A stretch of 64,000 bases of DNA from Psychroflexus torquis ATCC 700755 (GTDB lineage: Bacteria; Bacteroidota; Bacteroidia; Flavobacteriales; Flavobacteriaceae). Position 1 is the stretch's first letter. Every line of letters begins with the position of its first letter. The notes beneath the pieces are model-generated. The model made no database searches, had not been told where the DNA came from, and worked only from the letters and a program-made list of their open reading frames with translations. The position numbers and the translations under genes were made by a program. The stretch lies in contig NC_018721.1 in assembly GCF_000153485.2 (NCBI RefSeq), positions 2,480,001 to 2,544,000 of the forward strand, read 5' to 3'. This document shows, one piece after another, positions 1-64,000 of the stretch.

Positions 1-9
1 AATTTGAAA

Positions 10-828
10 ATGAAAGATCCTAAAAAAAATAAAACCAATCCAAAGACGTCTCCAAAAGATAAATTCAGTAAGAAAGAAGTTGCGCAGTCCAAAGTAGACA
101 AGCAAATTAAGAATCCAAGTGCGGGCATGCGTCTTAACAAATACATTTCTAACTCAGGGGTTTGTTCCCGTCGCGATGCTGATATCTATATAAAATCTGG
201 CAACGTAACGGTAAATGGAGAGGTGATTATAGAAATGGGACACCATGTGAAGCTAGAGGATGAGGTTAAGTTCGACGGACGTAGAATCAATCCAGAGCCT
301 AAAGCATATGTTTTGCTTAATAAACCCAAGAGCTTTTATGTCACGGGTAGTTACGAAAAAGGGAAGCTTACCGCTTTAGACCTAGTCCAAAATGCCTCTA
401 AGTCTAAACTTGCACCGGTTGGCAAATTAGACACCAGTGCTATGGGACTTATCCTCTTTACAAACGATGGTACGCTGGCTAAAAAACTCTCGGGTCATAA
501 AAATGGAATTCGACAAATTTATCAAGTTGAATTAACTAAGCCTTTAAGAGAATCTGATTTAGAAGTGATTAAAGATGGTCCGTTTATCGAAGGTTCTAAA
601 GTAAAAATTGAAGAAGCGGCTTTTGTCGACAATAGACCAAAAAACATCGTAGGACTTGAACTAAGGAGTCAACGTGCTCATATCGTTCAACGTATATTTA
701 AAAAACTGGGTTATGAGATTGAAAAAATGGATCGCGTGATTTATGCAAATCTCGATAAGAAAAATTTACCTAGAGGTCATTATCGTCACCTTACCAGACA
801 AGAGGTCATCAATTTAGGAATGGTTTAA
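10..828 (+). CDS. rRNA pseudouridine synthase, RsuA/RluB family
   Basis: Isomerises a specific uridine in rRNA to pseudouridine during ribosome assembly in the cytoplasm. The first 35 or so residues are Lys-rich and low in complexity, followed by an S4 RNA-binding domain (motif MRLNKYISNSGVCSRRDAD) at about residues 40-85 and the synthase domain. The catalytic Asp is D141 in GKLDTSAMGLILFTNDG, which matches the family motif G(R/K)LD. At 272 aa it is of family length. I chose ATG at 10; an in-frame TTG lies at 4, and a start outside the window cannot be excluded. The exact rRNA target (RluB, RluE or RsuA type) cannot be read from the sequence. Confidence 0.88.
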   Translation: MKDPKKNKTNPKTSPKDKFSKKEVAQSKVDKQIKNPSAGMRLNKYISNSGVCSRRDADIYIKSGNVTVNGEVIIEMGHHVKLEDEVKFDGRRINPEPKAYVLLNKPKSFYVTGSYEKGKLTALDLVQNASKSKLAPVGKLDTSAMGLILFTNDGTLAKKLSGHKNGIRQIYQVELTKPLRESDLEVIKDGPFIEGSKVKIEEAAFVDNRPKNIVGLELRSQRAHIVQRIFKKLGYEIEKMDRVIYANLDKKNLPRGHYRHLTRQEVINLGMV

Positions 829-2044
829 AACACTCTAATTGGCAATCTTTGTCATAATTTTAATGTTTTGAATTGTCTTGTCTTTTTGATTACTCGGCTC
901 AAAATATAACAGCTCGCAAAGCAACTTATGATCACCAAATGGACAACATTGAATTTATGGAAAGGTAAAACTTTTCTAGTATCTTTTCCGATTTAGGTAA
1001 TACAATGCTGCTGAGGGTAATGTAAAAAAGATGCGTATAAGTGATAGTAGTTAAAGTTATGGAGGTTACCGCTAATTACTTATAATTCCCTTCTGATTAA
1101 TTTTATCATCAAGCATTTTGGTTATTAGAGTATTGAAAATCGCGACCTTGTTCCGCAAGTGGTTTTGTTTATGACAGAACTCATTGAAATACCGATTGAT
1201 GTTGAACTCGCTTACCCATAAATATGTTTCTTTTATCTATGATTTTACCTGATGAATTATGGTGTGCAATGCTTTAAAGTTCTGCCTAATGTTGCTTGGT
1301 ATTTGGGCAATGTTGAAAGCTTAGGCAAAAGATCCGTATCTTCTCCAAGGGTCTGTCGTGATGAGCGCATCTCTTTAGATGTGGTCCACAGATATATAAT
1401 TGTAATGAACTTGTCGAAAAGTCCATTATGCTTACCATATACAAAGTTTGACCTTACCCAGATCGGTAAGTTGTAAAGCTTTCGATGCTTTCTTTCTCTT
1501 TCTTGACGTCACAGCTACGAAAGATTTCCACTTCCTTATAGCCCCAAGTACAAACTCTACAACATGTACTACGCGATACAAGTGTTTGAAGTAGAAGACC
1601 ATAGGTGTATGCAGATATTATATTGGCGAGCAAAATCCATCTTAATTTGACAGGCGGTAAGGTTATATTTTAAACACATACATTTGTTCTAATTCTTCAA
1701 ACTAGAGAGGTATTCCTTGCATTCGAGACTCGTTTTAAACCGATCAGAGAACTCTAGAAGATTTTGATCTTTAAGTGTGCTCAAATTTATTAATTTTAAT
1801 TAGCCTAGAGTTAAGTATTTGTTGACTGACCTCTTTAATCTTAAACAAATTTGGACCTTTAAATCTTAAAAAGAGATCTATAATTTTAACAAATTATCAG
1901 TTTTTTTTTATTCATAAATAAACTTATTTTGCATAATATTATTAGTCTTTTGTCTATTTTTATTCCCTATTACTAATTGAAATAGGTGTTCATTTTTAAA
2001 ACTATTTTTTTACTTAACTTTAAACCAATAATTACCTATTATAA
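829..2044. other. 1.2-kb stretch without an intact gene; decayed DNA
   Basis: No long reading frame with family signatures is present. A 74-codon plus-strand frame (1252-1476) shows nothing recognisable. On the minus strand two fairly protein-like but broken frames can be read: about 1430-1618 (Lys/Arg-rich, ending in TDLGKVKLCIW) and 1072-1236 (containing NHLRNKVAIFNTLITKML). Stops and frame changes between them suggest an old gene on the minus strand, possibly from a mobile element, but I cannot name the family. The last 250 bp (1800-2044) are very AT-rich and presumably hold the promoter of the arginine decarboxylase gene. Confidence 0.5.
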
Positions 2045-3445
2045 ATGAATACAAAGTATATTGACCTCATAAGTCAAACTTATCAATTTCCTCAGGACGA
2101 ATTTCAACTTAAAAACGATCACCTGACATTTCACGACATCGATTTGATGGAATTGGTTGAAAAATACGGCGCCCCTCTTAAATTTACCTACTTACCAAAG
2201 ATTTCTGAAAATATTCACAGGGCTCAAAAGTGGTTTAAAGATGCCATTGAAAAGAATAATTACAGAGCGACTTACAATTATTGCTATTGCACCAAGAGTT
2301 CTCATTTTAAACATGTTCTAGATGAAGCCCTTAAAAATGATATTCACATAGAAACATCATCAGCATTTGATATAGATATTGTCAATAGTTTAAAGGAAAG
2401 GGGTAAAATCACCAAAGACACTTATGTTATTTGTAATGGCTTCAAGAGAGATCAATATGTCTCTAATATTGCTAATCTCATCAATAATGGACATCAGAAT
2501 TGTATTCCAGTGATAGATAACTATGAGGAAATCGATTTGTTAACCAAGGCGATTGATAAAGATTTTAAAATAGGTATTCGAATTGCATCAGAGGAAGAAC
2601 CAAAGTTTGAGTTTTATACCTCAAGGTTAGGAATAGGCTATAAAAATATTATTCCGTTTTACGAAGATCAAATCAAAAACAATGATCAAGTGGAGTTGAA
2701 AATGCTTCATTTCTTTATCAATACAGGTATAAGGGATAATGCGTATTATTGGAATGAACTTCAGAAGTGTTTACGTGTATATACTCGCCTAAAGAAGGTA
2801 TGCCCAAGTTTAGATAGTCTCAATATTGGTGGGGGTTTTCCCATAAAAAATTCACTGGCTTTTGAATATGATTACCAATATATTATTGAAGAGGTTGTTA
2901 GTCAAATTAAATTAACTTGCGAAGAAGAAGAGGTGCCTGTCCCTCATATTTTTACGGAATTTGGTAGTTTTACGGTTGGTGAAAGTGGAGGTGCCATTTA
3001 TGAAGTCCTTTACCAAAAACAACAAAATGATCGTGAAAAATGGAATATTATTAATTCTTCTTTTATCACAACTTTACCCGATTCTTGGGCGATTAGTAAG
3101 CGTTTTATTATGCTAGCTTTAAACCGTTGGAACGATAGATACGAAAGAGTCCTACTGGGCGGCTTAACCTGTGACAGTGATGATTATTACAATTCGGAAC
3201 AACATGTGAATGCTATTTATTTGCCTAAGTATGAAAAGGAAAACCCACTATATATAGGCTTTTTCAATACTGGAGCCTATCAAGAAACCATAGGTGGTTT
3301 TGGCGGATTGCAGCATTGTTTGATTCCAAGTCCAAAACATATTTTAATTCAAAAGAACGATGACGGAAGTCTGTCAACGAAACTATTTAGTGAACAACAA
3401 AAAAGTGAAGATTTACTCAAAATTTTAGGTTATCATGGCGTTTAA
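2045..3445 (+). CDS. speA: Arginine decarboxylase, PLP-dependent (alanine racemase fold)
   Basis: Decarboxylates arginine to agmatine, the first step of polyamine synthesis, in the cytoplasm. The 466-aa protein has the eukaryotic-ODC-like type III PLP architecture: Lys84 in YCTKSS is the expected Schiff-base lysine, GGGFPIK is the glycine-rich phosphate-binding segment, and LTCDSDDYY carries the conserved C-terminal active-site Cys-Asp. It is much shorter than the roughly 650-aa E. coli SpeA and fits the compact form seen in Bacteroidota. The agmatinase ATG lies inside its 3' end (11-nt overlap), so the two are translationally coupled and act in sequence. Substrate is inferred from the coupling; ornithine or diaminopimelate specificity is less likely. 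Confidence 0.85.
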   Translation: MNTKYIDLISQTYQFPQDEFQLKNDHLTFHDIDLMELVEKYGAPLKFTYLPKISENIHRAQKWFKDAIEKNNYRATYNYCYCTKSSHFKHVLDEALKNDIHIETSSAFDIDIVNSLKERGKITKDTYVICNGFKRDQYVSNIANLINNGHQNCIPVIDNYEEIDLLTKAIDKDFKIGIRIASEEEPKFEFYTSRLGIGYKNIIPFYEDQIKNNDQVELKMLHFFINTGIRDNAYYWNELQKCLRVYTRLKKVCPSLDSLNIGGGFPIKNSLAFEYDYQYIIEEVVSQIKLTCEEEEVPVPHIFTEFGSFTVGESGGAIYEVLYQKQQNDREKWNIINSSFITTLPDSWAISKRFIMLALNRWNDRYERVLLGGLTCDSDDYYNSEQHVNAIYLPKYEKENPLYIGFFNTGAYQETIGGFGGLQHCLIPSPKHILIQKNDDGSLSTKLFSEQQKSEDLLKILGYHGV

Positions 3446-4310
3446 AACAAATTATGCAGGAATTCCAGACAAGTATGCCCGTATCGACGAGGCGAAAGTT
3501 ATTCTAATTCCAGTTCCTTATGATGGAACAAGCTCTTGGCAAAAAGGAGCAGATAAAGGCCCTGAGGCTTTTTTAAAAGCTTCGGAAAATATGGAGTTGT
3601 ACGATATTGAAACCCGTACTGAAGTCTATAAAAAGGGTATTTATCTTGCGCCAGCAGTTTCAGAGAATAGCTCTCCAGAAAAAATGGTTGAGGCAGTGCA
3701 TAAAACCACTAAGAATTACATCAATCAAGATAAATTCGTCACTATTTTTGGAGGAGAACATTCGGTTTCAATAGGAACCATAAGGGCTTTTCATGACCAT
3801 TTTCCAGACCTTACTGTTCTTCAATTAGATGCTCATGCAGATTTGAGGCCCTCTTATGAAGGGAGTACTTGTAATCACGCTTGTGCTCTTCATGAAGCCA
3901 GCAAAAAAGGGAACCTTCTTCAAGTAGGTATTCGGTCTATGGATGTTTCTGAAGTAGAACATATGGACGAAAATCGCGTTTACTTTGCTCATGACTTATA
4001 TGAGGATTGGACTGAAGATGCCATTGGGCAAATGACCCCTAATGTTTTTATAACGATAGATCTAGACGCTTTTGATCCTTCTATTATGCCTTCTACAGGA
4101 ACTCCCGAGCCAGGTGGACTTTTTTGGTATGAGACTTTAGAATTCTTAAAAGAAATTTTCAAAAAGAAAAATGTGGTCGGATTTGATATTGTTGAGCTCT
4201 GTCCCAATGAAAAGGATAAATCTTCAGACTTTCTTGCTGCGAAACTTTATTATAAAATGTTGAGCTATAAGTTTAAATATGAAGATGGATATAAAGAGGA
4301 TGAGGAGTAG
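3435..4310 (+). CDS. speB: Agmatinase-type ureohydrolase
   Basis: Binuclear-Mn hydrolase that removes urea from agmatine to give putrescine. The 291-aa protein shows the arginase/agmatinase metal motifs in order: GGEHSVS, LDAHADLR and TIDLDAFDPS, with the usual C-terminal FDIVELCPN segment. It overlaps speA by 11 nt, which supports a product-to-substrate pairing with arginine decarboxylase. An alternative substrate such as N1-aminopropylagmatine is possible for ureohydrolases in such clusters and cannot be excluded from sequence. The operon probably continued directly into the deoxyhypusine-synthase-like gene before the repeat-flanked insert at 4311-5463 separated them (inference). Confidence 0.88.
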   Translation: MAFKTNYAGIPDKYARIDEAKVILIPVPYDGTSSWQKGADKGPEAFLKASENMELYDIETRTEVYKKGIYLAPAVSENSSPEKMVEAVHKTTKNYINQDKFVTIFGGEHSVSIGTIRAFHDHFPDLTVLQLDAHADLRPSYEGSTCNHACALHEASKKGNLLQVGIRSMDVSEVEHMDENRVYFAHDLYEDWTEDAIGQMTPNVFITIDLDAFDPSIMPSTGTPEPGGLFWYETLEFLKEIFKKKNVVGFDIVELCPNEKDKSSDFLAAKLYYKMLSYKFKYEDGYKEDEE

Positions 4311-4325
4311 ATTTTAAAGGTTTGA

Positions 4326-4580
4326 TAAATAGAAAAGAGAAAAGAGGAAAAAGAAAAAAGAGAATAGAACAAAGAGAGAATAGAACAAAGAGAGAATAGA
4401 ACAAAGAGAGAATAGAAAAGAGAAAATAGAAAAAAGAGGAAAAAGAGAATAGAACAAGGAGGAAATAGTAAAAGAGGATAGAGAGAGAATTGAACAAAGA
4501 GAGAATAGAGGAAAATAGAACAAGGAGTTTAGGGAAAAGAGCAAGGAGGAAATAGAAAAAGGTGTGTAAAGAGTAAGAAA
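4326..4580 (+). repeat. Left polypurine tract with 16-bp tandem repeat
   Basis: About 250 bp in which the plus strand is almost only A and G, with scattered T and C. It contains three perfect tandem copies of agagaatagaacaaag at 4359-4374, 4375-4390 and 4391-4406, followed by degenerate copies (gaatagaacaaggaggaaatag and similar). It starts about 15 bp after the speB stop. Minus-strand frames here encode only Phe/Leu/Ser-rich low-complexity peptides and are by-products of composition. Together with the tract at 4991-5325 it brackets the four-helix-bundle gene. Confidence 0.85.
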
Positions 4581-4637
4581 TGATTTAAGTACTGATGAAA
4601 ATTTAAAGTTGAGTGTATTATTTTAAAATCACTTCTA

Positions 4638-4991
4638 ATGGCTAAAAGGCACAACTATAAAAATTTGACTATTTGGAAATTGGGTCTTGAAATTGCTTTC
4701 AATATTTCTGATATTATAAAAAAGTTCCCTGAAATTGAAAGATTTGCACTCTCTGATCAAATGAATCGTTGTTCGATTTCTATACCGAGTAATATAGCAG
4801 AAGGCTCCGCTAGAAGTCAAAAAAGCTTTAAATATTATGTAAATATAGCAATGGGTTCTTCTTTTGAATTAGTCACACAATTAATTATTGCCAAACATAG
4901 AGCATATATTACAGAAGCCGAATTTGAAATGATAGAGGCTAAGATTGAGCATTTTCAACGAATGGCATCTGGTTTTCAAAATCAACTTTAA
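4638..4991 (+). CDS. Four-helix-bundle protein (23S rRNA IVP / S23 family)
   Basis: A 117-aa, all-helical protein of the family first described as encoded within 23S rRNA intervening sequences and related to the Avd accessory protein of diversity-generating retroelements. The diagnostic motifs are LTIWKLGLEIAFNISDI near the N-terminus, SDQMNRCSISIPSNIAEG in the middle and a helix ending in FQRMASGFQ. The molecular role of stand-alone members is unknown. Here it is not in rRNA: it sits between two polypurine tracts, with no other gene in the insert. It interrupts what looks like a speA-speB-deoxyhypusine-synthase operon. ATG at 4638 is the only reasonable start. Confidence 0.85.
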   Translation: MAKRHNYKNLTIWKLGLEIAFNISDIIKKFPEIERFALSDQMNRCSISIPSNIAEGSARSQKSFKYYVNIAMGSSFELVTQLIIAKHRAYITEAEFEMIEAKIEHFQRMASGFQNQL

Positions 4992-5325
4992 GTTAGGGAG
5001 AAGGACGGGAGAAGAGAAGAGAAGAGAAGAGAAAAAAGAACAAAGAAGAGAGCAAATGTGAAAGTACAAGGAGAAAAGAACAAAGACTAGAAGAGAAAAA
5101 AGGTGGAAGAACAAAGAAAATAGAAAAAAGAACAGAGAAGAGAGCAAAGGTGAAAGAACAAAGAAAATAGAAAAAAGAACAGAGAAGAGAGCAAAGGTGA
5201 AAGACCAAGGAGAAAAGAACAAAGACTAGAAGAGAAAAAAGGTGGAAGAACAAATAGAAGAGAAAATAGAAGAGAACAAGGACAAAGAAAGACAGAGAAT
5301 AAAGAAAATAGAGTAAAGAAGTTAG
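4991..5325 (+). repeat. Right polypurine tract with nested 47-bp and 49-bp repeats
   Basis: About 330 bp of purine-rich plus strand directly after the four-helix-bundle gene. It holds a 47-bp unit in tandem (5109-5155 and 5156-5202) and a 49-bp direct repeat at 5067-5115 and 5206-5254, 139 bp apart, both identical by eye. The motif agaacaaag is shared with the left tract, so both tracts come from the same repeat family. Such nested, near-identical units point to recent expansion by slippage or recombination. Confidence 0.85.
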
Positions 5326-5409
5326 CCAATAAAAAAATTAGAGTTTTTTAAAAAGATATTGAATGGCTAAAATCTACATCTTTTTGAAATTTAAATACAA
5401 CTATTAAAG

Positions 5410-5442
5410 TCCTTTTTCTTTGTTCTATTATCTTTTCTATTG
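5410..5442. repeat. Pyrimidine-rich inverted copy of the tract motif
   Basis: The plus strand reads tcctttttctttgttcta and continues to ttttctattg. Its complement contains tagaacaaagaaaaagga, the same motif as in the flanking polypurine tracts. It lies just upstream of the deoxyhypusine-synthase-like start (5464) and could pair with the upstream tract in RNA. Short enough that chance in this composition is possible. Confidence 0.45.
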
Positions 5443-5463
5443 TTTAAATTATATAAAAAAAAT

Positions 5464-6432
5464 ATGGGTAAACCTATTACAGACTTTATTGAAAAGTACT
5501 TTCTCCATTTTAATGCGGCAAGCCTAGTAGATGCTGCTAAAGCATACGGAAAGCAATTGGAGGGAGGGTCAAAGATGTTGGTATCTTTAGCTGGGGCTAT
5601 GAGTACAGCCGAACTTGGTAAAATATTTGCTGAGATGATTCGTCAGGACAAGGTACATATCATTTCTTGTACTGGGGCTAATTTAGAAGAAGACGTCATG
5701 AACTTGGTGGCTCATTCTCATTATAAGCGTGTTCCAGAATACAGAGATTTAACCCCCAAAGATGAGTGGAATTTACTAGAAAAAGGTTTAAATCGAGTTA
5801 CCGACACCTGTATTCCAGAAGAAGAGGCCTTTAGACGTATACAGAAGCATATCGTAAAAATCTGGAAAGAGGCTGAAGCTAAAGGAGAACGCTATTTACC
5901 TCATGAGTATTTGTATAAACTTCTGCTTTCTGATGTTTTGGAGGAGCATTACGAAATCGATCTTAAAGATTCTTGGATGTATGCAGCTGCGGAAAAGAAC
6001 CTGCCTATTGTAGTTCCAGGATGGGAAGATAGTACGATGGGGAATATATTTGCTAGCTATGTCATGAAAGGAGAGCTTAAAGCATCTACGGTTAAATCTG
6101 GGATTGAGTATATGACGTTCCTAGCCGATTGGTATACCGAAAATTCTAGACAAGGTATAGGATTTTTCCAGATTGGTGGTGGTATTGCTGGTGATTTCCC
6201 AATTTGTGTAGTTCCAATGCTTTACCAAGATATGGAAAGAACCGATACTCCTTTTTGGAGCTATTTCTGTCAAATATCAGATTCAACGACAAGTTATGGG
6301 TCGTATTCTGGAGCAGTTCCAAATGAGAAAATCACTTGGGGAAAACTGGATATAAATACTCCGAAATTCATTATTGAAAGTGACGCTACTATAGTAGCAC
6401 CGTTAATTTTTGCTTACCTATTAGAGATGTAA
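5464..6432 (+). CDS. Deoxyhypusine-synthase-like (putative homospermidine synthase) enzyme
   Basis: Member of the deoxyhypusine synthase fold, NAD-dependent enzymes that transfer an aminobutyl group to a lysine or to a polyamine. Bacteria lack eIF5A, so a polyamine acceptor is the usual proposal. The catalytic lysine is conserved as K294 in the WGK motif (KITWGKLD), and SLAGAMSTAELGK and QIGGGIAGDFPI match NAD/active-site segments. I start at ATG 5464 (322 aa, MGKPITDF), because the upstream in-frame TTG at 5440 lies in the pyrimidine-rich repeat. Its place after arginine decarboxylase and agmatinase supports use of putrescine or spermidine. Product (homospermidine, spermidine or other) is not decided by sequence. 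Confidence 0.82.
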   Translation: MGKPITDFIEKYFLHFNAASLVDAAKAYGKQLEGGSKMLVSLAGAMSTAELGKIFAEMIRQDKVHIISCTGANLEEDVMNLVAHSHYKRVPEYRDLTPKDEWNLLEKGLNRVTDTCIPEEEAFRRIQKHIVKIWKEAEAKGERYLPHEYLYKLLLSDVLEEHYEIDLKDSWMYAAAEKNLPIVVPGWEDSTMGNIFASYVMKGELKASTVKSGIEYMTFLADWYTENSRQGIGFFQIGGGIAGDFPICVVPMLYQDMERTDTPFWSYFCQISDSTTSYGSYSGAVPNEKITWGKLDINTPKFIIESDATIVAPLIFAYLLEM

Positions 6433-6464
6433 TTTTAGTTATCCTCCTTGCTAACCGTACTTAA

Positions 6465-6504
6465 TACCAATTTATTTATGCGACATTATAAATTTAATTT
6501 GGTA
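6465..6504. repeat. 40-bp mini palindromic element with MITE ends
   Basis: Starts with taccaattta and ends with taatttggta, giving an imperfect inverted repeat over its full 40 bp with the core cgacattataaat. The core and right end match the tail of the longer element at 30534-30714 and the fragment at 35884-35956. Probably an internally deleted copy of the same dispersed family. Confidence 0.6.
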
Positions 6505-6589
6505 CAAGACCTTCAGAACTCATCTTCACTATTGATCTTGATTTTAAATGGAGGGGTATTTTGATGCTTATTTCCTGAGAGCTTATAAT

Positions 6590-6597
6590 TAACTTTG
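6590..6597 (+). promoter_or_regulatory. Candidate -7 element TAACTTTG
   Basis: Matches the Bacteroidota consensus TAnnTTTG, 74 bp before the start of the GNAT/nitrilase gene. A TTA rather than TTG lies 19 bp upstream, so the -33 part is weak. Confidence 0.45.
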
Positions 6598-6671
6598 CAC
6601 TAAATCTATTTAATTTTTTTTGTCAAGATTTTCTTCTGAAGTTAATTGATATTAACCCAAATTACTTTTAT

Positions 6672-8210
6672 ATGTCCGCCGAGAATTCTCCCAAAATTGA
6701 ACAAATTGAGTTAAAATATCTCTCCTTAAAAGATTTTGAAGCTTTAAAAGAAGTCTTTATTGAAATTTATGGAGATGCTCCAGATGCGTATTGGAAAAAG
6801 GATGAGTTGAGGGGTTTGATAGATGTTTTCCCTGAAGGTCAAGTGGTGATTTTAATCAACGGAGATTTAGCTGGTTGTGCTTTTTCGATAATAGTAGACT
6901 ATGGAAAGTTGTCTGATCACCATACTTACGATGATATTGCTGGGGATAGTAAATTTAAAAACCACACGGAATTTGGGGATATGCTTTATGGAATTGATGT
7001 TATCATAAAAAAAGAATATCGAGGTTTAAAGCTTGGAAGACGCCTTTACGACTACAGAAAAGAATTGACGGAGCAGCTTAACCTCAAGGGAATTGTCTTT
7101 GGTGGGAGAATCCCTAATTACTATAAGGTTTCTCATGAAATCACTCCCAAAGAGTACATCCAAAAAGTGAGAACTAAGGAAATAGACGATCCCGTCTTGA
7201 ATTTCCAATTGTCCAACGACTTTAGGCCTGTACGGATCTTATCGAACTATCTAGATGGAGACAAAGACTCTAAAGAATATGCAGTGCTAATGCAGTGGGA
7301 TAATATCTATTATGAAAAACAAACCAAAGTCCCTACCAACCAAAAAAGTGAAGTAAGGATTGGGTTGGTGCAATGGCAGATGCGTTCCTATAGCAGCTTG
7401 GAAGAATTACTTCATCAGGTTGAGTATTTTGTAGAATCGCTTTCGGGTTACCGATCGGATTTTGCTTTGTTTCCGGAGTTTTTTAATGCGCCTTTGATGT
7501 CGAAGTATAATCACTTGAGCGAGCCTGAGGCAATTAGAGAATTGGCTAAGTATACAGAACCTATCAAAAATAAAATGTCCGAATTATCTATTGCTTATAA
7601 CATTAATATTATTTCAGGGAGTATGCCTGAAATGATTAATAACAAGCTATATAATGTCGGCTATTTGTGTATGAGAGATGGCAGCACAGAGCGCTATGAG
7701 AAGATACATGTTACTCCAGACGAAGCCAAGATTTGGGGTATGCAAAAAGGAAGTGAGTTTAAGGTTTTTGATACCGATTGCGGTAAAATAGGGATCTTGA
7801 TTTGCTATGATGTTGAGTTTCCGGAGCTTTCTAGGATTTTGGCTAAAGAAGGGATGGATATTCTTTTTGTTCCTTTCCTAACGGATACTCAAAATGGATT
7901 TTCTCGAGTTAAACTTTGCGCTCAAGCTAGAGCAGTAGAAAATGAATGCTATGTGGCTATAGCAGGAAGTGTAGGTAATTTACCTAAGGTCCATAATATG
8001 GATATTCAATACGCTCAGTCTGCAGTCTTCACCCCTTCAGATTTTGCGTTTCCTAGTGATGGGATCAAAGCTCAGACTACGCCAAATACAGAAATGATAT
8101 TGATTGCCGATGTAGACCTATTAGCTTTAAGAGAACTCCATAACTTTGGGAGTGTCAAAAACCTAAAGGATATTAGAAACGATCTGTATACGTTGACCAG
8201 AAAGGAGTAG
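6672..8210 (+). CDS. GNAT acetyltransferase fused to carbon-nitrogen hydrolase (nitrilase superfamily)
   Basis: Two-domain 512-aa protein. Residues about 10-185 form an N-acetyltransferase domain (VIIKKEYRGLKLGRRLYDYR is the acetyl-CoA-binding helix region). Residues about 228-505 form a nitrilase-superfamily amidase with the complete Glu-Lys-Cys triad: E269 (FPEFF), K344 (YEKIHVTP) and C378 (ICYDVEFPE). The fusion is found widely in bacteria. In this position, after arginine decarboxylase, ureohydrolase and a deoxyhypusine-synthase-like enzyme, a role in acetylating or deamidating a polyamine derivative is a reasonable inference, but the substrate is unknown. ATG at 6672 is the natural start, and a TAACTTTG promoter element lies 74 bp upstream, so it may be transcribed separately. 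Confidence 0.85.
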   Translation: MSAENSPKIEQIELKYLSLKDFEALKEVFIEIYGDAPDAYWKKDELRGLIDVFPEGQVVILINGDLAGCAFSIIVDYGKLSDHHTYDDIAGDSKFKNHTEFGDMLYGIDVIIKKEYRGLKLGRRLYDYRKELTEQLNLKGIVFGGRIPNYYKVSHEITPKEYIQKVRTKEIDDPVLNFQLSNDFRPVRILSNYLDGDKDSKEYAVLMQWDNIYYEKQTKVPTNQKSEVRIGLVQWQMRSYSSLEELLHQVEYFVESLSGYRSDFALFPEFFNAPLMSKYNHLSEPEAIRELAKYTEPIKNKMSELSIAYNINIISGSMPEMINNKLYNVGYLCMRDGSTERYEKIHVTPDEAKIWGMQKGSEFKVFDTDCGKIGILICYDVEFPELSRILAKEGMDILFVPFLTDTQNGFSRVKLCAQARAVENECYVAIAGSVGNLPKVHNMDIQYAQSAVFTPSDFAFPSDGIKAQTTPNTEMILIADVDLLALRELHNFGSVKNLKDIRNDLYTLTRKE

Positions 8211-8311
8211 GGTTTTAATTTCTTGTTATTTTCAATTTGATAAAGGGTATAACGTTGGTTTTTATAGATTGATCTGTTTTCTGTATTTTAGTCATTATTA
8301 AACGATGAATT

Positions 8312-9238
8312 ATGGATTGGACATTGAAGAATTTAGGTTTTTTTTTACTGAGTCTCACACTAGGGTCTACAGCTTCTAAGGAGAATATAGCTGGAGATTG
8401 TTTTTACGATTTGAGTGAAATTGTAGGATTTCCTCAAACGACTTGCAAGCCAGATCCGAATTACAGCTATTCCACAGATCCAGACTACTTAAACAACTTT
8501 TCAGAATTAATTGTGCCTTTAGTGTTTTGGGGAATTAATCAAGATGATGGAAGTAATGATGATTTTTTGACTGAATCTAAAGTTCGAGAGTCGGTGGATC
8601 TCTTAAATTCTGCTTTCGCAGACATGAAGATTTGTTTTAAACTTCAAGAATTGAAGTATGTCAATGACTCTGAAATCTATTGGACAGATTATTACAAGTT
8701 TAATAAATATATCCGTGAAAACGACTATTCCAAACCTGCAGCTTTGAATGTTTATATCCCCTATAGATTTACTAATAATGATAATAGCTTAAGAGGAGGA
8801 AAATGGTCCGCAAATCAATTTGCAGTTAATATGCTAAATTATAATACGGGTATACTCCCTCATGAAGTGGGTCATATTTTGGGGCTACTGCACACACATG
8901 CAGGAGCAAAAGCAGTTAATTGTGAACAGGTTATTAGAGATGAAGAAGATCCAGATTACAATGCCAGATGCTCTGGGGATAGAGTTACAGATACTAACGC
9001 TATACCAAGTCTTTATGGTAAGTTCCACTTAATAGACACCCATTGTGAATACGTTGGAAATCTAGTGGATTGTAAAGGAACACCTTATACGATTTCAGAA
9101 CAAGACGTACGCAACTTTATGGCTTACACTCAGCATTTCTGCAGGTCGGTATTCACTGTTGGTCAAGGTATAAGAGTAAGGGAGTTTATAAAAAACAAAA
9201 GAGCTCTAAAAAAGTTGGAGTTTGTAAGCAATAAATAA
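8312..9238 (+). CDS. Secreted zinc metalloprotease, pappalysin-like (M43)
   Basis: Probable exported metzincin protease of 308 aa. The zinc motif HEVGHILGLLHTH (H184, H188, H194) has the full HExxHxxGxxH form, and a Met-turn NFMAY followed by a Cys and FTVGQGIRVREF matches the M43 pattern. The N-terminus MDWTLKNLGFFLLSLTLG looks like a signal peptide. There is no T9SS sorting tail, so it may be periplasmic or exported another way. Several Cys around residues 205-260 suggest disulfides. ATG 8312 is used; the ATG at 8304 is out of frame. Substrate unknown. Confidence 0.75.
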   Translation: MDWTLKNLGFFLLSLTLGSTASKENIAGDCFYDLSEIVGFPQTTCKPDPNYSYSTDPDYLNNFSELIVPLVFWGINQDDGSNDDFLTESKVRESVDLLNSAFADMKICFKLQELKYVNDSEIYWTDYYKFNKYIRENDYSKPAALNVYIPYRFTNNDNSLRGGKWSANQFAVNMLNYNTGILPHEVGHILGLLHTHAGAKAVNCEQVIRDEEDPDYNARCSGDRVTDTNAIPSLYGKFHLIDTHCEYVGNLVDCKGTPYTISEQDVRNFMAYTQHFCRSVFTVGQGIRVREFIKNKRALKKLEFVSNK

Positions 9239-9241
9239 AAT

Positions 9242-9272
9242 AGGCGTGTTGAAATTTCAATACGCCTTTTTT
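9242..9272 (+). terminator. Rho-independent terminator between convergent genes
   Basis: Stem aggcgt/acgcct, extended by ttgaa/ttcaa, followed by TTTTTT. It sits right after the M43 protease stop and 19 bp before the 3' end of the minus-strand peptidase, so it may serve both. Confidence 0.8.
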
Positions 9273-9290
9273 AGTTATAGCAAGATAACT

Positions 9291-9983
9291 CTAGTCTCTT
9301 CCTAGATAAATACTTATGAAATATAATAAAGTAGCTAACGAACCTATTGCTGCAACTACATAAGTTCTAGCAGCCCATTTTAAAGAATCTTCAGACATTT
9401 TGTACTCTTCTTGATTCACTATATTGTGATCTTTTAGCCAAGCAAGGGCTCTATTGCTAGCATCATACTCTACAGGTAATGTAATAAAGCTAAAAAGAGT
9501 TCCCAGTCCAAACATGATAATTCCAGCTAGTAGAACCATTTGGCCAACACCCACAGAAACCATAGTCATTAATATAAGACCTCCAAAAATGACCCATTGA
9601 CTCCATTGCGAAGCTACACTCACAAGGGGGACAAGTTGACTCCTCATTTCCAGCCAAGAATAGGCTTTAGCATGTTGTACAGCATGACCTACCTCGTGAG
9701 CAGCAACAGCTGCAGCTGCGGCATTTCTTTCGTTGTAAACACTTTCGCTGAGGTTGATTGTTTTTTTTGTGGGATGATAATGATCGGTTAATTGTCCTGG
9801 TGTTGAAATGACTTTCACATCATAGATATGATGATCTTCTAGCATTTTCTTGGCGATTTCTGCACCACTCATTCCATTCTGAAGTTGAATTTTAGAATAT
9901 TTTTTAAATTTCTTCTTTAGTGTGTTACTCACGTACCAGCTCACAAGTAGTATGGCTCCAATTAATATATAGTATCCCATCAT
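9291..9983 (-). CDS. Membrane zinc metallopeptidase, YugP family
   Basis: 230-aa membrane protein of the YugP/Zn_peptidase_2 family. The zinc motif is HEVGHAVQHA, and the following AYSWLEMRSQLVPL segment is conserved in the family. Hydrophobic segments are near the N-terminus (YYILIGAILLVSWYV), in the middle (WVIFGGLILMTMVSVGVG and MVLLAGIIMFGLGTLFSF) and at the C-terminus (TYVVAAIGSLATLLYFISIYL). Initiation may be at the first or second ATG (MMGYY). Function in cells is poorly known; quality control of membrane proteins is a guess. It is convergent with the M43 protease and shares its terminator. Confidence 0.85.
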   Translation of the reverse strand: MMGYYILIGAILLVSWYVSNTLKKKFKKYSKIQLQNGMSGAEIAKKMLEDHHIYDVKVISTPGQLTDHYHPTKKTINLSESVYNERNAAAAAVAAHEVGHAVQHAKAYSWLEMRSQLVPLVSVASQWSQWVIFGGLILMTMVSVGVGQMVLLAGIIMFGLGTLFSFITLPVEYDASNRALAWLKDHNIVNQEEYKMSEDSLKWAARTYVVAAIGSLATLLYFISIYLGRD

Positions 9984-10046
9984 TTCGTTATAGTTTTTAT
10001 AATAATTATTTCATCAAAAGTTTGACCAAAACCTCATTTGTCATGT

Positions 10047-10568
10047 CTATTTTTCAAATATAAATTCCAAAGTTTCTAGATCTGCATTTTCATTATCACT
10101 ACTCCCAAGGTCAAGATATTCGTTCACCTGAGCTCTAGTGATAGTAAATTTTAAAAGGTCGTTGTCAAGCTGAACAGAAACACGTTCTGTTGTTGTAGAA
10201 TTATCGATGGTGGTAGTGGCTGTCAAAATTCCATTTTCTAAACCATAACTACCGGTGTTGAGAGTATCTGTGCAGCTGATTTCATTATTATTTTCTCCTA
10301 TAAAATCAAGTTTTGGATAAGTAAAGGTAAAGGTGTCATTTTCAAAATTAATCGCCATGGTTGAAAAGCAATCGGTTTCAAGCCTTAGATTTGTATTTGA
10401 AATTCCATCGTTATTTAAGTCTGTAGGTTCATTTGCATTTAGTTCAACCAAAAACCAATCCCCTTGAATATCACTTTTGGATAATGCTTGAGGAGTGTTA
10501 TCGTCGTTGCTACATCCCAAAAGAATAAAGCTTACTAAAAGGGTATAAACACACTTTATTAATTTCAT
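10047..10568 (-). CDS. Lipoprotein, lipocalin-like
   Basis: 173-aa predicted lipoprotein with signal peptide MKLIKCVYTLLVSFILLGCS; the lipobox LLGC places the acylated Cys at residue 19. The mature part (IQGDWFLVELN, CFSTMAINFENDTFTF, LENGILTATTTID) has the repeating beta-strand pattern of small lipocalin-like lipoproteins common in flavobacteria. No enzyme motif is seen. It is divergent from the ribosomal-protein operon. Specific function unknown. Confidence 0.65.
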   Translation of the reverse strand: MKLIKCVYTLLVSFILLGCSNDDNTPQALSKSDIQGDWFLVELNANEPTDLNNDGISNTNLRLETDCFSTMAINFENDTFTFTYPKLDFIGENNNEISCTDTLNTGSYGLENGILTATTTIDNSTTTERVSVQLDNDLLKFTITRAQVNEYLDLGSSDNENADLETLEFIFEK

Positions 10569-10647
10569 AAGTCAATTTATTTCAAGCTAAAGTACTATCT
10601 AAATACTTGAAAATAAATACACTTAACAAAATATTCTAGAGCATACC

Positions 10648-10677
10648 TTGCTATATAAATTTATAATCGTAAATTTG
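10648..10677 (+). promoter_or_regulatory. Bacteroidota-type promoter of the rplM operon
   Basis: A TTG at 10648-10650 and TAAATTTG at 10670-10677 are separated by 19 bp, a textbook -33/-7 arrangement for the Bacteroidota primary sigma factor. Transcription would start near 10684 and leave a leader of about 54 nt before the GTG of rplM. Confidence 0.75.
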
Positions 10678-10737
10678 CAAACTTATTTTCATGACATTGA
10701 AAGTAAAAGGAATGTTTAATTATTTAAAAATTTAAGT

Positions 10738-11193
10738 GTGGATACATTAAGTTACAAAACGGTTTCTACCAACAAATCAACTGCAGATAAGCAATGGGTT
10801 GTTGTAGATGCCGCCGGACAATCTCTTGGACGTGTATCTTCTATTGTTGCCAAATTTTTGAGAGGTAAGTACAAACCTAGTTTTAGCCCTCATGTAGACT
10901 GTGGAGACAACGTAATTGTTGTTAACGCTGAAAAAGTCAACTTGACAGGTAAGAAGTGGGACTCAAAAAATTATATCCGATATACAGGATATCCAGGTGG
11001 ACAAAGAAGTTTAACAGCTCAAGAAGTATTTGACAAGAGCCCAGAGCGTCTTGTTGAAAAATCTGTAAAGGGAATGCTGCCTAAAAACAAATTAGGTTCA
11101 GCATTGTTTAGAAATCTTCGAGTCTTTACAGGCGAGGAGCACAGTTTAAGTGCTCAAAAACCAAAAGAAATTAATATAAACGAACTAGTGTAA
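10738..11193 (+). CDS. rplM: 50S ribosomal protein L13
   Basis: 151-aa large-subunit protein that helps nucleate 50S assembly. The conserved blocks VVDAAGQSLGRVSSIVAKFLRGKYKP, NAEKVNLTGKKWDSK and KGMLPKNKLG are all present. The start is GTG at 10738, fixed by the N-terminal alignment and by the promoter 60 bp upstream. The next gene (rpsI) begins immediately after the stop codon, the typical rplM-rpsI pair. Confidence 0.97.
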   Translation: MDTLSYKTVSTNKSTADKQWVVVDAAGQSLGRVSSIVAKFLRGKYKPSFSPHVDCGDNVIVVNAEKVNLTGKKWDSKNYIRYTGYPGGQRSLTAQEVFDKSPERLVEKSVKGMLPKNKLGSALFRNLRVFTGEEHSLSAQKPKEININELV

Positions 11194-11580
11194 ATGGATA
11201 CAATTCACAAAATTGGCCGTAGAAAAACAGCCGTAGCTAGAGTTTATCTTTCTGAGGGTAAAGGTGAAATTACAGTTAACAAGAAAAAAGTTAGCGAGTA
11301 TTTTACAACAGGACCTTTACTTTATAAAATAAATCAAGCCCTTATATTGACAGGGAATGAGGATAGATTTGATATCAATGTAAATGTCTTTGGTGGAGGT
11401 ATTACCGGACAAGCAGAAGCTATCAGACTTGCCTTATCCAGAGCAATGTGCGAGCTAGACCCAGAAAATAGAACTACTCTAAAACCAGAGGGATTACTTA
11501 CTAGAGATCCTAGAATGGTTGAGCGTAAAAAATTCGGTCAGAAAAAGGCAAGAAAGAAATTCCAATTCTCAAAACGTTAA
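11194..11580 (+). CDS. rpsI: 30S ribosomal protein S9
   Basis: 128-aa small-subunit protein; its basic C-terminal tail (KKARKKFQFSKR) reaches the P-site tRNA in the ribosome. IGRRKTAVARVYL at the N-terminus and the GGGITGQAEAIRLALSRA segment are family signatures. It starts on the base after the rplM stop and is cotranscribed with it. Confidence 0.97.
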   Translation: MDTIHKIGRRKTAVARVYLSEGKGEITVNKKKVSEYFTTGPLLYKINQALILTGNEDRFDINVNVFGGGITGQAEAIRLALSRAMCELDPENRTTLKPEGLLTRDPRMVERKKFGQKKARKKFQFSKR

Positions 11581-11597
11581 TCGAGAATTTCCTTCAC

Positions 11598-11630
11598 AAA
11601 TTGAAATTATTAACAGTTCAATTTTTTGTT
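11598..11630 (+). terminator. Hairpin with T-run after rpsI
   Basis: Inverted repeat aaattgaa (11598-11605) / ttcaattt (11617-11624) followed by TTTGTTGTT. AT-rich and short, so termination may be partial; rpsB follows 112 bp later. Confidence 0.5.
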
Positions 11631-11741
11631 GTTATCTGGAGTGCAAACCCAGAGTTAGTTTAGCATCTAAATGAATAAGGTCACTATTAATTGCAACTTA
11701 TTTATTGCTATCCCAACAGAAGAACGTAAACTAAAACAAAA

Positions 11742-12683
11742 ATGGCAAACCCAATAGTAGTCAAGGATTTACTTGACGCTGGTGTACATTTCGGACACCT
11801 TACCAGACGATGGAATCCAAACATGGCTCCCTATGTATACATGGAGCGTAATGGTATTCACATCATCAACCTTTACAAGACAGTTGCTAAAATGGAAGAA
11901 GCTGGAGAAGCTCTTTCTAGAATTGCAGCAAGCGGAAGAAAAATACTTTTCGTCGCTACCAAAAAACAAGCTAAAGAAATTGTAGCTCAAGAATCTCAAA
12001 GAGCTCAGATGCCTTATATCACTGAAAGGTGGCCTGGTGGAATGTTGACAAATTTTGTCACCATTAGAAAATCAGTCAAAAAAATGGCAACTGTAGACCG
12101 TATGAAAAAAGACGGAACTTTCAATTCTCTTTCTAAAAAGGAAAGATTGCAAGTTGACAGGATGAGAGCTAAGCTTGAGAAAAACTTGGGGTCTATTTCA
12201 GAAATGTCTAGATTACCTGCTGCAATATTCGTTGTAGATACTTTAAGAGAACATATTGCGGTAAAAGAAGCACAAAAATTAAACATTCCTGTTTTTGCAT
12301 TGGTAGATACTAACTCTAATCCTAGAGATGTAGATTATGCTATCCCTGCTAATGACGATGCTTCAAAATCTATCCATAAAGTTATGTCTTATATGACAGA
12401 CTCTATTCTTGAAGGTTTAAACGAACGTAAAGACGGTAAAGACAGCGGAGAAGACAAACCTGCTAAAGCTAAAAAAGAAGCTAATGCTGATGAGAAGCCA
12501 GCTAAAGCCGAGAAAAAAGCAACAGCAGTAGAAGAAGCTCCTGAAAATAAAGCTAAAGAAGAAACTAATACTGAAGCCCAACCAGCAAACGCTGAAGAAA
12601 AAGCGGCAGTAGTAGAAGAAGTTCCAACTGAGAAAGCTGAGCCCAAAAAACCAGCTGGAGAAGAGAATAAAGCTTCAGAATAA
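11742..12683 (+). CDS. rpsB: 30S ribosomal protein S2 with long acidic/Ala-Lys tail
   Basis: Small-subunit protein S2, 313 aa. Residues 1 to about 228 are canonical (LLDAGVHFGHLTRRWNP, WPGGMLTNF, VVDTLREHIAVKEAQ, FALVDTNSNP). After ILEGLNERK comes a tail of about 85 residues, rich in Ala, Lys and Glu, with repeated PAKA / EKKA / VEE blocks. S2 is normally about 230-260 aa, so this extension is extra; shorter versions are known in related bacteria. The tail is probably disordered and its role is unknown. It lies between rpsI and tsf in the usual translation-gene order. Confidence 0.96.
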   Translation: MANPIVVKDLLDAGVHFGHLTRRWNPNMAPYVYMERNGIHIINLYKTVAKMEEAGEALSRIAASGRKILFVATKKQAKEIVAQESQRAQMPYITERWPGGMLTNFVTIRKSVKKMATVDRMKKDGTFNSLSKKERLQVDRMRAKLEKNLGSISEMSRLPAAIFVVDTLREHIAVKEAQKLNIPVFALVDTNSNPRDVDYAIPANDDASKSIHKVMSYMTDSILEGLNERKDGKDSGEDKPAKAKKEANADEKPAKAEKKATAVEEAPENKAKEETNTEAQPANAEEKAAVVEEVPTEKAEPKKPAGEENKASE

Positions 12684-12701
12684 AATAGACTAAACTATAA
12701 A

Positions 12702-12731
12702 AAGTCGCTTAGGTTTATGCTTAAGCGACTT
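12702..12731 (+). terminator. rpsB-tsf intergenic hairpin (attenuator-like)
   Basis: Perfect 10-bp stem aagtcgctta / taagcgactt with a 10-nt loop, placed between rpsB and tsf. The T-run after the stem is short (TT then CATG), so it may attenuate or stabilise the rpsB mRNA end rather than stop transcription fully. Confidence 0.6.
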
Positions 12732-12757
12732 TCATGTTAACACAAAATACATATATC

Positions 12758-13579
12758 ATGGCAAAAATTACGGCTGCTGAAGTCAATAAGCTAAGAAAAA
12801 GCACTGGTGCTGGAATGATGGATTGTAAAAAAGCTCTTGTAGAAAGCGAGGGTGATTTTGACAAGGCTATCGAAATTTTAAGAAAAAGAGGTCAAAAAGT
12901 AGCAGCAAAAAGGGCAGATCGAGATTCTTCTGAAGGTGCTGTTATTGCTTGTGTAAACGATGATGCTACTAAAGGTGCAATCGTTTCTTTAAACTGTGAA
13001 ACTGATTTCGTTGCAAAAAACGATTCGTTTACAAAAATGGCTCATGATTTCGCAAACTTAGCACTTGGTGTTGAGACGAAAGAAGAGTTGCTTAAACTAG
13101 ATTACAACGGAATTACAGTTGAAGAAAAATTAACTGAACAAACCGGAGTCATTGGAGAGAAAATTGAAATTGGAGATTTTAGAATTTTAAAAGCAGCGTT
13201 CGTTGGGTCTTATATCCATGCTGGTAATAAAATTGCAGTTTTAACAGGTCTTTCTAAGTCCGCTGAAGGTGCAGAAGAGGTTGCTAAAGAAGTTTCTATG
13301 CAAGCTGCTGCCATGAATCCAGTAGCACTAAATGAAGCAGGAGTCGATCAAACTACCATAGATAAAGAGATCGAAATTGCAAAAGATCAATTGAGGCAAG
13401 AAGGGAAACCTGAAAATATGCTAGACAAAATTGCTGAAGGAAAAATTAAGCGTTTCTTTAAAGACAATACTCTTGTGAATCAAGATTTTATCAAGGACAA
13501 TAAAACGTCTGTTGCCCAACACGTTAAAACATTGGGTGATGTTGAAATTGTAGCTTTTGAGAGAGTTGCTTTAGGATAA
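12758..13579 (+). CDS. tsf: Translation elongation factor Ts
   Basis: Nucleotide-exchange factor for EF-Tu, 273 aa. The UBA-like N-terminus VNKLRKSTGAGMMDCKKALVE and the core motif LNCETDFVAKND are diagnostic. I use ATG 12758 (MAKITAAEV); the in-frame ATG at 12734 is only 2 bp past the intergenic hairpin and would add eight residues not found in the family. A strong terminator follows. Confidence 0.96.
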   Translation: MAKITAAEVNKLRKSTGAGMMDCKKALVESEGDFDKAIEILRKRGQKVAAKRADRDSSEGAVIACVNDDATKGAIVSLNCETDFVAKNDSFTKMAHDFANLALGVETKEELLKLDYNGITVEEKLTEQTGVIGEKIEIGDFRILKAAFVGSYIHAGNKIAVLTGLSKSAEGAEEVAKEVSMQAAAMNPVALNEAGVDQTTIDKEIEIAKDQLRQEGKPENMLDKIAEGKIKRFFKDNTLVNQDFIKDNKTSVAQHVKTLGDVEIVAFERVALG

Positions 13580-13598
13580 TCTTACAGTATAAATACAA

Positions 13599-13632
13599 AA
13601 AGCCCTTTCGTGTTTGCGGAAGGGCTTTTTTT
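13599..13632 (+). terminator. Strong terminator after tsf
   Basis: Stem aagccctttcg / cggaagggctt (one G-T pair) with a 6-nt loop, followed by a run of T (ctttttttg). Ends the ribosomal transcription unit. Confidence 0.9.
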
Positions 13633-13681
13633 GTGGGTAAAAATGAGGAACATAACTCATTTATCAGAATAAGATAATCCC

Positions 13682-13689
13682 TATATTTG
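13682..13689 (+). promoter_or_regulatory. -7 element TATATTTG before pyrH
   Basis: Perfect TAnnTTTG match 24 bp before the pyrH start and just after the tsf terminator, so pyrH-frr has its own promoter. The -33 position carries TTT rather than TTG. Confidence 0.65.
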
Positions 13690-13713
13690 CAAAACTTTAT
13701 TTAAAAATTTACC

Positions 13714-14421
13714 ATGCAGTATAAACGTGTTTTACTTAAACTCTCTGGAGAAGCTCTTATGGGCAATCGTAAATATGGAATTGATCCTAAGCGATTAGAC
13801 GATTACGCTAAGGAGATTAAAAGTATAATCAATAAAGGGGTGGAAGTCGCGATTGTAATAGGTGGAGGTAATATTTTTAGGGGTATAGCTGGAGCTAGCA
13901 AAGGTATGGATCGAGTTCAAGGGGACAATATGGGCATGCTTGCTACTGTAATTAATGGTCTTGCCTTACAGAGCTCTTGTGAAGATAATGGAATGCAAAC
14001 TAGGTTACAGTCTGCTATTAAAATCAATGAAGTTGCAGAACCTTTTATAAGACGTAAAGCGATAAGACACCTAGAAAAAGGAAGAGTAGTTATTTTTGGT
14101 GGAGGAACGGGTAATCCATATTTTACGACAGATTCTGCTGCTGTGCTCAGGGCTATAGAAATGGAAGCGGATGTGATTTTGAAAGGAACTCGAGTAGATG
14201 GTATTTACACATCAGATCCAGAAAGCAATACTGATGCCACAAAATTTGATTTTATCAGTTTTGATGATGTATTAAAAAAAGGCTTGAAAGTGATGGATAC
14301 CACTGCATTTACCTTGAGCCAAGAAAATAAATTACCCATCATAGTGTTTGATATGAACACCCCAGGAAATTTATTGAGAATTATCTCTGGAGAAAATATT
14401 GGAACTAAAGTTAATTTATAG
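13714..14421 (+). CDS. pyrH: UMP kinase
   Basis: Phosphorylates UMP to UDP with ATP in pyrimidine nucleotide synthesis; a hexameric bacterial enzyme of the amino-acid-kinase fold. [20 protein letters not shown] and [15 protein letters not shown] are the nucleotide-binding and UMP-binding motifs, and the length (235 aa) is standard. It starts 24 bp after a TATATTTG element and is followed after 11 bp by frr, the common pyrH-frr pair. Confidence 0.97.
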
Positions 14422-14432
14422 AATTAAATGTC

Positions 14433-14987
14433 ATGAATGAAGAAATAGAATTTATTATAGATAGTACCAAAGAATCCATGGAGCAAGCTATCCAACATTT
14501 AAGAAAACAGTTGGCAAGCATTAGAGCAGGGAAAGCAAATCCTTCGATGCTATCTTCGGTAATGGTTCAATACTATGGGGCTAAAACACCTATAAGTCAA
14601 GTGAGTAATATCAATACTCCAGATGCTAGGACGTTGACCATCCAACCCTTTGAAAAAAGCATTATCAAAGATATTGAAAAGGGTATTATGAATGCTAATT
14701 TAGGATTTAACCCGATGAACAATGGGGAAAGTGTTATCATAAACGTACCTCCACTAACAGAAGAAAGGCGTCTTCAACTTTCTAAAAAAGCCAAAGCTGA
14801 AGCTGAAGAGGCTAAAATTGGTGTTAGAAACGACAGGAGAAACGCTATGAATGAGATTAAAAAAGCAGACCTTCCAGAAGATGTTCAAAAAGATACTGAA
14901 GACGATATACAGAAATTAACCGATTCTTTTATTGAAGAGATTGATAAAATCTACGCGAGTAAAGAAAAAGAAATCATGACCGTTTAA
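14433..14987 (+). CDS. frr: Ribosome recycling factor
   Basis: 184-aa protein that splits post-termination ribosomes together with EF-G. The sequence has the RRF pattern throughout: LRKQLASIRAGKANPSML near the N-terminus, the beta domain NINTPDARTLTIQPFEKS, and the long C-terminal helix VRNDRRNAMNEIKKA. Cotranscribed with pyrH. Confidence 0.97.
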   Translation: MNEEIEFIIDSTKESMEQAIQHLRKQLASIRAGKANPSMLSSVMVQYYGAKTPISQVSNINTPDARTLTIQPFEKSIIKDIEKGIMNANLGFNPMNNGESVIINVPPLTEERRLQLSKKAKAEAEEAKIGVRNDRRNAMNEIKKADLPEDVQKDTEDDIQKLTDSFIEEIDKIYASKEKEIMTV

Positions 14988-15021
14988 TCTCAACGGACAA
15001 TTCGTTTTATAAGTTCAGCAT

Positions 15022-17325
15022 TTGAAAATTCAATATCTCTTCACGTTTTCACTATTCATCTTTGTGTTGAGCTCCAATGCTCAATCTATAGTTTCAGGAA
15101 AAATTGTTGAAAACACAATAAAAGAGTCCCCCATCTCTAACGCTGTTTTGATGACCAGTCAACAGCGTTATTTTTTTTCCAACCATGCGGGAGAGTTTAG
15201 ATTTGAATTGAATCCCAGTGAGCATGTCGACCAAATCTTGGCGAAAGGCTTTTTGGTTTATAATCAGGAAAATCTCTCTTCTCTTATCAAAATGCAACCT
15301 TCAGAAGCCTCAACAGGAACACTTCTTAAAGGGTCAAAAATAGCTGAAGTAACCAAACGGCAAGTAGCTTCTATGAACTTTAAGTTCAAGAGTTTTAGTA
15401 AGACGGTAATCAGTAACGGAGCTCCAGATTTTGTATTAAGAAAAGACTTGGATTTTAGATTAACTCAGAGTAGGGGTCTTCAGCAAAAAATAAATGCAAT
15501 AGGAGTAGAAGGTCTTGAAGGGGTAGTTCCACAAATGGTAAATAAAGACATCCACTTTTTTAATTGGTTTCAAACTTATATTAAAATTTTCGAAGAGCAA
15601 TTTGTCTCTCCATTCAATACCTTGAGCAAAGTCAATTATGAATTTTATTCGATTTATGAAGATGCTCAATTAGAAATCATAAGTATTGAGCCCCTATCAA
15701 AAAGATTTCAAAGATCGTTTAAAGGGGTGCTAGTTTTAGATAAATCTTCCTTGAAATTCAAAAAAATTCAAGTCACTCTCAATGCAGATTACAAGTTGTC
15801 GCTGTCAACTGAATTTGATGATAAGTTAGGATTACCAGTATCCACAGAGCTATCCATTTCCCCAGGAGATGGAGGGGAAAAAGTATCATTTTTTGAAGGA
15901 GGTTTAGATTTTGGCCGTATACAAAAGAAAAATCCTAAACACGATAAGGCTGAATTAGTCCACCAGCAGATTTACTTTGACTACAAAAGCGGAGATACTG
16001 TAGCCCCTTTCCTTAAGCAACTAAGTAAAATCCTTGAGGATCGAGATTATACTGTTCCATATGCGTATTGGGAGGAATTGAATTATGACTTCATAAAAGG
16101 AAAAGTTCTTGATACATTAGCTTTAAGGCTATATGTCGACAAGGAAAATGTAAAGAATCGAGTTAAGAGAATTTCAGCATTTGATGCAGGCTATTTTCCT
16201 GTAGGTAGTGTCGATGTGGATCTAACACGCTTAATAAAGCTGAATAATTACGAAGGCTTGCGTCTTGGGTTAGGTTTACAGACCAATCAATCTTTTTCTG
16301 AAAAGTATAGGATAGGTGGGTTTACAGCCTATGGAACTCAAGATGGTAATTTTAAATACGGACTTAATGTAGGGAAATTACTCAATGCCGATACAAGCAC
16401 ATGGCTAAATGCTTTTTACGATAACGATATTGAAGAAGTCGGTGCTAATAGTTATCTTACAGACCAACGCGTCTATTCCCTTTTTGAACCGAGGCTGGTT
16501 AATATTACCTTTTTTTATAAGTATAAAAAATACGGGCTAAGTTTGCAGCACAACTTTACACCCCAGTTGATGTCGGAGTTGAAAGTGGATAAAAATAACA
16601 TCTCCCAAACACGAGCATATGCTTTTGAAAACGATGGGAATTTATTTGAGAATTATAATTTAACAACAGCGACTTTTGGGTTGAGGTGGACGCCCAACAC
16701 TACCTATTCTAAAGTTGGTGAAAGAATCTATATCGATGATGAATTCACCCCAGAAATTACGGCACAGCTAAGCCAAAGTATTGAAGGGGTTTTGGACGGT
16801 GACTTCAGTTTTACAAAGCTTAGTGCAAAAATAGATTATGATTTTCAACACAGCTGGGGGAGTCTATCTAGCATAGAGCTTGGAGGTGATCTGGGATTTG
16901 GCGACATCCCTTTAATGCACACGTTTCATGCTTTCCCTAATAGTCCAAATAAGCCGACAGTGTTGAATAGATTTTCAGTAGCTGGTGTAAAAAGTTTTGA
17001 AACTATGTATTTCAACGAGTTTTTCAGCACCAAATTAGCAACGCTTCATCTTAAACATAGACTCGCTCCTTTTAAACTTTCGAATACAATCCAACCAGAA
17101 TTAGTTTTGATTTCTCGACATGCTATTGGTGATTTTCAAAACCCAGAACTTCACCAAAATATTGCTTTCAACACCTTATCCCAAGGGTATAACGAAGCAG
17201 CACTAGAAATTAATAAATTGTTTTTTGGGTTTGGTTTGAGTTTTGCCTATCGCTATGGGGCTTACCATTTGCCAGAATTTGAAGATAATCTTTCGCTTAA
17301 ATTTACTTTCTATCTAAAGCTCTAA
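15022..17325 (+). CDS. DUF5686-type outer-membrane protein with carboxypeptidase-like N-domain
   Basis: 767-aa exported protein. The start is TTG at 15022, followed by a clear signal peptide (KIQYLFTFSLFIFVLSSNAQS). Residues about 22-95 resemble the carboxypeptidase-regulatory-like domain found on many Bacteroidota outer-membrane proteins; the rest matches the DUF5686 pattern and ends in alternating strands with a terminal aromatic residue region (LSLKFTFYLKL), as in a beta-barrel. The function of the family is unknown. It lies 34 bp after frr and 56 bp before the MMPL gene, which has its own promoter element. Confidence 0.72.
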   Translation: MKIQYLFTFSLFIFVLSSNAQSIVSGKIVENTIKESPISNAVLMTSQQRYFFSNHAGEFRFELNPSEHVDQILAKGFLVYNQENLSSLIKMQPSEASTGTLLKGSKIAEVTKRQVASMNFKFKSFSKTVISNGAPDFVLRKDLDFRLTQSRGLQQKINAIGVEGLEGVVPQMVNKDIHFFNWFQTYIKIFEEQFVSPFNTLSKVNYEFYSIYEDAQLEIISIEPLSKRFQRSFKGVLVLDKSSLKFKKIQVTLNADYKLSLSTEFDDKLGLPVSTELSISPGDGGEKVSFFEGGLDFGRIQKKNPKHDKAELVHQQIYFDYKSGDTVAPFLKQLSKILEDRDYTVPYAYWEELNYDFIKGKVLDTLALRLYVDKENVKNRVKRISAFDAGYFPVGSVDVDLTRLIKLNNYEGLRLGLGLQTNQSFSEKYRIGGFTAYGTQDGNFKYGLNVGKLLNADTSTWLNAFYDNDIEEVGANSYLTDQRVYSLFEPRLVNITFFYKYKKYGLSLQHNFTPQLMSELKVDKNNISQTRAYAFENDGNLFENYNLTTATFGLRWTPNTTYSKVGERIYIDDEFTPEITAQLSQSIEGVLDGDFSFTKLSAKIDYDFQHSWGSLSSIELGGDLGFGDIPLMHTFHAFPNSPNKPTVLNRFSVAGVKSFETMYFNEFFSTKLATLHLKHRLAPFKLSNTIQPELVLISRHAIGDFQNPELHQNIAFNTLSQGYNEAALEINKLFFGFGLSFAYRYGAYHLPEFEDNLSLKFTFYLKL

Positions 17326-17354
17326 TTTTGAAGTGGTTTACACATTTGATTTTT

Positions 17355-17362
17355 TACATTTG
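17355..17362 (+). promoter_or_regulatory. -7 element TACATTTG before the MMPL gene
   Basis: Perfect TAnnTTTG match 19 bp before the start codon at 17382. No TTG at the optimal upstream distance. Confidence 0.55.
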
Positions 17363-17381
17363 CAAACTCAGATTATAACTT

Positions 17382-19796
17382 ATGCATAAGGTGTTTAGCT
17401 TTGGATTTTGGAATTTTATCGCTAGTAGGATTCTTAGGAATAGGATTGTCATTATTCTTATTCTTCTAGGATTAACTGTATTTCTAAGTATGCAGTGGCA
17501 ACATATTCAGTTTTCTTATTCTGAAGCTAATTTGCTTCCAGATGATGCCCCTATCAATCAACAGTATGCAGACTTTGAAGAGAAATTTGGATCTGATGGT
17601 AATGTGATTATGCTAGCCACAGATGATGAGGATTTATTTACGTTGGAAAAGTTTAAAGCTTGGAAAACACTATCAGATACTCTTGCTACTTTTCCTGAAA
17701 TAAAATCCGTTATTGGGATTCATAATCTTCAAGAATTGATAAAACTTGAAAATCCTAAGCGTTTTGAAATGCAACAGATTTTAAGTAAAAGTACTGATTT
17801 TTCAAAACAACAACTGGAAGCCTACAGCAAGTCTCTTTTTACAGATTATCCTTTTTATGATGGACTGATCTTCAATTCTAAAAATAAAACAGTGCAAACT
17901 GTAGCGTATATGCAAGATAGCATAGTCAACGCTCAAGGGCGGAAGGTATTTATCATGGAGAAGTTTGTTCCCTTGATAGAGTCGTTTAAGAAAAACCACA
18001 CTATCGAGCTTCATGTTTCTGGGATGCCCTACATACGAACTCTCAATTCGCAAAATATTGTAGATGAAATCCAATGGTTTGTATTAGCGGCTTTATTGGT
18101 AACCTCCTTTATATTCTTTTTCTTTTTTAGGTCATTTCGCGCCACATTAATTTCAATGTTAACCGTTATCATTGGTGTGATGTGGGCCTTTGGATTTATG
18201 GGTATTCTAGGTTTCGAAATTACGGTTTTAACGGCCGTCATCCCCCCACTTATCATTATTATAGGGATTCCTAACTGTATTTTCTTGATCAATAAATACC
18301 AGCATGAAATCAAAAAACATGGTAACCAGGCAAAGTCTCTTCAGCGTGTAATCACTAAAATTGGAAATGCTACACTGATGACCAATGTGACTACGGCTTC
18401 GGGATTTGCAACCTTCATTTTCACTCAAAGTGAATTACTAAAGGAGTTCGGGATATTAGCATCCATCAACATTATTGCCATTTTTATTTTGAGTCTTCTT
18501 ATTATACCTATTATTTATAGTTACATGCCACTGCCCAATGATAAGCACTTAAGACATCTTGGTAAACAATGGATAGAAAGCTTTGTAGAATGGATTGTGA
18601 AAATGGTAAGGGATAAGAGAATTACTATTTACTTTACCTCTGTTGCCGTTTTAGGGATAAGCATCATAGGTATTTTCAATATTAAAATTTCTGGTAGCTT
18701 ACTAGAGGATATGCCACAAAATGCTGAATTCTTCAAGGATATTAAATTCTTTGAAGATAAGTTTGATGGGGTTTTACCACTAGAAATAATGATCGACACT
18801 AAAAGGCCTAATAGTGTGATTAAGTTATCAACTTTGAAAAAGATGGATCAATTAGCCTCTGAAATTGTTGATATAAAAGAGCTTTCTGCGCCATTATCGG
18901 TTGTTAATCTGGCTAAATATTCCAAGCAAGCCTTTTATAATAATAACCCCAAGTATTACCAATTACCAACCTCTCAAGAGCAAACTTTTATGTCGCCTTA
19001 CCTCAAAAGTATGGAAAATATGAAAGGAGCTGGAATAAGTTCATACGTGGATTCAACCGGACAATACGCGAGGATGACCATGTTTATGAAGGATGTCACG
19101 ACAGAGGAAATCAAAAAAATTGAAGAGCGGCTTTTACCCGAAATTCAAAAGATATTTCCAGAAGACCGTTATGAAGTGACTATGACAGGAAAAGCTCTGG
19201 TTTATCAAAAGGGGACACATTATTTGGTAGACAATTTAGTGTTATCCCTTTCTTTAGCTATTTTGCTTATTGCTCTATTTATGGCCTGGATTTTTCGTTC
19301 TTTTAGGATGATCTTGATTTCACTTATCCCCAATTTGCTGCCTTTATTAATGACAGCTGGTATGATGGGTTTTCTAGGTGTTCCTATAAAGCCGTCTACA
19401 ATTCTCGTCTTTAGTATAGCGTTTGGGATAAGCGTAGATGATACCATACACTTTTTGGCAAAATACAGGCAAGAGTTAAAGGCTAACCACTGGAAGATTA
19501 AGCGGTCTGTATATTTATCTTTAAGGGAAACTACTGTAAGTATGTTTTATACCTCTATCGTTTTATTCTTTGGTTTTTCAGTGTTTATGATCTCAAGTTT
19601 TGGAGGAACCGTTGCCCTAGGAGGCTTGGTTTCTGCCACGCTCCTCTTCGCTATGCTAGCAAATTTATTGTTGTTACCTTCACTATTATTGTCATTGGAA
19701 CGGAGTATTGCCAACCAAAAAACAATGAAAGAGCCACAGATGCAAATCATTGATAATGATGTAGATGACCGTAAATCTAGCGATAACACAGATTAA
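17382..19796 (+). CDS. MMPL/RND-family exporter
   Basis: 804-aa inner-membrane protein with the duplicated RND layout: one N-terminal TM helix, a large periplasmic loop (residues about 35-230), five to six TM helices (from about 230), a second TM/loop/TM repeat (about 410-790). The motif GISVDDTIHFLAKY in TM10 is characteristic of the MMPL/SSD-type RND branch, where Asp residues couple transport to protons. Hydrophobic cargo such as lipids or hopanoid-like molecules is typical of the family, but nothing here fixes it. The C-terminal 25 residues are acidic and polar. Confidence 0.85.
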   Translation: MHKVFSFGFWNFIASRILRNRIVIILILLGLTVFLSMQWQHIQFSYSEANLLPDDAPINQQYADFEEKFGSDGNVIMLATDDEDLFTLEKFKAWKTLSDTLATFPEIKSVIGIHNLQELIKLENPKRFEMQQILSKSTDFSKQQLEAYSKSLFTDYPFYDGLIFNSKNKTVQTVAYMQDSIVNAQGRKVFIMEKFVPLIESFKKNHTIELHVSGMPYIRTLNSQNIVDEIQWFVLAALLVTSFIFFFFFRSFRATLISMLTVIIGVMWAFGFMGILGFEITVLTAVIPPLIIIIGIPNCIFLINKYQHEIKKHGNQAKSLQRVITKIGNATLMTNVTTASGFATFIFTQSELLKEFGILASINIIAIFILSLLIIPIIYSYMPLPNDKHLRHLGKQWIESFVEWIVKMVRDKRITIYFTSVAVLGISIIGIFNIKISGSLLEDMPQNAEFFKDIKFFEDKFDGVLPLEIMIDTKRPNSVIKLSTLKKMDQLASEIVDIKELSAPLSVVNLAKYSKQAFYNNNPKYYQLPTSQEQTFMSPYLKSMENMKGAGISSYVDSTGQYARMTMFMKDVTTEEIKKIEERLLPEIQKIFPEDRYEVTMTGKALVYQKGTHYLVDNLVLSLSLAILLIALFMAWIFRSFRMILISLIPNLLPLLMTAGMMGFLGVPIKPSTILVFSIAFGISVDDTIHFLAKYRQELKANHWKIKRSVYLSLRETTVSMFYTSIVLFFGFSVFMISSFGGTVALGGLVSATLLFAMLANLLLLPSLLLSLERSIANQKTMKEPQMQIIDNDVDDRKSSDNTD

Positions 19797-19874
19797 AGAT
19801 TTTTAATTAGTGCTTCATTAAACTTTATTTTTTAATTAGCAATTAAACTAAACAATTCTAAATTTTATTTATAT

Positions 19875-19882
19875 TATATTTG
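19875..19882 (+). promoter_or_regulatory. -7 element TATATTTG before the T9SS protein gene
   Basis: Perfect TAnnTTTG match, 45 bp before the ATG at 19927. Confidence 0.55.
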
Positions 19883-19926
19883 TTTTAACCATATTAAAAT
19901 TTGTATACTATATAATTGCTTGAATT

Positions 19927-22900
19927 ATGAAAAAAATTATTTTATTCCTAGCACTAGTCCTTTCTGTGTCCACCCAAGCACAGGTGACTCAAATCTGGAC
20001 AGATTACGGTGGGTTTTGGACTTCTTCCTCCACCAGTATTAACTCTGTAAAACCAGATAACTCTCACAACTTGTTGGCGTTTAGATCCGATGGAATTAAT
20101 TATTCTACGGGGGTGGATGATGCCAAGCTTAACACAAACGGTGTTTCTTTTACTCCTTTAAATATAAGAGCTTTACCCATTCCTACACTTCCACTTCCGA
20201 TACCTGTAGAAACATTTTATTTAGTTGTTTTAGGACAATTGGCAGATGGTATGGATAACGGTGCAGATGATGGCCCTACAAATCCTTTTGCACCAATTAC
20301 CCAAGGTTCAGAAGTTGCAAGTTATTTAACCGACGGAATTAATGGTTTAGACCTTGGTACAGGTATAGCAAATATACCCTCAGGGACAACTTCTAGATTC
20401 AATTTGAGTACTGGCGGTATCAAGACTTCTCAAATTGGTGATGGTTTACCAGATATATTGATTAGTCAGACAGCTAAACCTACTCGTATTGGAGATAAAA
20501 CAGATAGGTTAAGATTTGTGGATGATAACGATGAAATTGTAGGGGAAGAGGTATTAATTAATTTATCCAGCACTACTGATTACCCAGTTGTTGGAAATTG
20601 GCAGACTGATTTTTATAAGTTTGAGAGTACACAAGAAAGAGACGCTTTAGTTAATATTGAGAAACCTTTATCTTTTTTTGCTGAAGATTTGTCTTATTTT
20701 GGCATAACATCGGCCAATGCGAGCGATGCGGTGGCGCTTATTTACGAACCGAGAGGATCATCAGACCCTGCTTTTATAGCCTTTAACGAGCCTTCTCTTG
20801 GGGTAGCGAGTCAACTTGTGGTCAACTCTCAACCTACAGAGCAAGAGTGCGACGGTACTCTGCCAGAGTCAATTTTAGTTCAAGTAGAAGATTCAGATGG
20901 TGCTAGTGTTCTACAAGAGGATCTTTTAATAACAGCCACAAAAGTTTCTGGTCCCGGAGATTTACTGGGAACCACTAAGGAACTAACAAATAAAAGTGGT
21001 TTAGCCACTTTTAATGATTTGGAGCTTAGTGTTGGTGGTACACATATTATAGAATTTTCATATACTAGTTTAGATTCAGCAACAACAACTGAAATTACTT
21101 TTTCGGCATCTTGTTCAGGAGTTCCCGTAGAGTGGACGGGAGAGGTTAGCACTGCTTGGAACAATGTTGGCAACTGGGACGGCACAGAAATTCCTAATGC
21201 CAATTTTAATGTTATCATTCCTAATGGACGCCTTAGATACCCGGTTTTAGTTTCAGATGCTGGTGCCAATAATTTAGAAATGGGAGATGGAACTTCCATC
21301 ACCTTAAATGGACGCCTTTTTGCCATCAACGGTTCTATGGCAAATGTAGCTTCTGGAGCTACTGTAGACGGTTCTGTAACAGGCTCAACCTTGTATTTTT
21401 CAAATCAGGAGGCTGCCCAAACAATACCATCAGGTTTTATTTCTGGAGATTTATCCAACTTAACTGTAGAAAACCCAGATGGTGTCACCACAAACTCAGA
21501 TATCTCTCTTTTAGAGGTGTTTACTTTAAAAGACGGCGATTTCACCATTGCTTCATCATCAACATTTACCTTCAAGAGTTCAGCTACCAAAACAGCTGTG
21601 CTTGATAGAGTGCCGTCTGGTTCTAGTATAAGTGGCTGTGTTGTGATAGAGCGGTTTATACCAAGTGGAAAGAGAGCGTTTAGGTTTCTATCTTCACCAG
21701 TCACCACCTCTGTTTCTTGTGGAAAGCCAACGATACAAGATAATTTGCAGGAAGGTGGCCAAATAACTGATATTGAAAATACTCCTGTTGTTGATCCAAA
21801 TCCAGGTTATGGAATCCATATTACGGGATCTACAACTGGCGCAAATGGATTTGATGCCACTAATACAGGAAATCCATCTATGTTTACATTCAATGAATCA
21901 ACACAAGATTGGGAGAATATTCCCAATACAGATGATGGCAGCGGACTTTCCTCTGGACAGTCCTTTTTAGCCCTTATAAGGGGAAGTCGAGCCTTAGACC
22001 TTACTGTTGATAACATCCAATCTGGACCAGAAACAAGATTGAGATTTACAGGAGAATTAGCCACAGGAAATTGGGATGTTTTGTCCAGTGATCTTGGTCC
22101 AGATCTAGTAGATTTTAGTTTTATAGGAAATCCTTATCAAGCACAAATTGACTTAAAAGCGTTCTTGGAGAGTAATAACGTAAGTGGTCTAAGAACAGAT
22201 TATGTTTATGTTTTTGATCCAACCATAGGAACCTCTGGTAGCTATGTTACGGTGGACTTATCAACAAACAACGGTACGAACAACGTTGCTGGGTCTGCCG
22301 CTGATAAATATTTGCAACCCCATCAAGCCTTTTTTGCTGAGACTAGTGCTACTGATCCATCAGTAACTTTTGGTGAGATTTACAAAAAGACAGGCGCTTT
22401 GGCATTCGTAGGTAATGCTGTTTTCAGAACACCACCGTCTAATGGTTCTTTGAACACAGAGCTAAATATTAATTTGAAAAGGAATGTAGATCTCGAGAGT
22501 TTCGTGGTAGATGGGGCTAGACTTGTAATGCACGATTATTATTCCAATGAAGTAAATGAAAAAGATGCGCTCAAGTTTTCCAATAGTGAAGAGTCCATTG
22601 CATTATTAAATTCTCTAGATGGGATTGAGGACTACTTGTCTGTAGAAAAAAGAGCGACGCCTATAGAAGGTGAAGTTGTTCAATTAAGTATTTGGAATTA
22701 TTTCACCCCAAACAATACTTTAAGATCCACGAGCTATACTTTAAGTATAAAAGCAAGTCAACTCAACCAGATTGTTAGTCTTGTGGACAATTACACCGAG
22801 CAAATTATCGAGCTTGCGCAAAATGATGAAACAACTGATTATAGTTTCGAAATTTATAGTGCTATCCCAAATAGTTATGATTTCAATAGATTTAAATTAG

Positions 22901-23190
22901 TCTTTGGAAAAACAACGCTTTCGGTTAACAATCCCATAGAGCTGGAAAGTTTTAAATTGTACCCCAACCCAAGTACAGATAATCGCTTTACTATTTCTTT
23001 ACCTAAGTTTACGAGTCAAGAAGTAAGTGTTGAAGTCTACGATATGTTGGGTAGAAATGTTTTTTCAGAAAACTATAAAACAGATTCGGGACAGATCGAT
23101 GTTTATGCTAAAGCTCTGACTTCTGGTATATATTTAGTTAAACTCTCTTCGGAAACTCTCCAAGCTACTAAAAAGCTGATTATTAAATAA
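19927..23190 (+). CDS. Large secreted protein with T9SS type A sorting domain
   Basis: 1087-aa exported protein. The signal peptide is KKIILFLALVLSVSTQAQ. The N-terminal third is Gly/Asn/Thr-rich with no enzyme motif; about residues 300-390 look like an Ig/invasin-like domain (VVNSQPTEQECDGTLPESIL, LATFNDLELSVGG). The middle resembles a head-type beta repeat region (GNWDGTEIPNANFNVIIPNG). The last 75 residues are a T9SS type A tail: FKLYPNPSTDNRFTIS, VEVYDMLGRNVFSE, SGIYLVKLSSE and a basic end (KKLIIK). The tail sends it through the Por secretion machinery to the cell surface. Adhesin-like role is inference. Confidence 0.85.
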   Translation: MKKIILFLALVLSVSTQAQVTQIWTDYGGFWTSSSTSINSVKPDNSHNLLAFRSDGINYSTGVDDAKLNTNGVSFTPLNIRALPIPTLPLPIPVETFYLVVLGQLADGMDNGADDGPTNPFAPITQGSEVASYLTDGINGLDLGTGIANIPSGTTSRFNLSTGGIKTSQIGDGLPDILISQTAKPTRIGDKTDRLRFVDDNDEIVGEEVLINLSSTTDYPVVGNWQTDFYKFESTQERDALVNIEKPLSFFAEDLSYFGITSANASDAVALIYEPRGSSDPAFIAFNEPSLGVASQLVVNSQPTEQECDGTLPESILVQVEDSDGASVLQEDLLITATKVSGPGDLLGTTKELTNKSGLATFNDLELSVGGTHIIEFSYTSLDSATTTEITFSASCSGVPVEWTGEVSTAWNNVGNWDGTEIPNANFNVIIPNGRLRYPVLVSDAGANNLEMGDGTSITLNGRLFAINGSMANVASGATVDGSVTGSTLYFSNQEAAQTIPSGFISGDLSNLTVENPDGVTTNSDISLLEVFTLKDGDFTIASSSTFTFKSSATKTAVLDRVPSGSSISGCVVIERFIPSGKRAFRFLSSPVTTSVSCGKPTIQDNLQEGGQITDIENTPVVDPNPGYGIHITGSTTGANGFDATNTGNPSMFTFNESTQDWENIPNTDDGSGLSSGQSFLALIRGSRALDLTVDNIQSGPETRLRFTGELATGNWDVLSSDLGPDLVDFSFIGNPYQAQIDLKAFLESNNVSGLRTDYVYVFDPTIGTSGSYVTVDLSTNNGTNNVAGSAADKYLQPHQAFFAETSATDPSVTFGEIYKKTGALAFVGNAVFRTPPSNGSLNTELNINLKRNVDLESFVVDGARLVMHDYYSNEVNEKDALKFSNSEESIALLNSLDGIEDYLSVEKRATPIEGEVVQLSIWNYFTPNNTLRSTSYTLSIKASQLNQIVSLVDNYTEQIIELAQNDETTDYSFEIYSAIPNSYDFNRFKLVFGKTTLSVNNPIELESFKLYPNPSTDNRFTISLPKFTSQEVSVEVYDMLGRNVFSENYKTDSGQIDVYAKALTSGIYLVKLSSETLQATKKLIIK

Positions 23191-23209
23191 GGTTATTCAT
23201 TATTAACAC

Positions 23210-23243
23210 AAAAGCACGTTTTTTTAAAAAGCGTGCTTTTTTA
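23210..23243 (+). terminator. Terminator after the T9SS protein gene
   Basis: Stem aaaagcacg / cgtgctttt with A/T-rich inner pairing, followed by a T-run. Separates the 19927 gene from trmN6. Confidence 0.8.
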
Positions 23244-23258
23244 TTTAAAACTCATACA

Positions 23259-23975
23259 GTGTCAAATATATTTAAATTCAAAGATTTTGAAGTTCGCCAA
23301 TCTCAATCCTCTATGAAAATAGGCACGGACGCAGTGCTTTTAGGAGCATGGACAAAAATACCTGAAACGGTCCAAAGTATATTAGATGTTGGAGCTGGTA
23401 CTGGAATATTAGCCCTGCAGATGGCTCAAAGAAGTTTTGCTGAAACTATCGATGCTGTTGAGATTGATCCGGATGCTTTTGAAGAATGTGTTGATAACTT
23501 TGAGAATAGTCCTTGGGGAGATAGATTGTATTGTTACCATTCAGATTTTCATAGTTTTGCTGAAGAAATGGAAGAAACATACGATCTCATTATTAGCAAT
23601 CCCCCTTTTTTTGAAGTTTCTAAGAATCTTTCAACGAAAGGAAGGTCAACAGCCAGAAGCCAAACTGACTTAAATTTTGAAACTCTAGTGTTGGGTGTTA
23701 ACCACCTATTACACCAAGAGGGAAACTTATCTGTAATAGTGCCTTACGTTGCTAGTGAAGGTTTTATAAAAATAGCAGCTAAATTTGATTTGTATCCAAA
23801 CCAAATTCTAAATGTAAGAGGCCATTCATCTTCACCGCTGAAGCGATCGCTTATTAATTTCAGAAGAAATAAAGAAGAGACTATTATTCAAAACGAATTG
23901 GTTATTGAGCTGGAAAGACATGTCTATACCCGAGATTATATAGATTTAGTTAAAGATTTCTATTTAAAGATGTGA
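23259..23975 (+). CDS. trmN6: tRNA1(Val) (adenine(37)-N6)-methyltransferase
   Basis: SAM-dependent methyltransferase, 238 aa, modifying A37 of tRNA-Val in the cytoplasm. DVGAGTGILALQMAQR is the SAM-binding motif I and ISNPPFFEVS is the N6-adenine methyltransferase catalytic NPPF motif; GTDAVLLGAW is typical for this TrmN6/YfiC group. The start is GTG at 23259 (VSNIFKFKDFEVRQ), supported by the conserved F-x-F-K-x-F-x-V/I-x-Q beginning. Confidence 0.9.
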   Translation: MSNIFKFKDFEVRQSQSSMKIGTDAVLLGAWTKIPETVQSILDVGAGTGILALQMAQRSFAETIDAVEIDPDAFEECVDNFENSPWGDRLYCYHSDFHSFAEEMEETYDLIISNPPFFEVSKNLSTKGRSTARSQTDLNFETLVLGVNHLLHQEGNLSVIVPYVASEGFIKIAAKFDLYPNQILNVRGHSSSPLKRSLINFRRNKEETIIQNELVIELERHVYTRDYIDLVKDFYLKM

Positions 23976-24035
23976 TTATTTACGATTTAATCAAAATAAT
24001 AACAAAGCTTCACAGATGTTCATAATTCTATTCAT

Positions 24036-24043
24036 TAAATTTG
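24036..24043 (+). promoter_or_regulatory. -7 element TAAATTTG before the acyl-CoA dehydrogenase
   Basis: Perfect TAnnTTTG match 23 bp before the ATG at 24067. Confidence 0.6.
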
Positions 24044-24066
24044 TGAACAATATTTGAAAAAAAATT

Positions 24067-25245
24067 ATGAGACAAGATACTTTCCAAGCTCCAGACTACT
24101 ACGAAATCGACGATTTGCTTACCGAAGAACACAGGATGATTCGTCAAGCTGCTCGTGACTGGGTAAAGCGCGATGTAAGTCCAATTATAGAAGAGGCTGC
24201 ACAAAAAGCAGAATTTCCAAAGTCAATCATCAAAGGTTTATCAAATATTGGTGCTTTTGGTCCCTACATTCCAGAAGAGTATGGCGGTGCTGGACTAGAC
24301 CAGATCTCTTACGGTTTAATCATGCAAGAAATAGAGCGTGGTGACAGTGGCGTAAGGTCTACAGCTTCTGTTCAATCTTCTCTGGTCATGTTTCCTATAT
24401 ATGAATTCGGAACTGAAGAGCAGCGTAAGAAATTCCTACCAAAATTAGCTTCAGGAGAGTTTATGGGATCGTTTGGGTTAACCGAACCTGATCACGGTTC
24501 TAATCCAAGTGGTATGACAACTCATTTTGTAGATAAAGGGGACCATTATTTACTTAATGGAGCGAAAATGTGGATTTCCAACTCTCCATTTTGTGATATT
24601 GCTGTCGTTTGGGCTAAAAACGAAGAAGGTAGAATTCATGGACTTATCGTAGAGCGAGGTATGGAAGGCTTTTCCACCCCTGAAACTCATAACAAATGGT
24701 CGCTTAGAGCTTCTGCAACTGGGGAATTGATTTTCCAAGATGTTAAAGTCCCTAAAGAAAATTTGCTTCCAGGGAAAAGTGGCTTAGGAGCACCATTGTT
24801 ATGTTTAGATTCAGCTCGATATGGTATAGCTTGGGGTGCTATTGGAGCGGCTATGGATTGTTACGATACTGCTTTGCGTTACGCCAAAGAACGTATTCAA
24901 TTTGGGAAACCTATTGCGGGATATCAATTGCAACAAAAGAAACTAGCCGAAATGATTACTGAAATCACAAAAGCACAGCTTTTGGCATTGAGATTAGGTC
25001 AGTTAAAAAACGAAGGAAAAGCCTCTACTGCTCAAATTTCTATGGCTAAACGAAATAATGTAGAAATGGCTATTCATATCGCGAGAGAATCGCGACAAAT
25101 TCTTGGTGGAATGGGAATTACAGGAGAATATAGCATCATGCGGCATATGATGAATCTCGAGAGTGTAATTACTTACGAAGGAACTCACGATATTCACTTA
25201 TTGATTACAGGACTTGACATTACAGGTCTATCTGCTTTCAAATAG
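24067..25245 (+). CDS. gcdH: Glutaryl-CoA dehydrogenase-like acyl-CoA dehydrogenase
   Basis: 392-aa FAD enzyme. In the family it oxidises and decarboxylates glutaryl-CoA to crotonyl-CoA in lysine/tryptophan breakdown. GSFGLTEPDHGSNPSGMTT and WISNSPFCDIAVVWAK match the flavin-contact region, QFGKPIAGYQLQQKKLA the C-terminal helix and ESVITYEGTHDIHLL holds the catalytic Glu. The overall pattern (REDTFQ..D, Y-x-DL-TEE N-terminus) agrees with GcdH rather than short-chain dehydrogenases; substrate remains inferred. Own promoter; no operon partner of the pathway nearby. Confidence 0.82.
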   Translation: MRQDTFQAPDYYEIDDLLTEEHRMIRQAARDWVKRDVSPIIEEAAQKAEFPKSIIKGLSNIGAFGPYIPEEYGGAGLDQISYGLIMQEIERGDSGVRSTASVQSSLVMFPIYEFGTEEQRKKFLPKLASGEFMGSFGLTEPDHGSNPSGMTTHFVDKGDHYLLNGAKMWISNSPFCDIAVVWAKNEEGRIHGLIVERGMEGFSTPETHNKWSLRASATGELIFQDVKVPKENLLPGKSGLGAPLLCLDSARYGIAWGAIGAAMDCYDTALRYAKERIQFGKPIAGYQLQQKKLAEMITEITKAQLLALRLGQLKNEGKASTAQISMAKRNNVEMAIHIARESRQILGGMGITGEYSIMRHMMNLESVITYEGTHDIHLLITGLDITGLSAFK

Positions 25246-25310
25246 GTAGAATATTTTTTAAAGAAAATATAAAAATTGCAGCCAGTTGAACTTGTTTTGA
25301 CTGGTTTATT

Positions 25311-25318
25311 TATTTTTG
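25311..25318 (+). promoter_or_regulatory. -7 element TATTTTTG before the DUF3050 gene
   Basis: TAnnTTTG match 17 bp before the ATG at 25336; TTG triplets lie 16 and 22 bp upstream. Its position shows that the upstream in-frame TTG at 25276 is not the start. Confidence 0.6.
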
Positions 25319-25335
25319 TAAAAAATAATATAAAG

Positions 25336-26121
25336 ATGAAGCAGGTTGATGAAGTACAAGCAAGTTTAAAAGAGTTAAGAGACCAACTTATGGGTCACAA
25401 GCTTTATAAAGATGTAGAGAGTCCACAGGATTTAAAAATCTTTATGGAGCACCATGTTTTTGCAGTTTGGGATTTTATGTCCTTATTAAAGTCGCTTCAA
25501 ACACAACTCACCTGTACGACTTCACCATGGGTTCCTATAGGAAATCCAAAGCATAGATATCTTATAAATGAAATTGTCTTGGCAGAAGAAACAGACCTCA
25601 ATTCTTATGGTGAGCGTCAAAGCCATTTTGAGATGTATTTGGATGCCATGAAAAAGGCTGAATCCTCAACCAAAGCCATTCATGAGTTTGTTAGCCAAGT
25701 ACAAGAAGGGACTGACATTTTTTCGGTAATCTCTACTAGCGATTTACCGATTTCCGTCAAAGAATTTCTGTTGTTTACATTTAATGTTATCAAAAGAAAC
25801 AAACCTCATGAGATTGCTGCTTGTTTTACTTTTGGTAGAGAAGAATTGATTCCAGATATGTTTACCTCTATCATAGGTGAAATACAAAAGAACTTTCCAA
25901 AAGAGGATTTAAGTTTGTTTAAATACTATTTCGATAGACATATTGAATTGGATGCAGACGAACATGGTCCTATGGCCTTAGAATTAATCACCGAGTTGTG
26001 TGGTTCAGATAAGCAGAAGTGGGAGGAAGTAGAGATTTGCTCTCGAGAAGCTTTAGAAAAGAGGTTAGGCTTATGGAACGGGATCGCTAAAGAAATAAAT
26101 TATTATAAGGCTATAGCTTAG
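25336..26121 (+). CDS. DUF3050 protein, heme-oxygenase-like fold
   Basis: 261-aa cytoplasmic helical protein of the DUF3050 family. Recognisable segments are HKLYKDVESPQDLKIFMEHHVFAVWDFM, LINEIVLAEETD and FDRHIELDADEHGPMA. The spaced Glu and His residues (E in MEHH, EE in LAEETD, H-x3-D/H in DRHIELDADEH) look like metal ligands of a heme-oxygenase-like di-iron fold, which is an inference. Function unknown. ATG 25336 is chosen because the promoter element lies between it and any earlier start. Confidence 0.72.
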   Translation: MKQVDEVQASLKELRDQLMGHKLYKDVESPQDLKIFMEHHVFAVWDFMSLLKSLQTQLTCTTSPWVPIGNPKHRYLINEIVLAEETDLNSYGERQSHFEMYLDAMKKAESSTKAIHEFVSQVQEGTDIFSVISTSDLPISVKEFLLFTFNVIKRNKPHEIAACFTFGREELIPDMFTSIIGEIQKNFPKEDLSLFKYYFDRHIELDADEHGPMALELITELCGSDKQKWEEVEICSREALEKRLGLWNGIAKEINYYKAIA

Positions 26122-26162
26122 CCTTTTGAAGCTGTCTTTATTAGGCTTATAGAATTGTCAAT

Positions 26163-26492
26163 TTACTCTTCACTAGGAGCTAGCTCTATTTTAAGACCCT
26201 CCATACTTTCAGTAATAGGGAGTTGGCAGCTCAATCTACTATTATCTTCTACATAGAAAGCTTCAGCTAGCATAGCTTCTTCTTCATCTCCTTTTTCTGG
26301 AAGCGGAGTTATAGATTGGATGTAGCACTGGCAAGAGGCGCACATCGCCATACCACCACAGATACCAATAGTGCCCTCAGGAGCAAGTTCATAAGAACGA
26401 ATAATCTCCATGAGATTCATAGCCATATCTGTGGGAGCATCTACTAGGTGGGACGTTCCTTCCCGATCGACTATTGTAATTTTCACATCCAT
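26163..26492 (-). CDS. 2Fe-2S ferredoxin, adrenodoxin-like
   Basis: Small electron carrier, 109 aa. The cluster ligands are C-x5-C-x2-C in ICGGMAMCASC and the distal Cys in RLSCQL, as in the adrenodoxin/Isc ferredoxin class. I start at ATG 26492 (MDVKITIVDREG); the frame extends upstream only through a TTG without family similarity, and a TACTTTTG promoter element sits 34 bp before this ATG. It lies downstream of the ferredoxin-NADP reductase but is separated from it by a terminator, so it has its own transcript. Likely partner of that reductase (inference). Confidence 0.9.
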   Translation of the reverse strand: MDVKITIVDREGTSHLVDAPTDMAMNLMEIIRSYELAPEGTIGICGGMAMCASCQCYIQSITPLPEKGDEEEAMLAEAFYVEDNSRLSCQLPITESMEGLKIELAPSEE

Positions 26493-26525
26493 AAGAATTC
26501 TCCAATCAAAGGTTAATTTGGTCAA

Positions 26526-26533
26526 CAAAAGTA
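26526..26533 (-). promoter_or_regulatory. -7 element TACTTTTG for the ferredoxin gene
   Basis: Minus-strand TAnnTTTG match 34 bp upstream of the ferredoxin ATG and downstream of the terminator of the preceding gene. Confidence 0.6.
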
Positions 26534-26583
26534 CTTGGTCTGTAGATACATGTTTAGTACTTCCATAATGATTTTAAATAAAA

Positions 26584-26613
26584 CACCTTGCTAAGATTGT
26601 TCCTAGCAAGGTG
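26584..26613 (-). terminator. Terminator after ferredoxin-NADP reductase gene
   Basis: Perfect 10-bp stem caccttgcta / tagcaaggtg with a 10-nt loop; on the minus strand it is followed by TTTTATTT. Confidence 0.85.
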
Positions 26614-26633
26614 AGATTGTTTATGACATACTA

Positions 26634-27695
26634 TCAATCAATAGTTCTAACTACGGCCTTAGGGGCTTCTTTTCTGGTCCCATCAAATCCAGTCACACCG
26701 CCTACTGTTGTATATTTCATCACATAGCGTTTATTGGGATGGATTCTCCGAAAAGCGCTCTGACACATAAGTGTAGCTTCATGAAAACCGCATAGAATTA
26801 ACTTCAATTTTCCAGGATAAATATTCACATCTCCAATAGCGTATATTCCAGGAATATTGGTTTGATAATCTAAGGTATTATCGACTTTTATAGCATTCTT
26901 TTCAATTTCTAATCCCCAGTCGGCAATAGGGCCTAATTTAGGAGATAAACCAAATAATGGAATAAAATAATCTGTATCTAATTCGAAATCCTCCTCAGGA
27001 TTATTGTTCATCCTTATGGACACGGACTCCAATTGCTCGCCTCCGTGAACATCGACAATCTCTGCAGGGGTGATCAATTTTATTTTACCGATATCTTTTA
27101 GTTCTTTCACACGATCTACGGACTCTAGAGCCCCTCTGAATTCATTTCGCCTATGGACTAAAGTTACTTCAGAAGCAATATCTGCCAAGTAAATACTCCA
27201 ATCTAAAGCAGAATCTCCACCGCCAGAAATAACCACAGATTTATCTCTGAACTTCTCAGGATCTTTTACCATATAGTGAACTCCTTTATTTTCGAATAAA
27301 GAAAGATTAGCAATAGGTGGCTTTCTGGGTACAAAGCTCCCTAAACCTCCAGCAATAGCAATGATAGGGGCATGGTGTTTTGTCCCTTGGTCTGTTGTGA
27401 CAATAAAGCTCCCATCTTCTTGCTTTTCTATATCTTGAGCTTTTTCGCCCAAAGTAAATCCAGGCTGGAAAGATTTGATTTGCTCCATCAAGTTATCGAC
27501 TAGTTGCCCAGCTTTCACCTCAGGAAATCCCGGAATGTCATAAATAGGTTTCTTTGGGTAAAGCTCAGATAATTGTCCACCAGGTTGTGGTAGGGCATCA
27601 ATGATATGACACTTCAGCTTTAATAAACCGGCTTCAAATACTGCAAAAAGTCCCGTTGGACCGGCGCCTATAATTAGAATATCAGTTTTAATCAT
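26634..27695 (-). CDS. Ferredoxin-NADP reductase, thioredoxin-reductase-like type
   Basis: 353-aa FAD/NAD(P) enzyme that moves electrons between NADPH and ferredoxin. IIGAGPTGLFAVFEAG is the FAD dinucleotide fold, SGGGDSALDWSIYLA the NADPH fold and IPGIYAIGDVNIYPGK the second FAD motif. It lacks the CxxC of thioredoxin reductases, which fits the YumC-like ferredoxin reductase group. It is the last gene of an mrp-nfu-fnr run (42 bp after nfu), next to a ferredoxin gene, so it may feed electrons to Fe-S assembly. Confidence 0.85.
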   Translation of the reverse strand: MIKTDILIIGAGPTGLFAVFEAGLLKLKCHIIDALPQPGGQLSELYPKKPIYDIPGFPEVKAGQLVDNLMEQIKSFQPGFTLGEKAQDIEKQEDGSFIVTTDQGTKHHAPIIAIAGGLGSFVPRKPPIANLSLFENKGVHYMVKDPEKFRDKSVVISGGGDSALDWSIYLADIASEVTLVHRRNEFRGALESVDRVKELKDIGKIKLITPAEIVDVHGGEQLESVSIRMNNNPEEDFELDTDYFIPLFGLSPKLGPIADWGLEIEKNAIKVDNTLDYQTNIPGIYAIGDVNIYPGKLKLILCGFHEATLMCQSAFRRIHPNKRYVMKYTTVGGVTGFDGTRKEAPKAVVRTID

Positions 27696-27737
27696 ACTTA
27701 AAAGTAACGTTTGAATAAAAATTAAAAAATCTCACTT

Positions 27738-28001
27738 TTATTTTTTAGCAAATTGACCTACCGTCACATTTATCACCTCTTTTATTTGAGGAGCATATTT
27801 TTTTATCGTCATCTCTACTCCAGACTTTAAGGTCATTTGGTTGACTGTGCAGTCTACGCAAGTTCCTAAAAGTTGAACTTTAACCAGTGAGTCGTCTTCA
27901 ATAGATAATAGCTCGATATCTCCACCATCACTTTTCAAAAAAGGACGAATTTCATCTAAAGCAATTTCTACTGTTTTTCTTAATTCTTGACCAGTCATCA
28001 T
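27738..28001 (-). CDS. NifU C-terminal-domain (Nfu) Fe-S carrier
   Basis: 87-aa Nfu domain protein that carries and delivers Fe-S clusters. The cluster-binding CxxC is in LGTCVDCTVNQMTLKSG, preceded by LDEIRPFLKSDGGDIEL, the family signature. It overlaps the 3' end of mrp by 4 bp (ATGA type), so the two are translationally coupled, in line with a joint role in Fe-S delivery. Either of the two first Met codons may initiate. Confidence 0.92.
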   Translation of the reverse strand: MMTGQELRKTVEIALDEIRPFLKSDGGDIELLSIEDDSLVKVQLLGTCVDCTVNQMTLKSGVEMTIKKYAPQIKEVINVTVGQFAKK

Positions 28002-29143
28002 ATTTTCTTATTTTTAATCGCACTACAACCCGCCATGGTTGTTATCTTAATGGCATCTGTAGGCGGTAAGTTTTTATTTCTATTTACTACTTCTTGTACA
28101 GTGTTTTTTGTCAATTCCTTAAAAGACTCACTAAGTGGTGTTCCATCTTGCAAGGCTGCGGGTCGACCGATATCACCTGATTCTCTTAAACTTTGTACCA
28201 ATGGAATTTCACCTAAAAAAGGCACTCCAATATCTTCAGCAAGATACTTAGCTCCTTTTTCTCCAAAGATATAGTATTTCTTATCAGGTAATTCCTCTGG
28301 AGTAAAATAGGCCATATTTTCGCAGATACCTAAAACTGGAACGTTTATGCTTTCCTGTTGAAACATAGACACTGCTTTTTTTGCGTCTGCCAAAGCCACA
28401 TTTTGTGGGGTACTTACAATTAAAGCTCCTGTAATGGGCATGGACTGCATAATCGATAAATGAATATCTCCAGTTCCTGGGGGGAGATCAACTAATAAGA
28501 AGTCGAGTTCTCCCCAATCTGAATCAAAAATCATTTGGTTGAGAGCCTTTGCTGCCATAGGTCCTCTCCAAATCACGGCTTCATCGGGTTTGGTAAAAAA
28601 TCCTATCGATAATATTTTAACACCATAATTCTCAATGGGCTTCATTTTGGATTTGCCGTTCTTAGTTACCGAAAGCGGCTTTTCATTAGCTACGTCAAAC
28701 ATCATTGGACCAGATGGGCCATAAATATCAGCATCCAAAAGTCCTACCTTAAATCCCATCTTAGTTAGAGTTACCGCTAGATTTGCAGTGACTGTAGATT
28801 TCCCTACACCTCCTTTACCAGAGGCTACGGCAATAATATTTTGAATCCCGGGGATGGGTTTACCTTTTATTTCATTGGTGGCCTTTTTCTCTTTAGCCTC
28901 CACACTGATTTTTACTTCAACTTTGGCTTTTTCGTAAACATGTTTGTGGATAGCTTTCATTACATCTACCTCTGCACGTTTCTTAATATGTAAGGCCGGA
29001 GTAGATAGTTTTAGATCTATAACAACCTCATCGCCAAAAGTGACAATATTTTGTAGAGCTCCACTTTCTACTATATTTTGCCCTTCTCCTGCAACAGTTA
29101 TAGTTTCAAGAGCTTTTTTTATGTCGTCTTTATTGAGTTTCAT
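27998..29143 (-). CDS. Mrp/ApbC-type Fe-S carrier ATPase
   Basis: 381-aa P-loop ATPase that assembles or transfers Fe-S clusters. Residues 1 to about 85 are a MIP18 (DUF59) domain and the rest is the ParA/MinD-like ATPase with deviant Walker A SGKGGVGKSTVTANLA and LLVDLPPGTGDIHL. At the place of the usual CPxC cluster ligands it has YFTPEELPDKKYYIFG, so these cysteines are missing; a single Cys remains in ICENMAYF and one near the C-terminus (GCSAIKNK). First gene of the mrp-nfu-fnr run, with a TATATTTG promoter element 39 bp upstream. Confidence 0.9.
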   Translation of the reverse strand: MKLNKDDIKKALETITVAGEGQNIVESGALQNIVTFGDEVVIDLKLSTPALHIKKRAEVDVMKAIHKHVYEKAKVEVKISVEAKEKKATNEIKGKPIPGIQNIIAVASGKGGVGKSTVTANLAVTLTKMGFKVGLLDADIYGPSGPMMFDVANEKPLSVTKNGKSKMKPIENYGVKILSIGFFTKPDEAVIWRGPMAAKALNQMIFDSDWGELDFLLVDLPPGTGDIHLSIMQSMPITGALIVSTPQNVALADAKKAVSMFQQESINVPVLGICENMAYFTPEELPDKKYYIFGEKGAKYLAEDIGVPFLGEIPLVQSLRESGDIGRPAALQDGTPLSESFKELTKNTVQEVVNRNKNLPPTDAIKITTMAGCSAIKNKKI

Positions 29144-29181
29144 ACACTTATAAAAATTCTAATTAAGATTTAATCTAAATG

Positions 29182-29189
29182 CAAATATA
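29182..29189 (-). promoter_or_regulatory. -7 element TATATTTG for mrp-nfu-fnr
   Basis: Minus-strand TAnnTTTG match 39 bp before the mrp start codon. Confidence 0.6.
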
Positions 29190-29287
29190 CAAGTTTATGA
29201 TCTATTTACTTATTCTATATTCTATTTTACAAGATTTCTTAGGGATAAATTAACGTGTTGAAAAGTTTAGGACTAAATCTTATCTCA

Positions 29288-30265
29288 TTAGAGAACCAGC
29301 AAATTACAACCTCGAATATCACTTTGATCGAAGCGTCCTAAGATTTCAAATTCTGTATCGTTGATTTGCTTGCCAAGATCTTGAGTGGCGATAAAAGGGC
29401 ATGAGTTGAAATTGGCAAGATCAATCACATTAATACCACCTGTACTGCCAAAGCTTAGATAGTGAAAGGGATCTTCTGTATCTCTTATCATAATTTTCAT
29501 GTGGTGAGGACATTGGAATTTGCTTTGTCCTTGAGAATAGGCCTGAGACAGGAGCTCTGTCATACCATATTCGCTGTGAATGTTCTTTACACCGAAACCT
29601 TTAGATAGAACAGCATGAAGTTCTTTACGAATCATTTCTTTACGTCTGCCTTTCATTCCTCCTGTTTCCATCACAATACTGTGCTTCAATTGAAATTTTT
29701 TATTTTCAACTAAATCTAATAGAGCAAACGAAACTCCTATAAGTAATACCTTATGTCCAGCATCATCTATTTTTTGAAGTGTTTCCGAAAGCTGTTCTAT
29801 TTCATCTAAATAAAAGCCACTCTCTTTAAATTTGCTTTTTTTTATAAAATGGTCTACCATATATACCAACGAAGATCCTTCTCTTTCCAAGTAGGAAGGT
29901 AGTAAGCCTAAAATGACATAGTCTTCGATAGAACCATAAGCTTCCTCAAAAGTATGGATAAAGCTATCCTCATAAACCCTAAGGTCCTTAACGTAATGTC
30001 GACTTTGCTGTTGCCCAGTGGTTCCACTGCTCAAAAAAGTCATTTCAGGAGTGAACTCTTTCGTTTTGACTTGGTGAGTTTTGAAGAATTCAATGGGTAA
30101 AAAAGGGATTTCATTTAAGGTTTGAACTTCTTGTTCTCTGATGTTTAAATAACTGCAAAATTCCTTATAAACAGAATTATACTGAATTTGTTCCTTAAAA
30201 AGCTTTAGAGCTATAGTTTGAAAATCTTTTTCTGATTGTATTGAAAAAGGAAAGACAGAAGTCAT
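29288..30265 (-). CDS. LuxE/PaaK-like acyl-protein synthetase
   Basis: 325-aa member of the ANL-related LuxE family (acyl-protein synthetase or acyl transferase). FLSSGTTGQQQSRHYV is the Ser/Thr/Gly-rich adenylate-forming motif, IVMETGGMKGRRKEM and IHSEYGMTELLSQAY correspond to later core motifs of the family. Bacteroidota carry such stand-alone proteins outside any bioluminescence system; the substrate is unknown. I start at ATG 30265 (MTSVFPFS), not at the upstream TTG at 30274. No operon partner. Confidence 0.75.
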   Translation of the reverse strand: MTSVFPFSIQSEKDFQTIALKLFKEQIQYNSVYKEFCSYLNIREQEVQTLNEIPFLPIEFFKTHQVKTKEFTPEMTFLSSGTTGQQQSRHYVKDLRVYEDSFIHTFEEAYGSIEDYVILGLLPSYLEREGSSLVYMVDHFIKKSKFKESGFYLDEIEQLSETLQKIDDAGHKVLLIGVSFALLDLVENKKFQLKHSIVMETGGMKGRRKEMIRKELHAVLSKGFGVKNIHSEYGMTELLSQAYSQGQSKFQCPHHMKIMIRDTEDPFHYLSFGSTGGINVIDLANFNSCPFIATQDLGKQINDTEFEILGRFDQSDIRGCNLLVL

Positions 30266-30290
30266 ATATATCAATTGACTTCAAAAGTAA

Positions 30291-30316
30291 TAAAAAAACA
30301 CCCTGTAGAAAGGGTG
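30291..30316 (-). terminator. Terminator of a former minus-strand gene
   Basis: Stem caccct / agggtg with loop gtagaa; on the minus strand it is followed by a T-run. It lies just downstream of the T9SS-protein remnant at 30346-30533 and would be that gene's old terminator. Confidence 0.7.
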
Positions 30317-30345
30317 CTTTAGTTTTAAAAGTATTTCAGTTTAGT

Positions 30346-30533
30346 TTATAACATTTTTTTTCGTAACAAATGAGGTTCCTAGAATCACTCTTATAAGGTA
30401 AACTCCTGTATTGAGGTTTGATACATTTATAGATCCCAAAGCTTTTGAAGTTAACACGCGTTATCCAAGCATATTAAAGAGCTGAACTTCCAAATCATAA
30501 GATGTTGAAGATTCTACAGTCAATACTCTATGA
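30346..30533 (-). pseudogene. Remnant of a T9SS-secreted protein: C-terminal sorting domain
   Basis: Minus-strand translation gives a recognisable T9SS type A tail: RVLTVESSTSYDLEVQLFNM, then LG, an in-frame TAA where a Gln codon (CAA) is expected in the LGQ motif, then RVLTSKALGSINVSNLNTG, VYLIRV and a basic KKML end. The upstream side stops abruptly at the MITE-like element 30534-30714. With the signal-peptide remnant on the other side of the element it marks a gene whose body has been lost. Confidence 0.8.
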
Positions 30534-30714
30534 TACAAATTCAGCATTTAAATGTAGTATAAAATCAGTTTTTTTTACTTATTAATCGTTATAAAATAGA
30601 ACTATAACTAGTGCTATGCTTATTTTTTTTCCTCAACTAAGTAAAAAGCCTGTGCTGAGCTACGTCGTTGTATAATTCTATGTATTCATACGGCATTATA
30701 AATATAATTTGGTA
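30534..30714 (+). mobile_element. MITE-like element, 181-bp long-tail variant
   Basis: The left 115 bp (from tacaaattcag) match the first part of the 160-bp elements at 50679 and 52820. The right 65 bp differ and contain cctgtgctgagctacgtcg and end in ataatttggta; this tail recurs at 35884-35956 and partly at 6465-6504. Ends are imperfect inverted repeats. The flanking triplets are TGA and TTA, so a target duplication, if any, has drifted. It separates the two ends of a T9SS-protein pseudogene. Confidence 0.7.
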
Positions 30715-30779
30715 TTACCTGTTATAACAGGATTTTGTGCAAAAGCAAGAGATGAGAATATTAAAACAAATATAAAAGT
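30715..30779 (-). pseudogene. Remnant of the same T9SS protein: signal peptide
   Basis: On the minus strand the sequence reads TFIFVLIFSSLAFAQNPVIT, a typical flavobacterial signal peptide with its AFAQ cleavage site. The start codon is lost: the A-run before it puts a stop in frame. It abuts the MITE-like element, whose other side carries the sorting-domain remnant of the same orientation. Confidence 0.7.
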
Positions 30780-30984
30780 ATTTTTTTATAATATTTTTTC
30801 TAGAGGCCAGCTAAAAGTGATACAAATTTTATAAAAAATAAAAAGCTTTTTACCACAATATCAATCAATTAACGCTTTGGTAAACTTTAAACCCAGTATA
30901 TGTTGGAGTTTTAAAATTCAAAATAGACAAGGTTAAGCCAGTATTAATAAATCAAGAATCTATTAATCTAAATGAAATCTTTTG

Positions 30985-31006
30985 TTAACATCGAGATAAC
31001 ATCGAC
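30985..31006 (+). promoter_or_regulatory. Two 11-bp direct repeats, PhoB-type box
   Basis: TTAACATCGAG followed directly by ATAACATCGAC: two 11-bp units sharing the core TAACATCGA. PhoB/OmpR-family regulators bind tandem 11-bp direct repeats. The box ends 15 bp before the TAGATTTG -7 element (31022-31029), covering the -33 region, which itself has no TTG. That is the layout of an activator-dependent promoter. A PhoB-like regulator is encoded 5 kb downstream (36146). Binding is inferred. Confidence 0.55.
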
Positions 31007-31021
31007 GGTGGGCTTGAAACT

Positions 31022-31029
31022 TAGATTTG
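31022..31029 (+). promoter_or_regulatory. -7 element TAGATTTG before the TonB receptor
   Basis: Perfect TAnnTTTG match 19 bp before the ATG at 31049, preceded by the direct-repeat box instead of a -33 element. Confidence 0.6.
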
Positions 31030-31048
31030 CGTCAAAATTGAAACAGTA

Positions 31049-33844
31049 ATGCACAAACGATTAATTATTCTTTTAAGCTTAATAACCACAATTGGTTTTT
31101 CACAAAATCCTGAAAAAGGGACTCTCGTCGGAAAATTACTTGATATAGATTTAGGGAACCAATCTTTGCCGTTTGCTAATGTTCAAATAAAAGGAACCTC
31201 AAAAGGGGCTACAACGGATTTTGATGGTTTATATAAAATTGAAAACTTAGATCCTGGAACCTACACCGTTGTTTTTAGTTTTGTTGGGTATACTTCTGTG
31301 GAAGTTTCCGATGTAGAAATTGTTGCTGATAAAGTCACAGAAGTGAATACATCTTTAACATCTAGTGCTGCCTCTCTTCAAGAAGTGATCATCACTATTG
31401 TATCTAGAAAAGATTCTGAAGTTGCTCTTCTGCTAGAGCAAAGAGGAGCAATAAGTATTAAGGAAAGTATAGGGTCTCAGCAGTTAGCTAAATTGGGAGT
31501 TTCCGATGCAGCAGTGGCTACCACTAAAATTTCTGGGGTATCCAATAGTGAAGGCTCAGGAGATATCTACGTAAGAGGTTTGGGAGATCGGTACTTACTA
31601 ACCACTCTAAATGGACTTCCTATTCCATCAGACGATGTAGAAAAGAAGAATATTGATTTGAGTTTATTCCCTACTAGACTGGTTCAGAATATTTCCATTA
31701 GCAAGTCATATTCTGTCAATATGTATGGTGATCAGGCTTCGGGAAATGTAGATATTACCTCTAGAGAATTAGTTGGTAATGAAGAGTATTCACTAGGTTT
31801 TTCTACGGGGATTAACACTGAAGCTATTGGAGCAAATGACTTTAAATTAGGAGCCTATCAAAGTGATGTTAATCTAGGATTTTACAATAACAATCCCAAT
31901 AATTTTAATGCGTTAACTCAACAAAGCTGGAATACAGAATCAGTAGATGCTCCTGTCAATCAAAATTTCAACTTAACTGCTGGTAAAAAGTTTGGAGATA
32001 AGTTTAGAACTTTAGTGACGGCTTCTCAAAAATCTAATTTCGAGTTTAGATCAGGAACTTTTCAGGAATACGATAACAATAACTTTAGAGACGGTTTTAC
32101 CGATGTTGAAGAGTTCAGGAAAGAGGTCACAACCTCTGCTTTGTTGGATTTGAGTTACAGATTTAACGATAAAAACAAAGTCAAATTTACTAGCTTATTT
32201 GTCAATAAGTTATCTGGGCAGGTTTTTGAAGCTGGTAGAAATGGAGAGGGTGTTGTCTTCGATGAAGTAGATCCTCAGTCAGATTTGAATCAATTTATAA
32301 GAGATCAAAATATCAAGAAAACTCAGTTATGGGTAAACCAACTTATTGGCGAAAGTAAAATAGGAGTTCATAATATTGATTGGGCTGTTGGTCTAAACAC
32401 CGTCAATGCCGATGAACCTAACCGAATCAGAAACGAAATAAACTTTACCGATACCAGAGTAGAGTTAGGGAGAACAGGCGGTTTTCAACAACGTAAAAGC
32501 AATCAAATCATAGACGATTACGAAGTAAATGGAAAAATTAATGACTCCTTTAAAATTACAAATTTAAAAGAAGAGGAAAACGATTTTGGATTAAAAGTGG
32601 ATGTTGGAGGAAACTATAGATTTAAAGAAAGAGATTTTGAATCGCAGTTCAATGGGATCCAAGAAACCAATTTGAACAACGTTAACCCACCAAGCATCGA
32701 TGATTTATCATCCGTATTTACTTTAGACAATGTAGAAAATGGATTGTTGTCTTACGTATCGCAAAAGCCAGATTCCTATTTAGGCAAACTTGAAAGTTTA
32801 GGGGGATATGCACTTTTTAACTACAAAATGGAAAAATGGAATTTCAATTTTGGTGGACGTTTTGAATCCAATACGATAAAGGTCAATTGGAATGTTAATA
32901 ATTTTCCTGGAAGAATAGGAGCTGCTACAAAGGAATACGAAAACTTCCTGCCTAGTTTGAATTTAAAATACGAGCTTAATGATAATAACAACTTAAGACT
33001 TTCTGCTAGTAAAACCATCACGTTACCAGAATTTAAAGAAATTTCTCCTTTCGAATATGTTTCACCAAATGGACAAGTGACTAGAGGGAATCCAAACCTA
33101 GAGGCCAGTGAAAATTACAACTTAGACTTAAAGTGGGAAATGTTCCCTTCCAATGGGGAGCTTATTTCTGTCGCTGGTTTTTATAAGCAAATCAATGACC
33201 CTATCAACAGAGTCTTAACGAGAGGTGCTGCAGGAATTTTTTCATACTTCAACTCTGGCGAACAAGCAGAAATTTACGGTCTAGAGCTAGACACAAAACT
33301 GGATGTGATAGCTAAAGATAAAGATTTAGGTTATATGGTTAACGTCAACTTTAATGCAACTAGAATGTGGCATGAGCAAGATCTCAAAGAAGTTTTTGAA
33401 ATTATAAATGGAGAAAATAGATTGACTAGAACTTTTAGATACAACGGTAAAACCAAAACAGATCTACAGGGAGCTTCAGATTGGATTTTTAATGCCAACA
33501 CTACTTTTGAGACGTCTGGGGAGAATCCTTTTGTAGCCAATATTTCAGCTAATTATGCTTCTGAGAAAATATTTGCTTTAGGAAATCCAGACAACCAAGT
33601 TAATCCCGACGAGTTTTTTAATGAAGAGATACGGGAGCAAGGCTTTGTCGTTCTTAATGCAGTATTGAGAAAAGACATCAATGAAAACCTAAGTGTGCAA
33701 CTTATAGGTAAAAATCTTTTGAATCCTCAAATTGAAAGGACTCAAACCATAAAACCCCTTAGTACGGGTGTTTCAAGAGAAGAAGTAGTTAGATCTTATA
33801 CTAGAGGGGCGCAACTATCTATAGGATTTAATTATAATTTTTAA
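31049..33844 (+). CDS. TonB-dependent outer-membrane receptor
   Basis: 931-aa outer-membrane importer energised by TonB. Signal peptide KRLIILLSLITTIGFSQ; residues about 25-110 are the CarboxypepD_reg-like domain (FANVQIKGTSKGATTDFDG, YTVVFSFVGYTSVEV); then the plug (SVNMYGDQASGNVDITSREL) and a 22-strand barrel ending in SIGFNYNF with the C-terminal Phe. The RGLGDRYLLTTLNGLPIPSDD segment fits a receptor type often paired with a lipoprotein. The paired lipoprotein gene begins 57 bp later and a PhoB/PhoR-like pair follows, so phosphate- or phosphoester-responsive uptake is a reasonable but unproven inference. Confidence 0.92.
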   Translation: MHKRLIILLSLITTIGFSQNPEKGTLVGKLLDIDLGNQSLPFANVQIKGTSKGATTDFDGLYKIENLDPGTYTVVFSFVGYTSVEVSDVEIVADKVTEVNTSLTSSAASLQEVIITIVSRKDSEVALLLEQRGAISIKESIGSQQLAKLGVSDAAVATTKISGVSNSEGSGDIYVRGLGDRYLLTTLNGLPIPSDDVEKKNIDLSLFPTRLVQNISISKSYSVNMYGDQASGNVDITSRELVGNEEYSLGFSTGINTEAIGANDFKLGAYQSDVNLGFYNNNPNNFNALTQQSWNTESVDAPVNQNFNLTAGKKFGDKFRTLVTASQKSNFEFRSGTFQEYDNNNFRDGFTDVEEFRKEVTTSALLDLSYRFNDKNKVKFTSLFVNKLSGQVFEAGRNGEGVVFDEVDPQSDLNQFIRDQNIKKTQLWVNQLIGESKIGVHNIDWAVGLNTVNADEPNRIRNEINFTDTRVELGRTGGFQQRKSNQIIDDYEVNGKINDSFKITNLKEEENDFGLKVDVGGNYRFKERDFESQFNGIQETNLNNVNPPSIDDLSSVFTLDNVENGLLSYVSQKPDSYLGKLESLGGYALFNYKMEKWNFNFGGRFESNTIKVNWNVNNFPGRIGAATKEYENFLPSLNLKYELNDNNNLRLSASKTITLPEFKEISPFEYVSPNGQVTRGNPNLEASENYNLDLKWEMFPSNGELISVAGFYKQINDPINRVLTRGAAGIFSYFNSGEQAEIYGLELDTKLDVIAKDKDLGYMVNVNFNATRMWHEQDLKEVFEIINGENRLTRTFRYNGKTKTDLQGASDWIFNANTTFETSGENPFVANISANYASEKIFALGNPDNQVNPDEFFNEEIREQGFVVLNAVLRKDINENLSVQLIGKNLLNPQIERTQTIKPLSTGVSREEVVRSYTRGAQLSIGFNYNF

Positions 33845-33901
33845 AACTTAATAATTTTTGAACTTAAACTTAATATAAAAACAGCACTTAAATTTAGAAA
33901 C

Positions 33902-35821
33902 ATGAAAACAACAATGAAATCTTTAACTTATTTTTTTGCATTGGCCTGCTTTACTTTAGTAGCATCAAGCTGTATTAGTGACGATGATGCTCCTGTTGGT
34001 CCTGAACCAGGTTCTGAACTCGAACTGGAAGGGAGTATTTCCTCCGATGTAACTTTAGATTCTAGCTTAGAGTATACTTTAAATGGAAGGCTTACCGTAG
34101 AGGCGGGAGCTAGCTTAACCATACCTGCAGGAACAAATATTGCTACGGGAACAGGGACTGATGTTTTTATTATCGTTCAAAAAGGGGCGACTATCGATAT
34201 TGCGGGGACTCCATCTAATCCAGTGATTATGAGTCCGGTAGGTGCAGGGTCTTGGGGTGGTTTAGTAATCGCCGGTAATGCAGAAACTACTGAAGGTATA
34301 GATGCTGTAGCAGAAGTAGGTGGAATTCTTTACGGAGGTACCAAAGCGGAGGATAATTCTGGTAGCGTTGAGTATTTGATTTTAAGACAAACGGGAGCAC
34401 AAATTAATGCGGATTCTCAATTTAACGGTCTTACGCTTTATGCTGTTGGAAGTGGAACCACATTAAATAATATTGCCATTTTCAATGGTCAAGATGATGG
34501 TGTAGAGTTTTTTGGAGGATCTGCAAATCTAACCAATTTTTATGCTGAAAACTTACAAGATGATGCTGTAGACTGGACCGAAGGTTGGAACGGAGTCCTA
34601 ACAAATGCTTATGTACTTCATACCGATGAAAACTTTTCTACAGCAGTAGAAGCTGATGGTTTAAATGGAAATCCAACGTTGACCAATTTTACAGCAATAT
34701 CTACAGTTGGAGGAACAGCCTTGCAATTTAAAGTAGAATCTGGAGCTACTATTACAGGACTTTCTTTATCTGGTTACGGTACTTCTGTCGACATGAGAGA
34801 CAATGGTGCACTGTCTAACGTGCAAATTGAAGGCGAAAGTGCTGATCTTAACTTGCCCTATACTGGTCCAGCAACTGTAAATGTTAGTGATTTTGATTGG
34901 GCAACTGAGGCCAATAGCAACGTAAATAACGTGTTAAGTGGTGAGATTACGGGTACTGTCACTTTAGATTCAAGCATTAGCTATAGCTTACCAGGTGTCC
35001 TAAGTGTTGAATCTGGAGCTACATTAACTATCCCAGCAGGAACAACAATTACAACTGGTACTGGAACAGATGTTTATATGGTAGTTCAAAAAGGAGGAAC
35101 TATAAATATTAATGGTACTGAAACTAGCCCAGTAGTTATGGCTCCAAGTGGAGAAGGAGCATGGGGAGGTTTGGTGATTGCTGGAAAAGCAGAAACTACT
35201 GAAGGTATTGATGCAATCGCAGAAATAGGAGGGATAGTATATGGTGGTATTGATGTTGAAGATAATTCAGGAACTATCACTTACTTAATTTTAAGACAAA
35301 CTGGTTCTCAAATTAATGCTGAATCTCAGTTCAATGGTTTGACGCTTTATGCTGTAGGCCGTATGACTACCTTAGAAAACATTGCAGTGATTGGTGGGCA
35401 AGATGACGGCGTAGAGTTCTTTGGAGGATCTGCTAATCTAACCAATTTTTATGCTGTAGATACTGAAGATGATGCAGTAGACTGGACTGAAGGCTGGAAT
35501 GGAGTTCTAACCAATACATTTGTAAAACATACGAAAGAGAACTTTTCAACAGCTATAGAAGCTGATGGTTTAAATGGAAATCCAACCATTGTTAACTTTG
35601 CAGCAGTTTCAGAAACAAATACGGGAACAGCATTACAATTTAAAGCTAATTCAGGAGCAACAATTACTGGTTTGTCTCTTACAGGATATCAGACAATTAT
35701 TGATATGAGAGATGATGGGCCATTAGAAAATGTTGTAATTGATGATGCTACAGGAGATCCAAGTGTTACTTATGACACAGCAACTGTTGTGGAATCAGAT
35801 TTCAGTTGGGCAACTAACTAA
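33902..35821 (+). CDS. Surface lipoprotein with two tandem homologous halves
   Basis: 639-aa lipoprotein; lipobox around SSC (LVASSCISDDD), with an acidic stretch after the Cys as in surface-exposed lipoproteins of Bacteroidota. The mature part consists of two copies of about 295 residues (about 45-340 and 345-639) that are closely similar: GGSANLTNFYA, DDAVDWTEGWNGVLTN and EADGLNGNPT occur in both. The repetitive Gly/Asn/Thr pattern suggests a right-handed beta-helix. It follows the TonB receptor by 57 bp and probably acts as its partner. No catalytic motif found. Confidence 0.8.
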   Translation: MKTTMKSLTYFFALACFTLVASSCISDDDAPVGPEPGSELELEGSISSDVTLDSSLEYTLNGRLTVEAGASLTIPAGTNIATGTGTDVFIIVQKGATIDIAGTPSNPVIMSPVGAGSWGGLVIAGNAETTEGIDAVAEVGGILYGGTKAEDNSGSVEYLILRQTGAQINADSQFNGLTLYAVGSGTTLNNIAIFNGQDDGVEFFGGSANLTNFYAENLQDDAVDWTEGWNGVLTNAYVLHTDENFSTAVEADGLNGNPTLTNFTAISTVGGTALQFKVESGATITGLSLSGYGTSVDMRDNGALSNVQIEGESADLNLPYTGPATVNVSDFDWATEANSNVNNVLSGEITGTVTLDSSISYSLPGVLSVESGATLTIPAGTTITTGTGTDVYMVVQKGGTININGTETSPVVMAPSGEGAWGGLVIAGKAETTEGIDAIAEIGGIVYGGIDVEDNSGTITYLILRQTGSQINAESQFNGLTLYAVGRMTTLENIAVIGGQDDGVEFFGGSANLTNFYAVDTEDDAVDWTEGWNGVLTNTFVKHTKENFSTAIEADGLNGNPTIVNFAAVSETNTGTALQFKANSGATITGLSLTGYQTIIDMRDDGPLENVVIDDATGDPSVTYDTATVVESDFSWATN

Positions 35822-35845
35822 TTGTTTTTTTACTACCAATTAGCC

Positions 35846-35877
35846 AAAAGCTGCTCCACTTAGAGCAGCTTTTTTTA
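35846..35877 (+). terminator. Terminator after the receptor/lipoprotein operon
   Basis: Stem aaaagctgctc / gagcagctttt, loop cactta, followed by TTTTTT. Confidence 0.9.
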
Positions 35878-35883
35878 TTCCTA

Positions 35884-35956
35884 ACCCCAATTTAAATTTA
35901 TAATGTCGTGTCAATAAATTGAATTATACTTCGACGTAGCTCGGCACAGGTTTTTT
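35884..35956 (-). repeat. Fragment of the MITE-like family (long-tail end)
   Basis: The complement matches the right part of the 30534-30714 element over about 70 bp with roughly 80% identity by eye, including cctgtgccgagctacgtcg and cgacattataaat. No second end is seen, so it is a truncated copy between a terminator and the phoB promoter region. The rest of the gap to 36115 shows nothing recognisable. Confidence 0.65.
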
Positions 35957-36115
35957 GATTCATTGAAGCTAGAATTAATTAGGATAGCGGCGTTATTTTT
36001 TAATAAAAAGCAAGCAAAATGGTGGGTGTCGAATTTGTTTTGTAAAAACGATTTATTGCGGCACCACAATTTTAAATAGGTACTAACCTTAACTTTATGC
36101 TAATATTCAATTTGC

Positions 36116-36123
36116 TAAATTTG
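36116..36123 (+). promoter_or_regulatory. -7 element TAAATTTG before the response regulator
   Basis: Perfect TAnnTTTG match 22 bp before the ATG at 36146; TTT in the -33 position. Confidence 0.6.
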
Positions 36124-36145
36124 TCAATATCAAAACTTAAACTAC

Positions 36146-36832
36146 ATGAAGAAATCTGACATCACTATCCTTGTTGTAGACGACGATCCGGATATTTTGG
36201 AAATATTGAGTTACAATCTCAATGCTGAAGGCTACAAAGTGATTACTGCGGAAGATGGCGTCCAGGCTGTAAAAAAAGCTAAAAAGAAAAAGCCTCATTT
36301 GGTAATTTTGGATGTTATGATGCCAGAGATGGATGGTATAGAGGCTTGCGAGCAAATTAGAGAGACCAAAGGCCTAGAAAATACCGTCATCACCTTTTTA
36401 ACGGCTAGAGGAGAAGATTATTCTCAAGTGGCAGGATTCGATGCGGGTGCAGACGATTACATAACCAAACCTGTAAAGCCTAAAGTGTTGATGAGTAAAG
36501 TAAAAGCTTTGCTTCGACGATTTAAGTCTAATGCTTCCGAAAAGAATATTTATAAAATTGGAGGAATCGTTATCAATCGCGATGAATATAAAATTTCCAG
36601 TGATGGCATAGAAATGACTTTGCCAAGAAAAGAATTTGAATTGCTATCTTTACTCACTTCAGAACCAAACAAAGTATTCAAAAGAGATGATATTTTGAAT
36701 ACCGTTTGGGGAAATGAAGTTGTGGTTGGTGGAAGAACCATCGATGTTCACATTCGAAAGTTGAGAGAAAAATTGGGCGACGATAAATTCAAAACAGTGA
36801 AAGGCGTTGGCTATAAGTTTGTACATGAATGA
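36146..36832 (+). CDS. PhoB/OmpR-family response regulator
   Basis: 228-aa two-component regulator. The receiver domain (residues 1-120) has the acidic pocket VVDDDPD, phosphoacceptor D56 in VILDVMMPEMDG, and the switch Lys in YITKPVKPK. The winged-helix DNA-binding domain follows (GRTIDVHIRKLREKLGD, GVGYKFV). The sensor kinase gene overlaps its 3' end by 4 bp, so the pair is coupled. Similarity to PhoB is by architecture; phosphate sensing is not shown by sequence, though the upstream receptor has a PhoB-type box. Confidence 0.9.
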   Translation: MKKSDITILVVDDDPDILEILSYNLNAEGYKVITAEDGVQAVKKAKKKKPHLVILDVMMPEMDGIEACEQIRETKGLENTVITFLTARGEDYSQVAGFDAGADDYITKPVKPKVLMSKVKALLRRFKSNASEKNIYKIGGIVINRDEYKISSDGIEMTLPRKEFELLSLLTSEPNKVFKRDDILNTVWGNEVVVGGRTIDVHIRKLREKLGDDKFKTVKGVGYKFVHE

Positions 36833-37908
36833 GTAAAAAATTAAAAAGGTCTTATAAGTTTGCGCTAAATACCTCTACGTATATCACCATTTTTCTATCC
36901 AGCCTTATTGCGTTATACGAGTATATCAAATTAGAAATCGATCCGGCTTCTATTTTTATTTTTGCTTTGGTTTGTTTTTTATTTTCCTTTTTAATTATAC
37001 AATTGAGGATAGAGTATTTCATCTATAAACGGGTAAAATCTATTTATGATAGTGTTTCTATCTTAGACCAAACGGCAGTTGGTAATCAAAGGGTCACATC
37101 AGATATAAAGACTCTTACCGAGGAAGTAGAACGATTTGCAAAAGGAAAAAAATTGGAGATTGAAACCCTTAAAGTAAGAGAAAACTACAGAAAGGAATTT
37201 ATAGGAAATGTTTCTCACGAACTTAGAACTCCCTTATTCACCGTTCAAGGTTATATTCTAACCCTCCTTGATGGAGCGATAAAAGATAAAAAAGTTAGAA
37301 AAAAATACCTTAGCAGGGCTAGTAAAGGTGTAGACCGATTAATTTATATCGTGAAAGATTTGGATATGATCACCAAACTAGAAACTGGTGACCTCAATCT
37401 TTATATCGAGACTTTTAATATTTTGGAGCTAACCCAGAATGCCTTTGATTTGCTAGAAATGAAATCTACCAAAAGAGAAATCAGTCTTACATTCGATAAA
37501 GACTACCCGCTCACTTTTGTTAAAGCAGATAAAGAACGAATTCAACAAGTGATTACCAATCTCATTGTGAATTCTATCAAATATGGAAAAAAAGGGGGCA
37601 CTTCTGAAATCAGTTTAGAACAACTGGAAGGAGGCAAAGTCATGTTTAGAGTTACCGATAACGGAGAAGGTATCGAGAAGGAAAATATTCCACGCCTTTT
37701 TGAGCGTTTTTTTAGGGTAGATAAAACAGGCTCAAGACGAGAAGGAGGTTCTGGCTTAGGCTTATCTATCGTGAAACATATTATTGAGGCTCACAATGAA
37801 CAAATCTTTGTAGAAAGCGTTTATGGTATTGGTAGCGAGTTCTCCTTTACCCTTCCAATGTCCGACGAAATGTCTGAAGAGGAAATCGAAGATGCTCGTC
37901 AGCTTTAA
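36829..37908 (+). CDS. PhoR-like sensor histidine kinase
   Basis: 359-aa membrane kinase. Two N-terminal TM helices (about 15-33 and 39-60) with almost no periplasmic loop, so it probably senses through the membrane or a partner, as PhoR does. H-box FIGNVSHELRTPLFTVQGY with phospho-accepting H130, N-box LIVNSIKYG, G-boxes VTDNGEGIEKE and GGSGLGLSIVKHI. It overlaps the response regulator by 4 bp. Its last 62 bp overlap the 3' end of the convergent glycosyltransferase gene. Confidence 0.92.
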   Translation: MSKKLKRSYKFALNTSTYITIFLSSLIALYEYIKLEIDPASIFIFALVCFLFSFLIIQLRIEYFIYKRVKSIYDSVSILDQTAVGNQRVTSDIKTLTEEVERFAKGKKLEIETLKVRENYRKEFIGNVSHELRTPLFTVQGYILTLLDGAIKDKKVRKKYLSRASKGVDRLIYIVKDLDMITKLETGDLNLYIETFNILELTQNAFDLLEMKSTKREISLTFDKDYPLTFVKADKERIQQVITNLIVNSIKYGKKGGTSEISLEQLEGGKVMFRVTDNGEGIEKENIPRLFERFFRVDKTGSRREGGSGLGLSIVKHIIEAHNEQIFVESVYGIGSEFSFTLPMSDEMSEEEIEDARQL

Positions 37909-38908
37909 AGCCTGAATACTGACTTACCTTTTGGAGATCTGAAACCTTAAAATTTTCCTGATCTGAAAAAGGAGCAATGCCTAGTTTTTCAAGCCGCTTA
38001 GCCAGATACTCTTGCTCTCCTTGGTGAGGTGTTGGTATAAAAAAGGCTTTCTTACCCAAGCAAGCGAGGTCCATAACCGAAGAATATCCAGACCTGCAAA
38101 CGACTAGCTTGCTTCTGCAGATTAGTGCATTGAGTTCTTTAGATTTTAAATGATTGTAAAAGCTAATGTTGGGGAAGTCCTTTAAAGACTCTGTGTTATA
38201 AACTCCTCTTACTATAACTGTTTTTTTACCAGAAAGACCCTGGAAAGCTGTAATCAAACATTTTTCCAAAGAGGTTCGCAAAGGCTCTGGTCCAGAGATC
38301 ACGGCTAGATAATCAATATCTTTGGGAGATTCTATTTTAGAAAACCGACTTAAAACACCAATTCTTTGGGTCGGGACCTTCACTTGTTCAGAATGGCTTA
38401 AAACACCACTTAAGTCAAAAGTGACTTCAGCATCTGGAATCCAGATTTCGTCATAACGATTGTGGTACTTTGCATTCATAAAAGATGATGCTCTGGAAAA
38501 TAGTCCAGCTTTAAACTGTAATTGATGAGAAATAATCACCGATTTTATCAGTTTTGAAAAAGCTCCAAATCTGTGATCTGAAATAATCAAATCGACATGA
38601 TTTTTTTCAGCATAACTCTCAACCAGTATCTCATCTTTTTTTGCTCTTTCTTTTAAACCATGACCTTGCAGAATCAATTTCAGATAAAAGAAAAAACCAG
38701 AGCTAGAATAAACGACTTGGCTGGAATTTAACTCTAAGCTGTTTAGGTTTGGGAATTCTCCTTTTAAAAGCTCTAAGGCTGCCCCATCGGAGGCTATACT
38801 AACAATAGCGCCCTGTTCCAGAAAGTAATTTATAATAGGAATGCATCTTGAGGCGTGGCCCAATCCCCAATTGAGAGGGGCAACAAGAACATGAGTAGGA
38901 AAGGCCAA
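37847..38908 (-). CDS. MurG-like GT-B glycosyltransferase
   Basis: 353-aa protein with GT-B fold features: N-terminal APLNWGLGHASRCIPIINYF (glycine-rich acceptor-side loop) and C-terminal VVCRSGYSSVMDLACLGKKA followed by PTPHQGEQEYLAKRLEKLG, the donor-binding region of the MurG/UGT type. Acceptor and donor are unknown. The gene ends inside the convergent histidine-kinase gene (62-bp overlap), with no terminator between them. Confidence 0.8.
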   Translation of the reverse strand: MAFPTHVLVAPLNWGLGHASRCIPIINYFLEQGAIVSIASDGAALELLKGEFPNLNSLELNSSQVVYSSSGFFFYLKLILQGHGLKERAKKDEILVESYAEKNHVDLIISDHRFGAFSKLIKSVIISHQLQFKAGLFSRASSFMNAKYHNRYDEIWIPDAEVTFDLSGVLSHSEQVKVPTQRIGVLSRFSKIESPKDIDYLAVISGPEPLRTSLEKCLITAFQGLSGKKTVIVRGVYNTESLKDFPNISFYNHLKSKELNALICRSKLVVCRSGYSSVMDLACLGKKAFFIPTPHQGEQEYLAKRLEKLGIAPFSDQENFKVSDLQKVSQYSGFKADEHLRFPLQTFRRTLEG

Positions 38909-38969
38909 GGGTTTTAATTTTGTGTATCGGTAAATTTAACTAATTTTACCTGAAAATTTCAGCAAAAAC

Positions 38970-39647
38970 GTGGGTAGTAAAAATAAACTAAAGCGATTTC
39001 AGGATAATGAGGTATTTGATAATGTCATTCAACCTCTCAGATCTGAAATTGTAGATGAGGAGTTCCAATTTAAAGGGAAATGGAAACGTGATTTTTTCAA
39101 AAATGATAAGCCTTTAATTTTAGAATTAGGCTGTGGTAAAGGGGAATATACTTTGGGGCTTGCTGAAAGAAACAAGGACTGTAATTATCTAGGTATAGAT
39201 ATAAAAGGCGCTAGATTTTGGAAAGGAGCTAAAACCGCTTTGGAAGGCGATTTGCCCAATGTAGGATTTTTAAGAACTCAAATCGAGTTAGTCGATCAAG
39301 TTTTCGCTAAAGGCGAAGTGGATGGAATCTGGATTACCTTTCCCGACCCACAAATCAAATGGAAACGCACCAAGCATAGGATGACCAATCCTGAGTTTTT
39401 AAAGAAATACAAGCATATTTTAACTAAGGAAGGGATTATACATCTGAAGACAGATAGCGAATTTATGCATGGCTATACGCTAGGAATTTTAGAAGGCTTA
39501 GGCCACGAGATCATATATGCTCACCATAATATTTATGTAAATCATGAAGCTCCAGAAGAAGTAGTAGGGATCAAGACTTTTTATGAGCAGCAGTATCTGG
39601 ATAAGAATAAATTGATAACTTACTTGAAATTTAGACTTAAACCATAA
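38970..39647 (+). CDS. trmB: tRNA (guanosine(46)-N7)-methyltransferase
   Basis: SAM enzyme, 225 aa, forming m7G46 in the tRNA variable loop. LELGCGKGEYTLGLAE is the SAM site and ITFPDPQIKWKRTKHRMTNP is the hallmark catalytic segment. The start is GTG at 38970 (VGSKNKLKRFQDN). Short spacing (8 bp) to the LysE gene and 0 bp from that to the alkyltransferase-like gene make a likely three-gene transcript. Confidence 0.94.
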   Translation: MGSKNKLKRFQDNEVFDNVIQPLRSEIVDEEFQFKGKWKRDFFKNDKPLILELGCGKGEYTLGLAERNKDCNYLGIDIKGARFWKGAKTALEGDLPNVGFLRTQIELVDQVFAKGEVDGIWITFPDPQIKWKRTKHRMTNPEFLKKYKHILTKEGIIHLKTDSEFMHGYTLGILEGLGHEIIYAHHNIYVNHEAPEEVVGIKTFYEQQYLDKNKLITYLKFRLKP

Positions 39648-39655
39648 CCTTAATT

Positions 39656-40279
39656 TTGGACTATTTTCAAATCTATGTATTAACTTACCTTGCCGCCTTT
39701 GTCGGTGTGGTTCCGCCAGGTCTTGTTAACATGAGCGTAGCTAAAACCTGTTTAGAAAGAGGGCGTAGAAATGGAACCTTGATGGCTTTAGGGGCTTCTT
39801 CTGTAGTATTATTCCAAGCTTTATTAGCTGTTCTAATTTCAAAATATATCTTTTCACATCCTTATGTGAAAAGCATGTTTCTTAAAACTGGTATTGCGAT
39901 ATTAATTTTGATGTTCATTTATTTCCTGCTTTCAGCCAACCGTAAGAAAAATAAGCAAAGCATTAAAGAAAGAACAGGGACCAAGAGTTTTTTTACTGGG
40001 ATTTTAGTATCATCCCTTAATATTTTTCCCATACCTTACTTTGTCCTCATGTCTACTTTATTGAGCAATAATTTCGAGATAAAGTTCAGTCTTATGAACG
40101 ATATTTTATTTGCAATAACCGCGGCCTTAGGAACGCTAACCACTCTTTACCTATATGTGATTTTTATTATGAAAATAGATGGGAAGACAGAATTATTTAA
40201 GAGGTACTCCAACTATTTTATGGCGGTATTAATGTTGATTCTTGTTATTGTGTCTTGGATTCGCTTATCTAATATATAA
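39656..40279 (+). CDS. LysE/RhtB-family exporter
   Basis: 207-aa inner-membrane protein with six hydrophobic segments and the family start PPGLVNMSVAKTCLERGRRNG. Members export amino acids or related small molecules; the substrate is not known. The start codon is TTG at 39656. Its stop codon is directly followed by the ATG of the alkyltransferase-like gene. Confidence 0.8.
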   Translation: MDYFQIYVLTYLAAFVGVVPPGLVNMSVAKTCLERGRRNGTLMALGASSVVLFQALLAVLISKYIFSHPYVKSMFLKTGIAILILMFIYFLLSANRKKNKQSIKERTGTKSFFTGILVSSLNIFPIPYFVLMSTLLSNNFEIKFSLMNDILFAITAALGTLTTLYLYVIFIMKIDGKTELFKRYSNYFMAVLMLILVIVSWIRLSNI

Positions 40280-40621
40280 ATGGCAAAATCAGATTTTTTT
40301 GAAAAGGTTTATGAAGTTGTAGCTTTGATTCCTGAAGGCAAAGTAACTAGTTATGGATCTATAGCTAAAGCGATAGGAGCTGCCAAAAGTTCACGTACAG
40401 TCGGATATGCCATGAATGCTTGCGTAAAGTTAGATCGAGATTTACCGGCGCATAGAGTTGTGAATAGAAATGGCGTATTAACAGGTAAGCATCATTTTCC
40501 CGGTCAAGGCGTCATGCAAAAGTTACTTGAAGAAGAAGGATTGGAGATAGAGAACGATCAAATTAAAGATTTTAAAAAGTATTTTTGGCAACCTCCTGTA
40601 AATGAGGTTTTTGACAGTTGA
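40280..40621 (+). CDS. Alkyltransferase-like protein (MGMT fold without catalytic Cys)
   Basis: 113-aa DNA-binding domain of the O6-methylguanine methyltransferase family. The winged-helix part VTSYGSIAKAIGAAKSSRTVGYAMN is normal, but the active-site PCHR motif reads PAHR (DLPAHRVVNRNG), so the methyl-accepting Cys is replaced by Ala. Such ATL proteins bind alkylated guanines and hand them to nucleotide excision repair. No frameshift or decay is seen. It starts on the base after the LysE stop. Confidence 0.9.
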   Translation: MAKSDFFEKVYEVVALIPEGKVTSYGSIAKAIGAAKSSRTVGYAMNACVKLDRDLPAHRVVNRNGVLTGKHHFPGQGVMQKLLEEEGLEIENDQIKDFKKYFWQPPVNEVFDS

Positions 40622-40679
40622 TTTTTAATTTTAGTAAAACTTTAGCTTGTTTATTGTTTCGGTAATAGGACTTAAATCT

Positions 40680-40687
40680 TATATTTG
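40680..40687 (+). promoter_or_regulatory. -7 element TATATTTG in front of a terminator hairpin
   Basis: Perfect TAnnTTTG match in the gap between the ATL gene and the large OMP gene. Only about 40 bp separate it from the hairpin at 40728-40770, so it could drive a small RNA. Confidence 0.5.
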
Positions 40688-40693
40688 GTGCAG

Positions 40694-40770
40694 GATGAAG
40701 TTTTTCATAATAGATTGGTTAATTATCAAAGCCTCGGATTTTTTTTAAAAACCGAGGCTTTGTGTTTTTA
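40694..40770 (+). ncRNA. Candidate small RNA (about 75 nt) ending in a terminator
   Basis: Transcription from the 40680-40687 element would start near 40694 and end at the terminator 40728-40770. No reading frame of note lies between. The alternative is that this is a leader with an attenuator for the 40846 gene, or a promoter-like chance match before the ATL operon's terminator. Confidence 0.35.
40728..40770 (+). terminator. Terminator hairpin
   Basis: Stem aaagcctcgg / ccgaggcttt (10 bp) with an A/T-rich loop that can itself pair, followed by TGTGTTTTT. Confidence 0.85.
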
Positions 40771-40845
40771 GAAACTTTTTTCCGCTTTCCGATTTCTTTT
40801 TCACAAGACTTTAAAATATTTTAGTAAAGCTTTAGTTTTACACAC

Positions 40846-43800
40846 ATGAGGCGATATCTTTTAGGTGTGTTTTTATGTTTAGGGTTCTCCTCCTTATTTG
40901 GACAGTCGGGACTAGTCGTAAAAACTTTCCCCGTAAAAGACACCATACAGCTAGAAGAAGTAAGTATAAGCCCCTTTCAATTTAAAGTTCAGTCTACAGA
41001 TAGCCTTATTATTGACCCTTCTTTATATACAATCGATTTTCCGGGCTCCCAATTAATTCCTTCTTACAAATTGAAAATGGAACAGGATAGTTTATTAGTG
41101 ACTTACTTCAAATACCCTGAGTTTCTTACCAAAACCTATAAGGGCTTGGATGAAAAGCTTATTGTGGACATCGGTAATCCTGTCGATAATTTATATGAAT
41201 TGCAGCAAGAAAGGCAACCTAGTAATTTTGTACCCTTCGCGGGACTAAATACGAGTGGTAGTATTTCGAGAGCGATTAGTGTGGGTAATAACCAAAATGC
41301 AGTGGTAAGGTCGGAGCTTGATTTGCAGATCTCTGGTAAAATTTCTGAGAATGTGACTCTTCGAGCCTCCATTCAAGATGATAATGCTCCCACACAATCT
41401 GGAGGATATACACAACAGCTGGATGAGTTCGATCAAATTTTTATAGAATTGGAGTCAGACAAATGGAGAATACGAGCTGGTGATATTGATTTAATAGAAA
41501 ACGAATCTTTCTTCGCCTCCTACACCAAACGAGTACAAGGCTTATTACTATCTGCCGATGTAGGAAATGAAAAACGACAAACACAAGTTTACGCTGCTGG
41601 CGCTTTGGTGAGAGGTGTATTTACAAGAAGTGAATTGACCGCTCAGGAGGGAAATCAAGGTCCTTATAAACTAGTCGGCGAAAGTGGGGAATTATTTGTG
41701 TTGATTATTTCTGGTAGTGAAGCGGTTTTTGTGAATGGCAGACAACTCTCTCGAGGAGAGAATGAAGACTATCTCATTGATTATAATGCCGGTGAAATAA
41801 TTTTTAATTCCACGTTTCCTATCACTTCAGAAATGAGAATCGTGGTAGAGTACCAAGTTTCCGATCGAAATTTCTCTAGAATTGTGGCTACAACTGGCTC
41901 TAGATTTAGGTCTGAATCTCTTCAACTGAACGGGTTTCTTTATAATGAAAATGACCTTAAAAATCAGCCCTTACAGCAAAGTCTTACAGATGAGCAGGTG
42001 AATGCTCTAGAAGAGGCAGGAGATAATCAAAGTGAAATGTTTGCACCAAGTGCAGTCCCTTCAGAATATTCAGAAAATAGGGTTTTATACGTCAAGGAAC
42101 TTCAAAACGGAGAAGAGATTTTTGTTTTTTCCAATGATTCTGAAGCTGAATTGTTTAATGTAAGGTTTACCAACTTAGGATCTAATCAAGGAAATTATGT
42201 GCTTTCCAGTCAAAATGCTATTGCCAATATTTATGAATACATACCTCCAGTTGATGGAATTTCTCAAGGAAATTTTGAACCTGTTGTAAGGTTATTTGCT
42301 CCCACCAAGCTCCAAATTGCAATGGTGAACGGTAAGTATTCCCCTTCTGAGAATACCAATATCCAGTTTGAAGTGGCGGCGAGTAATACTGACGATAATT
42401 TATTCTCGGATCTGGATCAAGAGGATAATAGAGGCTTAGCTGCACAAGTTTCAGTTAAGCAAACCTTGTATAGATCTAAAGCTAACAAAAAGCTTGATGT
42501 GTTTGGTAATTTGAACTTTATTGAAGATTCCTATTCTAGCTTGGAAAGACTTTATAATGTTGAATTTATAAGGGACTGGAATTTATTTGATCCTACAGGA
42601 GATCAGCTTTTTGTCGATACGGGGTTCGATTTTCAAAACAATGCTTCAAGCCACTCTCAATATAATTTTCAACGTTTAGACTACACAAATGAGTTTGAAG
42701 GTTTAAAACATTCTTTAATGACGAGGCAAGTTCTAGATAAGCTCAGTATAAATGCTAAGGCAAGTTACTTGGATAGTGAATCTTCTCGACTTACCTCTAA
42801 GTTTGCGAGGGCAACTCTGTCTGGGATTTATGATTTCGGTAAATTTTGGTCTGGATTGCGGTATGATCTGGAAGATAATGAAGAAGTGATTGTGGATAGT
42901 AAAGAATTTACCGCTAATACTCAGCGATTTTCAAGTTACGAGGTCTATTCTGGAGTTGGAGATTCTACCGATGTGTATATAGAATTAGGGTATAGATATC
43001 GACAAAATGATAGTTTACGTGCCAATGTCTTGCAAAGTGTAAACACGTCCAGCAATTATTTTATGCGTTCTCAACTAGTCAATTCTAAATCCACAGCCCT
43101 TAGAGTTTTTGCTAATTTAAGAAATCTAAAATTTGCAGAAGAAGATCGAGACGATGAGCAAAGTATTAACTCCAGAGTCACCTTTTCTCAAAATTTATGG
43201 GATAGACTTGTCAATCTCAATACTACTTACGAAACCAATAGCGGAAGCATTGCCCAGCAAGAATTCTCTTATGTTGAGGTGGAACCTGGTCTAGGGCAAT
43301 ATACGTGGATAGATTATAATGAAAATGGTATCCAAGAACTCAACGAGTTTGAAATTGCCCAATTTCAAGATGAGGGGAGGTACGTTAGAATTCTTTTGCC
43401 CAATCAAGTGTTTGTGAGAACCAATCAAACTCGCTTAAGCCAGCAGGTTACCCTTAACTTCCTCAAGTGGCAAAACGAAAAAGGATTTAAGAAGTTAGCT
43501 TCCAAATTTTATAACCAAACCTCTTTGCTTTTGGATAAAAAATTGAGAAAAGAGGGCAATGCGTTAAGCTTAAATCCGTTTGGTGATGATGGTCAAGAGG
43601 TGCTAGGAGAAAACACGACGTTTAGAAATATTATTTTCTTTAATAGAAGCTTACAAAAGTTCACAACCTCTTACAATTTCACCCAGAACACGACCAAAAA
43701 TTTAAGTCTCTTAGGACTCCAAGAAAATTCGAATACCTTACATGAACTCAAATTTATTCATAATTTTAAAGAAAGTTGGTTGCTTACCCTAACTCAGAAT

Positions 43801-44250
43801 ATCAACTCTTCTGAAAGTTTTTCGGATCGATTTGAAAATAGGAATTTTAAAATTGAGGGTTTTAATTTTAATCCAAAAGTGTCCTATCTGTTAGGTGATA
43901 AACGCTTTGATGTCTTCTATGAATTATCTGAAAATAAAAACCAGCTCGGCGAAATGGAATCCTTAGACCAGCAAACCTTTGGCTTGTCTTTTACGCTTAA
44001 TAATGCTCAGAAATACAGTATTAATGGGGAGGTGAATTTTATTCAAAATAAGTTTGAAGGTAGTGCATTTTCGCCTGTCGCCTATCAGCTGTTAGAGGGG
44101 TTGCAGCCCAACGATAATTTCACTTGGTCGCTTTTTTTACAGAAGAAAATCACAGATTTCCTAGACCTCAATTTAACTTACTTTGGGAGAAAAAGCGAAA
44201 CTGCCAATGCCATTCATACCGGAAGTGTTCAGTTGAGAGCTTATTTCTAA
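40846..44250 (+). CDS. Large outer-membrane beta-barrel protein, SprA-like repeats
   Basis: 1134-aa exported protein with signal peptide RRYLLGVFLCLGFSSLFGQ. The segment VFVNGRQLSRGENEDYLIDY, followed by NAGEIIFN, matches the short motif found repeatedly in SprA-type T9SS outer-membrane proteins. The C-terminal two thirds alternate in beta-strand fashion and end with HTGSVQLRAYF, a barrel-like terminus. It is about half the length of SprA, so it is a relative and not SprA itself; its role is unknown. Its last 4 bp overlap the 3' end of the convergent lytic transglycosylase gene. Confidence 0.65.
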   Translation: MRRYLLGVFLCLGFSSLFGQSGLVVKTFPVKDTIQLEEVSISPFQFKVQSTDSLIIDPSLYTIDFPGSQLIPSYKLKMEQDSLLVTYFKYPEFLTKTYKGLDEKLIVDIGNPVDNLYELQQERQPSNFVPFAGLNTSGSISRAISVGNNQNAVVRSELDLQISGKISENVTLRASIQDDNAPTQSGGYTQQLDEFDQIFIELESDKWRIRAGDIDLIENESFFASYTKRVQGLLLSADVGNEKRQTQVYAAGALVRGVFTRSELTAQEGNQGPYKLVGESGELFVLIISGSEAVFVNGRQLSRGENEDYLIDYNAGEIIFNSTFPITSEMRIVVEYQVSDRNFSRIVATTGSRFRSESLQLNGFLYNENDLKNQPLQQSLTDEQVNALEEAGDNQSEMFAPSAVPSEYSENRVLYVKELQNGEEIFVFSNDSEAELFNVRFTNLGSNQGNYVLSSQNAIANIYEYIPPVDGISQGNFEPVVRLFAPTKLQIAMVNGKYSPSENTNIQFEVAASNTDDNLFSDLDQEDNRGLAAQVSVKQTLYRSKANKKLDVFGNLNFIEDSYSSLERLYNVEFIRDWNLFDPTGDQLFVDTGFDFQNNASSHSQYNFQRLDYTNEFEGLKHSLMTRQVLDKLSINAKASYLDSESSRLTSKFARATLSGIYDFGKFWSGLRYDLEDNEEVIVDSKEFTANTQRFSSYEVYSGVGDSTDVYIELGYRYRQNDSLRANVLQSVNTSSNYFMRSQLVNSKSTALRVFANLRNLKFAEEDRDDEQSINSRVTFSQNLWDRLVNLNTTYETNSGSIAQQEFSYVEVEPGLGQYTWIDYNENGIQELNEFEIAQFQDEGRYVRILLPNQVFVRTNQTRLSQQVTLNFLKWQNEKGFKKLASKFYNQTSLLLDKKLRKEGNALSLNPFGDDGQEVLGENTTFRNIIFFNRSLQKFTTSYNFTQNTTKNLSLLGLQENSNTLHELKFIHNFKESWLLTLTQNINSSESFSDRFENRNFKIEGFNFNPKVSYLLGDKRFDVFYELSENKNQLGEMESLDQQTFGLSFTLNNAQKYSINGEVNFIQNKFEGSAFSPVAYQLLEGLQPNDNFTWSLFLQKKITDFLDLNLTYFGRKSETANAIHTGSVQLRAYF

Positions 44251-45767
44251 CCTTTGGAAACTTTAAGGGTCATCCCTGGTTTAAGGGTGTTACTTTTAAG
44301 TTGATTAAGGCTTTTCAAATCTTCTACACTCAAATTTGAGTATTTTCTGGAAATGATCCAAAGCGAATCCCCTGATTTTACTTTATAAATTTTAGAATCT
44401 GTTAAGGAAGAAGTTTCAGTATTGGATTCTTCACTGGATGGTTTCGTTTCTCCGATTGCTGAGGTATTTCTAGGGTAAATCACCAAACGCTGACCAATAT
44501 TGAGAGAATTACTTCTTAGATTATTCCAAGTTCTAATTTCACTTATTCTCACTCTAAATTTCGAAGCAATTCGCCCTAGGAAATCTCCAGATTTCACATA
44601 GTAGTTAATTTTGTCTTCCGCTTTAGAGTCTTCAGTTTTGGCTAATTGCTCTTCTGCATACCCATAGATTTTATCTTCGTTGGCAACAAACAACCCAGAC
44701 TTGGCATAAGGAAGCCTTATGTAGTATGACTTATCATCTTCAAAGGGAATAATTCCTAACTTGTAGCTAGGGTTCAAGAACTCTATAAATTCTTTTTCTG
44801 TTTGAGTTACTTCAGCAATTTGGTCTAAAGTGATCATCTTTTTAACTCTAATAGTATCTGTTCCGTAATAGATGGTTTTTGGTCGCTGAGGTTTAAAGCC
44901 ATGTTCTTCCGCATATTCATACATGTAAAGCATCGCCTGGAAAGAAGGAACATAACCAGCGGTCTCTCTAGGTAAATAACTTCTCAGCTTCCAATAGTTG
45001 GTTTCGCCACCACTGCGCCGTATGGCTTTAGACACATTTCCAGGACCAGAATTGTAGGCAGCTAGAGCCAAATCCCAATCGTTAAACATAAGATATAAGC
45101 GCTTAAGGTATTGTGCAGCAGCCTCTGTAGAAGCCACAGGATCCATTCGCTCATCGACGTAACTGCTTACATCTAGATCGTACATCTTACCTGTACTGTA
45201 CATAAACTGCCATAAGCCAGTAGCACCTACTCTAGATTTTGCTTTAGGATTTAAGGCAGATTCTACTAGCGCCAAATACTTCATTTCCAAAGGCACATCG
45301 TATTTATCTAGAGTGGCCTCGAACATAGGAAAGTAGAACTTGCTCAATCCCATTAGTCGTTCTGTGCCTTCTTTTTCTCGTTTTAAAAAATAACTGATAA
45401 CACTTTCCAAGCTTTCGTTGTATTCTATGTTGAACGGTGTTTTAGCATTTAAGGCAGCTAGTCTTTCTTTAAGAAGTTCTGTGGGTATTTCTTTAATGAC
45501 TTCACTGGACTCTAAACTATCTTTAATGATTATTTCCATTCGTTTAGAATAAGATTGGTTGATCAGTTGAGATCTCCATACCGAATCCAGTTCCATATTT
45601 CTTTGATAATCCTCAAGAATGAGTTCCAGAGAATCTCCAGTAATTTTGTGGAATTCTACCTTTTCAGTAGCCCATTTCTGTGTGACTTTCTCCTTAGTAT
45701 CTTGTGCAGAAGAGAGAAGACATGATAAAAAAATAGCAAACAGGGAAATCAAAGATTTGTAGGTCAT
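44247..45767 (-). CDS. MltD-like lytic transglycosylase with two LysM domains
   Basis: 506-aa periplasmic enzyme that cleaves peptidoglycan glycan strands. Signal peptide KSLISLFAIFLSCLLSSAQ; SLT domain at about residues 150-290 with catalytic Glu in ALVESALNPKAKS and the motifs GATGLWQFM and ALAAYNSGPGNV. Two LysM repeats at the C-terminus (YYVKSGDFLGRIASKFRVRI and YKVKSGDSLWIISRKYSNLS) bind glycan. An N-terminal region of about 130 residues precedes the SLT domain, as in MltD. Convergent with the outer-membrane protein gene, with a 4-bp overlap. Confidence 0.92.
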   Translation of the reverse strand: MTYKSLISLFAIFLSCLLSSAQDTKEKVTQKWATEKVEFHKITGDSLELILEDYQRNMELDSVWRSQLINQSYSKRMEIIIKDSLESSEVIKEIPTELLKERLAALNAKTPFNIEYNESLESVISYFLKREKEGTERLMGLSKFYFPMFEATLDKYDVPLEMKYLALVESALNPKAKSRVGATGLWQFMYSTGKMYDLDVSSYVDERMDPVASTEAAAQYLKRLYLMFNDWDLALAAYNSGPGNVSKAIRRSGGETNYWKLRSYLPRETAGYVPSFQAMLYMYEYAEEHGFKPQRPKTIYYGTDTIRVKKMITLDQIAEVTQTEKEFIEFLNPSYKLGIIPFEDDKSYYIRLPYAKSGLFVANEDKIYGYAEEQLAKTEDSKAEDKINYYVKSGDFLGRIASKFRVRISEIRTWNNLRSNSLNIGQRLVIYPRNTSAIGETKPSSEESNTETSSLTDSKIYKVKSGDSLWIISRKYSNLSVEDLKSLNQLKSNTLKPGMTLKVSKG

Positions 45768-45907
45768 AAAAATGTATATGTTTTGTAATTCAAATTTAAT
45801 TTTAAAAACTGGATTTCTATGATAAAACTTAAATCCACATTAAAATAGTGTTCTTTTTTAGAGCTAATTTCTATGAGGTTGTATTTTCGCGATCTAAATT
45901 TAAATTA

Positions 45908-46951
45908 ATGGCACATTTTAACCAGCTTTCTATAAAAGAAATCAGTAGACAAACCGATAAAGCGGTTCATATTCTGTTTGACGTTCCTTCTGAATTAAAT
46001 TCAGAATTTCAATTTAAAGCAGGGCAATATCTAACCCTAGAAACCAATATTAATGGAGAAGAAGTAAGACGATCGTATTCAATTTCTTCTGAAGAGGGAA
46101 AGGATTTGGGGATTGTAGTGAAAGCCATTCCTGATGGTAAATTTTCCAATTATGTGAATTCTCAACTAAAGGTTGGCGATCCAATACAGGTTCACCCTGC
46201 TGAAGGAAAATTTCTACTGCCTCAAGAACTAGATCATAAAACGTTTGTAGCTTTTGCAGCAGGAAGTGGAATTACCCCCGTCATGTCTATGATTCAGACA
46301 GTATTATCTAAATCTGATTCTGCAAGATTCGTATTGGTGTACGGAAATAAATCTCCAGAGCAGACCATTTTTATGCAAGAACTCCTCAGTCTTCAGAAAG
46401 AATTTTCAAAGCGCTTTTTTACTGAATTTATCTATAGTGAAACTCAAGAAGGGGATGCCCAATTTGGTAGAATAGAAAAATCTACCGTCAATTATGTTAT
46501 AAAAAATAAATACGATGGTTTTGAGTTTTCAGAATTTTACCTCTGTGGTCCAGAAGCTATGATTGAAACTATAGAAGAGACTCTAAAAGCCACTGGTGTA
46601 AAAGGTGACCAGATCAAGCATGAATTGTTCTTTTCAAAATCAGAGGGGAATGTGGATGCCGCTACCGATGGCAAAAGCTTAATTACTGTGATCGTGGACG
46701 ATGAAGAATTTGAGTTATCTATGGATCGAACTGACTTAATTCTGGATGCGGTATTAGCACAAAATATCGATGCACCGTATTCTTGCCAGGGTGGAATTTG
46801 TAGTTCTTGTGTGGCCAAAATCAAAGAAGGGACAGTGGAGATGAGAAAAAATCAGATCTTAACCGATGATGAGATAGAAGAAGGGCTCGTGCTCACCTGC
46901 CAGTCTCAACCTACCTCGGCAAAAGTGGTGGTAGATTACGATGATATTTAA
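45908..46951 (+). CDS. PaaE-like flavin/2Fe-2S reductase
   Basis: 347-aa electron-transfer protein: FAD/NAD(P)H ferredoxin-reductase module (RSYSISSEEGKDLG for FAD, FAAGSGITPVMSMIQTVL for NAD(P)H) followed by a C-terminal plant-type ferredoxin domain with ligands C-x4-C-x2-C (CQGGICSSC) and a distal Cys in LVLTCQSQP. This order is that of the phenylacetyl-CoA epoxidase reductase PaaE and similar stand-alone reductases. No paaABCD genes are nearby, so the oxygenase partner is unknown. I start at ATG 45908 (MAHFNQLS); the upstream frame from GTG 45848 is not family-like. Confidence 0.88.
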   Translation: MAHFNQLSIKEISRQTDKAVHILFDVPSELNSEFQFKAGQYLTLETNINGEEVRRSYSISSEEGKDLGIVVKAIPDGKFSNYVNSQLKVGDPIQVHPAEGKFLLPQELDHKTFVAFAAGSGITPVMSMIQTVLSKSDSARFVLVYGNKSPEQTIFMQELLSLQKEFSKRFFTEFIYSETQEGDAQFGRIEKSTVNYVIKNKYDGFEFSEFYLCGPEAMIETIEETLKATGVKGDQIKHELFFSKSEGNVDAATDGKSLITVIVDDEEFELSMDRTDLILDAVLAQNIDAPYSCQGGICSSCVAKIKEGTVEMRKNQILTDDEIEEGLVLTCQSQPTSAKVVVDYDDI

Positions 46952-47440
46952 TCTTTCTCTGGATGTTTTAGTGGACTATTTTGTTATGCTGCCTCGAAGT
47001 TTTGGGATCTTTTCAGCATCTTTATTAACTTGAAAATAATACCAAAACGAGGGGACACAGAGTGATAAATGATCTATGTTTACTCAAAGACTTATTGTTA
47101 ACTTTTATAGAGACCCTGAAAATAAACCTGTATGAGAGATAAACTCAGGCAGGTTTAGGGTGTTAAATAAACTTTGCTTTTCTGCTAAACAAGAGCGTTT
47201 CATAGACTTGTTATGCGGTCAGGGAGCATCAGGATTGTTTAGCATATCAAGCCAACGGAAACTCAAAGCTAATCGGTTATCTTTTATGGAGATCTTGAAA
47301 CGTAAGGTCTGCTAGATAGATAAACTCAGATGCATTAAGGAGTACCAAATAAACCTAGTTTTGTCCTCCTATAACTAAGTATCAGAACTTATTTCTCAAT
47401 AAAAAATAAGCGTCTTGCCTCACAAAATAGAAAAAAAACC
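46952..47440. repeat. Gap with a diverged direct repeat of about 100 bp
   Basis: No gene. Two stretches, about 47082-47182 and 47261-47362, align over their length: both start actcaaag, then cttttat(a/g)gaga, gataaactcag and aaataaac, in the same order and spacing, with perhaps two thirds identical bases. Copy 1 can form a stem aaacctg/caggttt that copy 2 lacks. Origin unknown. Confidence 0.5.
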
Positions 47441-47759
47441 TTAAAAATCAAATCTTAGGCTAAGCATAATATTTTGATCAGGATTCGGAATATTCAATAC
47501 TCTTAATATGGATAAATGGCGGTATAGGCTTAATCTGGTATAAGGCAAAAATACCCTCTTCAATTTCCTTAAAAGTAAATGAATTCTCCTTATTGGGAAT
47601 GGTATTCTCATGCAGTTCCTGTAGGATCATCGTTGCTGAAAGTCTTGCGTTGTCTTCAAAAATAATTCGACCTTCCACAGATCCCGACTGAGAAAGTACA
47701 GGCGAAGAGATCAAAGGTATTAGGACTAAAAGTTTAAATTTAATGTATCTGTAATTTAT
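47441..47759 (-). pseudogene. Gutted TonB-dependent receptor (both ends only)
   Basis: Minus-strand reading starts with a signal peptide (RYIKFKLLVLIPLISSPVLS) and a carboxypeptidase-like N-domain (GSVEGRIIFEDNARLSATMI, ENSFTFKEIEEGIFALYQIK). After about 94 codons a frame shift leads into NPDQNIMLSLRFDF and a stop (47441-47443), the typical last strand of a TonB receptor barrel. The plug and barrel, some 600 codons, are missing. At the likely start the codon is ATA (47757-47759). It lies divergent from mntR-zip, suggesting a former metal receptor of that regulon. Confidence 0.75.
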
Positions 47760-47782
47760 TTTTAGACAAAACTAAAAATAAA
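47755..47782. promoter_or_regulatory. Perfect palindrome, probable MntR/DtxR operator
   Basis: Two 11-bp arms, TTTATTTTTAG and CTAAAAATAAA, separated by acaaaa. The palindrome ends 4 bp before the TACTTTTG -7 element of mntR, so a bound repressor would block the promoter. DtxR/MntR regulators bind AT-rich inverted repeats of this kind and usually control themselves. Confidence 0.65.
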
Positions 47783-47786
47783 ACCA

Positions 47787-47794
47787 TACTTTTG
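47787..47794 (+). promoter_or_regulatory. -7 element TACTTTTG of the mntR-zip operon
   Basis: Perfect TAnnTTTG match 19 bp before the ATG at 47814, overlapped on its upstream side by the palindrome. Confidence 0.65.
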
Positions 47795-47813
47795 CACTGC
47801 TTATAATTAAACT

Positions 47814-48467
47814 ATGTTTTCCTTATCCGAAGAAAATTACCTGAAGGCCATTCTACATTTACAAAAGACGTCCAAGTCTGGAGTAAATACCAACGCCCTT
47901 GCTGAAGAAATGCAAACCAAAGCCTCTTCTGTGACCGATATGGTAAAGAAGCTCTCTGAAAAAAATCTGGTTATATACAAAAAATACCAAGGAGTGTATT
48001 TGTCGGATAGTGGACGAAAAACCGCTTTACAGATTGTTAGGAAACATAGATTATGGGAAGTGTTTTTAGTTGATAAACTAAGTTTTTCTTGGGATGAGGT
48101 CCATGAAGTTGCGGAACAGCTAGAGCACATCAAATCTGATAAACTGATCACCGAACTCGATAAGTTCCTGAAGTATCCGAAAAGAGATCCACATGGGGAT
48201 CCCATACCAGACGCTAAAGGTGATTTTCACGTGGCCAATAAAATTTTACTCTCCAGCCTATCTAAAGGTGAACATGGGACATTGGTAGGTGTAAAAGACA
48301 CCTCCTCCGAATTTTTAAAATATCTAGATAAAAACAATATTGCTTTAGGGAAAACCATTCAGGTTTTAGATAAAGAAGAGTTTGATGAATCCATGTTGAT
48401 TCAGACAGATGGAAAAAGTTTAAGAGTTTCACCTATGGTGGCTGTCAATATTTATATAAAACAATAG
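47814..48467 (+). CDS. DtxR/MntR-family metal-dependent regulator
   Basis: 217-aa repressor of metal homeostasis. Residues 1-60 are the winged helix (SEENYLKAILHLQ, TKASSVTDMVKKLSEKNLV), residues 60-140 the metal-binding dimerisation domain (RKHRLWEVFLVDKLSFSWDE, EVAEQLEHI, HGDPIPD), and residues 150-217 an SH3-like FeoA domain (VGVKDTSSEFLKYLDKNNIA). Metal (Mn or Fe) is not fixed by sequence. It is followed after 1 bp by a ZIP transporter and preceded by a palindrome at its own promoter, so autoregulated control of the transporter is likely. Confidence 0.9.
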   Translation: MFSLSEENYLKAILHLQKTSKSGVNTNALAEEMQTKASSVTDMVKKLSEKNLVIYKKYQGVYLSDSGRKTALQIVRKHRLWEVFLVDKLSFSWDEVHEVAEQLEHIKSDKLITELDKFLKYPKRDPHGDPIPDAKGDFHVANKILLSSLSKGEHGTLVGVKDTSSEFLKYLDKNNIALGKTIQVLDKEEFDESMLIQTDGKSLRVSPMVAVNIYIKQ

Positions 48468-48468
48468 T

Positions 48469-49290
48469 ATGAAAGAAATCATTGCTTATTTTGAATCAAT
48501 AGATCCTATAACTGCTGCCTTAATCGCCACCACTTTTACGTGGTTGGTAACTGGACTGGGGGCTTCCTTGGTATTTTTCTTTAAGTCTATGAATCGTAAG
48601 TTATTTGATGGAATGCTAGGCTTCACTGGAGGGGTTATGGTAGCTGCTAGCTTTTGGAGTCTTTTAGCGCCAGGTATAGAAATGAGCGATGGCGAAGGAT
48701 TTATAAAAGTGATTCCCGCTGTGGTAGGTTTTTCACTCGGCGCCCTTTTTATTTTTGGATTGGATAAAGTACTTCCGCATTTGCACATAAATTTTAAGGA
48801 AGATAGAAAAGAGGGCATAAAAACCAAATGGCATAAATCTGTTTTATTGACTCTTGCGATTACCTTACATAATATCCCAGAAGGGCTTGCGGTTGGTGTC
48901 TTGTTTGGAGGAGCTGCTGCAGGAATAGAAGGTGCCAGTATTGGGGGCGCTGTGGCTTTGGCGATCGGTATTGGTTTGCAAAACTTTCCTGAAGGCTTTG
49001 CAGTGGCTATGCCGTTGCGCGGACTCGGGTTATCGCGTTGGAAAAGTTTTAATTACGGTCATTTATCTGCCATCGTAGAGCCTGTGGCCGCCGTCATTGG
49101 TGCTTGGGCAGTTTTAACTTTTGAACCTATTTTGCCTTATGCCCTCTGTTTTGCAGCTGGAGCTATGATTTTTGTGGTGATAGAAGAAGTCGTCCCCGAA
49201 TCTCAACAAGCCCGGAATATAGATTTGTCCACCCTCGGGTTTATAGGGGGTTTTGTAGTTATGATGACTTTAGATGTAGGCTTAGGCTAA
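48469..49290 (+). CDS. ZIP-family metal transporter
   Basis: 273-aa inner-membrane protein with eight predicted TM helices. The metal-translocation motifs HNIPEGLAVGVLFGG (TM4) and GLQNFPEGFAVAMPL (TM5) are intact. ZIP proteins move Zn, Fe or Mn into the cytoplasm. It starts 1 bp after the DtxR/MntR-family gene, forming an operon controlled by the palindromic operator. The exact metal is unknown. Confidence 0.92.
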   Translation: MKEIIAYFESIDPITAALIATTFTWLVTGLGASLVFFFKSMNRKLFDGMLGFTGGVMVAASFWSLLAPGIEMSDGEGFIKVIPAVVGFSLGALFIFGLDKVLPHLHINFKEDRKEGIKTKWHKSVLLTLAITLHNIPEGLAVGVLFGGAAAGIEGASIGGAVALAIGIGLQNFPEGFAVAMPLRGLGLSRWKSFNYGHLSAIVEPVAAVIGAWAVLTFEPILPYALCFAAGAMIFVVIEEVVPESQQARNIDLSTLGFIGGFVVMMTLDVGLG

Positions 49291-49338
49291 ATTTTTTGAC
49301 TTATATTTAGTTTTAGAAACGTAAACCCCGCACGACTT

Positions 49339-49773
49339 ATGAAATTGTACCTATTTCTTCTAGGTGTTCTGTCTATAACCTGCAGTCTAAATGCTCAAAA
49401 TTCAGAAAAAAACACTACAGAAACTGAAAAAAAAATAGAAGTGCCAGAGATTTTGACTAAGGTCAACCTTCTGGATCATATTGAAGTGGGGGCTTATACT
49501 TTAACATTTACAGCAGTAGAAAGCGATGGGCGTTGTCCAAAACAAGTAACATGTGTCTGGCCTGGTGAAGCCAATATTGTCATAGAAATTAACGATGGGA
49601 CAGACGCTGAGCAGCATCGAATAAGCATTCCTGCACTGGGTTTCCACAGGGAAATCTTTTCTACAGATTCTCATAAGGTGTATCTTAAAAATATAGAACC
49701 CTATCCAATTAAGCCAGATGATAAACTAGAAGCCTACAAACTCATGTTGAAAATAGAACCTCAAACTCTATAG
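49339..49773 (+). CDS. Small secreted protein, function unknown
   Basis: 144-aa exported protein with signal peptide KLYLFLLGVLSITCSLNAQ. The mature part contains the segment ESDGRCPKQVTCVWPGEA with two Cys six residues apart, a pattern I recognise from uncharacterised flavobacterial secreted proteins; the rest is beta-rich. It lies 48 bp after the ZIP gene and could belong to its transcript. No function can be assigned. Confidence 0.7.
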   Translation: MKLYLFLLGVLSITCSLNAQNSEKNTTETEKKIEVPEILTKVNLLDHIEVGAYTLTFTAVESDGRCPKQVTCVWPGEANIVIEINDGTDAEQHRISIPALGFHREIFSTDSHKVYLKNIEPYPIKPDDKLEAYKLMLKIEPQTL

Positions 49774-49774
49774 T

Positions 49775-50374
49775 CTACTTATCTTTTGGGAAAGCTTTTT
49801 TGTTGAACACCACCAAAAGTCCAAATCCAGTACTAATGGCCGTATCGGCGATATTGAAGACTGGCGCAAAGAATACAAAATACTCACCTCCCCAAAGGGG
49901 AACCCAGTTGGGCAATATGTCACTATACATAGGGAAGTAAAGCATATCGACCACTTTACCTTTTAGCAATTCGCCATAAGGTTCGTCAGCAAAAAGGGTG
50001 GCGATTTGACCTAAGCTGCTATCGAAAATTACACCATAAAACACAGAATCGATGATATTTCCAAACGCACCAGCAAGGATTAAAGAAACTGAAATGATTA
50101 AAATTCTTGGCGATTTTTTCCTTATAGTATCCCACAACCAATAGCTAATTAAGCTAACGGCTACAATTCTAAACGAGGTAAGGATGATTTTACCGTAAGA
50201 TCCAGGGATTTTAGCTCCCCACGCCATCCCGTCATTTTCAACAAAGAGGATACGAAACCAGCCTAAAACGTCAATTTCTTGCCCCAACATAAAGTGGGTC
50301 TTTATATATATTTTAGACACTTGGTCTATCAATAAAATGAGTAGGATAAGAAGAGAGGCTTTCTTTAAAGACAT
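49775..50374 (-). CDS. lspA: Signal peptidase II (prolipoprotein signal peptidase)
   Basis: Inner-membrane aspartic protease that cleaves lipoprotein signal peptides before the acylated Cys, 199 aa with four TM helices. The catalytic aspartates are in GNIIDSVFYG and VFNIADTAIS. An insertion of about 30 residues between TM2/TM3 and the second motif (DEPYGELLKGKVVDMLYFP) makes it longer than the E. coli enzyme (164 aa), common in Bacteroidota. It is tail-to-tail with the previous gene, with one base between stop codons. A TATTTTTG element lies 18 bp upstream. Confidence 0.95.
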   Translation of the reverse strand: MSLKKASLLILLILLIDQVSKIYIKTHFMLGQEIDVLGWFRILFVENDGMAWGAKIPGSYGKIILTSFRIVAVSLISYWLWDTIRKKSPRILIISVSLILAGAFGNIIDSVFYGVIFDSSLGQIATLFADEPYGELLKGKVVDMLYFPMYSDILPNWVPLWGGEYFVFFAPVFNIADTAISTGFGLLVVFNKKAFPKDK

Positions 50375-50676
50375 AGCTATAATTTAAAAACACAAAAATA
50401 GTTTTTTTATTGACTTGGGATTTTATTTTCACTCCTTTTGCTAAGCAATTGGGTTTTTTGAGTTAATGGTTGTTATAATTTCTTCTGATTTTGACTCGAA
50501 AATGCTCGATGCTTTTGAGATGGTCAACTTTAAGTTTGGGTTAGTTTTGTGTAACGTCTGGAGTGGGATGATAACCAATGGATTTGAGTGCGATTTAAAA
50601 ATGAGTTTAACACTGAAAACCAACTCCAAAGAAACCGATTTGGTTTTGAATGAATAAGCAAAAGCATCTTCAGTAT
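50375..50676. other. Gap upstream of lspA
   Basis: Holds the lspA -7 element (minus strand, 50393-50400, TATTTTTG). Short frames on both strands (50466-50657 plus; 50441-50692 minus) have no recognisable similarity and I do not call them. Confidence 0.5.
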
Positions 50677-50678
50677 TA

Positions 50679-50838
50679 TACCAATTTAGCATTCAAATGT
50701 CGTATAAAATTAGTTTCTTTTTCACTTACTAATCGTCATAAAATAGAACCATAACTATTGCTATGCTTATATTTTTTTCCTCAATTAAGTAAAAAATAAT
50801 TCAAATTTTTAATGCAACATTTAAAAACTAAATTGGTA
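50679..50838 (+). mobile_element. 160-bp MITE-like element, copy 1
   Basis: Bounded by taccaatttag (50679-50689) and ctaaattggta (50828-50838), an exact 11-bp terminal inverted repeat that continues imperfectly to about 31 bp. It is flanked on both sides by TTA, a 3-bp target duplication. It encodes no protein. The second copy (52820-52979) has the same length and differs at four positions by eye. Confidence 0.85.
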
Positions 50839-51003
50839 TTAGTCCCCTTTTTTTAAGCAAGATTAATTTTAACTTTTAAAATTCTAGATCAGGATATTTC
50901 TTTAAGATCTTAGAAATATCAACATTAAAAAGTCATGGCCTAAAAAATCGATTTTTTTAAAAGACTTATTTATTGGTCAAATTTGATATTTTCGTCAGCA
51001 ACA

Positions 51004-51027
51004 AATCAATCAATCAATCAATCAATC
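51004..51027 (+). repeat. Tetranucleotide repeat (atca)6 before a start codon
   Basis: Six atca units end 4 bp before the ATG of the 51032 gene, inside its 5' leader. Slippage would change the leader length or structure but not the reading frame. Confidence 0.8.
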
Positions 51028-51031
51028 ACTC

Positions 51032-52552
51032 ATGAAAATAATTATCCTCATTACTTTTATTTTATCCTTGAGCAATGTTTTTGCTCAAGATAATCCAACT
51101 TCATTCAATATCACGGAGAGTGAATCCTTCCATTACGATAAGAAAATCGATGGTATTTTAGCCATGAAAACCCTTAACACAGGGGTGACAGGTGTCGTTC
51201 TAGAGCATGAGAAAAGAAATGTTCTCGACAAACCTTATTTCTTCTTCGATATTTTTGATAAAAATTTGATTCAAATTTTTACAAAAAAAGTAGAGATTGA
51301 TAAAAATGAAAGTTATGTAGGAGACCTATATTACAACGGGATACTAAAAGTGTTTACAGTATATCAGCCCAATAAAAAGGAGCGAACTGTTTATGTGCAC
51401 CAACTCGATATCAATCATAAAACGTATAAGAGAGTCAAGCTGTTTGATGCTAGAATACAAAAAAAGCAAAACTTATTTGCTACAAAGAATAGCCATGTGA
51501 CTAACTTTTCCATCTCACCAAACAATACCTATTTTGCTGTGGCCACAGACAACATTTCAAAAAAGATGAACGATTATGATATTCGTGTTTTCGATGTTGA
51601 AACTAATGAGTTGATTTATAAAAAAAACTATCAAAAAGATAAGGAAAGGGGATACGAGCACAACGATCTTTATATTGACAACGATGCAGTAGTCTATTCA
51701 GTTGGGAAACGTTTTCTAAGCAAAAGAGAAAGAGTCGAACAAAAGCGAGGTTCTATGTATAAATTTGTTTTGAATAAGATCACCGAGACCGATTCACAAG
51801 CCATTGATATAACCTTAGACCAAAAACATGTTCAATCTTTAAGCATAACTGATATAAATGATGAAATGCATCTATTGGGATTTTATTCTGAAAGAAATGA
51901 AAACCTGCTTAAGGGCGGTTGCAATTTTACGATAGATCTAGAGAACTTTAGGGTTATGTCCAAAAAGTTTGATGAATTACCTAAACAAGTCTATGATGAT
52001 ATGTATAATGAAAGAGCATCAAAACGTAAAAATGAGGATAAAAAAGAACTTAAAAATTTTAATATAGACCATGTCATAACCACAGCCCAAGGAGATTCTT
52101 ATTTAATAGCAGAAGAATTTTATATCACTACAAGTTATGCTCCAAATGGTCAATTTGGAGGGGCTCAGGTTACTACTTATCATTATGACAACATACTTAT
52201 TCTCAAATTTAACTCAGAAGGAAACCTAGATTGGGGCAGAAGTATTTTTAAGGTAGCAACAAGCCCTTCCTACAATGTATTTTATAAAGATGAAAAACTT
52301 CACGTATTACTAAATTCTGGTAAAAATCTTAAGGAGAAAAAAGATGGTAGAGTCAAAGTCTCAAAAGGCTTTTTTGAGTCTACAGCTTTATATGATGTTG
52401 AGATTTCTCAAAACGGAGAGGTTTCTTACAACAAGATTCAGGACAACAAAGGGGAAACTACATATCAACCCTTTTATGGCACTTATGAATTAAACCGTTT
52501 CTTGATGCCAAGCGATGGAGGTAAAGAGAAACGGTTTATGATTTTGGAATAG
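51032..52552 (+). CDS. Secreted protein of unknown function between inverted MITEs
   Basis: 506-aa exported protein with signal peptide KIIILITFILSLSNVFAQ. The mature part has beta-propeller-like repeats of short strands (VTNFSISPNNTYFAVATDNI, DIRVFDVETNELIYKKNY, NILILKFNSEGNLDWGRSIF) and Lys-rich segments. No enzyme, adhesin or sorting-tail motif was recognised. It is bracketed by two 160-bp MITE-like elements in inverse orientation and has an (atca)6 repeat just upstream of the ATG. It stands alone with no terminator seen. Confidence 0.7.
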   Translation: MKIIILITFILSLSNVFAQDNPTSFNITESESFHYDKKIDGILAMKTLNTGVTGVVLEHEKRNVLDKPYFFFDIFDKNLIQIFTKKVEIDKNESYVGDLYYNGILKVFTVYQPNKKERTVYVHQLDINHKTYKRVKLFDARIQKKQNLFATKNSHVTNFSISPNNTYFAVATDNISKKMNDYDIRVFDVETNELIYKKNYQKDKERGYEHNDLYIDNDAVVYSVGKRFLSKRERVEQKRGSMYKFVLNKITETDSQAIDITLDQKHVQSLSITDINDEMHLLGFYSERNENLLKGGCNFTIDLENFRVMSKKFDELPKQVYDDMYNERASKRKNEDKKELKNFNIDHVITTAQGDSYLIAEEFYITTSYAPNGQFGGAQVTTYHYDNILILKFNSEGNLDWGRSIFKVATSPSYNVFYKDEKLHVLLNSGKNLKEKKDGRVKVSKGFFESTALYDVEISQNGEVSYNKIQDNKGETTYQPFYGTYELNRFLMPSDGGKEKRFMILE

Positions 52553-52819
52553 TAACTTATCTCAGGCTTTAGTGTTGAAGCTTTACTGGTGAACTTGATA
52601 TTTATTTTTTTCTGTTAATAAGCCTTAATCACTTAAAGGAATTGAGATCAACAGCTTAAAAATTTTATCAGCTTCAATTTTTTTAAGAGTGAGAAAAATT
52701 ACACAAGGGAATTTTGATAAAGTCTAAAACTGAAACCCCTCTAAACGTAAAAGCTCCGGTTTTGATCTCGACTAAATTATCGATCGTATCTATTTTTATA
52801 GTTCAGGTTCGTCTTGTAA
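52553..52819. other. AT-rich gap before MITE copy 2
   Basis: No gene or strong hairpin is seen. Together with the element 52820-52979 it fills the space to the next gene. Confidence 0.5.
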
Positions 52820-52979
52820 TACTAATTTAGTTTTTAAATATTGCATTAAAAATTTGAATTATTTTTTACTTAATTGAGGAAAAAAATATAAGCATAGCAA
52901 TAGTTATGGTTCTGTTTTATGACGATTAGTAAGTGAAAAAGAAACTGATTTTATACGACATTTGAATGCTAAATTGGTA
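52820..52979 (-). mobile_element. 160-bp MITE-like element, copy 2 (inverted)
   Basis: Complement of copy 1, exactly 160 bp, with four differences counted by eye (one in the outer terminal repeat: tactaatttag). It is flanked by TAA on both sides, its own 3-bp duplication. It ends 8 bp after the stop codon of the minus-strand lipoprotein gene, in the place where a terminator would be expected. Confidence 0.85.
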
Positions 52980-52987
52980 TAAGTCAA

Positions 52988-53512
52988 CTATCGTGTCACA
53001 GAAAAGTGAGTAAGACGTTGTGGGACTTTATCTGTAGTAAAGGTAAACGCATAGGTTTTAGATAGATCCTTAGCGGTCGAAATCACCAAAGCTCCTTGGT
53101 CAATTCGAAAATAACCAGCTTGACCTTTGCAAAAGCATAAACGTCCAAATACAACATTAGCGGAGGTGAGTTGCTCATCGCTTAGACTTAGGTTTTCAGT
53201 TTTAGGGTCAATTTCGGCGTAGACAATTTCAGTATATCCACCATCAGCAATGCGAGGATCTACAGTGCGCTTGTATTCAAATTTCAGTACTGTTTTGTTT
53301 CCTTTTTTAACCTGTGGATAGAGTTGACCAATACCATCTGTAAGTAGATTTAAGCTTGAATTGGTTAAAACCTCGAAAGTACAGTTTCCGTCCTCGGGGC
53401 AGAAGGTAGATAAGGTCTCTCCCTTTTCATCTTCAGCGTTTAGACCTTTTTGTGACTGACAAGCTAGTAATACAGTACTAATAACTACTAAAAATAAAAA
53501 TCTCAAATTCAT
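52988..53512 (-). CDS. Lipoprotein of unknown function
   Basis: 174-aa predicted lipoprotein; signal peptide MNLRFLFLVVISTVLLACQ with lipobox LLAC. I start at ATG 53512; the upstream in-frame extension is hydrophobic low-complexity sequence. The mature part has Cys in STFCPEDGNCTFEV and GRLCFCKGQAGYF, possibly two disulfides, and a beta-rich pattern. Divergent from the T9SS metalloprotease gene, with 69 bp between starts. Function unknown. Confidence 0.68.
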   Translation of the reverse strand: MNLRFLFLVVISTVLLACQSQKGLNAEDEKGETLSTFCPEDGNCTFEVLTNSSLNLLTDGIGQLYPQVKKGNKTVLKFEYKRTVDPRIADGGYTEIVYAEIDPKTENLSLSDEQLTSANVVFGRLCFCKGQAGYFRIDQGALVISTAKDLSKTYAFTFTTDKVPQRLTHFSVTR

Positions 53513-53581
53513 TAATACCAATTTAATAATTATTAAGTTTACTAAATAATCTAACAATATAAATAAAATAGGATACAAATC

Positions 53582-56563
53582 ATGAAACAATTTAACTTTA
53601 AAAAAATATTATTTGTCGTTTTTGCGGCATTAATTTCAAATTTTGGATTTTCTCAAGAGGGTGTGTCCTTTTGGAGTTCTTCTGAAAAAGAAACAACTAG
53701 CCCTCAAGAGGTTATTTTCACAAAAGCAATTCCAGAGATAAGCAGTTTTTTAAAACTAGACCTTCAAGGTCTTAAAGTAAGTTTAGAAAATATACCTAAA
53801 CGCGGCCTTACAAAAAAGTCGACCACCATACTAGGATTTCCAAATGCTGAAGGCGAAATAGAATTATATAAAGTTATGGAAGCTTCGGTAATGACGGCAG
53901 AGCTCCAATCTCAATTCCCTATGACCAGATCTTTTGTAGGCCAAGGAATTGATAATCCCTCAGCAATGCTTCGGTTTAGTTTATCTGAGGAAAAGGGGTT
54001 AAGTTCTATGGTTTTATCCGATAAAAAAACAGTTTTTATAGAGCCTTACAGTGAAAATTTGGGGACTTACATCAGTTATGTTAATTCAGCTTCAGATCCG
54101 GTGGAAGATGATTTTAAATGTCATACAGAATCTCTAATGTCTGAGTCTACTATTTCGGATGAAGAGTATAATACTTTAAAGAATGCAGATGATGGCCAAT
54201 TAAGAACCTATAGATTGGCTTTAGCGTGTACGGTTGAATATTCTCAATTTCACGGGGGCACTCTTCCTGATGTGATGGCAGCTATGAATACAACAATGAC
54301 TCGAGTGAATGGAATTTATGAAAGGGATTTAGGTTTAACGATGGTAATGGTTCGGAATGAAAGTATTATTTTTCTTGGTCCTGACACTAATTCTGATCCT
54401 TACACCAACAATAATGGTCCTGCTATGCTAGGTCAAAACCAACAAGTTTGTGATGCTAATATAGGACCAGCGAATTATGATATTGGTCACGTGTTTAGTA
54501 CTGGTGGTGGAGGTATTGCGCGTTTACGATCACCTTGTACAAATGATAAAGCCCAAGGAGTGACAGGACAATCGTCGCCCACAGGTGACAAGTTTGATGT
54601 GGATTATGTTGCCCATGAAATGGGGCATCAATATGGTGGAAATCATACTCAAAATAATAATTGTAATCGATCCTCTGTTTCTGTAGAACCAGGTAGCGCC
54701 TCTACCATTATGGGCTATGCAGGTATTTGTGCCCCTAATGTTCAAAACAATAGCGACGACTATTTCAACGGCGATAACCTTAAAGAAATGTGGATTAATA
54801 TTTCTCAAGGGAATTCAAGTAATTGTGGAGAAAAAACTCCCACAGGAAATTTAGCTCCCAATGTCGATGCTGGTCCAAATTATTTTATTCCAAAATCTAC
54901 AGCCTTTATTTTGAAGGGTTCTGCTATCGATGAGAATACAGATGATGTTTTGACTTATACTTGGGAGCAAAGTGATGCTACTCCAGCCCCTATGCCTCCT
55001 CAATCTACTTCAACGGTAGGCCCTGCTTTCCGGTCCTTATCACCAACGACATCTCCAGATCGATTTATGCCAAACTTTAGTACAGTGCTATCGGGTTCAC
55101 TATCTTCCACTTGGGAGGTTGTACCATCGGTAGCTAGGACAATGATTTTCTTACTAACAGTAAGAGATAATTCTATACTAGGAGGAAACTCAAGTTCAGA
55201 TCAAACGGTTATTAGGGTCGTAGATACTACACCATTCGAAGTTCAGACTCCACCAACATGGGCGCCAGGGTCTACCCAGACAGTTAATTGGACGGTTGGA
55301 GAAAGCAATATAGCTCCAATCAATTGCGAGACTGTTACTATTTATTTTTCTGAAGATGGAATAGATTTTTCTACTATTTTAGCAGAGGAAGTTCCTAACT
55401 CAGGATCTGCGGAAATCACATTACCAAATATTGAAAATACAACTGAGGCCAGAATATTAGTAGAAGCTGTAGACCATATTTTTTATTCTGTATCGGATGT
55501 TTTTGATGTCAATACCACACAAGATTTTAATATTAATGCTTTAAACGGTGATCAAAGTATTTGTAATTCAGATTTTGCTAGTTTCGAGTTTGAGTTCATT
55601 ACTTCCAATGGATTTTCAGAAACAACTACGTTTACTGCTAGCGGGCCTAACCAAGCTAACTATAATTTTACCCCAGCCAGTTTGGATGCGGATGGAACGT
55701 TTACGTTAGAAGTGTCTAACCTTTTAGAACTTAATCCAGCAAATTATACGATTGACGTTATAGCAACATCAGCATCTATTACAAATTCTGTAAGTGTAAA
55801 TCTTAACATCCTTAATGGAGCTTGTGTATCAGTAGCTAATACTGATTTCGCAACCAGTACAACGGGAGTTATTATTAATGATGGAGAAACAGATATTCTA
55901 AGCAATCTGGATACGGGTAAGCCTTCTGGCTACAGTGATTTTACAGATATCATTACAGATTTGAATATAAATTCTGACTATGAACTCACCGTTAATGCTA
56001 ATAGTGATGGGAACTTTCAGATCATTACCTATGTATGGATAGACTGGAATCAAAACTGTAGTTTTGATGATGCCGGTGAGCAATATGATTTGGGTCTCTC
56101 AGCTAATTTGTTTAATCAACCCACCTCAGGGTCTCCTTTATTGTTTAGTGTCCCTTCCAATGCTGTTTTAGGAAATACGACTATGCGGGTCACGACAAAA
56201 TATACCCCAAATGGAGCAAATGACTTCCCACTTTCTTGCGAAAATGGGCACGATGCTGAAGTAGAAGATTATACCATTAATGTAGAAACCACTTTGAACC
56301 AGAACTCTTTCGCTCTAGAAGACTTTTCGGTTTTTCCAAACCCAAGTCAAGGAGAATTTACTATTCAATTTGGCACTGCAACGAGTACAGCAGTCCAGCT
56401 GAAGGTGTTTGATATCCGAGGACGTACTCTTGTTCAGAAAACCTATGAGACTTCTGGGCAGTTTAATCAAACTTTAGATTTACATGATTTAGCGTCGGGA
56501 GTTTACCTCTTAGAGGTGGGTGACGGCTCTAGATCTATGACTAAAAAAATCATTATCGAGTAA
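53582..56563 (+). CDS. Secreted reprolysin-like metalloprotease with GEVED domain and T9SS tail
   Basis: 993-aa exported protease. Signal peptide FKKILFVVFAALISNFGFSQ; propeptide region to about residue 200; metzincin domain with HEMGHQYGGNHT (zinc ligands H345, H349, H355) and Met-turn STIMGYAG; Ig/PKD-like modules around 430-620; a GEVED domain (YVWIDWNQNCSFDDAGEQYD) near 810-890; T9SS type A tail in the last 80 residues (FSVFPNPSQGEFTIQF, LKVFDIRGRTLVQK, SGVYLLEVGDGS, KKIIIE). It would be delivered to the surface by the Por system. Substrate unknown; a digestive or nutrient role is likely. Confidence 0.92.
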   Translation: MKQFNFKKILFVVFAALISNFGFSQEGVSFWSSSEKETTSPQEVIFTKAIPEISSFLKLDLQGLKVSLENIPKRGLTKKSTTILGFPNAEGEIELYKVMEASVMTAELQSQFPMTRSFVGQGIDNPSAMLRFSLSEEKGLSSMVLSDKKTVFIEPYSENLGTYISYVNSASDPVEDDFKCHTESLMSESTISDEEYNTLKNADDGQLRTYRLALACTVEYSQFHGGTLPDVMAAMNTTMTRVNGIYERDLGLTMVMVRNESIIFLGPDTNSDPYTNNNGPAMLGQNQQVCDANIGPANYDIGHVFSTGGGGIARLRSPCTNDKAQGVTGQSSPTGDKFDVDYVAHEMGHQYGGNHTQNNNCNRSSVSVEPGSASTIMGYAGICAPNVQNNSDDYFNGDNLKEMWINISQGNSSNCGEKTPTGNLAPNVDAGPNYFIPKSTAFILKGSAIDENTDDVLTYTWEQSDATPAPMPPQSTSTVGPAFRSLSPTTSPDRFMPNFSTVLSGSLSSTWEVVPSVARTMIFLLTVRDNSILGGNSSSDQTVIRVVDTTPFEVQTPPTWAPGSTQTVNWTVGESNIAPINCETVTIYFSEDGIDFSTILAEEVPNSGSAEITLPNIENTTEARILVEAVDHIFYSVSDVFDVNTTQDFNINALNGDQSICNSDFASFEFEFITSNGFSETTTFTASGPNQANYNFTPASLDADGTFTLEVSNLLELNPANYTIDVIATSASITNSVSVNLNILNGACVSVANTDFATSTTGVIINDGETDILSNLDTGKPSGYSDFTDIITDLNINSDYELTVNANSDGNFQIITYVWIDWNQNCSFDDAGEQYDLGLSANLFNQPTSGSPLLFSVPSNAVLGNTTMRVTTKYTPNGANDFPLSCENGHDAEVEDYTINVETTLNQNSFALEDFSVFPNPSQGEFTIQFGTATSTAVQLKVFDIRGRTLVQKTYETSGQFNQTLDLHDLASGVYLLEVGDGSRSMTKKIIIE

Positions 56564-56587
56564 ATACAATTTAATTTCACTACAATT

Positions 56588-56630
56588 AAAACTCTTTTTA
56601 GGCAGTGATTGCTTGAAAAGAGTTTTATTT
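56588..56630 (+). terminator. Terminator after the T9SS metalloprotease gene
   Basis: Perfect 11-bp stem aaaactctttt / aaaagagtttt with a 17-nt loop, followed by ATTTGTT. It ends only 6 bp before the ATG of the next gene, so that gene must use a promoter within or before the hairpin. Confidence 0.75.
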
Positions 56631-56635
56631 GTTAG

Positions 56636-57748
56636 ATGAATTTATCTTATTGGGAATATAAATCTTGGCTTACCAATGTAGACTACACCGTTGTGGGAAG
56701 TGGTATTGTAGGATTAAACTGCGCTCTACAACTCAAACGACGATTTCCTAAAGCTAAGATTCTTGTTTTAGAAAAAGGAATGCTCCCTCAAGGGGCGAGT
56801 ACCAAAAATGCTGGTTTTGCCTGTTTTGGAAGTCTAAGTGAGCTCCTGTCCGATTTAAATTCTCATACTGAAGAGGAAGTGGTTAATTTGGTTAAAAAGC
56901 GTGTAGATGGCCTTAACCTCTTAAGAAGTACTATAGGAGACTCTGGTCTAGATTATCAAGTTCTTGGTGGTTATGAGCTATTTCCTGAAGAAGGCAATCT
57001 CTTTGAGAAGTGCCAGTCGAAAATGCCTGAGATCAATAGATGGCTTAAGCCTATTTTTGGGGCTGACGTGTTTAGTTTTAAAACTCATGATTTTGGATTT
57101 CAAAAGGTCCGAGACCTTTGTGGGTTCAATCAGTTTGAAGGGCAAATTGATACGGGCAAGATGATGGAAGCTTTGCTTCAAAAAGTTCAGACACTCGGCA
57201 TTAAAATTTTGAATCAGGTAGACGTTAAAGGTTACTCTGAAGATCAAAATTCTGTAAAAATTGAGACGAATGCCTTTACGTTTACGTCAGCGAATTTACT
57301 TATTGCTACAAACGGCTTTGCTTCTGCCTTAGGAATTTCCAACGTGCAACCTGCAAGGAACCAGGTGCTCGTTACTAAACCTGTTAATAATCTTCAAATT
57401 AAAGGGACGTTTCATTTGGAAGAGGGTTATTATTATTTCAGAAATATAGACCAACGCATTCTTTTAGGTGGAGGTAGGCACTTGGATCTTAAAGGAGAAA
57501 CGACAACGGAGATGAATTCTACTACTCTTGTGCAAGAAGCTTTGGAAAAATTGCTTGAGCAAACCATACTCCCCAGCGTTAATTTTGAAATAGAACACCG
57601 CTGGAGTGGTATACTTGGCGTTCACACCCAGAAAAAACCTATCCTCAAGCAAATTGGTCTTCGCGTGTTTTGCGGAGTGAGACTTGGTGGTATGGGCGTC
57701 GCTATAGGAAGTTTGGTGGGTAGAGATCTCGCCGATATGATAGATTAG
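56636..57748 (+). CDS. FAD-dependent oxidoreductase, DAO family
   Basis: 370-aa flavoprotein of the D-amino-acid-oxidase/glycine-oxidase group. FAD-binding VVGSGIVGLNCALQLKRRFP and LVLEKGMLPQGASTKNAGF near the N-terminus, NLLIATNGFASALG in the middle and a C-terminal VRLGGMGVAIGSLVGRDLAD segment. Family members oxidise amino acids or amines; the substrate here is unknown. A terminator of the previous gene lies directly upstream. Confidence 0.85.
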   Translation: MNLSYWEYKSWLTNVDYTVVGSGIVGLNCALQLKRRFPKAKILVLEKGMLPQGASTKNAGFACFGSLSELLSDLNSHTEEEVVNLVKKRVDGLNLLRSTIGDSGLDYQVLGGYELFPEEGNLFEKCQSKMPEINRWLKPIFGADVFSFKTHDFGFQKVRDLCGFNQFEGQIDTGKMMEALLQKVQTLGIKILNQVDVKGYSEDQNSVKIETNAFTFTSANLLIATNGFASALGISNVQPARNQVLVTKPVNNLQIKGTFHLEEGYYYFRNIDQRILLGGGRHLDLKGETTTEMNSTTLVQEALEKLLEQTILPSVNFEIEHRWSGILGVHTQKKPILKQIGLRVFCGVRLGGMGVAIGSLVGRDLADMID

Positions 57749-58025
57749 AGGTTGCTAGTTAACATTATTAATTAGCGACTTGTCTAGAGTCGATTTTAGG
57801 ATATCAAACAAAGATGATCTAGGATGTTTTACTAATTTCATATGAAGTTTGGTTTCAACAATTAATATCCTCTTCAATTAGTCTTAGAAAAATCGTTAAA
57901 AGATGAAGTTTACTACTTTAAAAAGTTTAATTGTTTAGTGAATTTAATTAATATATTTTAAAATCTTGTACCTTATACTAGATAAGTGTCAATGATTCAA
58001 CCCTAAAAACGCCCGTTACCCGCTT
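57749..58025. other. Short gap, nothing recognised
   Basis: 277 bp, AT-rich, without a recognisable gene, strong hairpin or repeat. Confidence 0.5.
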
Positions 58026-58739
58026 TTAAACACTCACATTAAACATATATCCCACAAGTGCGGTTAGACCCATGGCCACGGTACCCCAGAAGGTGATTCT
58101 AAGGATAGCTTTAGAGACACTAAAGCCTCCAGTCTTTGCTGCCAGGGCTCCTAGAACAATAAGGAAAAACAAAGCAGAGCCATATAGACCATATTCCACA
58201 TGGTCTAAGGGAAAGAAAAGGGTGACTAAAAAAGGGAGAGCTCCACCAATAGTAAAGGCAGCTCCAGAAGCCATCGCAGCCTGAATGGGCTTGGCTTGAC
58301 TTATCTCCGTAATCCCTAATTCATCTCTAACATGGGCTGCCAAAGCATCTTTTTTGGTGAGTTCTTTGGCCACGATTAGTGCGGTTTCCTTAGAGAGACC
58401 ACGGTGTTCATAAATATCGGCAAGCCTTTGTAGTTCAACTTCTGGCATCTTCTCTAACTCTATTTTCTCTCGCTCGATGTCTGCGTTTTCAACATCTGTC
58501 TGCGAACTTACCGAAACGTATTCTCCAGCAGCCATAGATAAGGCACCAGCCACTAATCCTGCTAAAGTAGCGATAAGAATAGGCTCCCTCAAATCACTGG
58601 CAGCAGCTACTCCAATAGCGAGACTCGCTGTTGATAAAATCCCATCGTTTGCTCCTAGAACAGCTGCTCGTAACCAATTACTCCTGTGGATGTAATGCTG
58701 GTGTAGATAATCGTCTAGGTCCTTAGAAGGTTCTGTCAT
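58026..58739 (-). CDS. VIT1/CCC1-family transporter
   Basis: 237-aa membrane protein of the vacuolar iron/manganese transporter family. RAAVLGANDGILSTASLAIGV is the family signature of TM1, ALSMAAGEYVSVSSQTD the TM2 signature, and the cytoplasmic stretch ELQRLADIYEHRGLSKETAL carries the acidic metal-binding region; five TM helices in total. Such proteins export or sequester Fe/Mn in bacteria. Single gene. Confidence 0.9.
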   Translation of the reverse strand: MTEPSKDLDDYLHQHYIHRSNWLRAAVLGANDGILSTASLAIGVAAASDLREPILIATLAGLVAGALSMAAGEYVSVSSQTDVENADIEREKIELEKMPEVELQRLADIYEHRGLSKETALIVAKELTKKDALAAHVRDELGITEISQAKPIQAAMASGAAFTIGGALPFLVTLFFPLDHVEYGLYGSALFFLIVLGALAAKTGGFSVSKAILRITFWGTVAMGLTALVGYMFNVSV

Positions 58740-59135
58740 GGGGTTTGGTTGAGCAATAGATAGAGATATTTAGTCTTATTATTTTAAAGAATCAGTTTGG
58801 TAAAGTTACTTTTTTTATAGGGAAGTCTAAATGGTATTTTAGTTAGCAGAGATTTCTGCCAGTTTTGGGCTTTTGTGTATAGGGGTGTTTTACTTTTAGA
58901 TGTAGGGCGTTTTATAAAATCCCACAAGCGTATGAATTAGACTTATAAATCATCCTTTTTAATAGATGTTTACTTAAAGAGTTTCAATAAAAAGATTTAA
59001 TATTTAGATCGGTAGACAAATAGACTTTGTTTTTGTGATTATAATTCTTTTCGTAAACCACACTTTTATTTTTAGTAACTAACGAAGTGGTTTAAAACTT
59101 TAACAGGTAACTAGTCATTCCAAACCCATAGCTTG
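58740..59135. other. Gap upstream of a truncated kinase gene
   Basis: About 395 bp, AT-rich, with no gene. No trace of the missing N-terminal half of the fructosamine kinase gene that follows could be found in it. Confidence 0.5.
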
Positions 59136-59525
59136 ATGCCTCAGTTTAAAATGGCATCTGATAAAGAGGATGTGTTTAAGGAGTCTGATTCTTCATGCCA
59201 ATGGCTAGAACAGTTAATTGAGTTTCCAGCACTTATCCGTGGAGACTTGTGGTCTGGCAATTATCTGGTTAATTCACAAAATAAGCCTTGTTTAATAGAT
59301 CCTGCCGTCGCTTATGCTCCTCGCGAAATGGATTTGGCCATGATGAAGCTTTTTGGAGGTTTTGATGACCGATTATTTAGTGCTTACGACGAAGCTTTTC
59401 AACTCAAATCAGATTGGAAAAAGCGAATCAAACTTTGGCAGCTCTATTATATTTTGGCACACCTCAATCTTTTTGGAGGGCATTATTACACTCAAGCTAA
59501 GGAAATAATGTTCTATTATAAATAG
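59115..59525 (+). pseudogene. Truncated fructosamine kinase (C-terminal part)
   Basis: The frame encodes the C-terminal 137 or so residues of a fructosamine-3-kinase-type protein, normally about 285 aa. The catalytic loop reads LIRGDLWSGNYLV; the usual HGDLWSGN has lost its His (H to R), while the Mg-binding IDPAVAYAPREMDLAMMKL is kept. The nucleotide-binding N-lobe is absent and the frame is closed by a TAG at 59112. An ATG at 59136 could start a fragment, but I regard it as a remnant. Confidence 0.8.
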
Positions 59526-59549
59526 CTGAAGGCTTAGAGTTTATGGTTT

Positions 59550-59930
59550 TTATTGTAAAACATATTTCGCTAGCACTTTTTGGACATCATAAACGTTGAC
59601 ACCTTTATTAAACTTTTTTTGAATACTTGGGTTAGATTCACTGGAAATCCAAATTTTCAATTCCGCTTCCAAGTCAAAGGTACCTGCTGTTTCAATGCTA
59701 AACCTTGAAATACTCTTATAAGTAATGGATAGATATTCAATTTTTCGACCGGTCATTCCTTGTTTATCGACTAGGATAAGGCGTTTATTGGTAAAAATAA
59801 AAGTGTCTCGAACCAGTTTAAAACCGATCTCAATATTTTCATGTTCTGTAAGAAGTTGTTCATATTCTTTTGCCAATTGTTCTTTGTCAACGGCTCCCGC
59901 ATTGCCGAGTAGTGAAGAAAATAGTCCCAT
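59550..59930 (-). CDS. PH-domain protein (bacterial YokE-like)
   Basis: 126-aa single-domain protein of the bacterial pleckstrin-homology-like family. FKLVRDTFIFTNKRLILVDK followed by GMTGRKIEYLSITYKSI is the family core. Function unknown; members are cytoplasmic and sometimes membrane-linked. Single gene, convergent with the kinase remnant. Confidence 0.85.
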   Translation of the reverse strand: MGLFSSLLGNAGAVDKEQLAKEYEQLLTEHENIEIGFKLVRDTFIFTNKRLILVDKQGMTGRKIEYLSITYKSISRFSIETAGTFDLEAELKIWISSESNPSIQKKFNKGVNVYDVQKVLAKYVLQ

Positions 59931-60192
59931 TATATACTGGTATTAATCTGTCTTACTCATTTGGCTTTTCAGTTGCGCCCCGTTTATGTGGTGTCTGGAC
60001 TCCACTTTTTTTAAAAATTTGAGAGTTAAGATAGTAATTTTATTCCTTGAGATTCCCTTTGATCATAAATTTTGGTAAGCAGAAAATCCGGGGTCTTGAC
60101 TATTTCTGTTTATTTTATTGAATACGCTGTTGAACATATTTCATTTTACTTATTAAGTATCAGCATCTTAAATAATGGTTTAGTGATTGGTT

Positions 60193-60627
60193 TCATCCTG
60201 AATTTTCACTATCAATTTTAAGCTCAGAAAGTATAAGGTGTGTCGTTGGACTCCCGTATGTAATGAGTTTGTCTATAAATTGTTGAAGATGCAATTGATC
60301 ACGAAGTGCTACACGCATATGTATATTATAAGGACCAGTGATTCTAAAGACTTCCTGTACTTCTGGATACGTCGTGATTTCTGATATGATATATTTAAGC
60401 TTCCCATCAAATATTTTTAACATTATAAAAACTTCTAGGCCATTCCCCATCATCGCATGGTTTAATTGAATGTTGTAAGATTTTATAACTCCTAAATCTT
60501 CTAAATTCTGAATCCGTTCACGTACGGAAGATGGGGAAAGAGCTATTTTACGACCAATTTCCGCAAATGAGGCTCTAGAATTACTTTTTAATATTTTGAT
60601 TATTTGAATATCTAGATCGCTAACCAT
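60193..60627 (-). CDS. Lrp/AsnC-family regulator
   Basis: 144-aa regulator. N-terminal helix-turn-helix (DIQIIKILKSNSRASFAEIG, LSPSSVRERIQNLEDLGVIK) and C-terminal RAM/effector-binding domain (EVQEVFRITGPYNIHMRVAL). Lrp members sense amino acids and often control a neighbouring transporter. It is divergent from the TauE/SafE gene with 125 bp between them, so control of that exporter is a natural inference. Confidence 0.92.
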   Translation of the reverse strand: MVSDLDIQIIKILKSNSRASFAEIGRKIALSPSSVRERIQNLEDLGVIKSYNIQLNHAMMGNGLEVFIMLKIFDGKLKYIISEITTYPEVQEVFRITGPYNIHMRVALRDQLHLQQFIDKLITYGSPTTHLILSELKIDSENSG

Positions 60628-60646
60628 TGATTCGGTTCTTTTATTT

Positions 60647-60654
60647 CAAAAATA
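60647..60654 (-). promoter_or_regulatory. -7 element TATTTTTG for the Lrp-family gene
   Basis: Minus-strand TAnnTTTG match 20 bp before the start codon. Confidence 0.5.
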
Positions 60655-60752
60655 GATTTTTTATTTGTAAATATACCTTTATATCCATTCAATCAATTTT
60701 ATCATTAAACCTAGCATGTTTAATTTCGACTTAAATAAATAGTCTTTTTTTT

Positions 60753-61469
60753 ATGGATTTAACAGTTCTTTTAATCCTTACAGTCGGTGTTTTTATAGGG
60801 TTCTATGTCCAAACAGTCATTGGTTTTGCAGGGTCTTTAATTGCTTTGCCTATTCTTCTCTTGGGCATGCAATTACAAGATGCAATTGCATACATCTCAA
60901 TTTTCTACTTGTTTTCAAGTGCTTTTTTAATTACCAAAGAATGGAAAAATATAGATAAAAAGATAATTTTTAAACTTGCCATCACTTCAGTAATAGGGGT
61001 TATTTTAGGAATTACATTGCTTACTTATTCAAAACCTATAGTATTAAAAAAGGGACTTGGAGTCTTTATTTTATTATATGTAGCTTATGTTTTATATGGT
61101 AAAAAGAAGATAAAGTTAAATAAAGGAGGTGTTATTAGCTTTGGAGTTATAGCTGGTTTTTTTTCAGGTTTATTTTCTACAGGAGGTCCTCTTTATGTTA
61201 TATGTATAGAAAACTCTGTAAAAGATATCAAAGCATTAAGAGCAACTATGATAGGGGTTTTGGGGCTTGTTACCTTGACACGGGTTCCTGCGCTAGCTGT
61301 AAGTGGAATATTGAAATTTAGCCATTTAGAAATGACACTCTTGGTCTTCCCTGTTTTTCTATTTGCTCAATTTTTAGGGAAACGAACTTTTATAAAGATT
61401 AATGAATCTGGATTTAAAAAATTATTGATGGTTCTTTTATGTGTTTCAGGTCTTATTCTTATAGTTTAA
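60753..61469 (+). CDS. TauE/SafE-family (sulfite exporter-like) permease
   Basis: 238-aa inner-membrane protein with seven to eight TM helices and the duplicated TauE/SafE pattern: VQTVIGFAGSLIALPILLLG in the first half and GFFSGLFSTGGPLYVICIEN in the second. Members move sulfite, sulfonates or other small anions out of (or into) the cell; substrate unknown. It is divergent from the Lrp-family regulator, which probably controls it. Immediately after its stop codon begins a hipA remnant. Confidence 0.87.
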   Translation: MDLTVLLILTVGVFIGFYVQTVIGFAGSLIALPILLLGMQLQDAIAYISIFYLFSSAFLITKEWKNIDKKIIFKLAITSVIGVILGITLLTYSKPIVLKKGLGVFILLYVAYVLYGKKKIKLNKGGVISFGVIAGFFSGLFSTGGPLYVICIENSVKDIKALRATMIGVLGLVTLTRVPALAVSGILKFSHLEMTLLVFPVFLFAQFLGKRTFIKINESGFKKLLMVLLCVSGLILIV

Positions 61470-61471
61470 AA

Positions 61472-61702
61472 CCGTGGCCACAGGGCATTAGTATTTCCCA
61501 TACAACAAATCAACTCTTAGTAAGAATGATATATCTAAGAAGTACCTTTCAAGGCTTGCCGCCTATGATAGCAGATTCGTTGCCAGACACCTTTGGTCAT
61601 ATCATTTTTCAAGAATGGTTAACGCCTAGAGGAATTTAAAAAGTAACACCATTAGAACAATTAGCCTATGTGTCAGATCTCGGTATGGGAGCGCTCGAAT
61701 AC
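61472..61702 (+). pseudogene. Fragment of a HipA-type toxin kinase gene
   Basis: The plus frame reads STFQGLPPMIADSLPDTFGH and IIFQEWLTPRGI, then an in-frame TAA (61637-61639), then KVTPLEQLAYVSDLGMGALE. This is the conserved HipA N-terminal region (F-x-GLP-x-x-x-ADSLPD-x-FG ... TP-x-E-x-L-x-Y-x-x-x-x-GMGAL-x-x). The homology ends exactly where the 183-bp repeat array begins (61701). Neither hipB nor the HipA kinase core is present, so the system is dead. Confidence 0.8.
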
Positions 61703-64000
61703 AAATCTTCCTCCTGTCATGCAGAATTTATTTCAGCATCTCTCATTAACAACTTTACCATATTGTTACTCCCAGCAGTCAACGCACATCAACGAATAAA
61801 CACATCACGACTTAAGCATTCATCTTCTGAATCTCCATCTCAGCAATTTGCTGCTTAAGCCAGAACCTGAAATAAATTCAGGGTTACAAATCTTCCTTCT
61901 TTTAAGCTGAATTTATTTCAGCATCTCTTATTAACAACTTCACTATATTACTATTCCCAGCAGTCAAGGCATCAACGCATAAACACATCACGAACTAACT
62001 AGTCATCTCCTGAATCTTCATCTCGGCAATTTGTTGCTTAAGCCAGACCCTGAAACGGATTTATGGTGACAAATCCTCCTTCTGTTAAGCTGAACTTATT
62101 TCAGCATCTCTTGTTAACAACTTCACTACATCGCTATTCCCAGCAGTCACCGCATCTACGAATAAACACATTACGACCTAACTAGTCATCTTCGGAATCT
62201 CGATCTCGGTAATTTTTTGCTTAAGCCAGACCCTGAAATAAATTCAGGGTGACAAATCCTCCTTCTGTCATGCTGAATTTATTTCAGCATCTCTTGTTAA
62301 CAACTTCACTACATCGCTATTCCCAGCAGTCAACGGATCAACGAATAAACACATCACGACTTAAGCATTTATCTTCTGAATCTCGATCTCGGTAATTTTT
62401 TGCTTAAGCCAGAACCTGAAATAAATTCAGGGTGACAAATCCTCCTTCTGTCATGCTGAATTTATTTCAGCATCTCTCATTAACAACTTTACCATATTGT
62501 TACTCCCAGCAGTCAACGCATCAACGCATGAACACATCACGACCTAACTAGTCATCTTCTGAATCTCCATCTCAGCAATTTGTTGCTTAAGCCAGACCCT
62601 GAAATAAATTCAGGGTTACAAATCTTCCTCCTGTCATGCTGAATTTATTCCAGCATCTCTTGTTAACAACTTCACTACATCGCTATTCCCAGCAGTCAAG
62701 GCATCAACGAATAAACACATCACGACCTAACTAATCATCTCCTGAATCTCGATCTCGGCAATTTTTTGCTTAAGCCAGATCCTGAAACGGATTTATGGTG
62801 ACAAATCCTCCTTCTGTCATTCTGAATTTATTTCAGCATCTCTTATTAACAACTTCACTACATTACTATTCCTAGCAGTCAACGCATCAACGAATAAACA
62901 CATCACGACCTAACTATTCATCTCCGGAATCTCGATCTCGGTAATTTGTTGCTTAAGCCAGACCCTGAAATAAATTCAGGGTGACAAATCCTCCTTCTGT
63001 CATGCTGAATTTATTTCAGCATCTCTCATTAACAACTTTACCATATTGTTACTCCCAGCAGTCAACTCATAAACACATCACGACCTAACTAGTCATCTCC
63101 GGAATCTCCATCTCGGTAATTTGTTGCTTAAGCCAGACCCTGAAACGGATTTATGGTGACAAATCCTCCTTCTGTCACGCTGAATTTATTTCAGCATCTC
63201 TTATTAACAACTTCACTATATTACTATTCCCAGCAGTCAACGGATCAACGAATAAACACATTACGACCTAAGCATTTATCTTCTGAATCTCGATCTCGGT
63301 AATTTTTTGCTTAAGCCAGACCCTGAAATAAATTCAGGATGACAAATCCTCCTTCTGTCATTCTGAATTTATTTCAGCATCTCTTATTAACAACTTTACT
63401 ATATTTTTATTCCCAGCAGTCACCGCATCAACGAATAAGCACATCACGACCTAACTAGTCATCTCCGGAATCTCCATCTCGGTAATTTGTTGCTTAAGCC
63501 AGATCCTGAAATAAATTCAGGGTTACAAATCCTCCCTCTGTCATTCTGAATTTATTTCAGCATCTCTTATTAACAAATTCACTATATCGCTATTCCCAGC
63601 AATCAATGCATCAACGAATAAACACATCACGACCTAACTAGTCATCTCCATAATCTTCATCTCGGTAATTTGTTGCTTAAGTCAGACCCTGAAACGGATT
63701 TATGGTGACAAATCCTCCTTCTGTCATTCTGAATTTATTTCAGCATCTCTTGTTAACAACCTCACTATATTACTATTCCCAGCAGTGAACGCATCAACGG
63801 ATTAATACATCACGATCTAACTAGCCATTTCTGGAATCACCATCTCAGCAATTTGCTGCTTAAGCCAGACCCTGAAATAAATTCAGGGTGACAAATCCTC
63901 CTTCTGTCATCCTGTTCTGAAGCATCTCTTATTAACAACTTTACTATATTTTTATTCCCAGCAGTCACCGCATCAACGAATAAGCACATCACGACCTAAC
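61701..64000 (+). repeat. Tandem array of a 183-bp non-coding unit, at least 12 copies
   Basis: Units begin (at acaaatc) at 61701, 61886, 62069, 62252, 62435, 62618, 62801, 62984, 63159, 63342, 63525, 63708 and 63891; spacing is 183 bp in ten cases, once 185 and once 175. The array continues past the window end. Every junction holds a 22-bp inverted repeat (for example ctgaaataaattcagggtga... at 62233-62254 and its partner at 62266-62287, 20 of 22 pairs). Two alleles of the unit end exist: a palindromic ccctgaaataaattcaggg and a non-palindromic ccctgaaacggatttatgg. All six frames contain stops in each unit, so it is not a repeat protein. Confidence 0.93.

Follow-up and report, generated by a model that had tools for sequence, protein, structure and literature searches.

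Near the right end of a 64,000-nucleotide stretch of the Psychroflexus torquis ATCC 700755 genome (the window; positions 2480001-2544000 of a single contig of 4,321,832 bp) lies a long array of 183-bp tandem repeats. We consider it probable, at roughly seven chances in ten, that this array arose when one tail-to-tail pair of TGTC-tagged REP palindromes was amplified in the manner of a satellite, along with some 116 bp of DNA next to it. The best reading of the data is that of a passive repeat multiplied side by side. The evidence comes from the units themselves, from the palindrome family outside the array, and from a second array that has 14 units in P. torquis and one in a genus-mate.

Extent and composition of the array

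Tandem Repeats Finder described the part of the array inside the window (Table 1) as 12.6 copies with a period of 183 bp and 86% matches. The initial annotation had followed the array only to the window edge at 64000. It continues to 64484 (61701-64484, 15.3 copies by Tandem Repeats Finder) and, after an insert of about 215 bp, closes with a last partial unit at ~64700-64846, as found by own-genome DNA search and Tandem Repeats Finder, so that the array comprises about 16 units in total. Ten of the 15 anchor-to-anchor spacings are exactly 183 bp and the remaining five are 185, 175, 179, 184 and 167 bp, in keeping with the almost constant unit length noted initially. Pairwise, the 15 units compared are 77-95% identical; the sixteenth unit, which is split by the insert, was excluded from this comparison.

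The insert interrupts an array unit and has inverted ends, TACCAAATTA and TAATTTGGTA (locus L034, 3487-3702, corresponding to ~64486-64701 in the continuation of the window). It looks like a MITE, and a second element with the same ends is found in locus L058.

Tandem repeats are often mis-assembled, and the copy number given here comes from the assembly alone. However, the units differ by 5-23% and one carries an insert, so the assembler has not simply copied a single unit; we regard an assembly artefact as very improbable. The absence of coding capacity was confirmed on both strands, no ORF of at least 60 aa (ATG, GTG or TTG starts) lying wholly inside the array, and a 62-aa ORF straddles its left edge. 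A coding satellite was thus rejected, even though 183 is a multiple of 3.

Identity with an IS or phage repeat had been named at the outset as a finding that would change the picture; two units (62252-62617) had no match in phage or plasmid collections at E 1e-5, and a phage or plasmid repeat was rejected. A known RNA family was rejected as well, the Rfam search over the window returning only a DUF805 cis-regulatory RNA (59946-60010, minus strand, 72.1 bits). Elsewhere in the window, tandem repeats rich in A or in GA, their periods ranging from 5 to 139 bp, occupy 4327-5276, in and around short ORFs, and an 84-bp tandem repeat (12464-12625, 1.9 copies) lies inside ORF 11742-12683.

Table 1. 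Features of the 183-bp array and its surroundings, and further arrays of the same genome (window positions unless marked as genome positions)
Feature	Position	Strand	Basis or remark
TauE/SafE-type permease gene, left neighbour (PF01925, E 3.2e-28)	60753..61469	+	94% identical to Psychroflexus gondwanensis ACAM 44 protein
Lead-in, from end of P. gondwanensis match to array	61522..61700	+	ORF 61439-61639; Pfam Couple_hipA below cut-off, E 0.21
183-bp tandem array, part inside the window	61701..64000	no strand	Tandem Repeats Finder and own-genome DNA search
Left palindrome broken by allele ACCCTGAAACGGATTTATGGT, example	62047..62067	no strand	5 of 15 units
Example left REP, read on +: tail CAG, stem ACCCTGAA, loop ATAAA, stem TTCAGGGT, tag GACA (TGTC on -)	62227..62254	-	Sequence; pattern match at genome 2542233
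11-nt gap separating the facing tags (tail-to-tail dimer)	62255..62265	no strand	Sequence; DNA fold of next junction
Example right REP, dimer partner: tag TGTC, stem ATGCTGAA, loop TTTAT, stem TTCAGCAT, tail CTC	62266..62293	+	Sequence; pattern matches at genome 2542266-2542287
Example spacer, 116 bp	62294..62409	no strand	No spacer-wide match elsewhere in own genome or 39 relatives
155-bp array, 14.1 copies	genome 2182039-2184193		Head-to-head dimer
367-bp array, 2.4 copies, 97%	genome 2751758-2752644		
50/99/215-bp mosaic array	genome 3963726-3964631		

The locus in P. gondwanensis and the neighbouring recombinase

Homology with P. gondwanensis extends on the TauE side up to window position 61521 and begins again from 64843; between these points the counterpart has an unrelated gene of 1119 aa. 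The P. gondwanensis record shows no array at this locus, and the CTGAA-N(3-8)-TTCAG palindrome is absent from the 16.7-kb stretch compared. Judged from the two records, the presence of the 183-bp array differs between the two species. By eye, the lead-in and the ORF that overlaps it resemble a disrupted N-terminal piece of hipA, the Pfam match being below cut-off.

A search of the genome for single copies of the unit had been proposed initially, and none was found in P. torquis that matched across the spacer. Matches outside the array, in the own genome and 39 relatives, centre on the palindromes and extend at most ~25 bp into the spacer. A single-unit ancestor of the 183-bp array was likewise not found, the spacer being missing from the 39 other genomes and the P. 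gondwanensis locus carrying the unrelated gene; this counts against the amplification reading.

A tyrosine recombinase gene begins ~510 bp beyond the right end of the array. Such a gene next to regularly spaced palindromes raises the question of an integron-like cassette array in which the palindromes would be attC-like recombination sites. However, none of 26 matches to the TIGR02249 integrase model reached the 265-bit cut-off (the best gene matched in two pieces, scoring 113.5 and 77.6), and 14 of 14 control genomes gave this weak signal too. Moreover, the units share one spacer instead of carrying differing cassettes, and the neighbouring recombinase has a Phage_int_SAM_5 domain. An integron-like array is, in our judgement, extremely unlikely.

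A stretch of 1,796 bp containing the tyrosine integrase gene (L034 4113-5908) is 100% identical to its counterpart in P. gondwanensis (L081 13219-15014), whereas the matched left flank is 86-92% and the right flank 98% identical, which suggests a recent horizontal transfer. It is followed by an insertion of ~1.1 kb (L034 5909-7019) that is missing in P. gondwanensis, encodes a DDE_3 transposase and truncates a small ORF beside the integrase gene. A tRNA gene at the right flank was also considered and rejected: a tRNA-like 3' half was seen by eye near 65110, but ARAGORN reported none in L034 or L081.

Two facing palindromes at each unit junction

At each junction two palindromes, TGTC-ATGCTGAA-TTTAT-TTCAGCAT-CTC and a partner with an ACCC stem, face each other 11 nt apart. 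An intact dimer reads CAG-ACCCTGAA-ATAAA-TTCAGGGT-GACA, 11 nt, TGTC-ATGCTGAA-TTTAT-TTCAGCAT-CTC. The inverted repeat with 22-bp arms and an 11-nt spacer that was first described for each unit proved correct. DNA folding covered one junction and one spacer stretch: the 71-nt junction (62405-62475) folded accordingly into one long hairpin of 15+6 pairs around a loop of 11 nt (-18.3 kcal/mol, z -6.95), none of 200 shuffles folding as well, and the spacer stretch was not outstanding (z -0.67). The smaller hairpins of the initial annotation, ccctgaa/ttcaggg and atgctgaa/ttcagcat, are present in the sequence, but they were called perfect and many palindromes of the array are not. Full pairing is seen in the left stem at 6 of 15 junctions, in the right stem at 4 and in both at 3, counts that omit the sixteenth junction near 64224, which the anchor missed. 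An allele, AAACGGATTTATGG, disrupts the left palindrome in 5 of 15 units. Mean column identity was 0.94 for the right palindrome, 0.90 for the left and 0.913 for the remainder of the unit (plain means). Because the stems are mostly imperfect and the column identities similar, selection on hairpins inside the array is not seen.

E. coli BIMEs, whose palindrome sequence is different from that of the array, are bound by host proteins such as gyrase, IHF and Pol I. By analogy with what has been proposed for BIMEs, the array could be a selected structural element at which gyrase, IHF-like or other nucleoid proteins bind in a cluster of sites, and a structural or protein-binding role was also hinted at in the initial annotation. 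The strong hairpin of the folded unit is in favour of this idea, and the authors of PMC3116915, in its passages on ordered REP arrays, suggest that such arrays have specific functional roles. This suggestion and the slightly higher conservation of the right palindrome relative to the spacer also speak against the passive reading. However, the two palindromes are not clearly more conserved than the spacer, the left one is broken in a third of the units, the array is missing from the locus in the P. gondwanensis record, and the spacer is unmatched in 39 other genomes. With both stems intact in only three of 15 dimers, the structural role is unsupported, and we consider it unlikely.

Variants are shuffled among units

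We analyzed 39 two-state sites in 15 units, and all four combinations were present in 379 of 741 site pairs. Mean r2 was 0.46 for sites 1-5 bp apart, 0.26 for 5-15 bp, 0.11 for 15-30 bp, 0.09 for 30-60 bp and 0.08 beyond 60 bp, and none of 2000 position shuffles gave a distance correlation as negative. Unit identity was highest at a lag of three units (88.4% vs 85-87%), a weak higher-order period. The shuffled variants, the decay of r2 and the lag-3 pattern fit unequal exchange or short conversion between units, and multi-base mutations could be behind part of the short-range linkage. The initial suggestion that the array, of regular unit length but drifting sequence, is maintained by unequal exchange agrees with this decay.

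The array may have arisen in the following way. Hairpins would make the replication fork stall or slip and thereby trigger a tandem duplication. Homologous recombination, through unequal exchange, and short conversion tracts would then change the copy number and homogenise the units. The array would have no selected function of its own.

The palindrome family in P. torquis and its relatives

The pattern GTCANNCTGAAN{3,8}TTCAG has 61 exact matches in the P. torquis genome, compared with 1 for the reversed control. Across the class, 295 genomes were sampled and 50 of them, P. torquis included, contained the pattern TGTCANNCTGAANNNNNTTCAG, with 0 in the control columns of the reversed pattern, so that the initial description of TGTCA-x-CTGAA palindromes as scattered in Bacteroidota was well founded, at the level of an exact pattern. 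A query of two array units had matches in 14 of 40 genomes, the own genome included; the relatives have the palindrome without the array spacer.

Outside the 183-bp array we collected 81 strict-core copies from 26 loci, namely three own array regions, 11 further own loci and 12 loci from relatives. All three variable outer stem pairs are formed in 58 of these copies, by four alternative pair sets (ACC/GGT in 22, ATG/CAT in 21, ATT/AAT in 14 and ATC/GAT in 1), a case of compensated variation. Copies within an array are non-independent; with one count per locus and arm type, the outer pairs are formed in 29 of 42 cases. Inside the 183-bp array they are formed in 9 of 18.

Tail-to-tail dimers, searched with an exact pattern, occur in four of the 295 genomes: P. 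torquis has six forward matches, five of them in the 183-bp array, genome G195 has 21, and G164 and G238 have one each. In G195 the pattern occurs 21 times per strand. Head-to-head dimers were found in two of the 295 genomes with an exact pattern that overlooks imperfect dimers such as those of L036; such dimers build two of the own arrays. Five G195 tail-to-tail dimers were examined. They have common ends, AGATCCTGAA...TTCAGGATCT, and inner gaps of similar size (~35 nt), but their flanks are unrelated, which is what a dispersed miniature element would show.

This appearance of G195 dimers as miniature elements with fixed ends speaks for another explanation, in which REP dimers are the sites where a dedicated enzyme, a Y1/HUH transposase or other recombinase, builds arrays, either inserting repeatedly or by rolling amplification. 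The P. torquis genome does have 13 Y1_Tnp matches, some of them broken, and in Neisseria the dRS3 repeat is the target of a filamentous-phage integrase, according to the dRS3 passages of PMC3898611. However, a palindrome lies within 1.5 kb of none of the 13 Y1_Tnp loci, with two substitutions allowed, and the same count led us to reject a RAYT-linked REPIN. The relevant passages of PMC3733652 report no tyrosine transposase gene flanked by CGTC repeats. In addition, the units contain DNA beside the dimer, and inserting the dimer alone repeatedly would not copy that DNA. A dedicated enzyme seems to us improbable.

Four own single sites were compared with G022, and three are common to both genomes in altered form; the fourth, L060, is absent or displaced in G022 because homology ends before the element. 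At one orthologous site (L106 in G022, L065 in P. torquis) the REP carries 30 additional loop bases in G022. By eye, L058, L060, L066 and the locus of the 155-bp array (L064) have head-to-head REP dimers or their remnants inside a larger terminator-like inverted repeat. The L060 stretch had an RNA fold z of -5.55, and direct alignment of L066 with its G022 counterpart showed no inversion.

Other arrays on the same palindrome type

At least three further arrays in the P. torquis genome are built on the same palindrome type (Table 1). The 183-bp spacer was compared with six own array or cluster loci and with the P. gondwanensis locus L081 and matched none of them, and against 12 loci from relatives it gave two matches of 14-16 bp. 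Among these 12 loci, G010 has arrays on the same palindrome with units of 50 bp (94% and 98%) and 24 bp (92% and 97%). Two own clusters, at 3595591-3596766 (L067) and 3701277-3703093 (L068), consist of a second palindrome type with a related but different core, TGTCATTCCGAC...GTCGACGAGGAATCTC-like, and periods of mostly 45-160 bp. The 367-bp unit matches L037 and G022 loci beyond the palindromes, and because the shared sequence exceeds the palindromes, we take these to be one longer repeat family. As seen in L036, L037 and L073, a longer intergenic repeat, also found at another own locus and in G022, includes the 367-bp unit.

The locus of the 155-bp array has a counterpart in G022, the closest of 24 genus-mates searched, with 87-90% DNA identity in the compared stretches. 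Positions 1-1705 and 4195-6001 of L064 align to G022 at 89% and 88%, respectively, and these flanks are ~780 bp apart in G022 vs 2,490 bp in P. torquis. There is one unit in G022 vs 14 in P. torquis. Of the 14 P. torquis copies, 12 match the G022 unit at 82-85% over 137-186 bp, and the first and last copies align within longer matches that include flank, at 80% and 72%. In full-length alignment the 14 copies are 71-85% identical to the G022 unit, the lowest values belonging to four indel-bearing copies; among themselves the own copies average 84.9% (70-96%).

From these alignments, the 155-bp array is best read as an amplification in the P. torquis lineage, the alternative being a contraction in G022. 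As it is an array of head-to-head dimers, the one-to-14 case supports the process and not the 183-bp array's own history. Taken together, the other own arrays with their unmatched spacers and the comparison of one unit with 14 make tandem amplification of a REP dimer with its adjacent DNA the most likely origin of the arrays here.

A wider claim can be put forward as speculation. TGTC-tagged REP dimers of either orientation might be nuclei of satellite formation in Bacteroidota, turning adjacent DNA into tandem arrays by a specific, possibly enzyme-driven process; hence, several satellites in one genome would share only the dimer. We see this as conceivable but doubtful.

Comparison with known repeat systems

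The palindromes of the array match the CGTC/TGTC REP superfamily in tag, stem and loop. As described in the passages of PMC3733652 on these repeats, this superfamily has a stem of 8-9 bp that almost invariably begins with AT, a loop of 4-5 nt and a short tail, mostly CCA. It is reported there from five phyla, including Bacteroidetes, without an adjacent transposase, and head-to-head dimers predominate among CGTC repeats whereas tail-to-tail dimers and clusters are rare. Compared with this published description, the array has the TGTC tag, an 8-bp stem beginning with AT, a 5-nt loop and a 3-nt tail; however, its partner palindrome begins with AC and its tails are CTC or CTG. Flanking of transposase genes is absent here too, the family tested being Y1_Tnp (0 of 13 loci). 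As to the dimer tendency, exact patterns gave tail-to-tail dimers in 4 and head-to-head dimers in 2 of our 295 genomes, and imperfect head-to-head dimers, which these patterns miss, form two own arrays.

The arrangement is like that of the ordered arrays of Pseudomonas fluorescens SBW25, in which REP palindromes follow each other head to tail with flanking DNA included. According to the SBW25 passages of PMC3116915, GI and GIII REPs form ordered arrays with distances of 112 and 72 bp and a peak at 184 bp, and the two largest arrays contain 12 GI and GIII sequences each. Tandem REPIN clusters in that genome are repeated together with flanking DNA, and the authors of the paper infer a second cluster-forming mechanism. 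SBW25 REPs are linked to RAYT genes, whereas in P. torquis the Y1 transposase matches have no repeat within 1.5 kb and the palindromes are TGTC-tagged. As to REPINs in general, an inverted REP doublet forming one hairpin was found here (one junction fold and five G195 dimers), and association with RAYT was not (0 of 13 Y1_Tnp loci). Ordered REP arrays have thus already been described, and on this comparison the Psychroflexus array is a further case.

The passages of PMC3898611 on neisserial intergenic mosaic elements describe intergenic arrays of 200-2700 bp made of dRS3 and RS repeats. These elements are similar in that short palindromes are combined with longer repeats, but the dRS3 core is ATTCCC-N8-GGGAAT vs CTGAA-N5-TTCAG here, and they mix several RS families whereas the 183-bp array has one spacer. 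E. coli BIMEs, as outlined in PMC2817692, are also similar in having regularly spaced REPs in alternating orientation. The word "tandem" is absent from the RepRanger paper (PMC12306157). In a title search whose coverage left out most subscription literature, no publication dealt with arrays of this kind in Psychroflexus or with CGTC repeats in tandem in Bacteroidota.

According to the passages of PMC3733652 cited above, CGTC-type REPs have no known mobiliser. Tail-to-tail dimers as a dispersed unit are shown in one other Bacteroidia genome. The most interesting parts of the present findings are the one-to-14 comparison and the occurrence of several arrays on one palindrome. Because P. torquis has several arrays on one palindrome type and a relative has a single-unit locus, the step from one unit to many is open to study in these bacteria.
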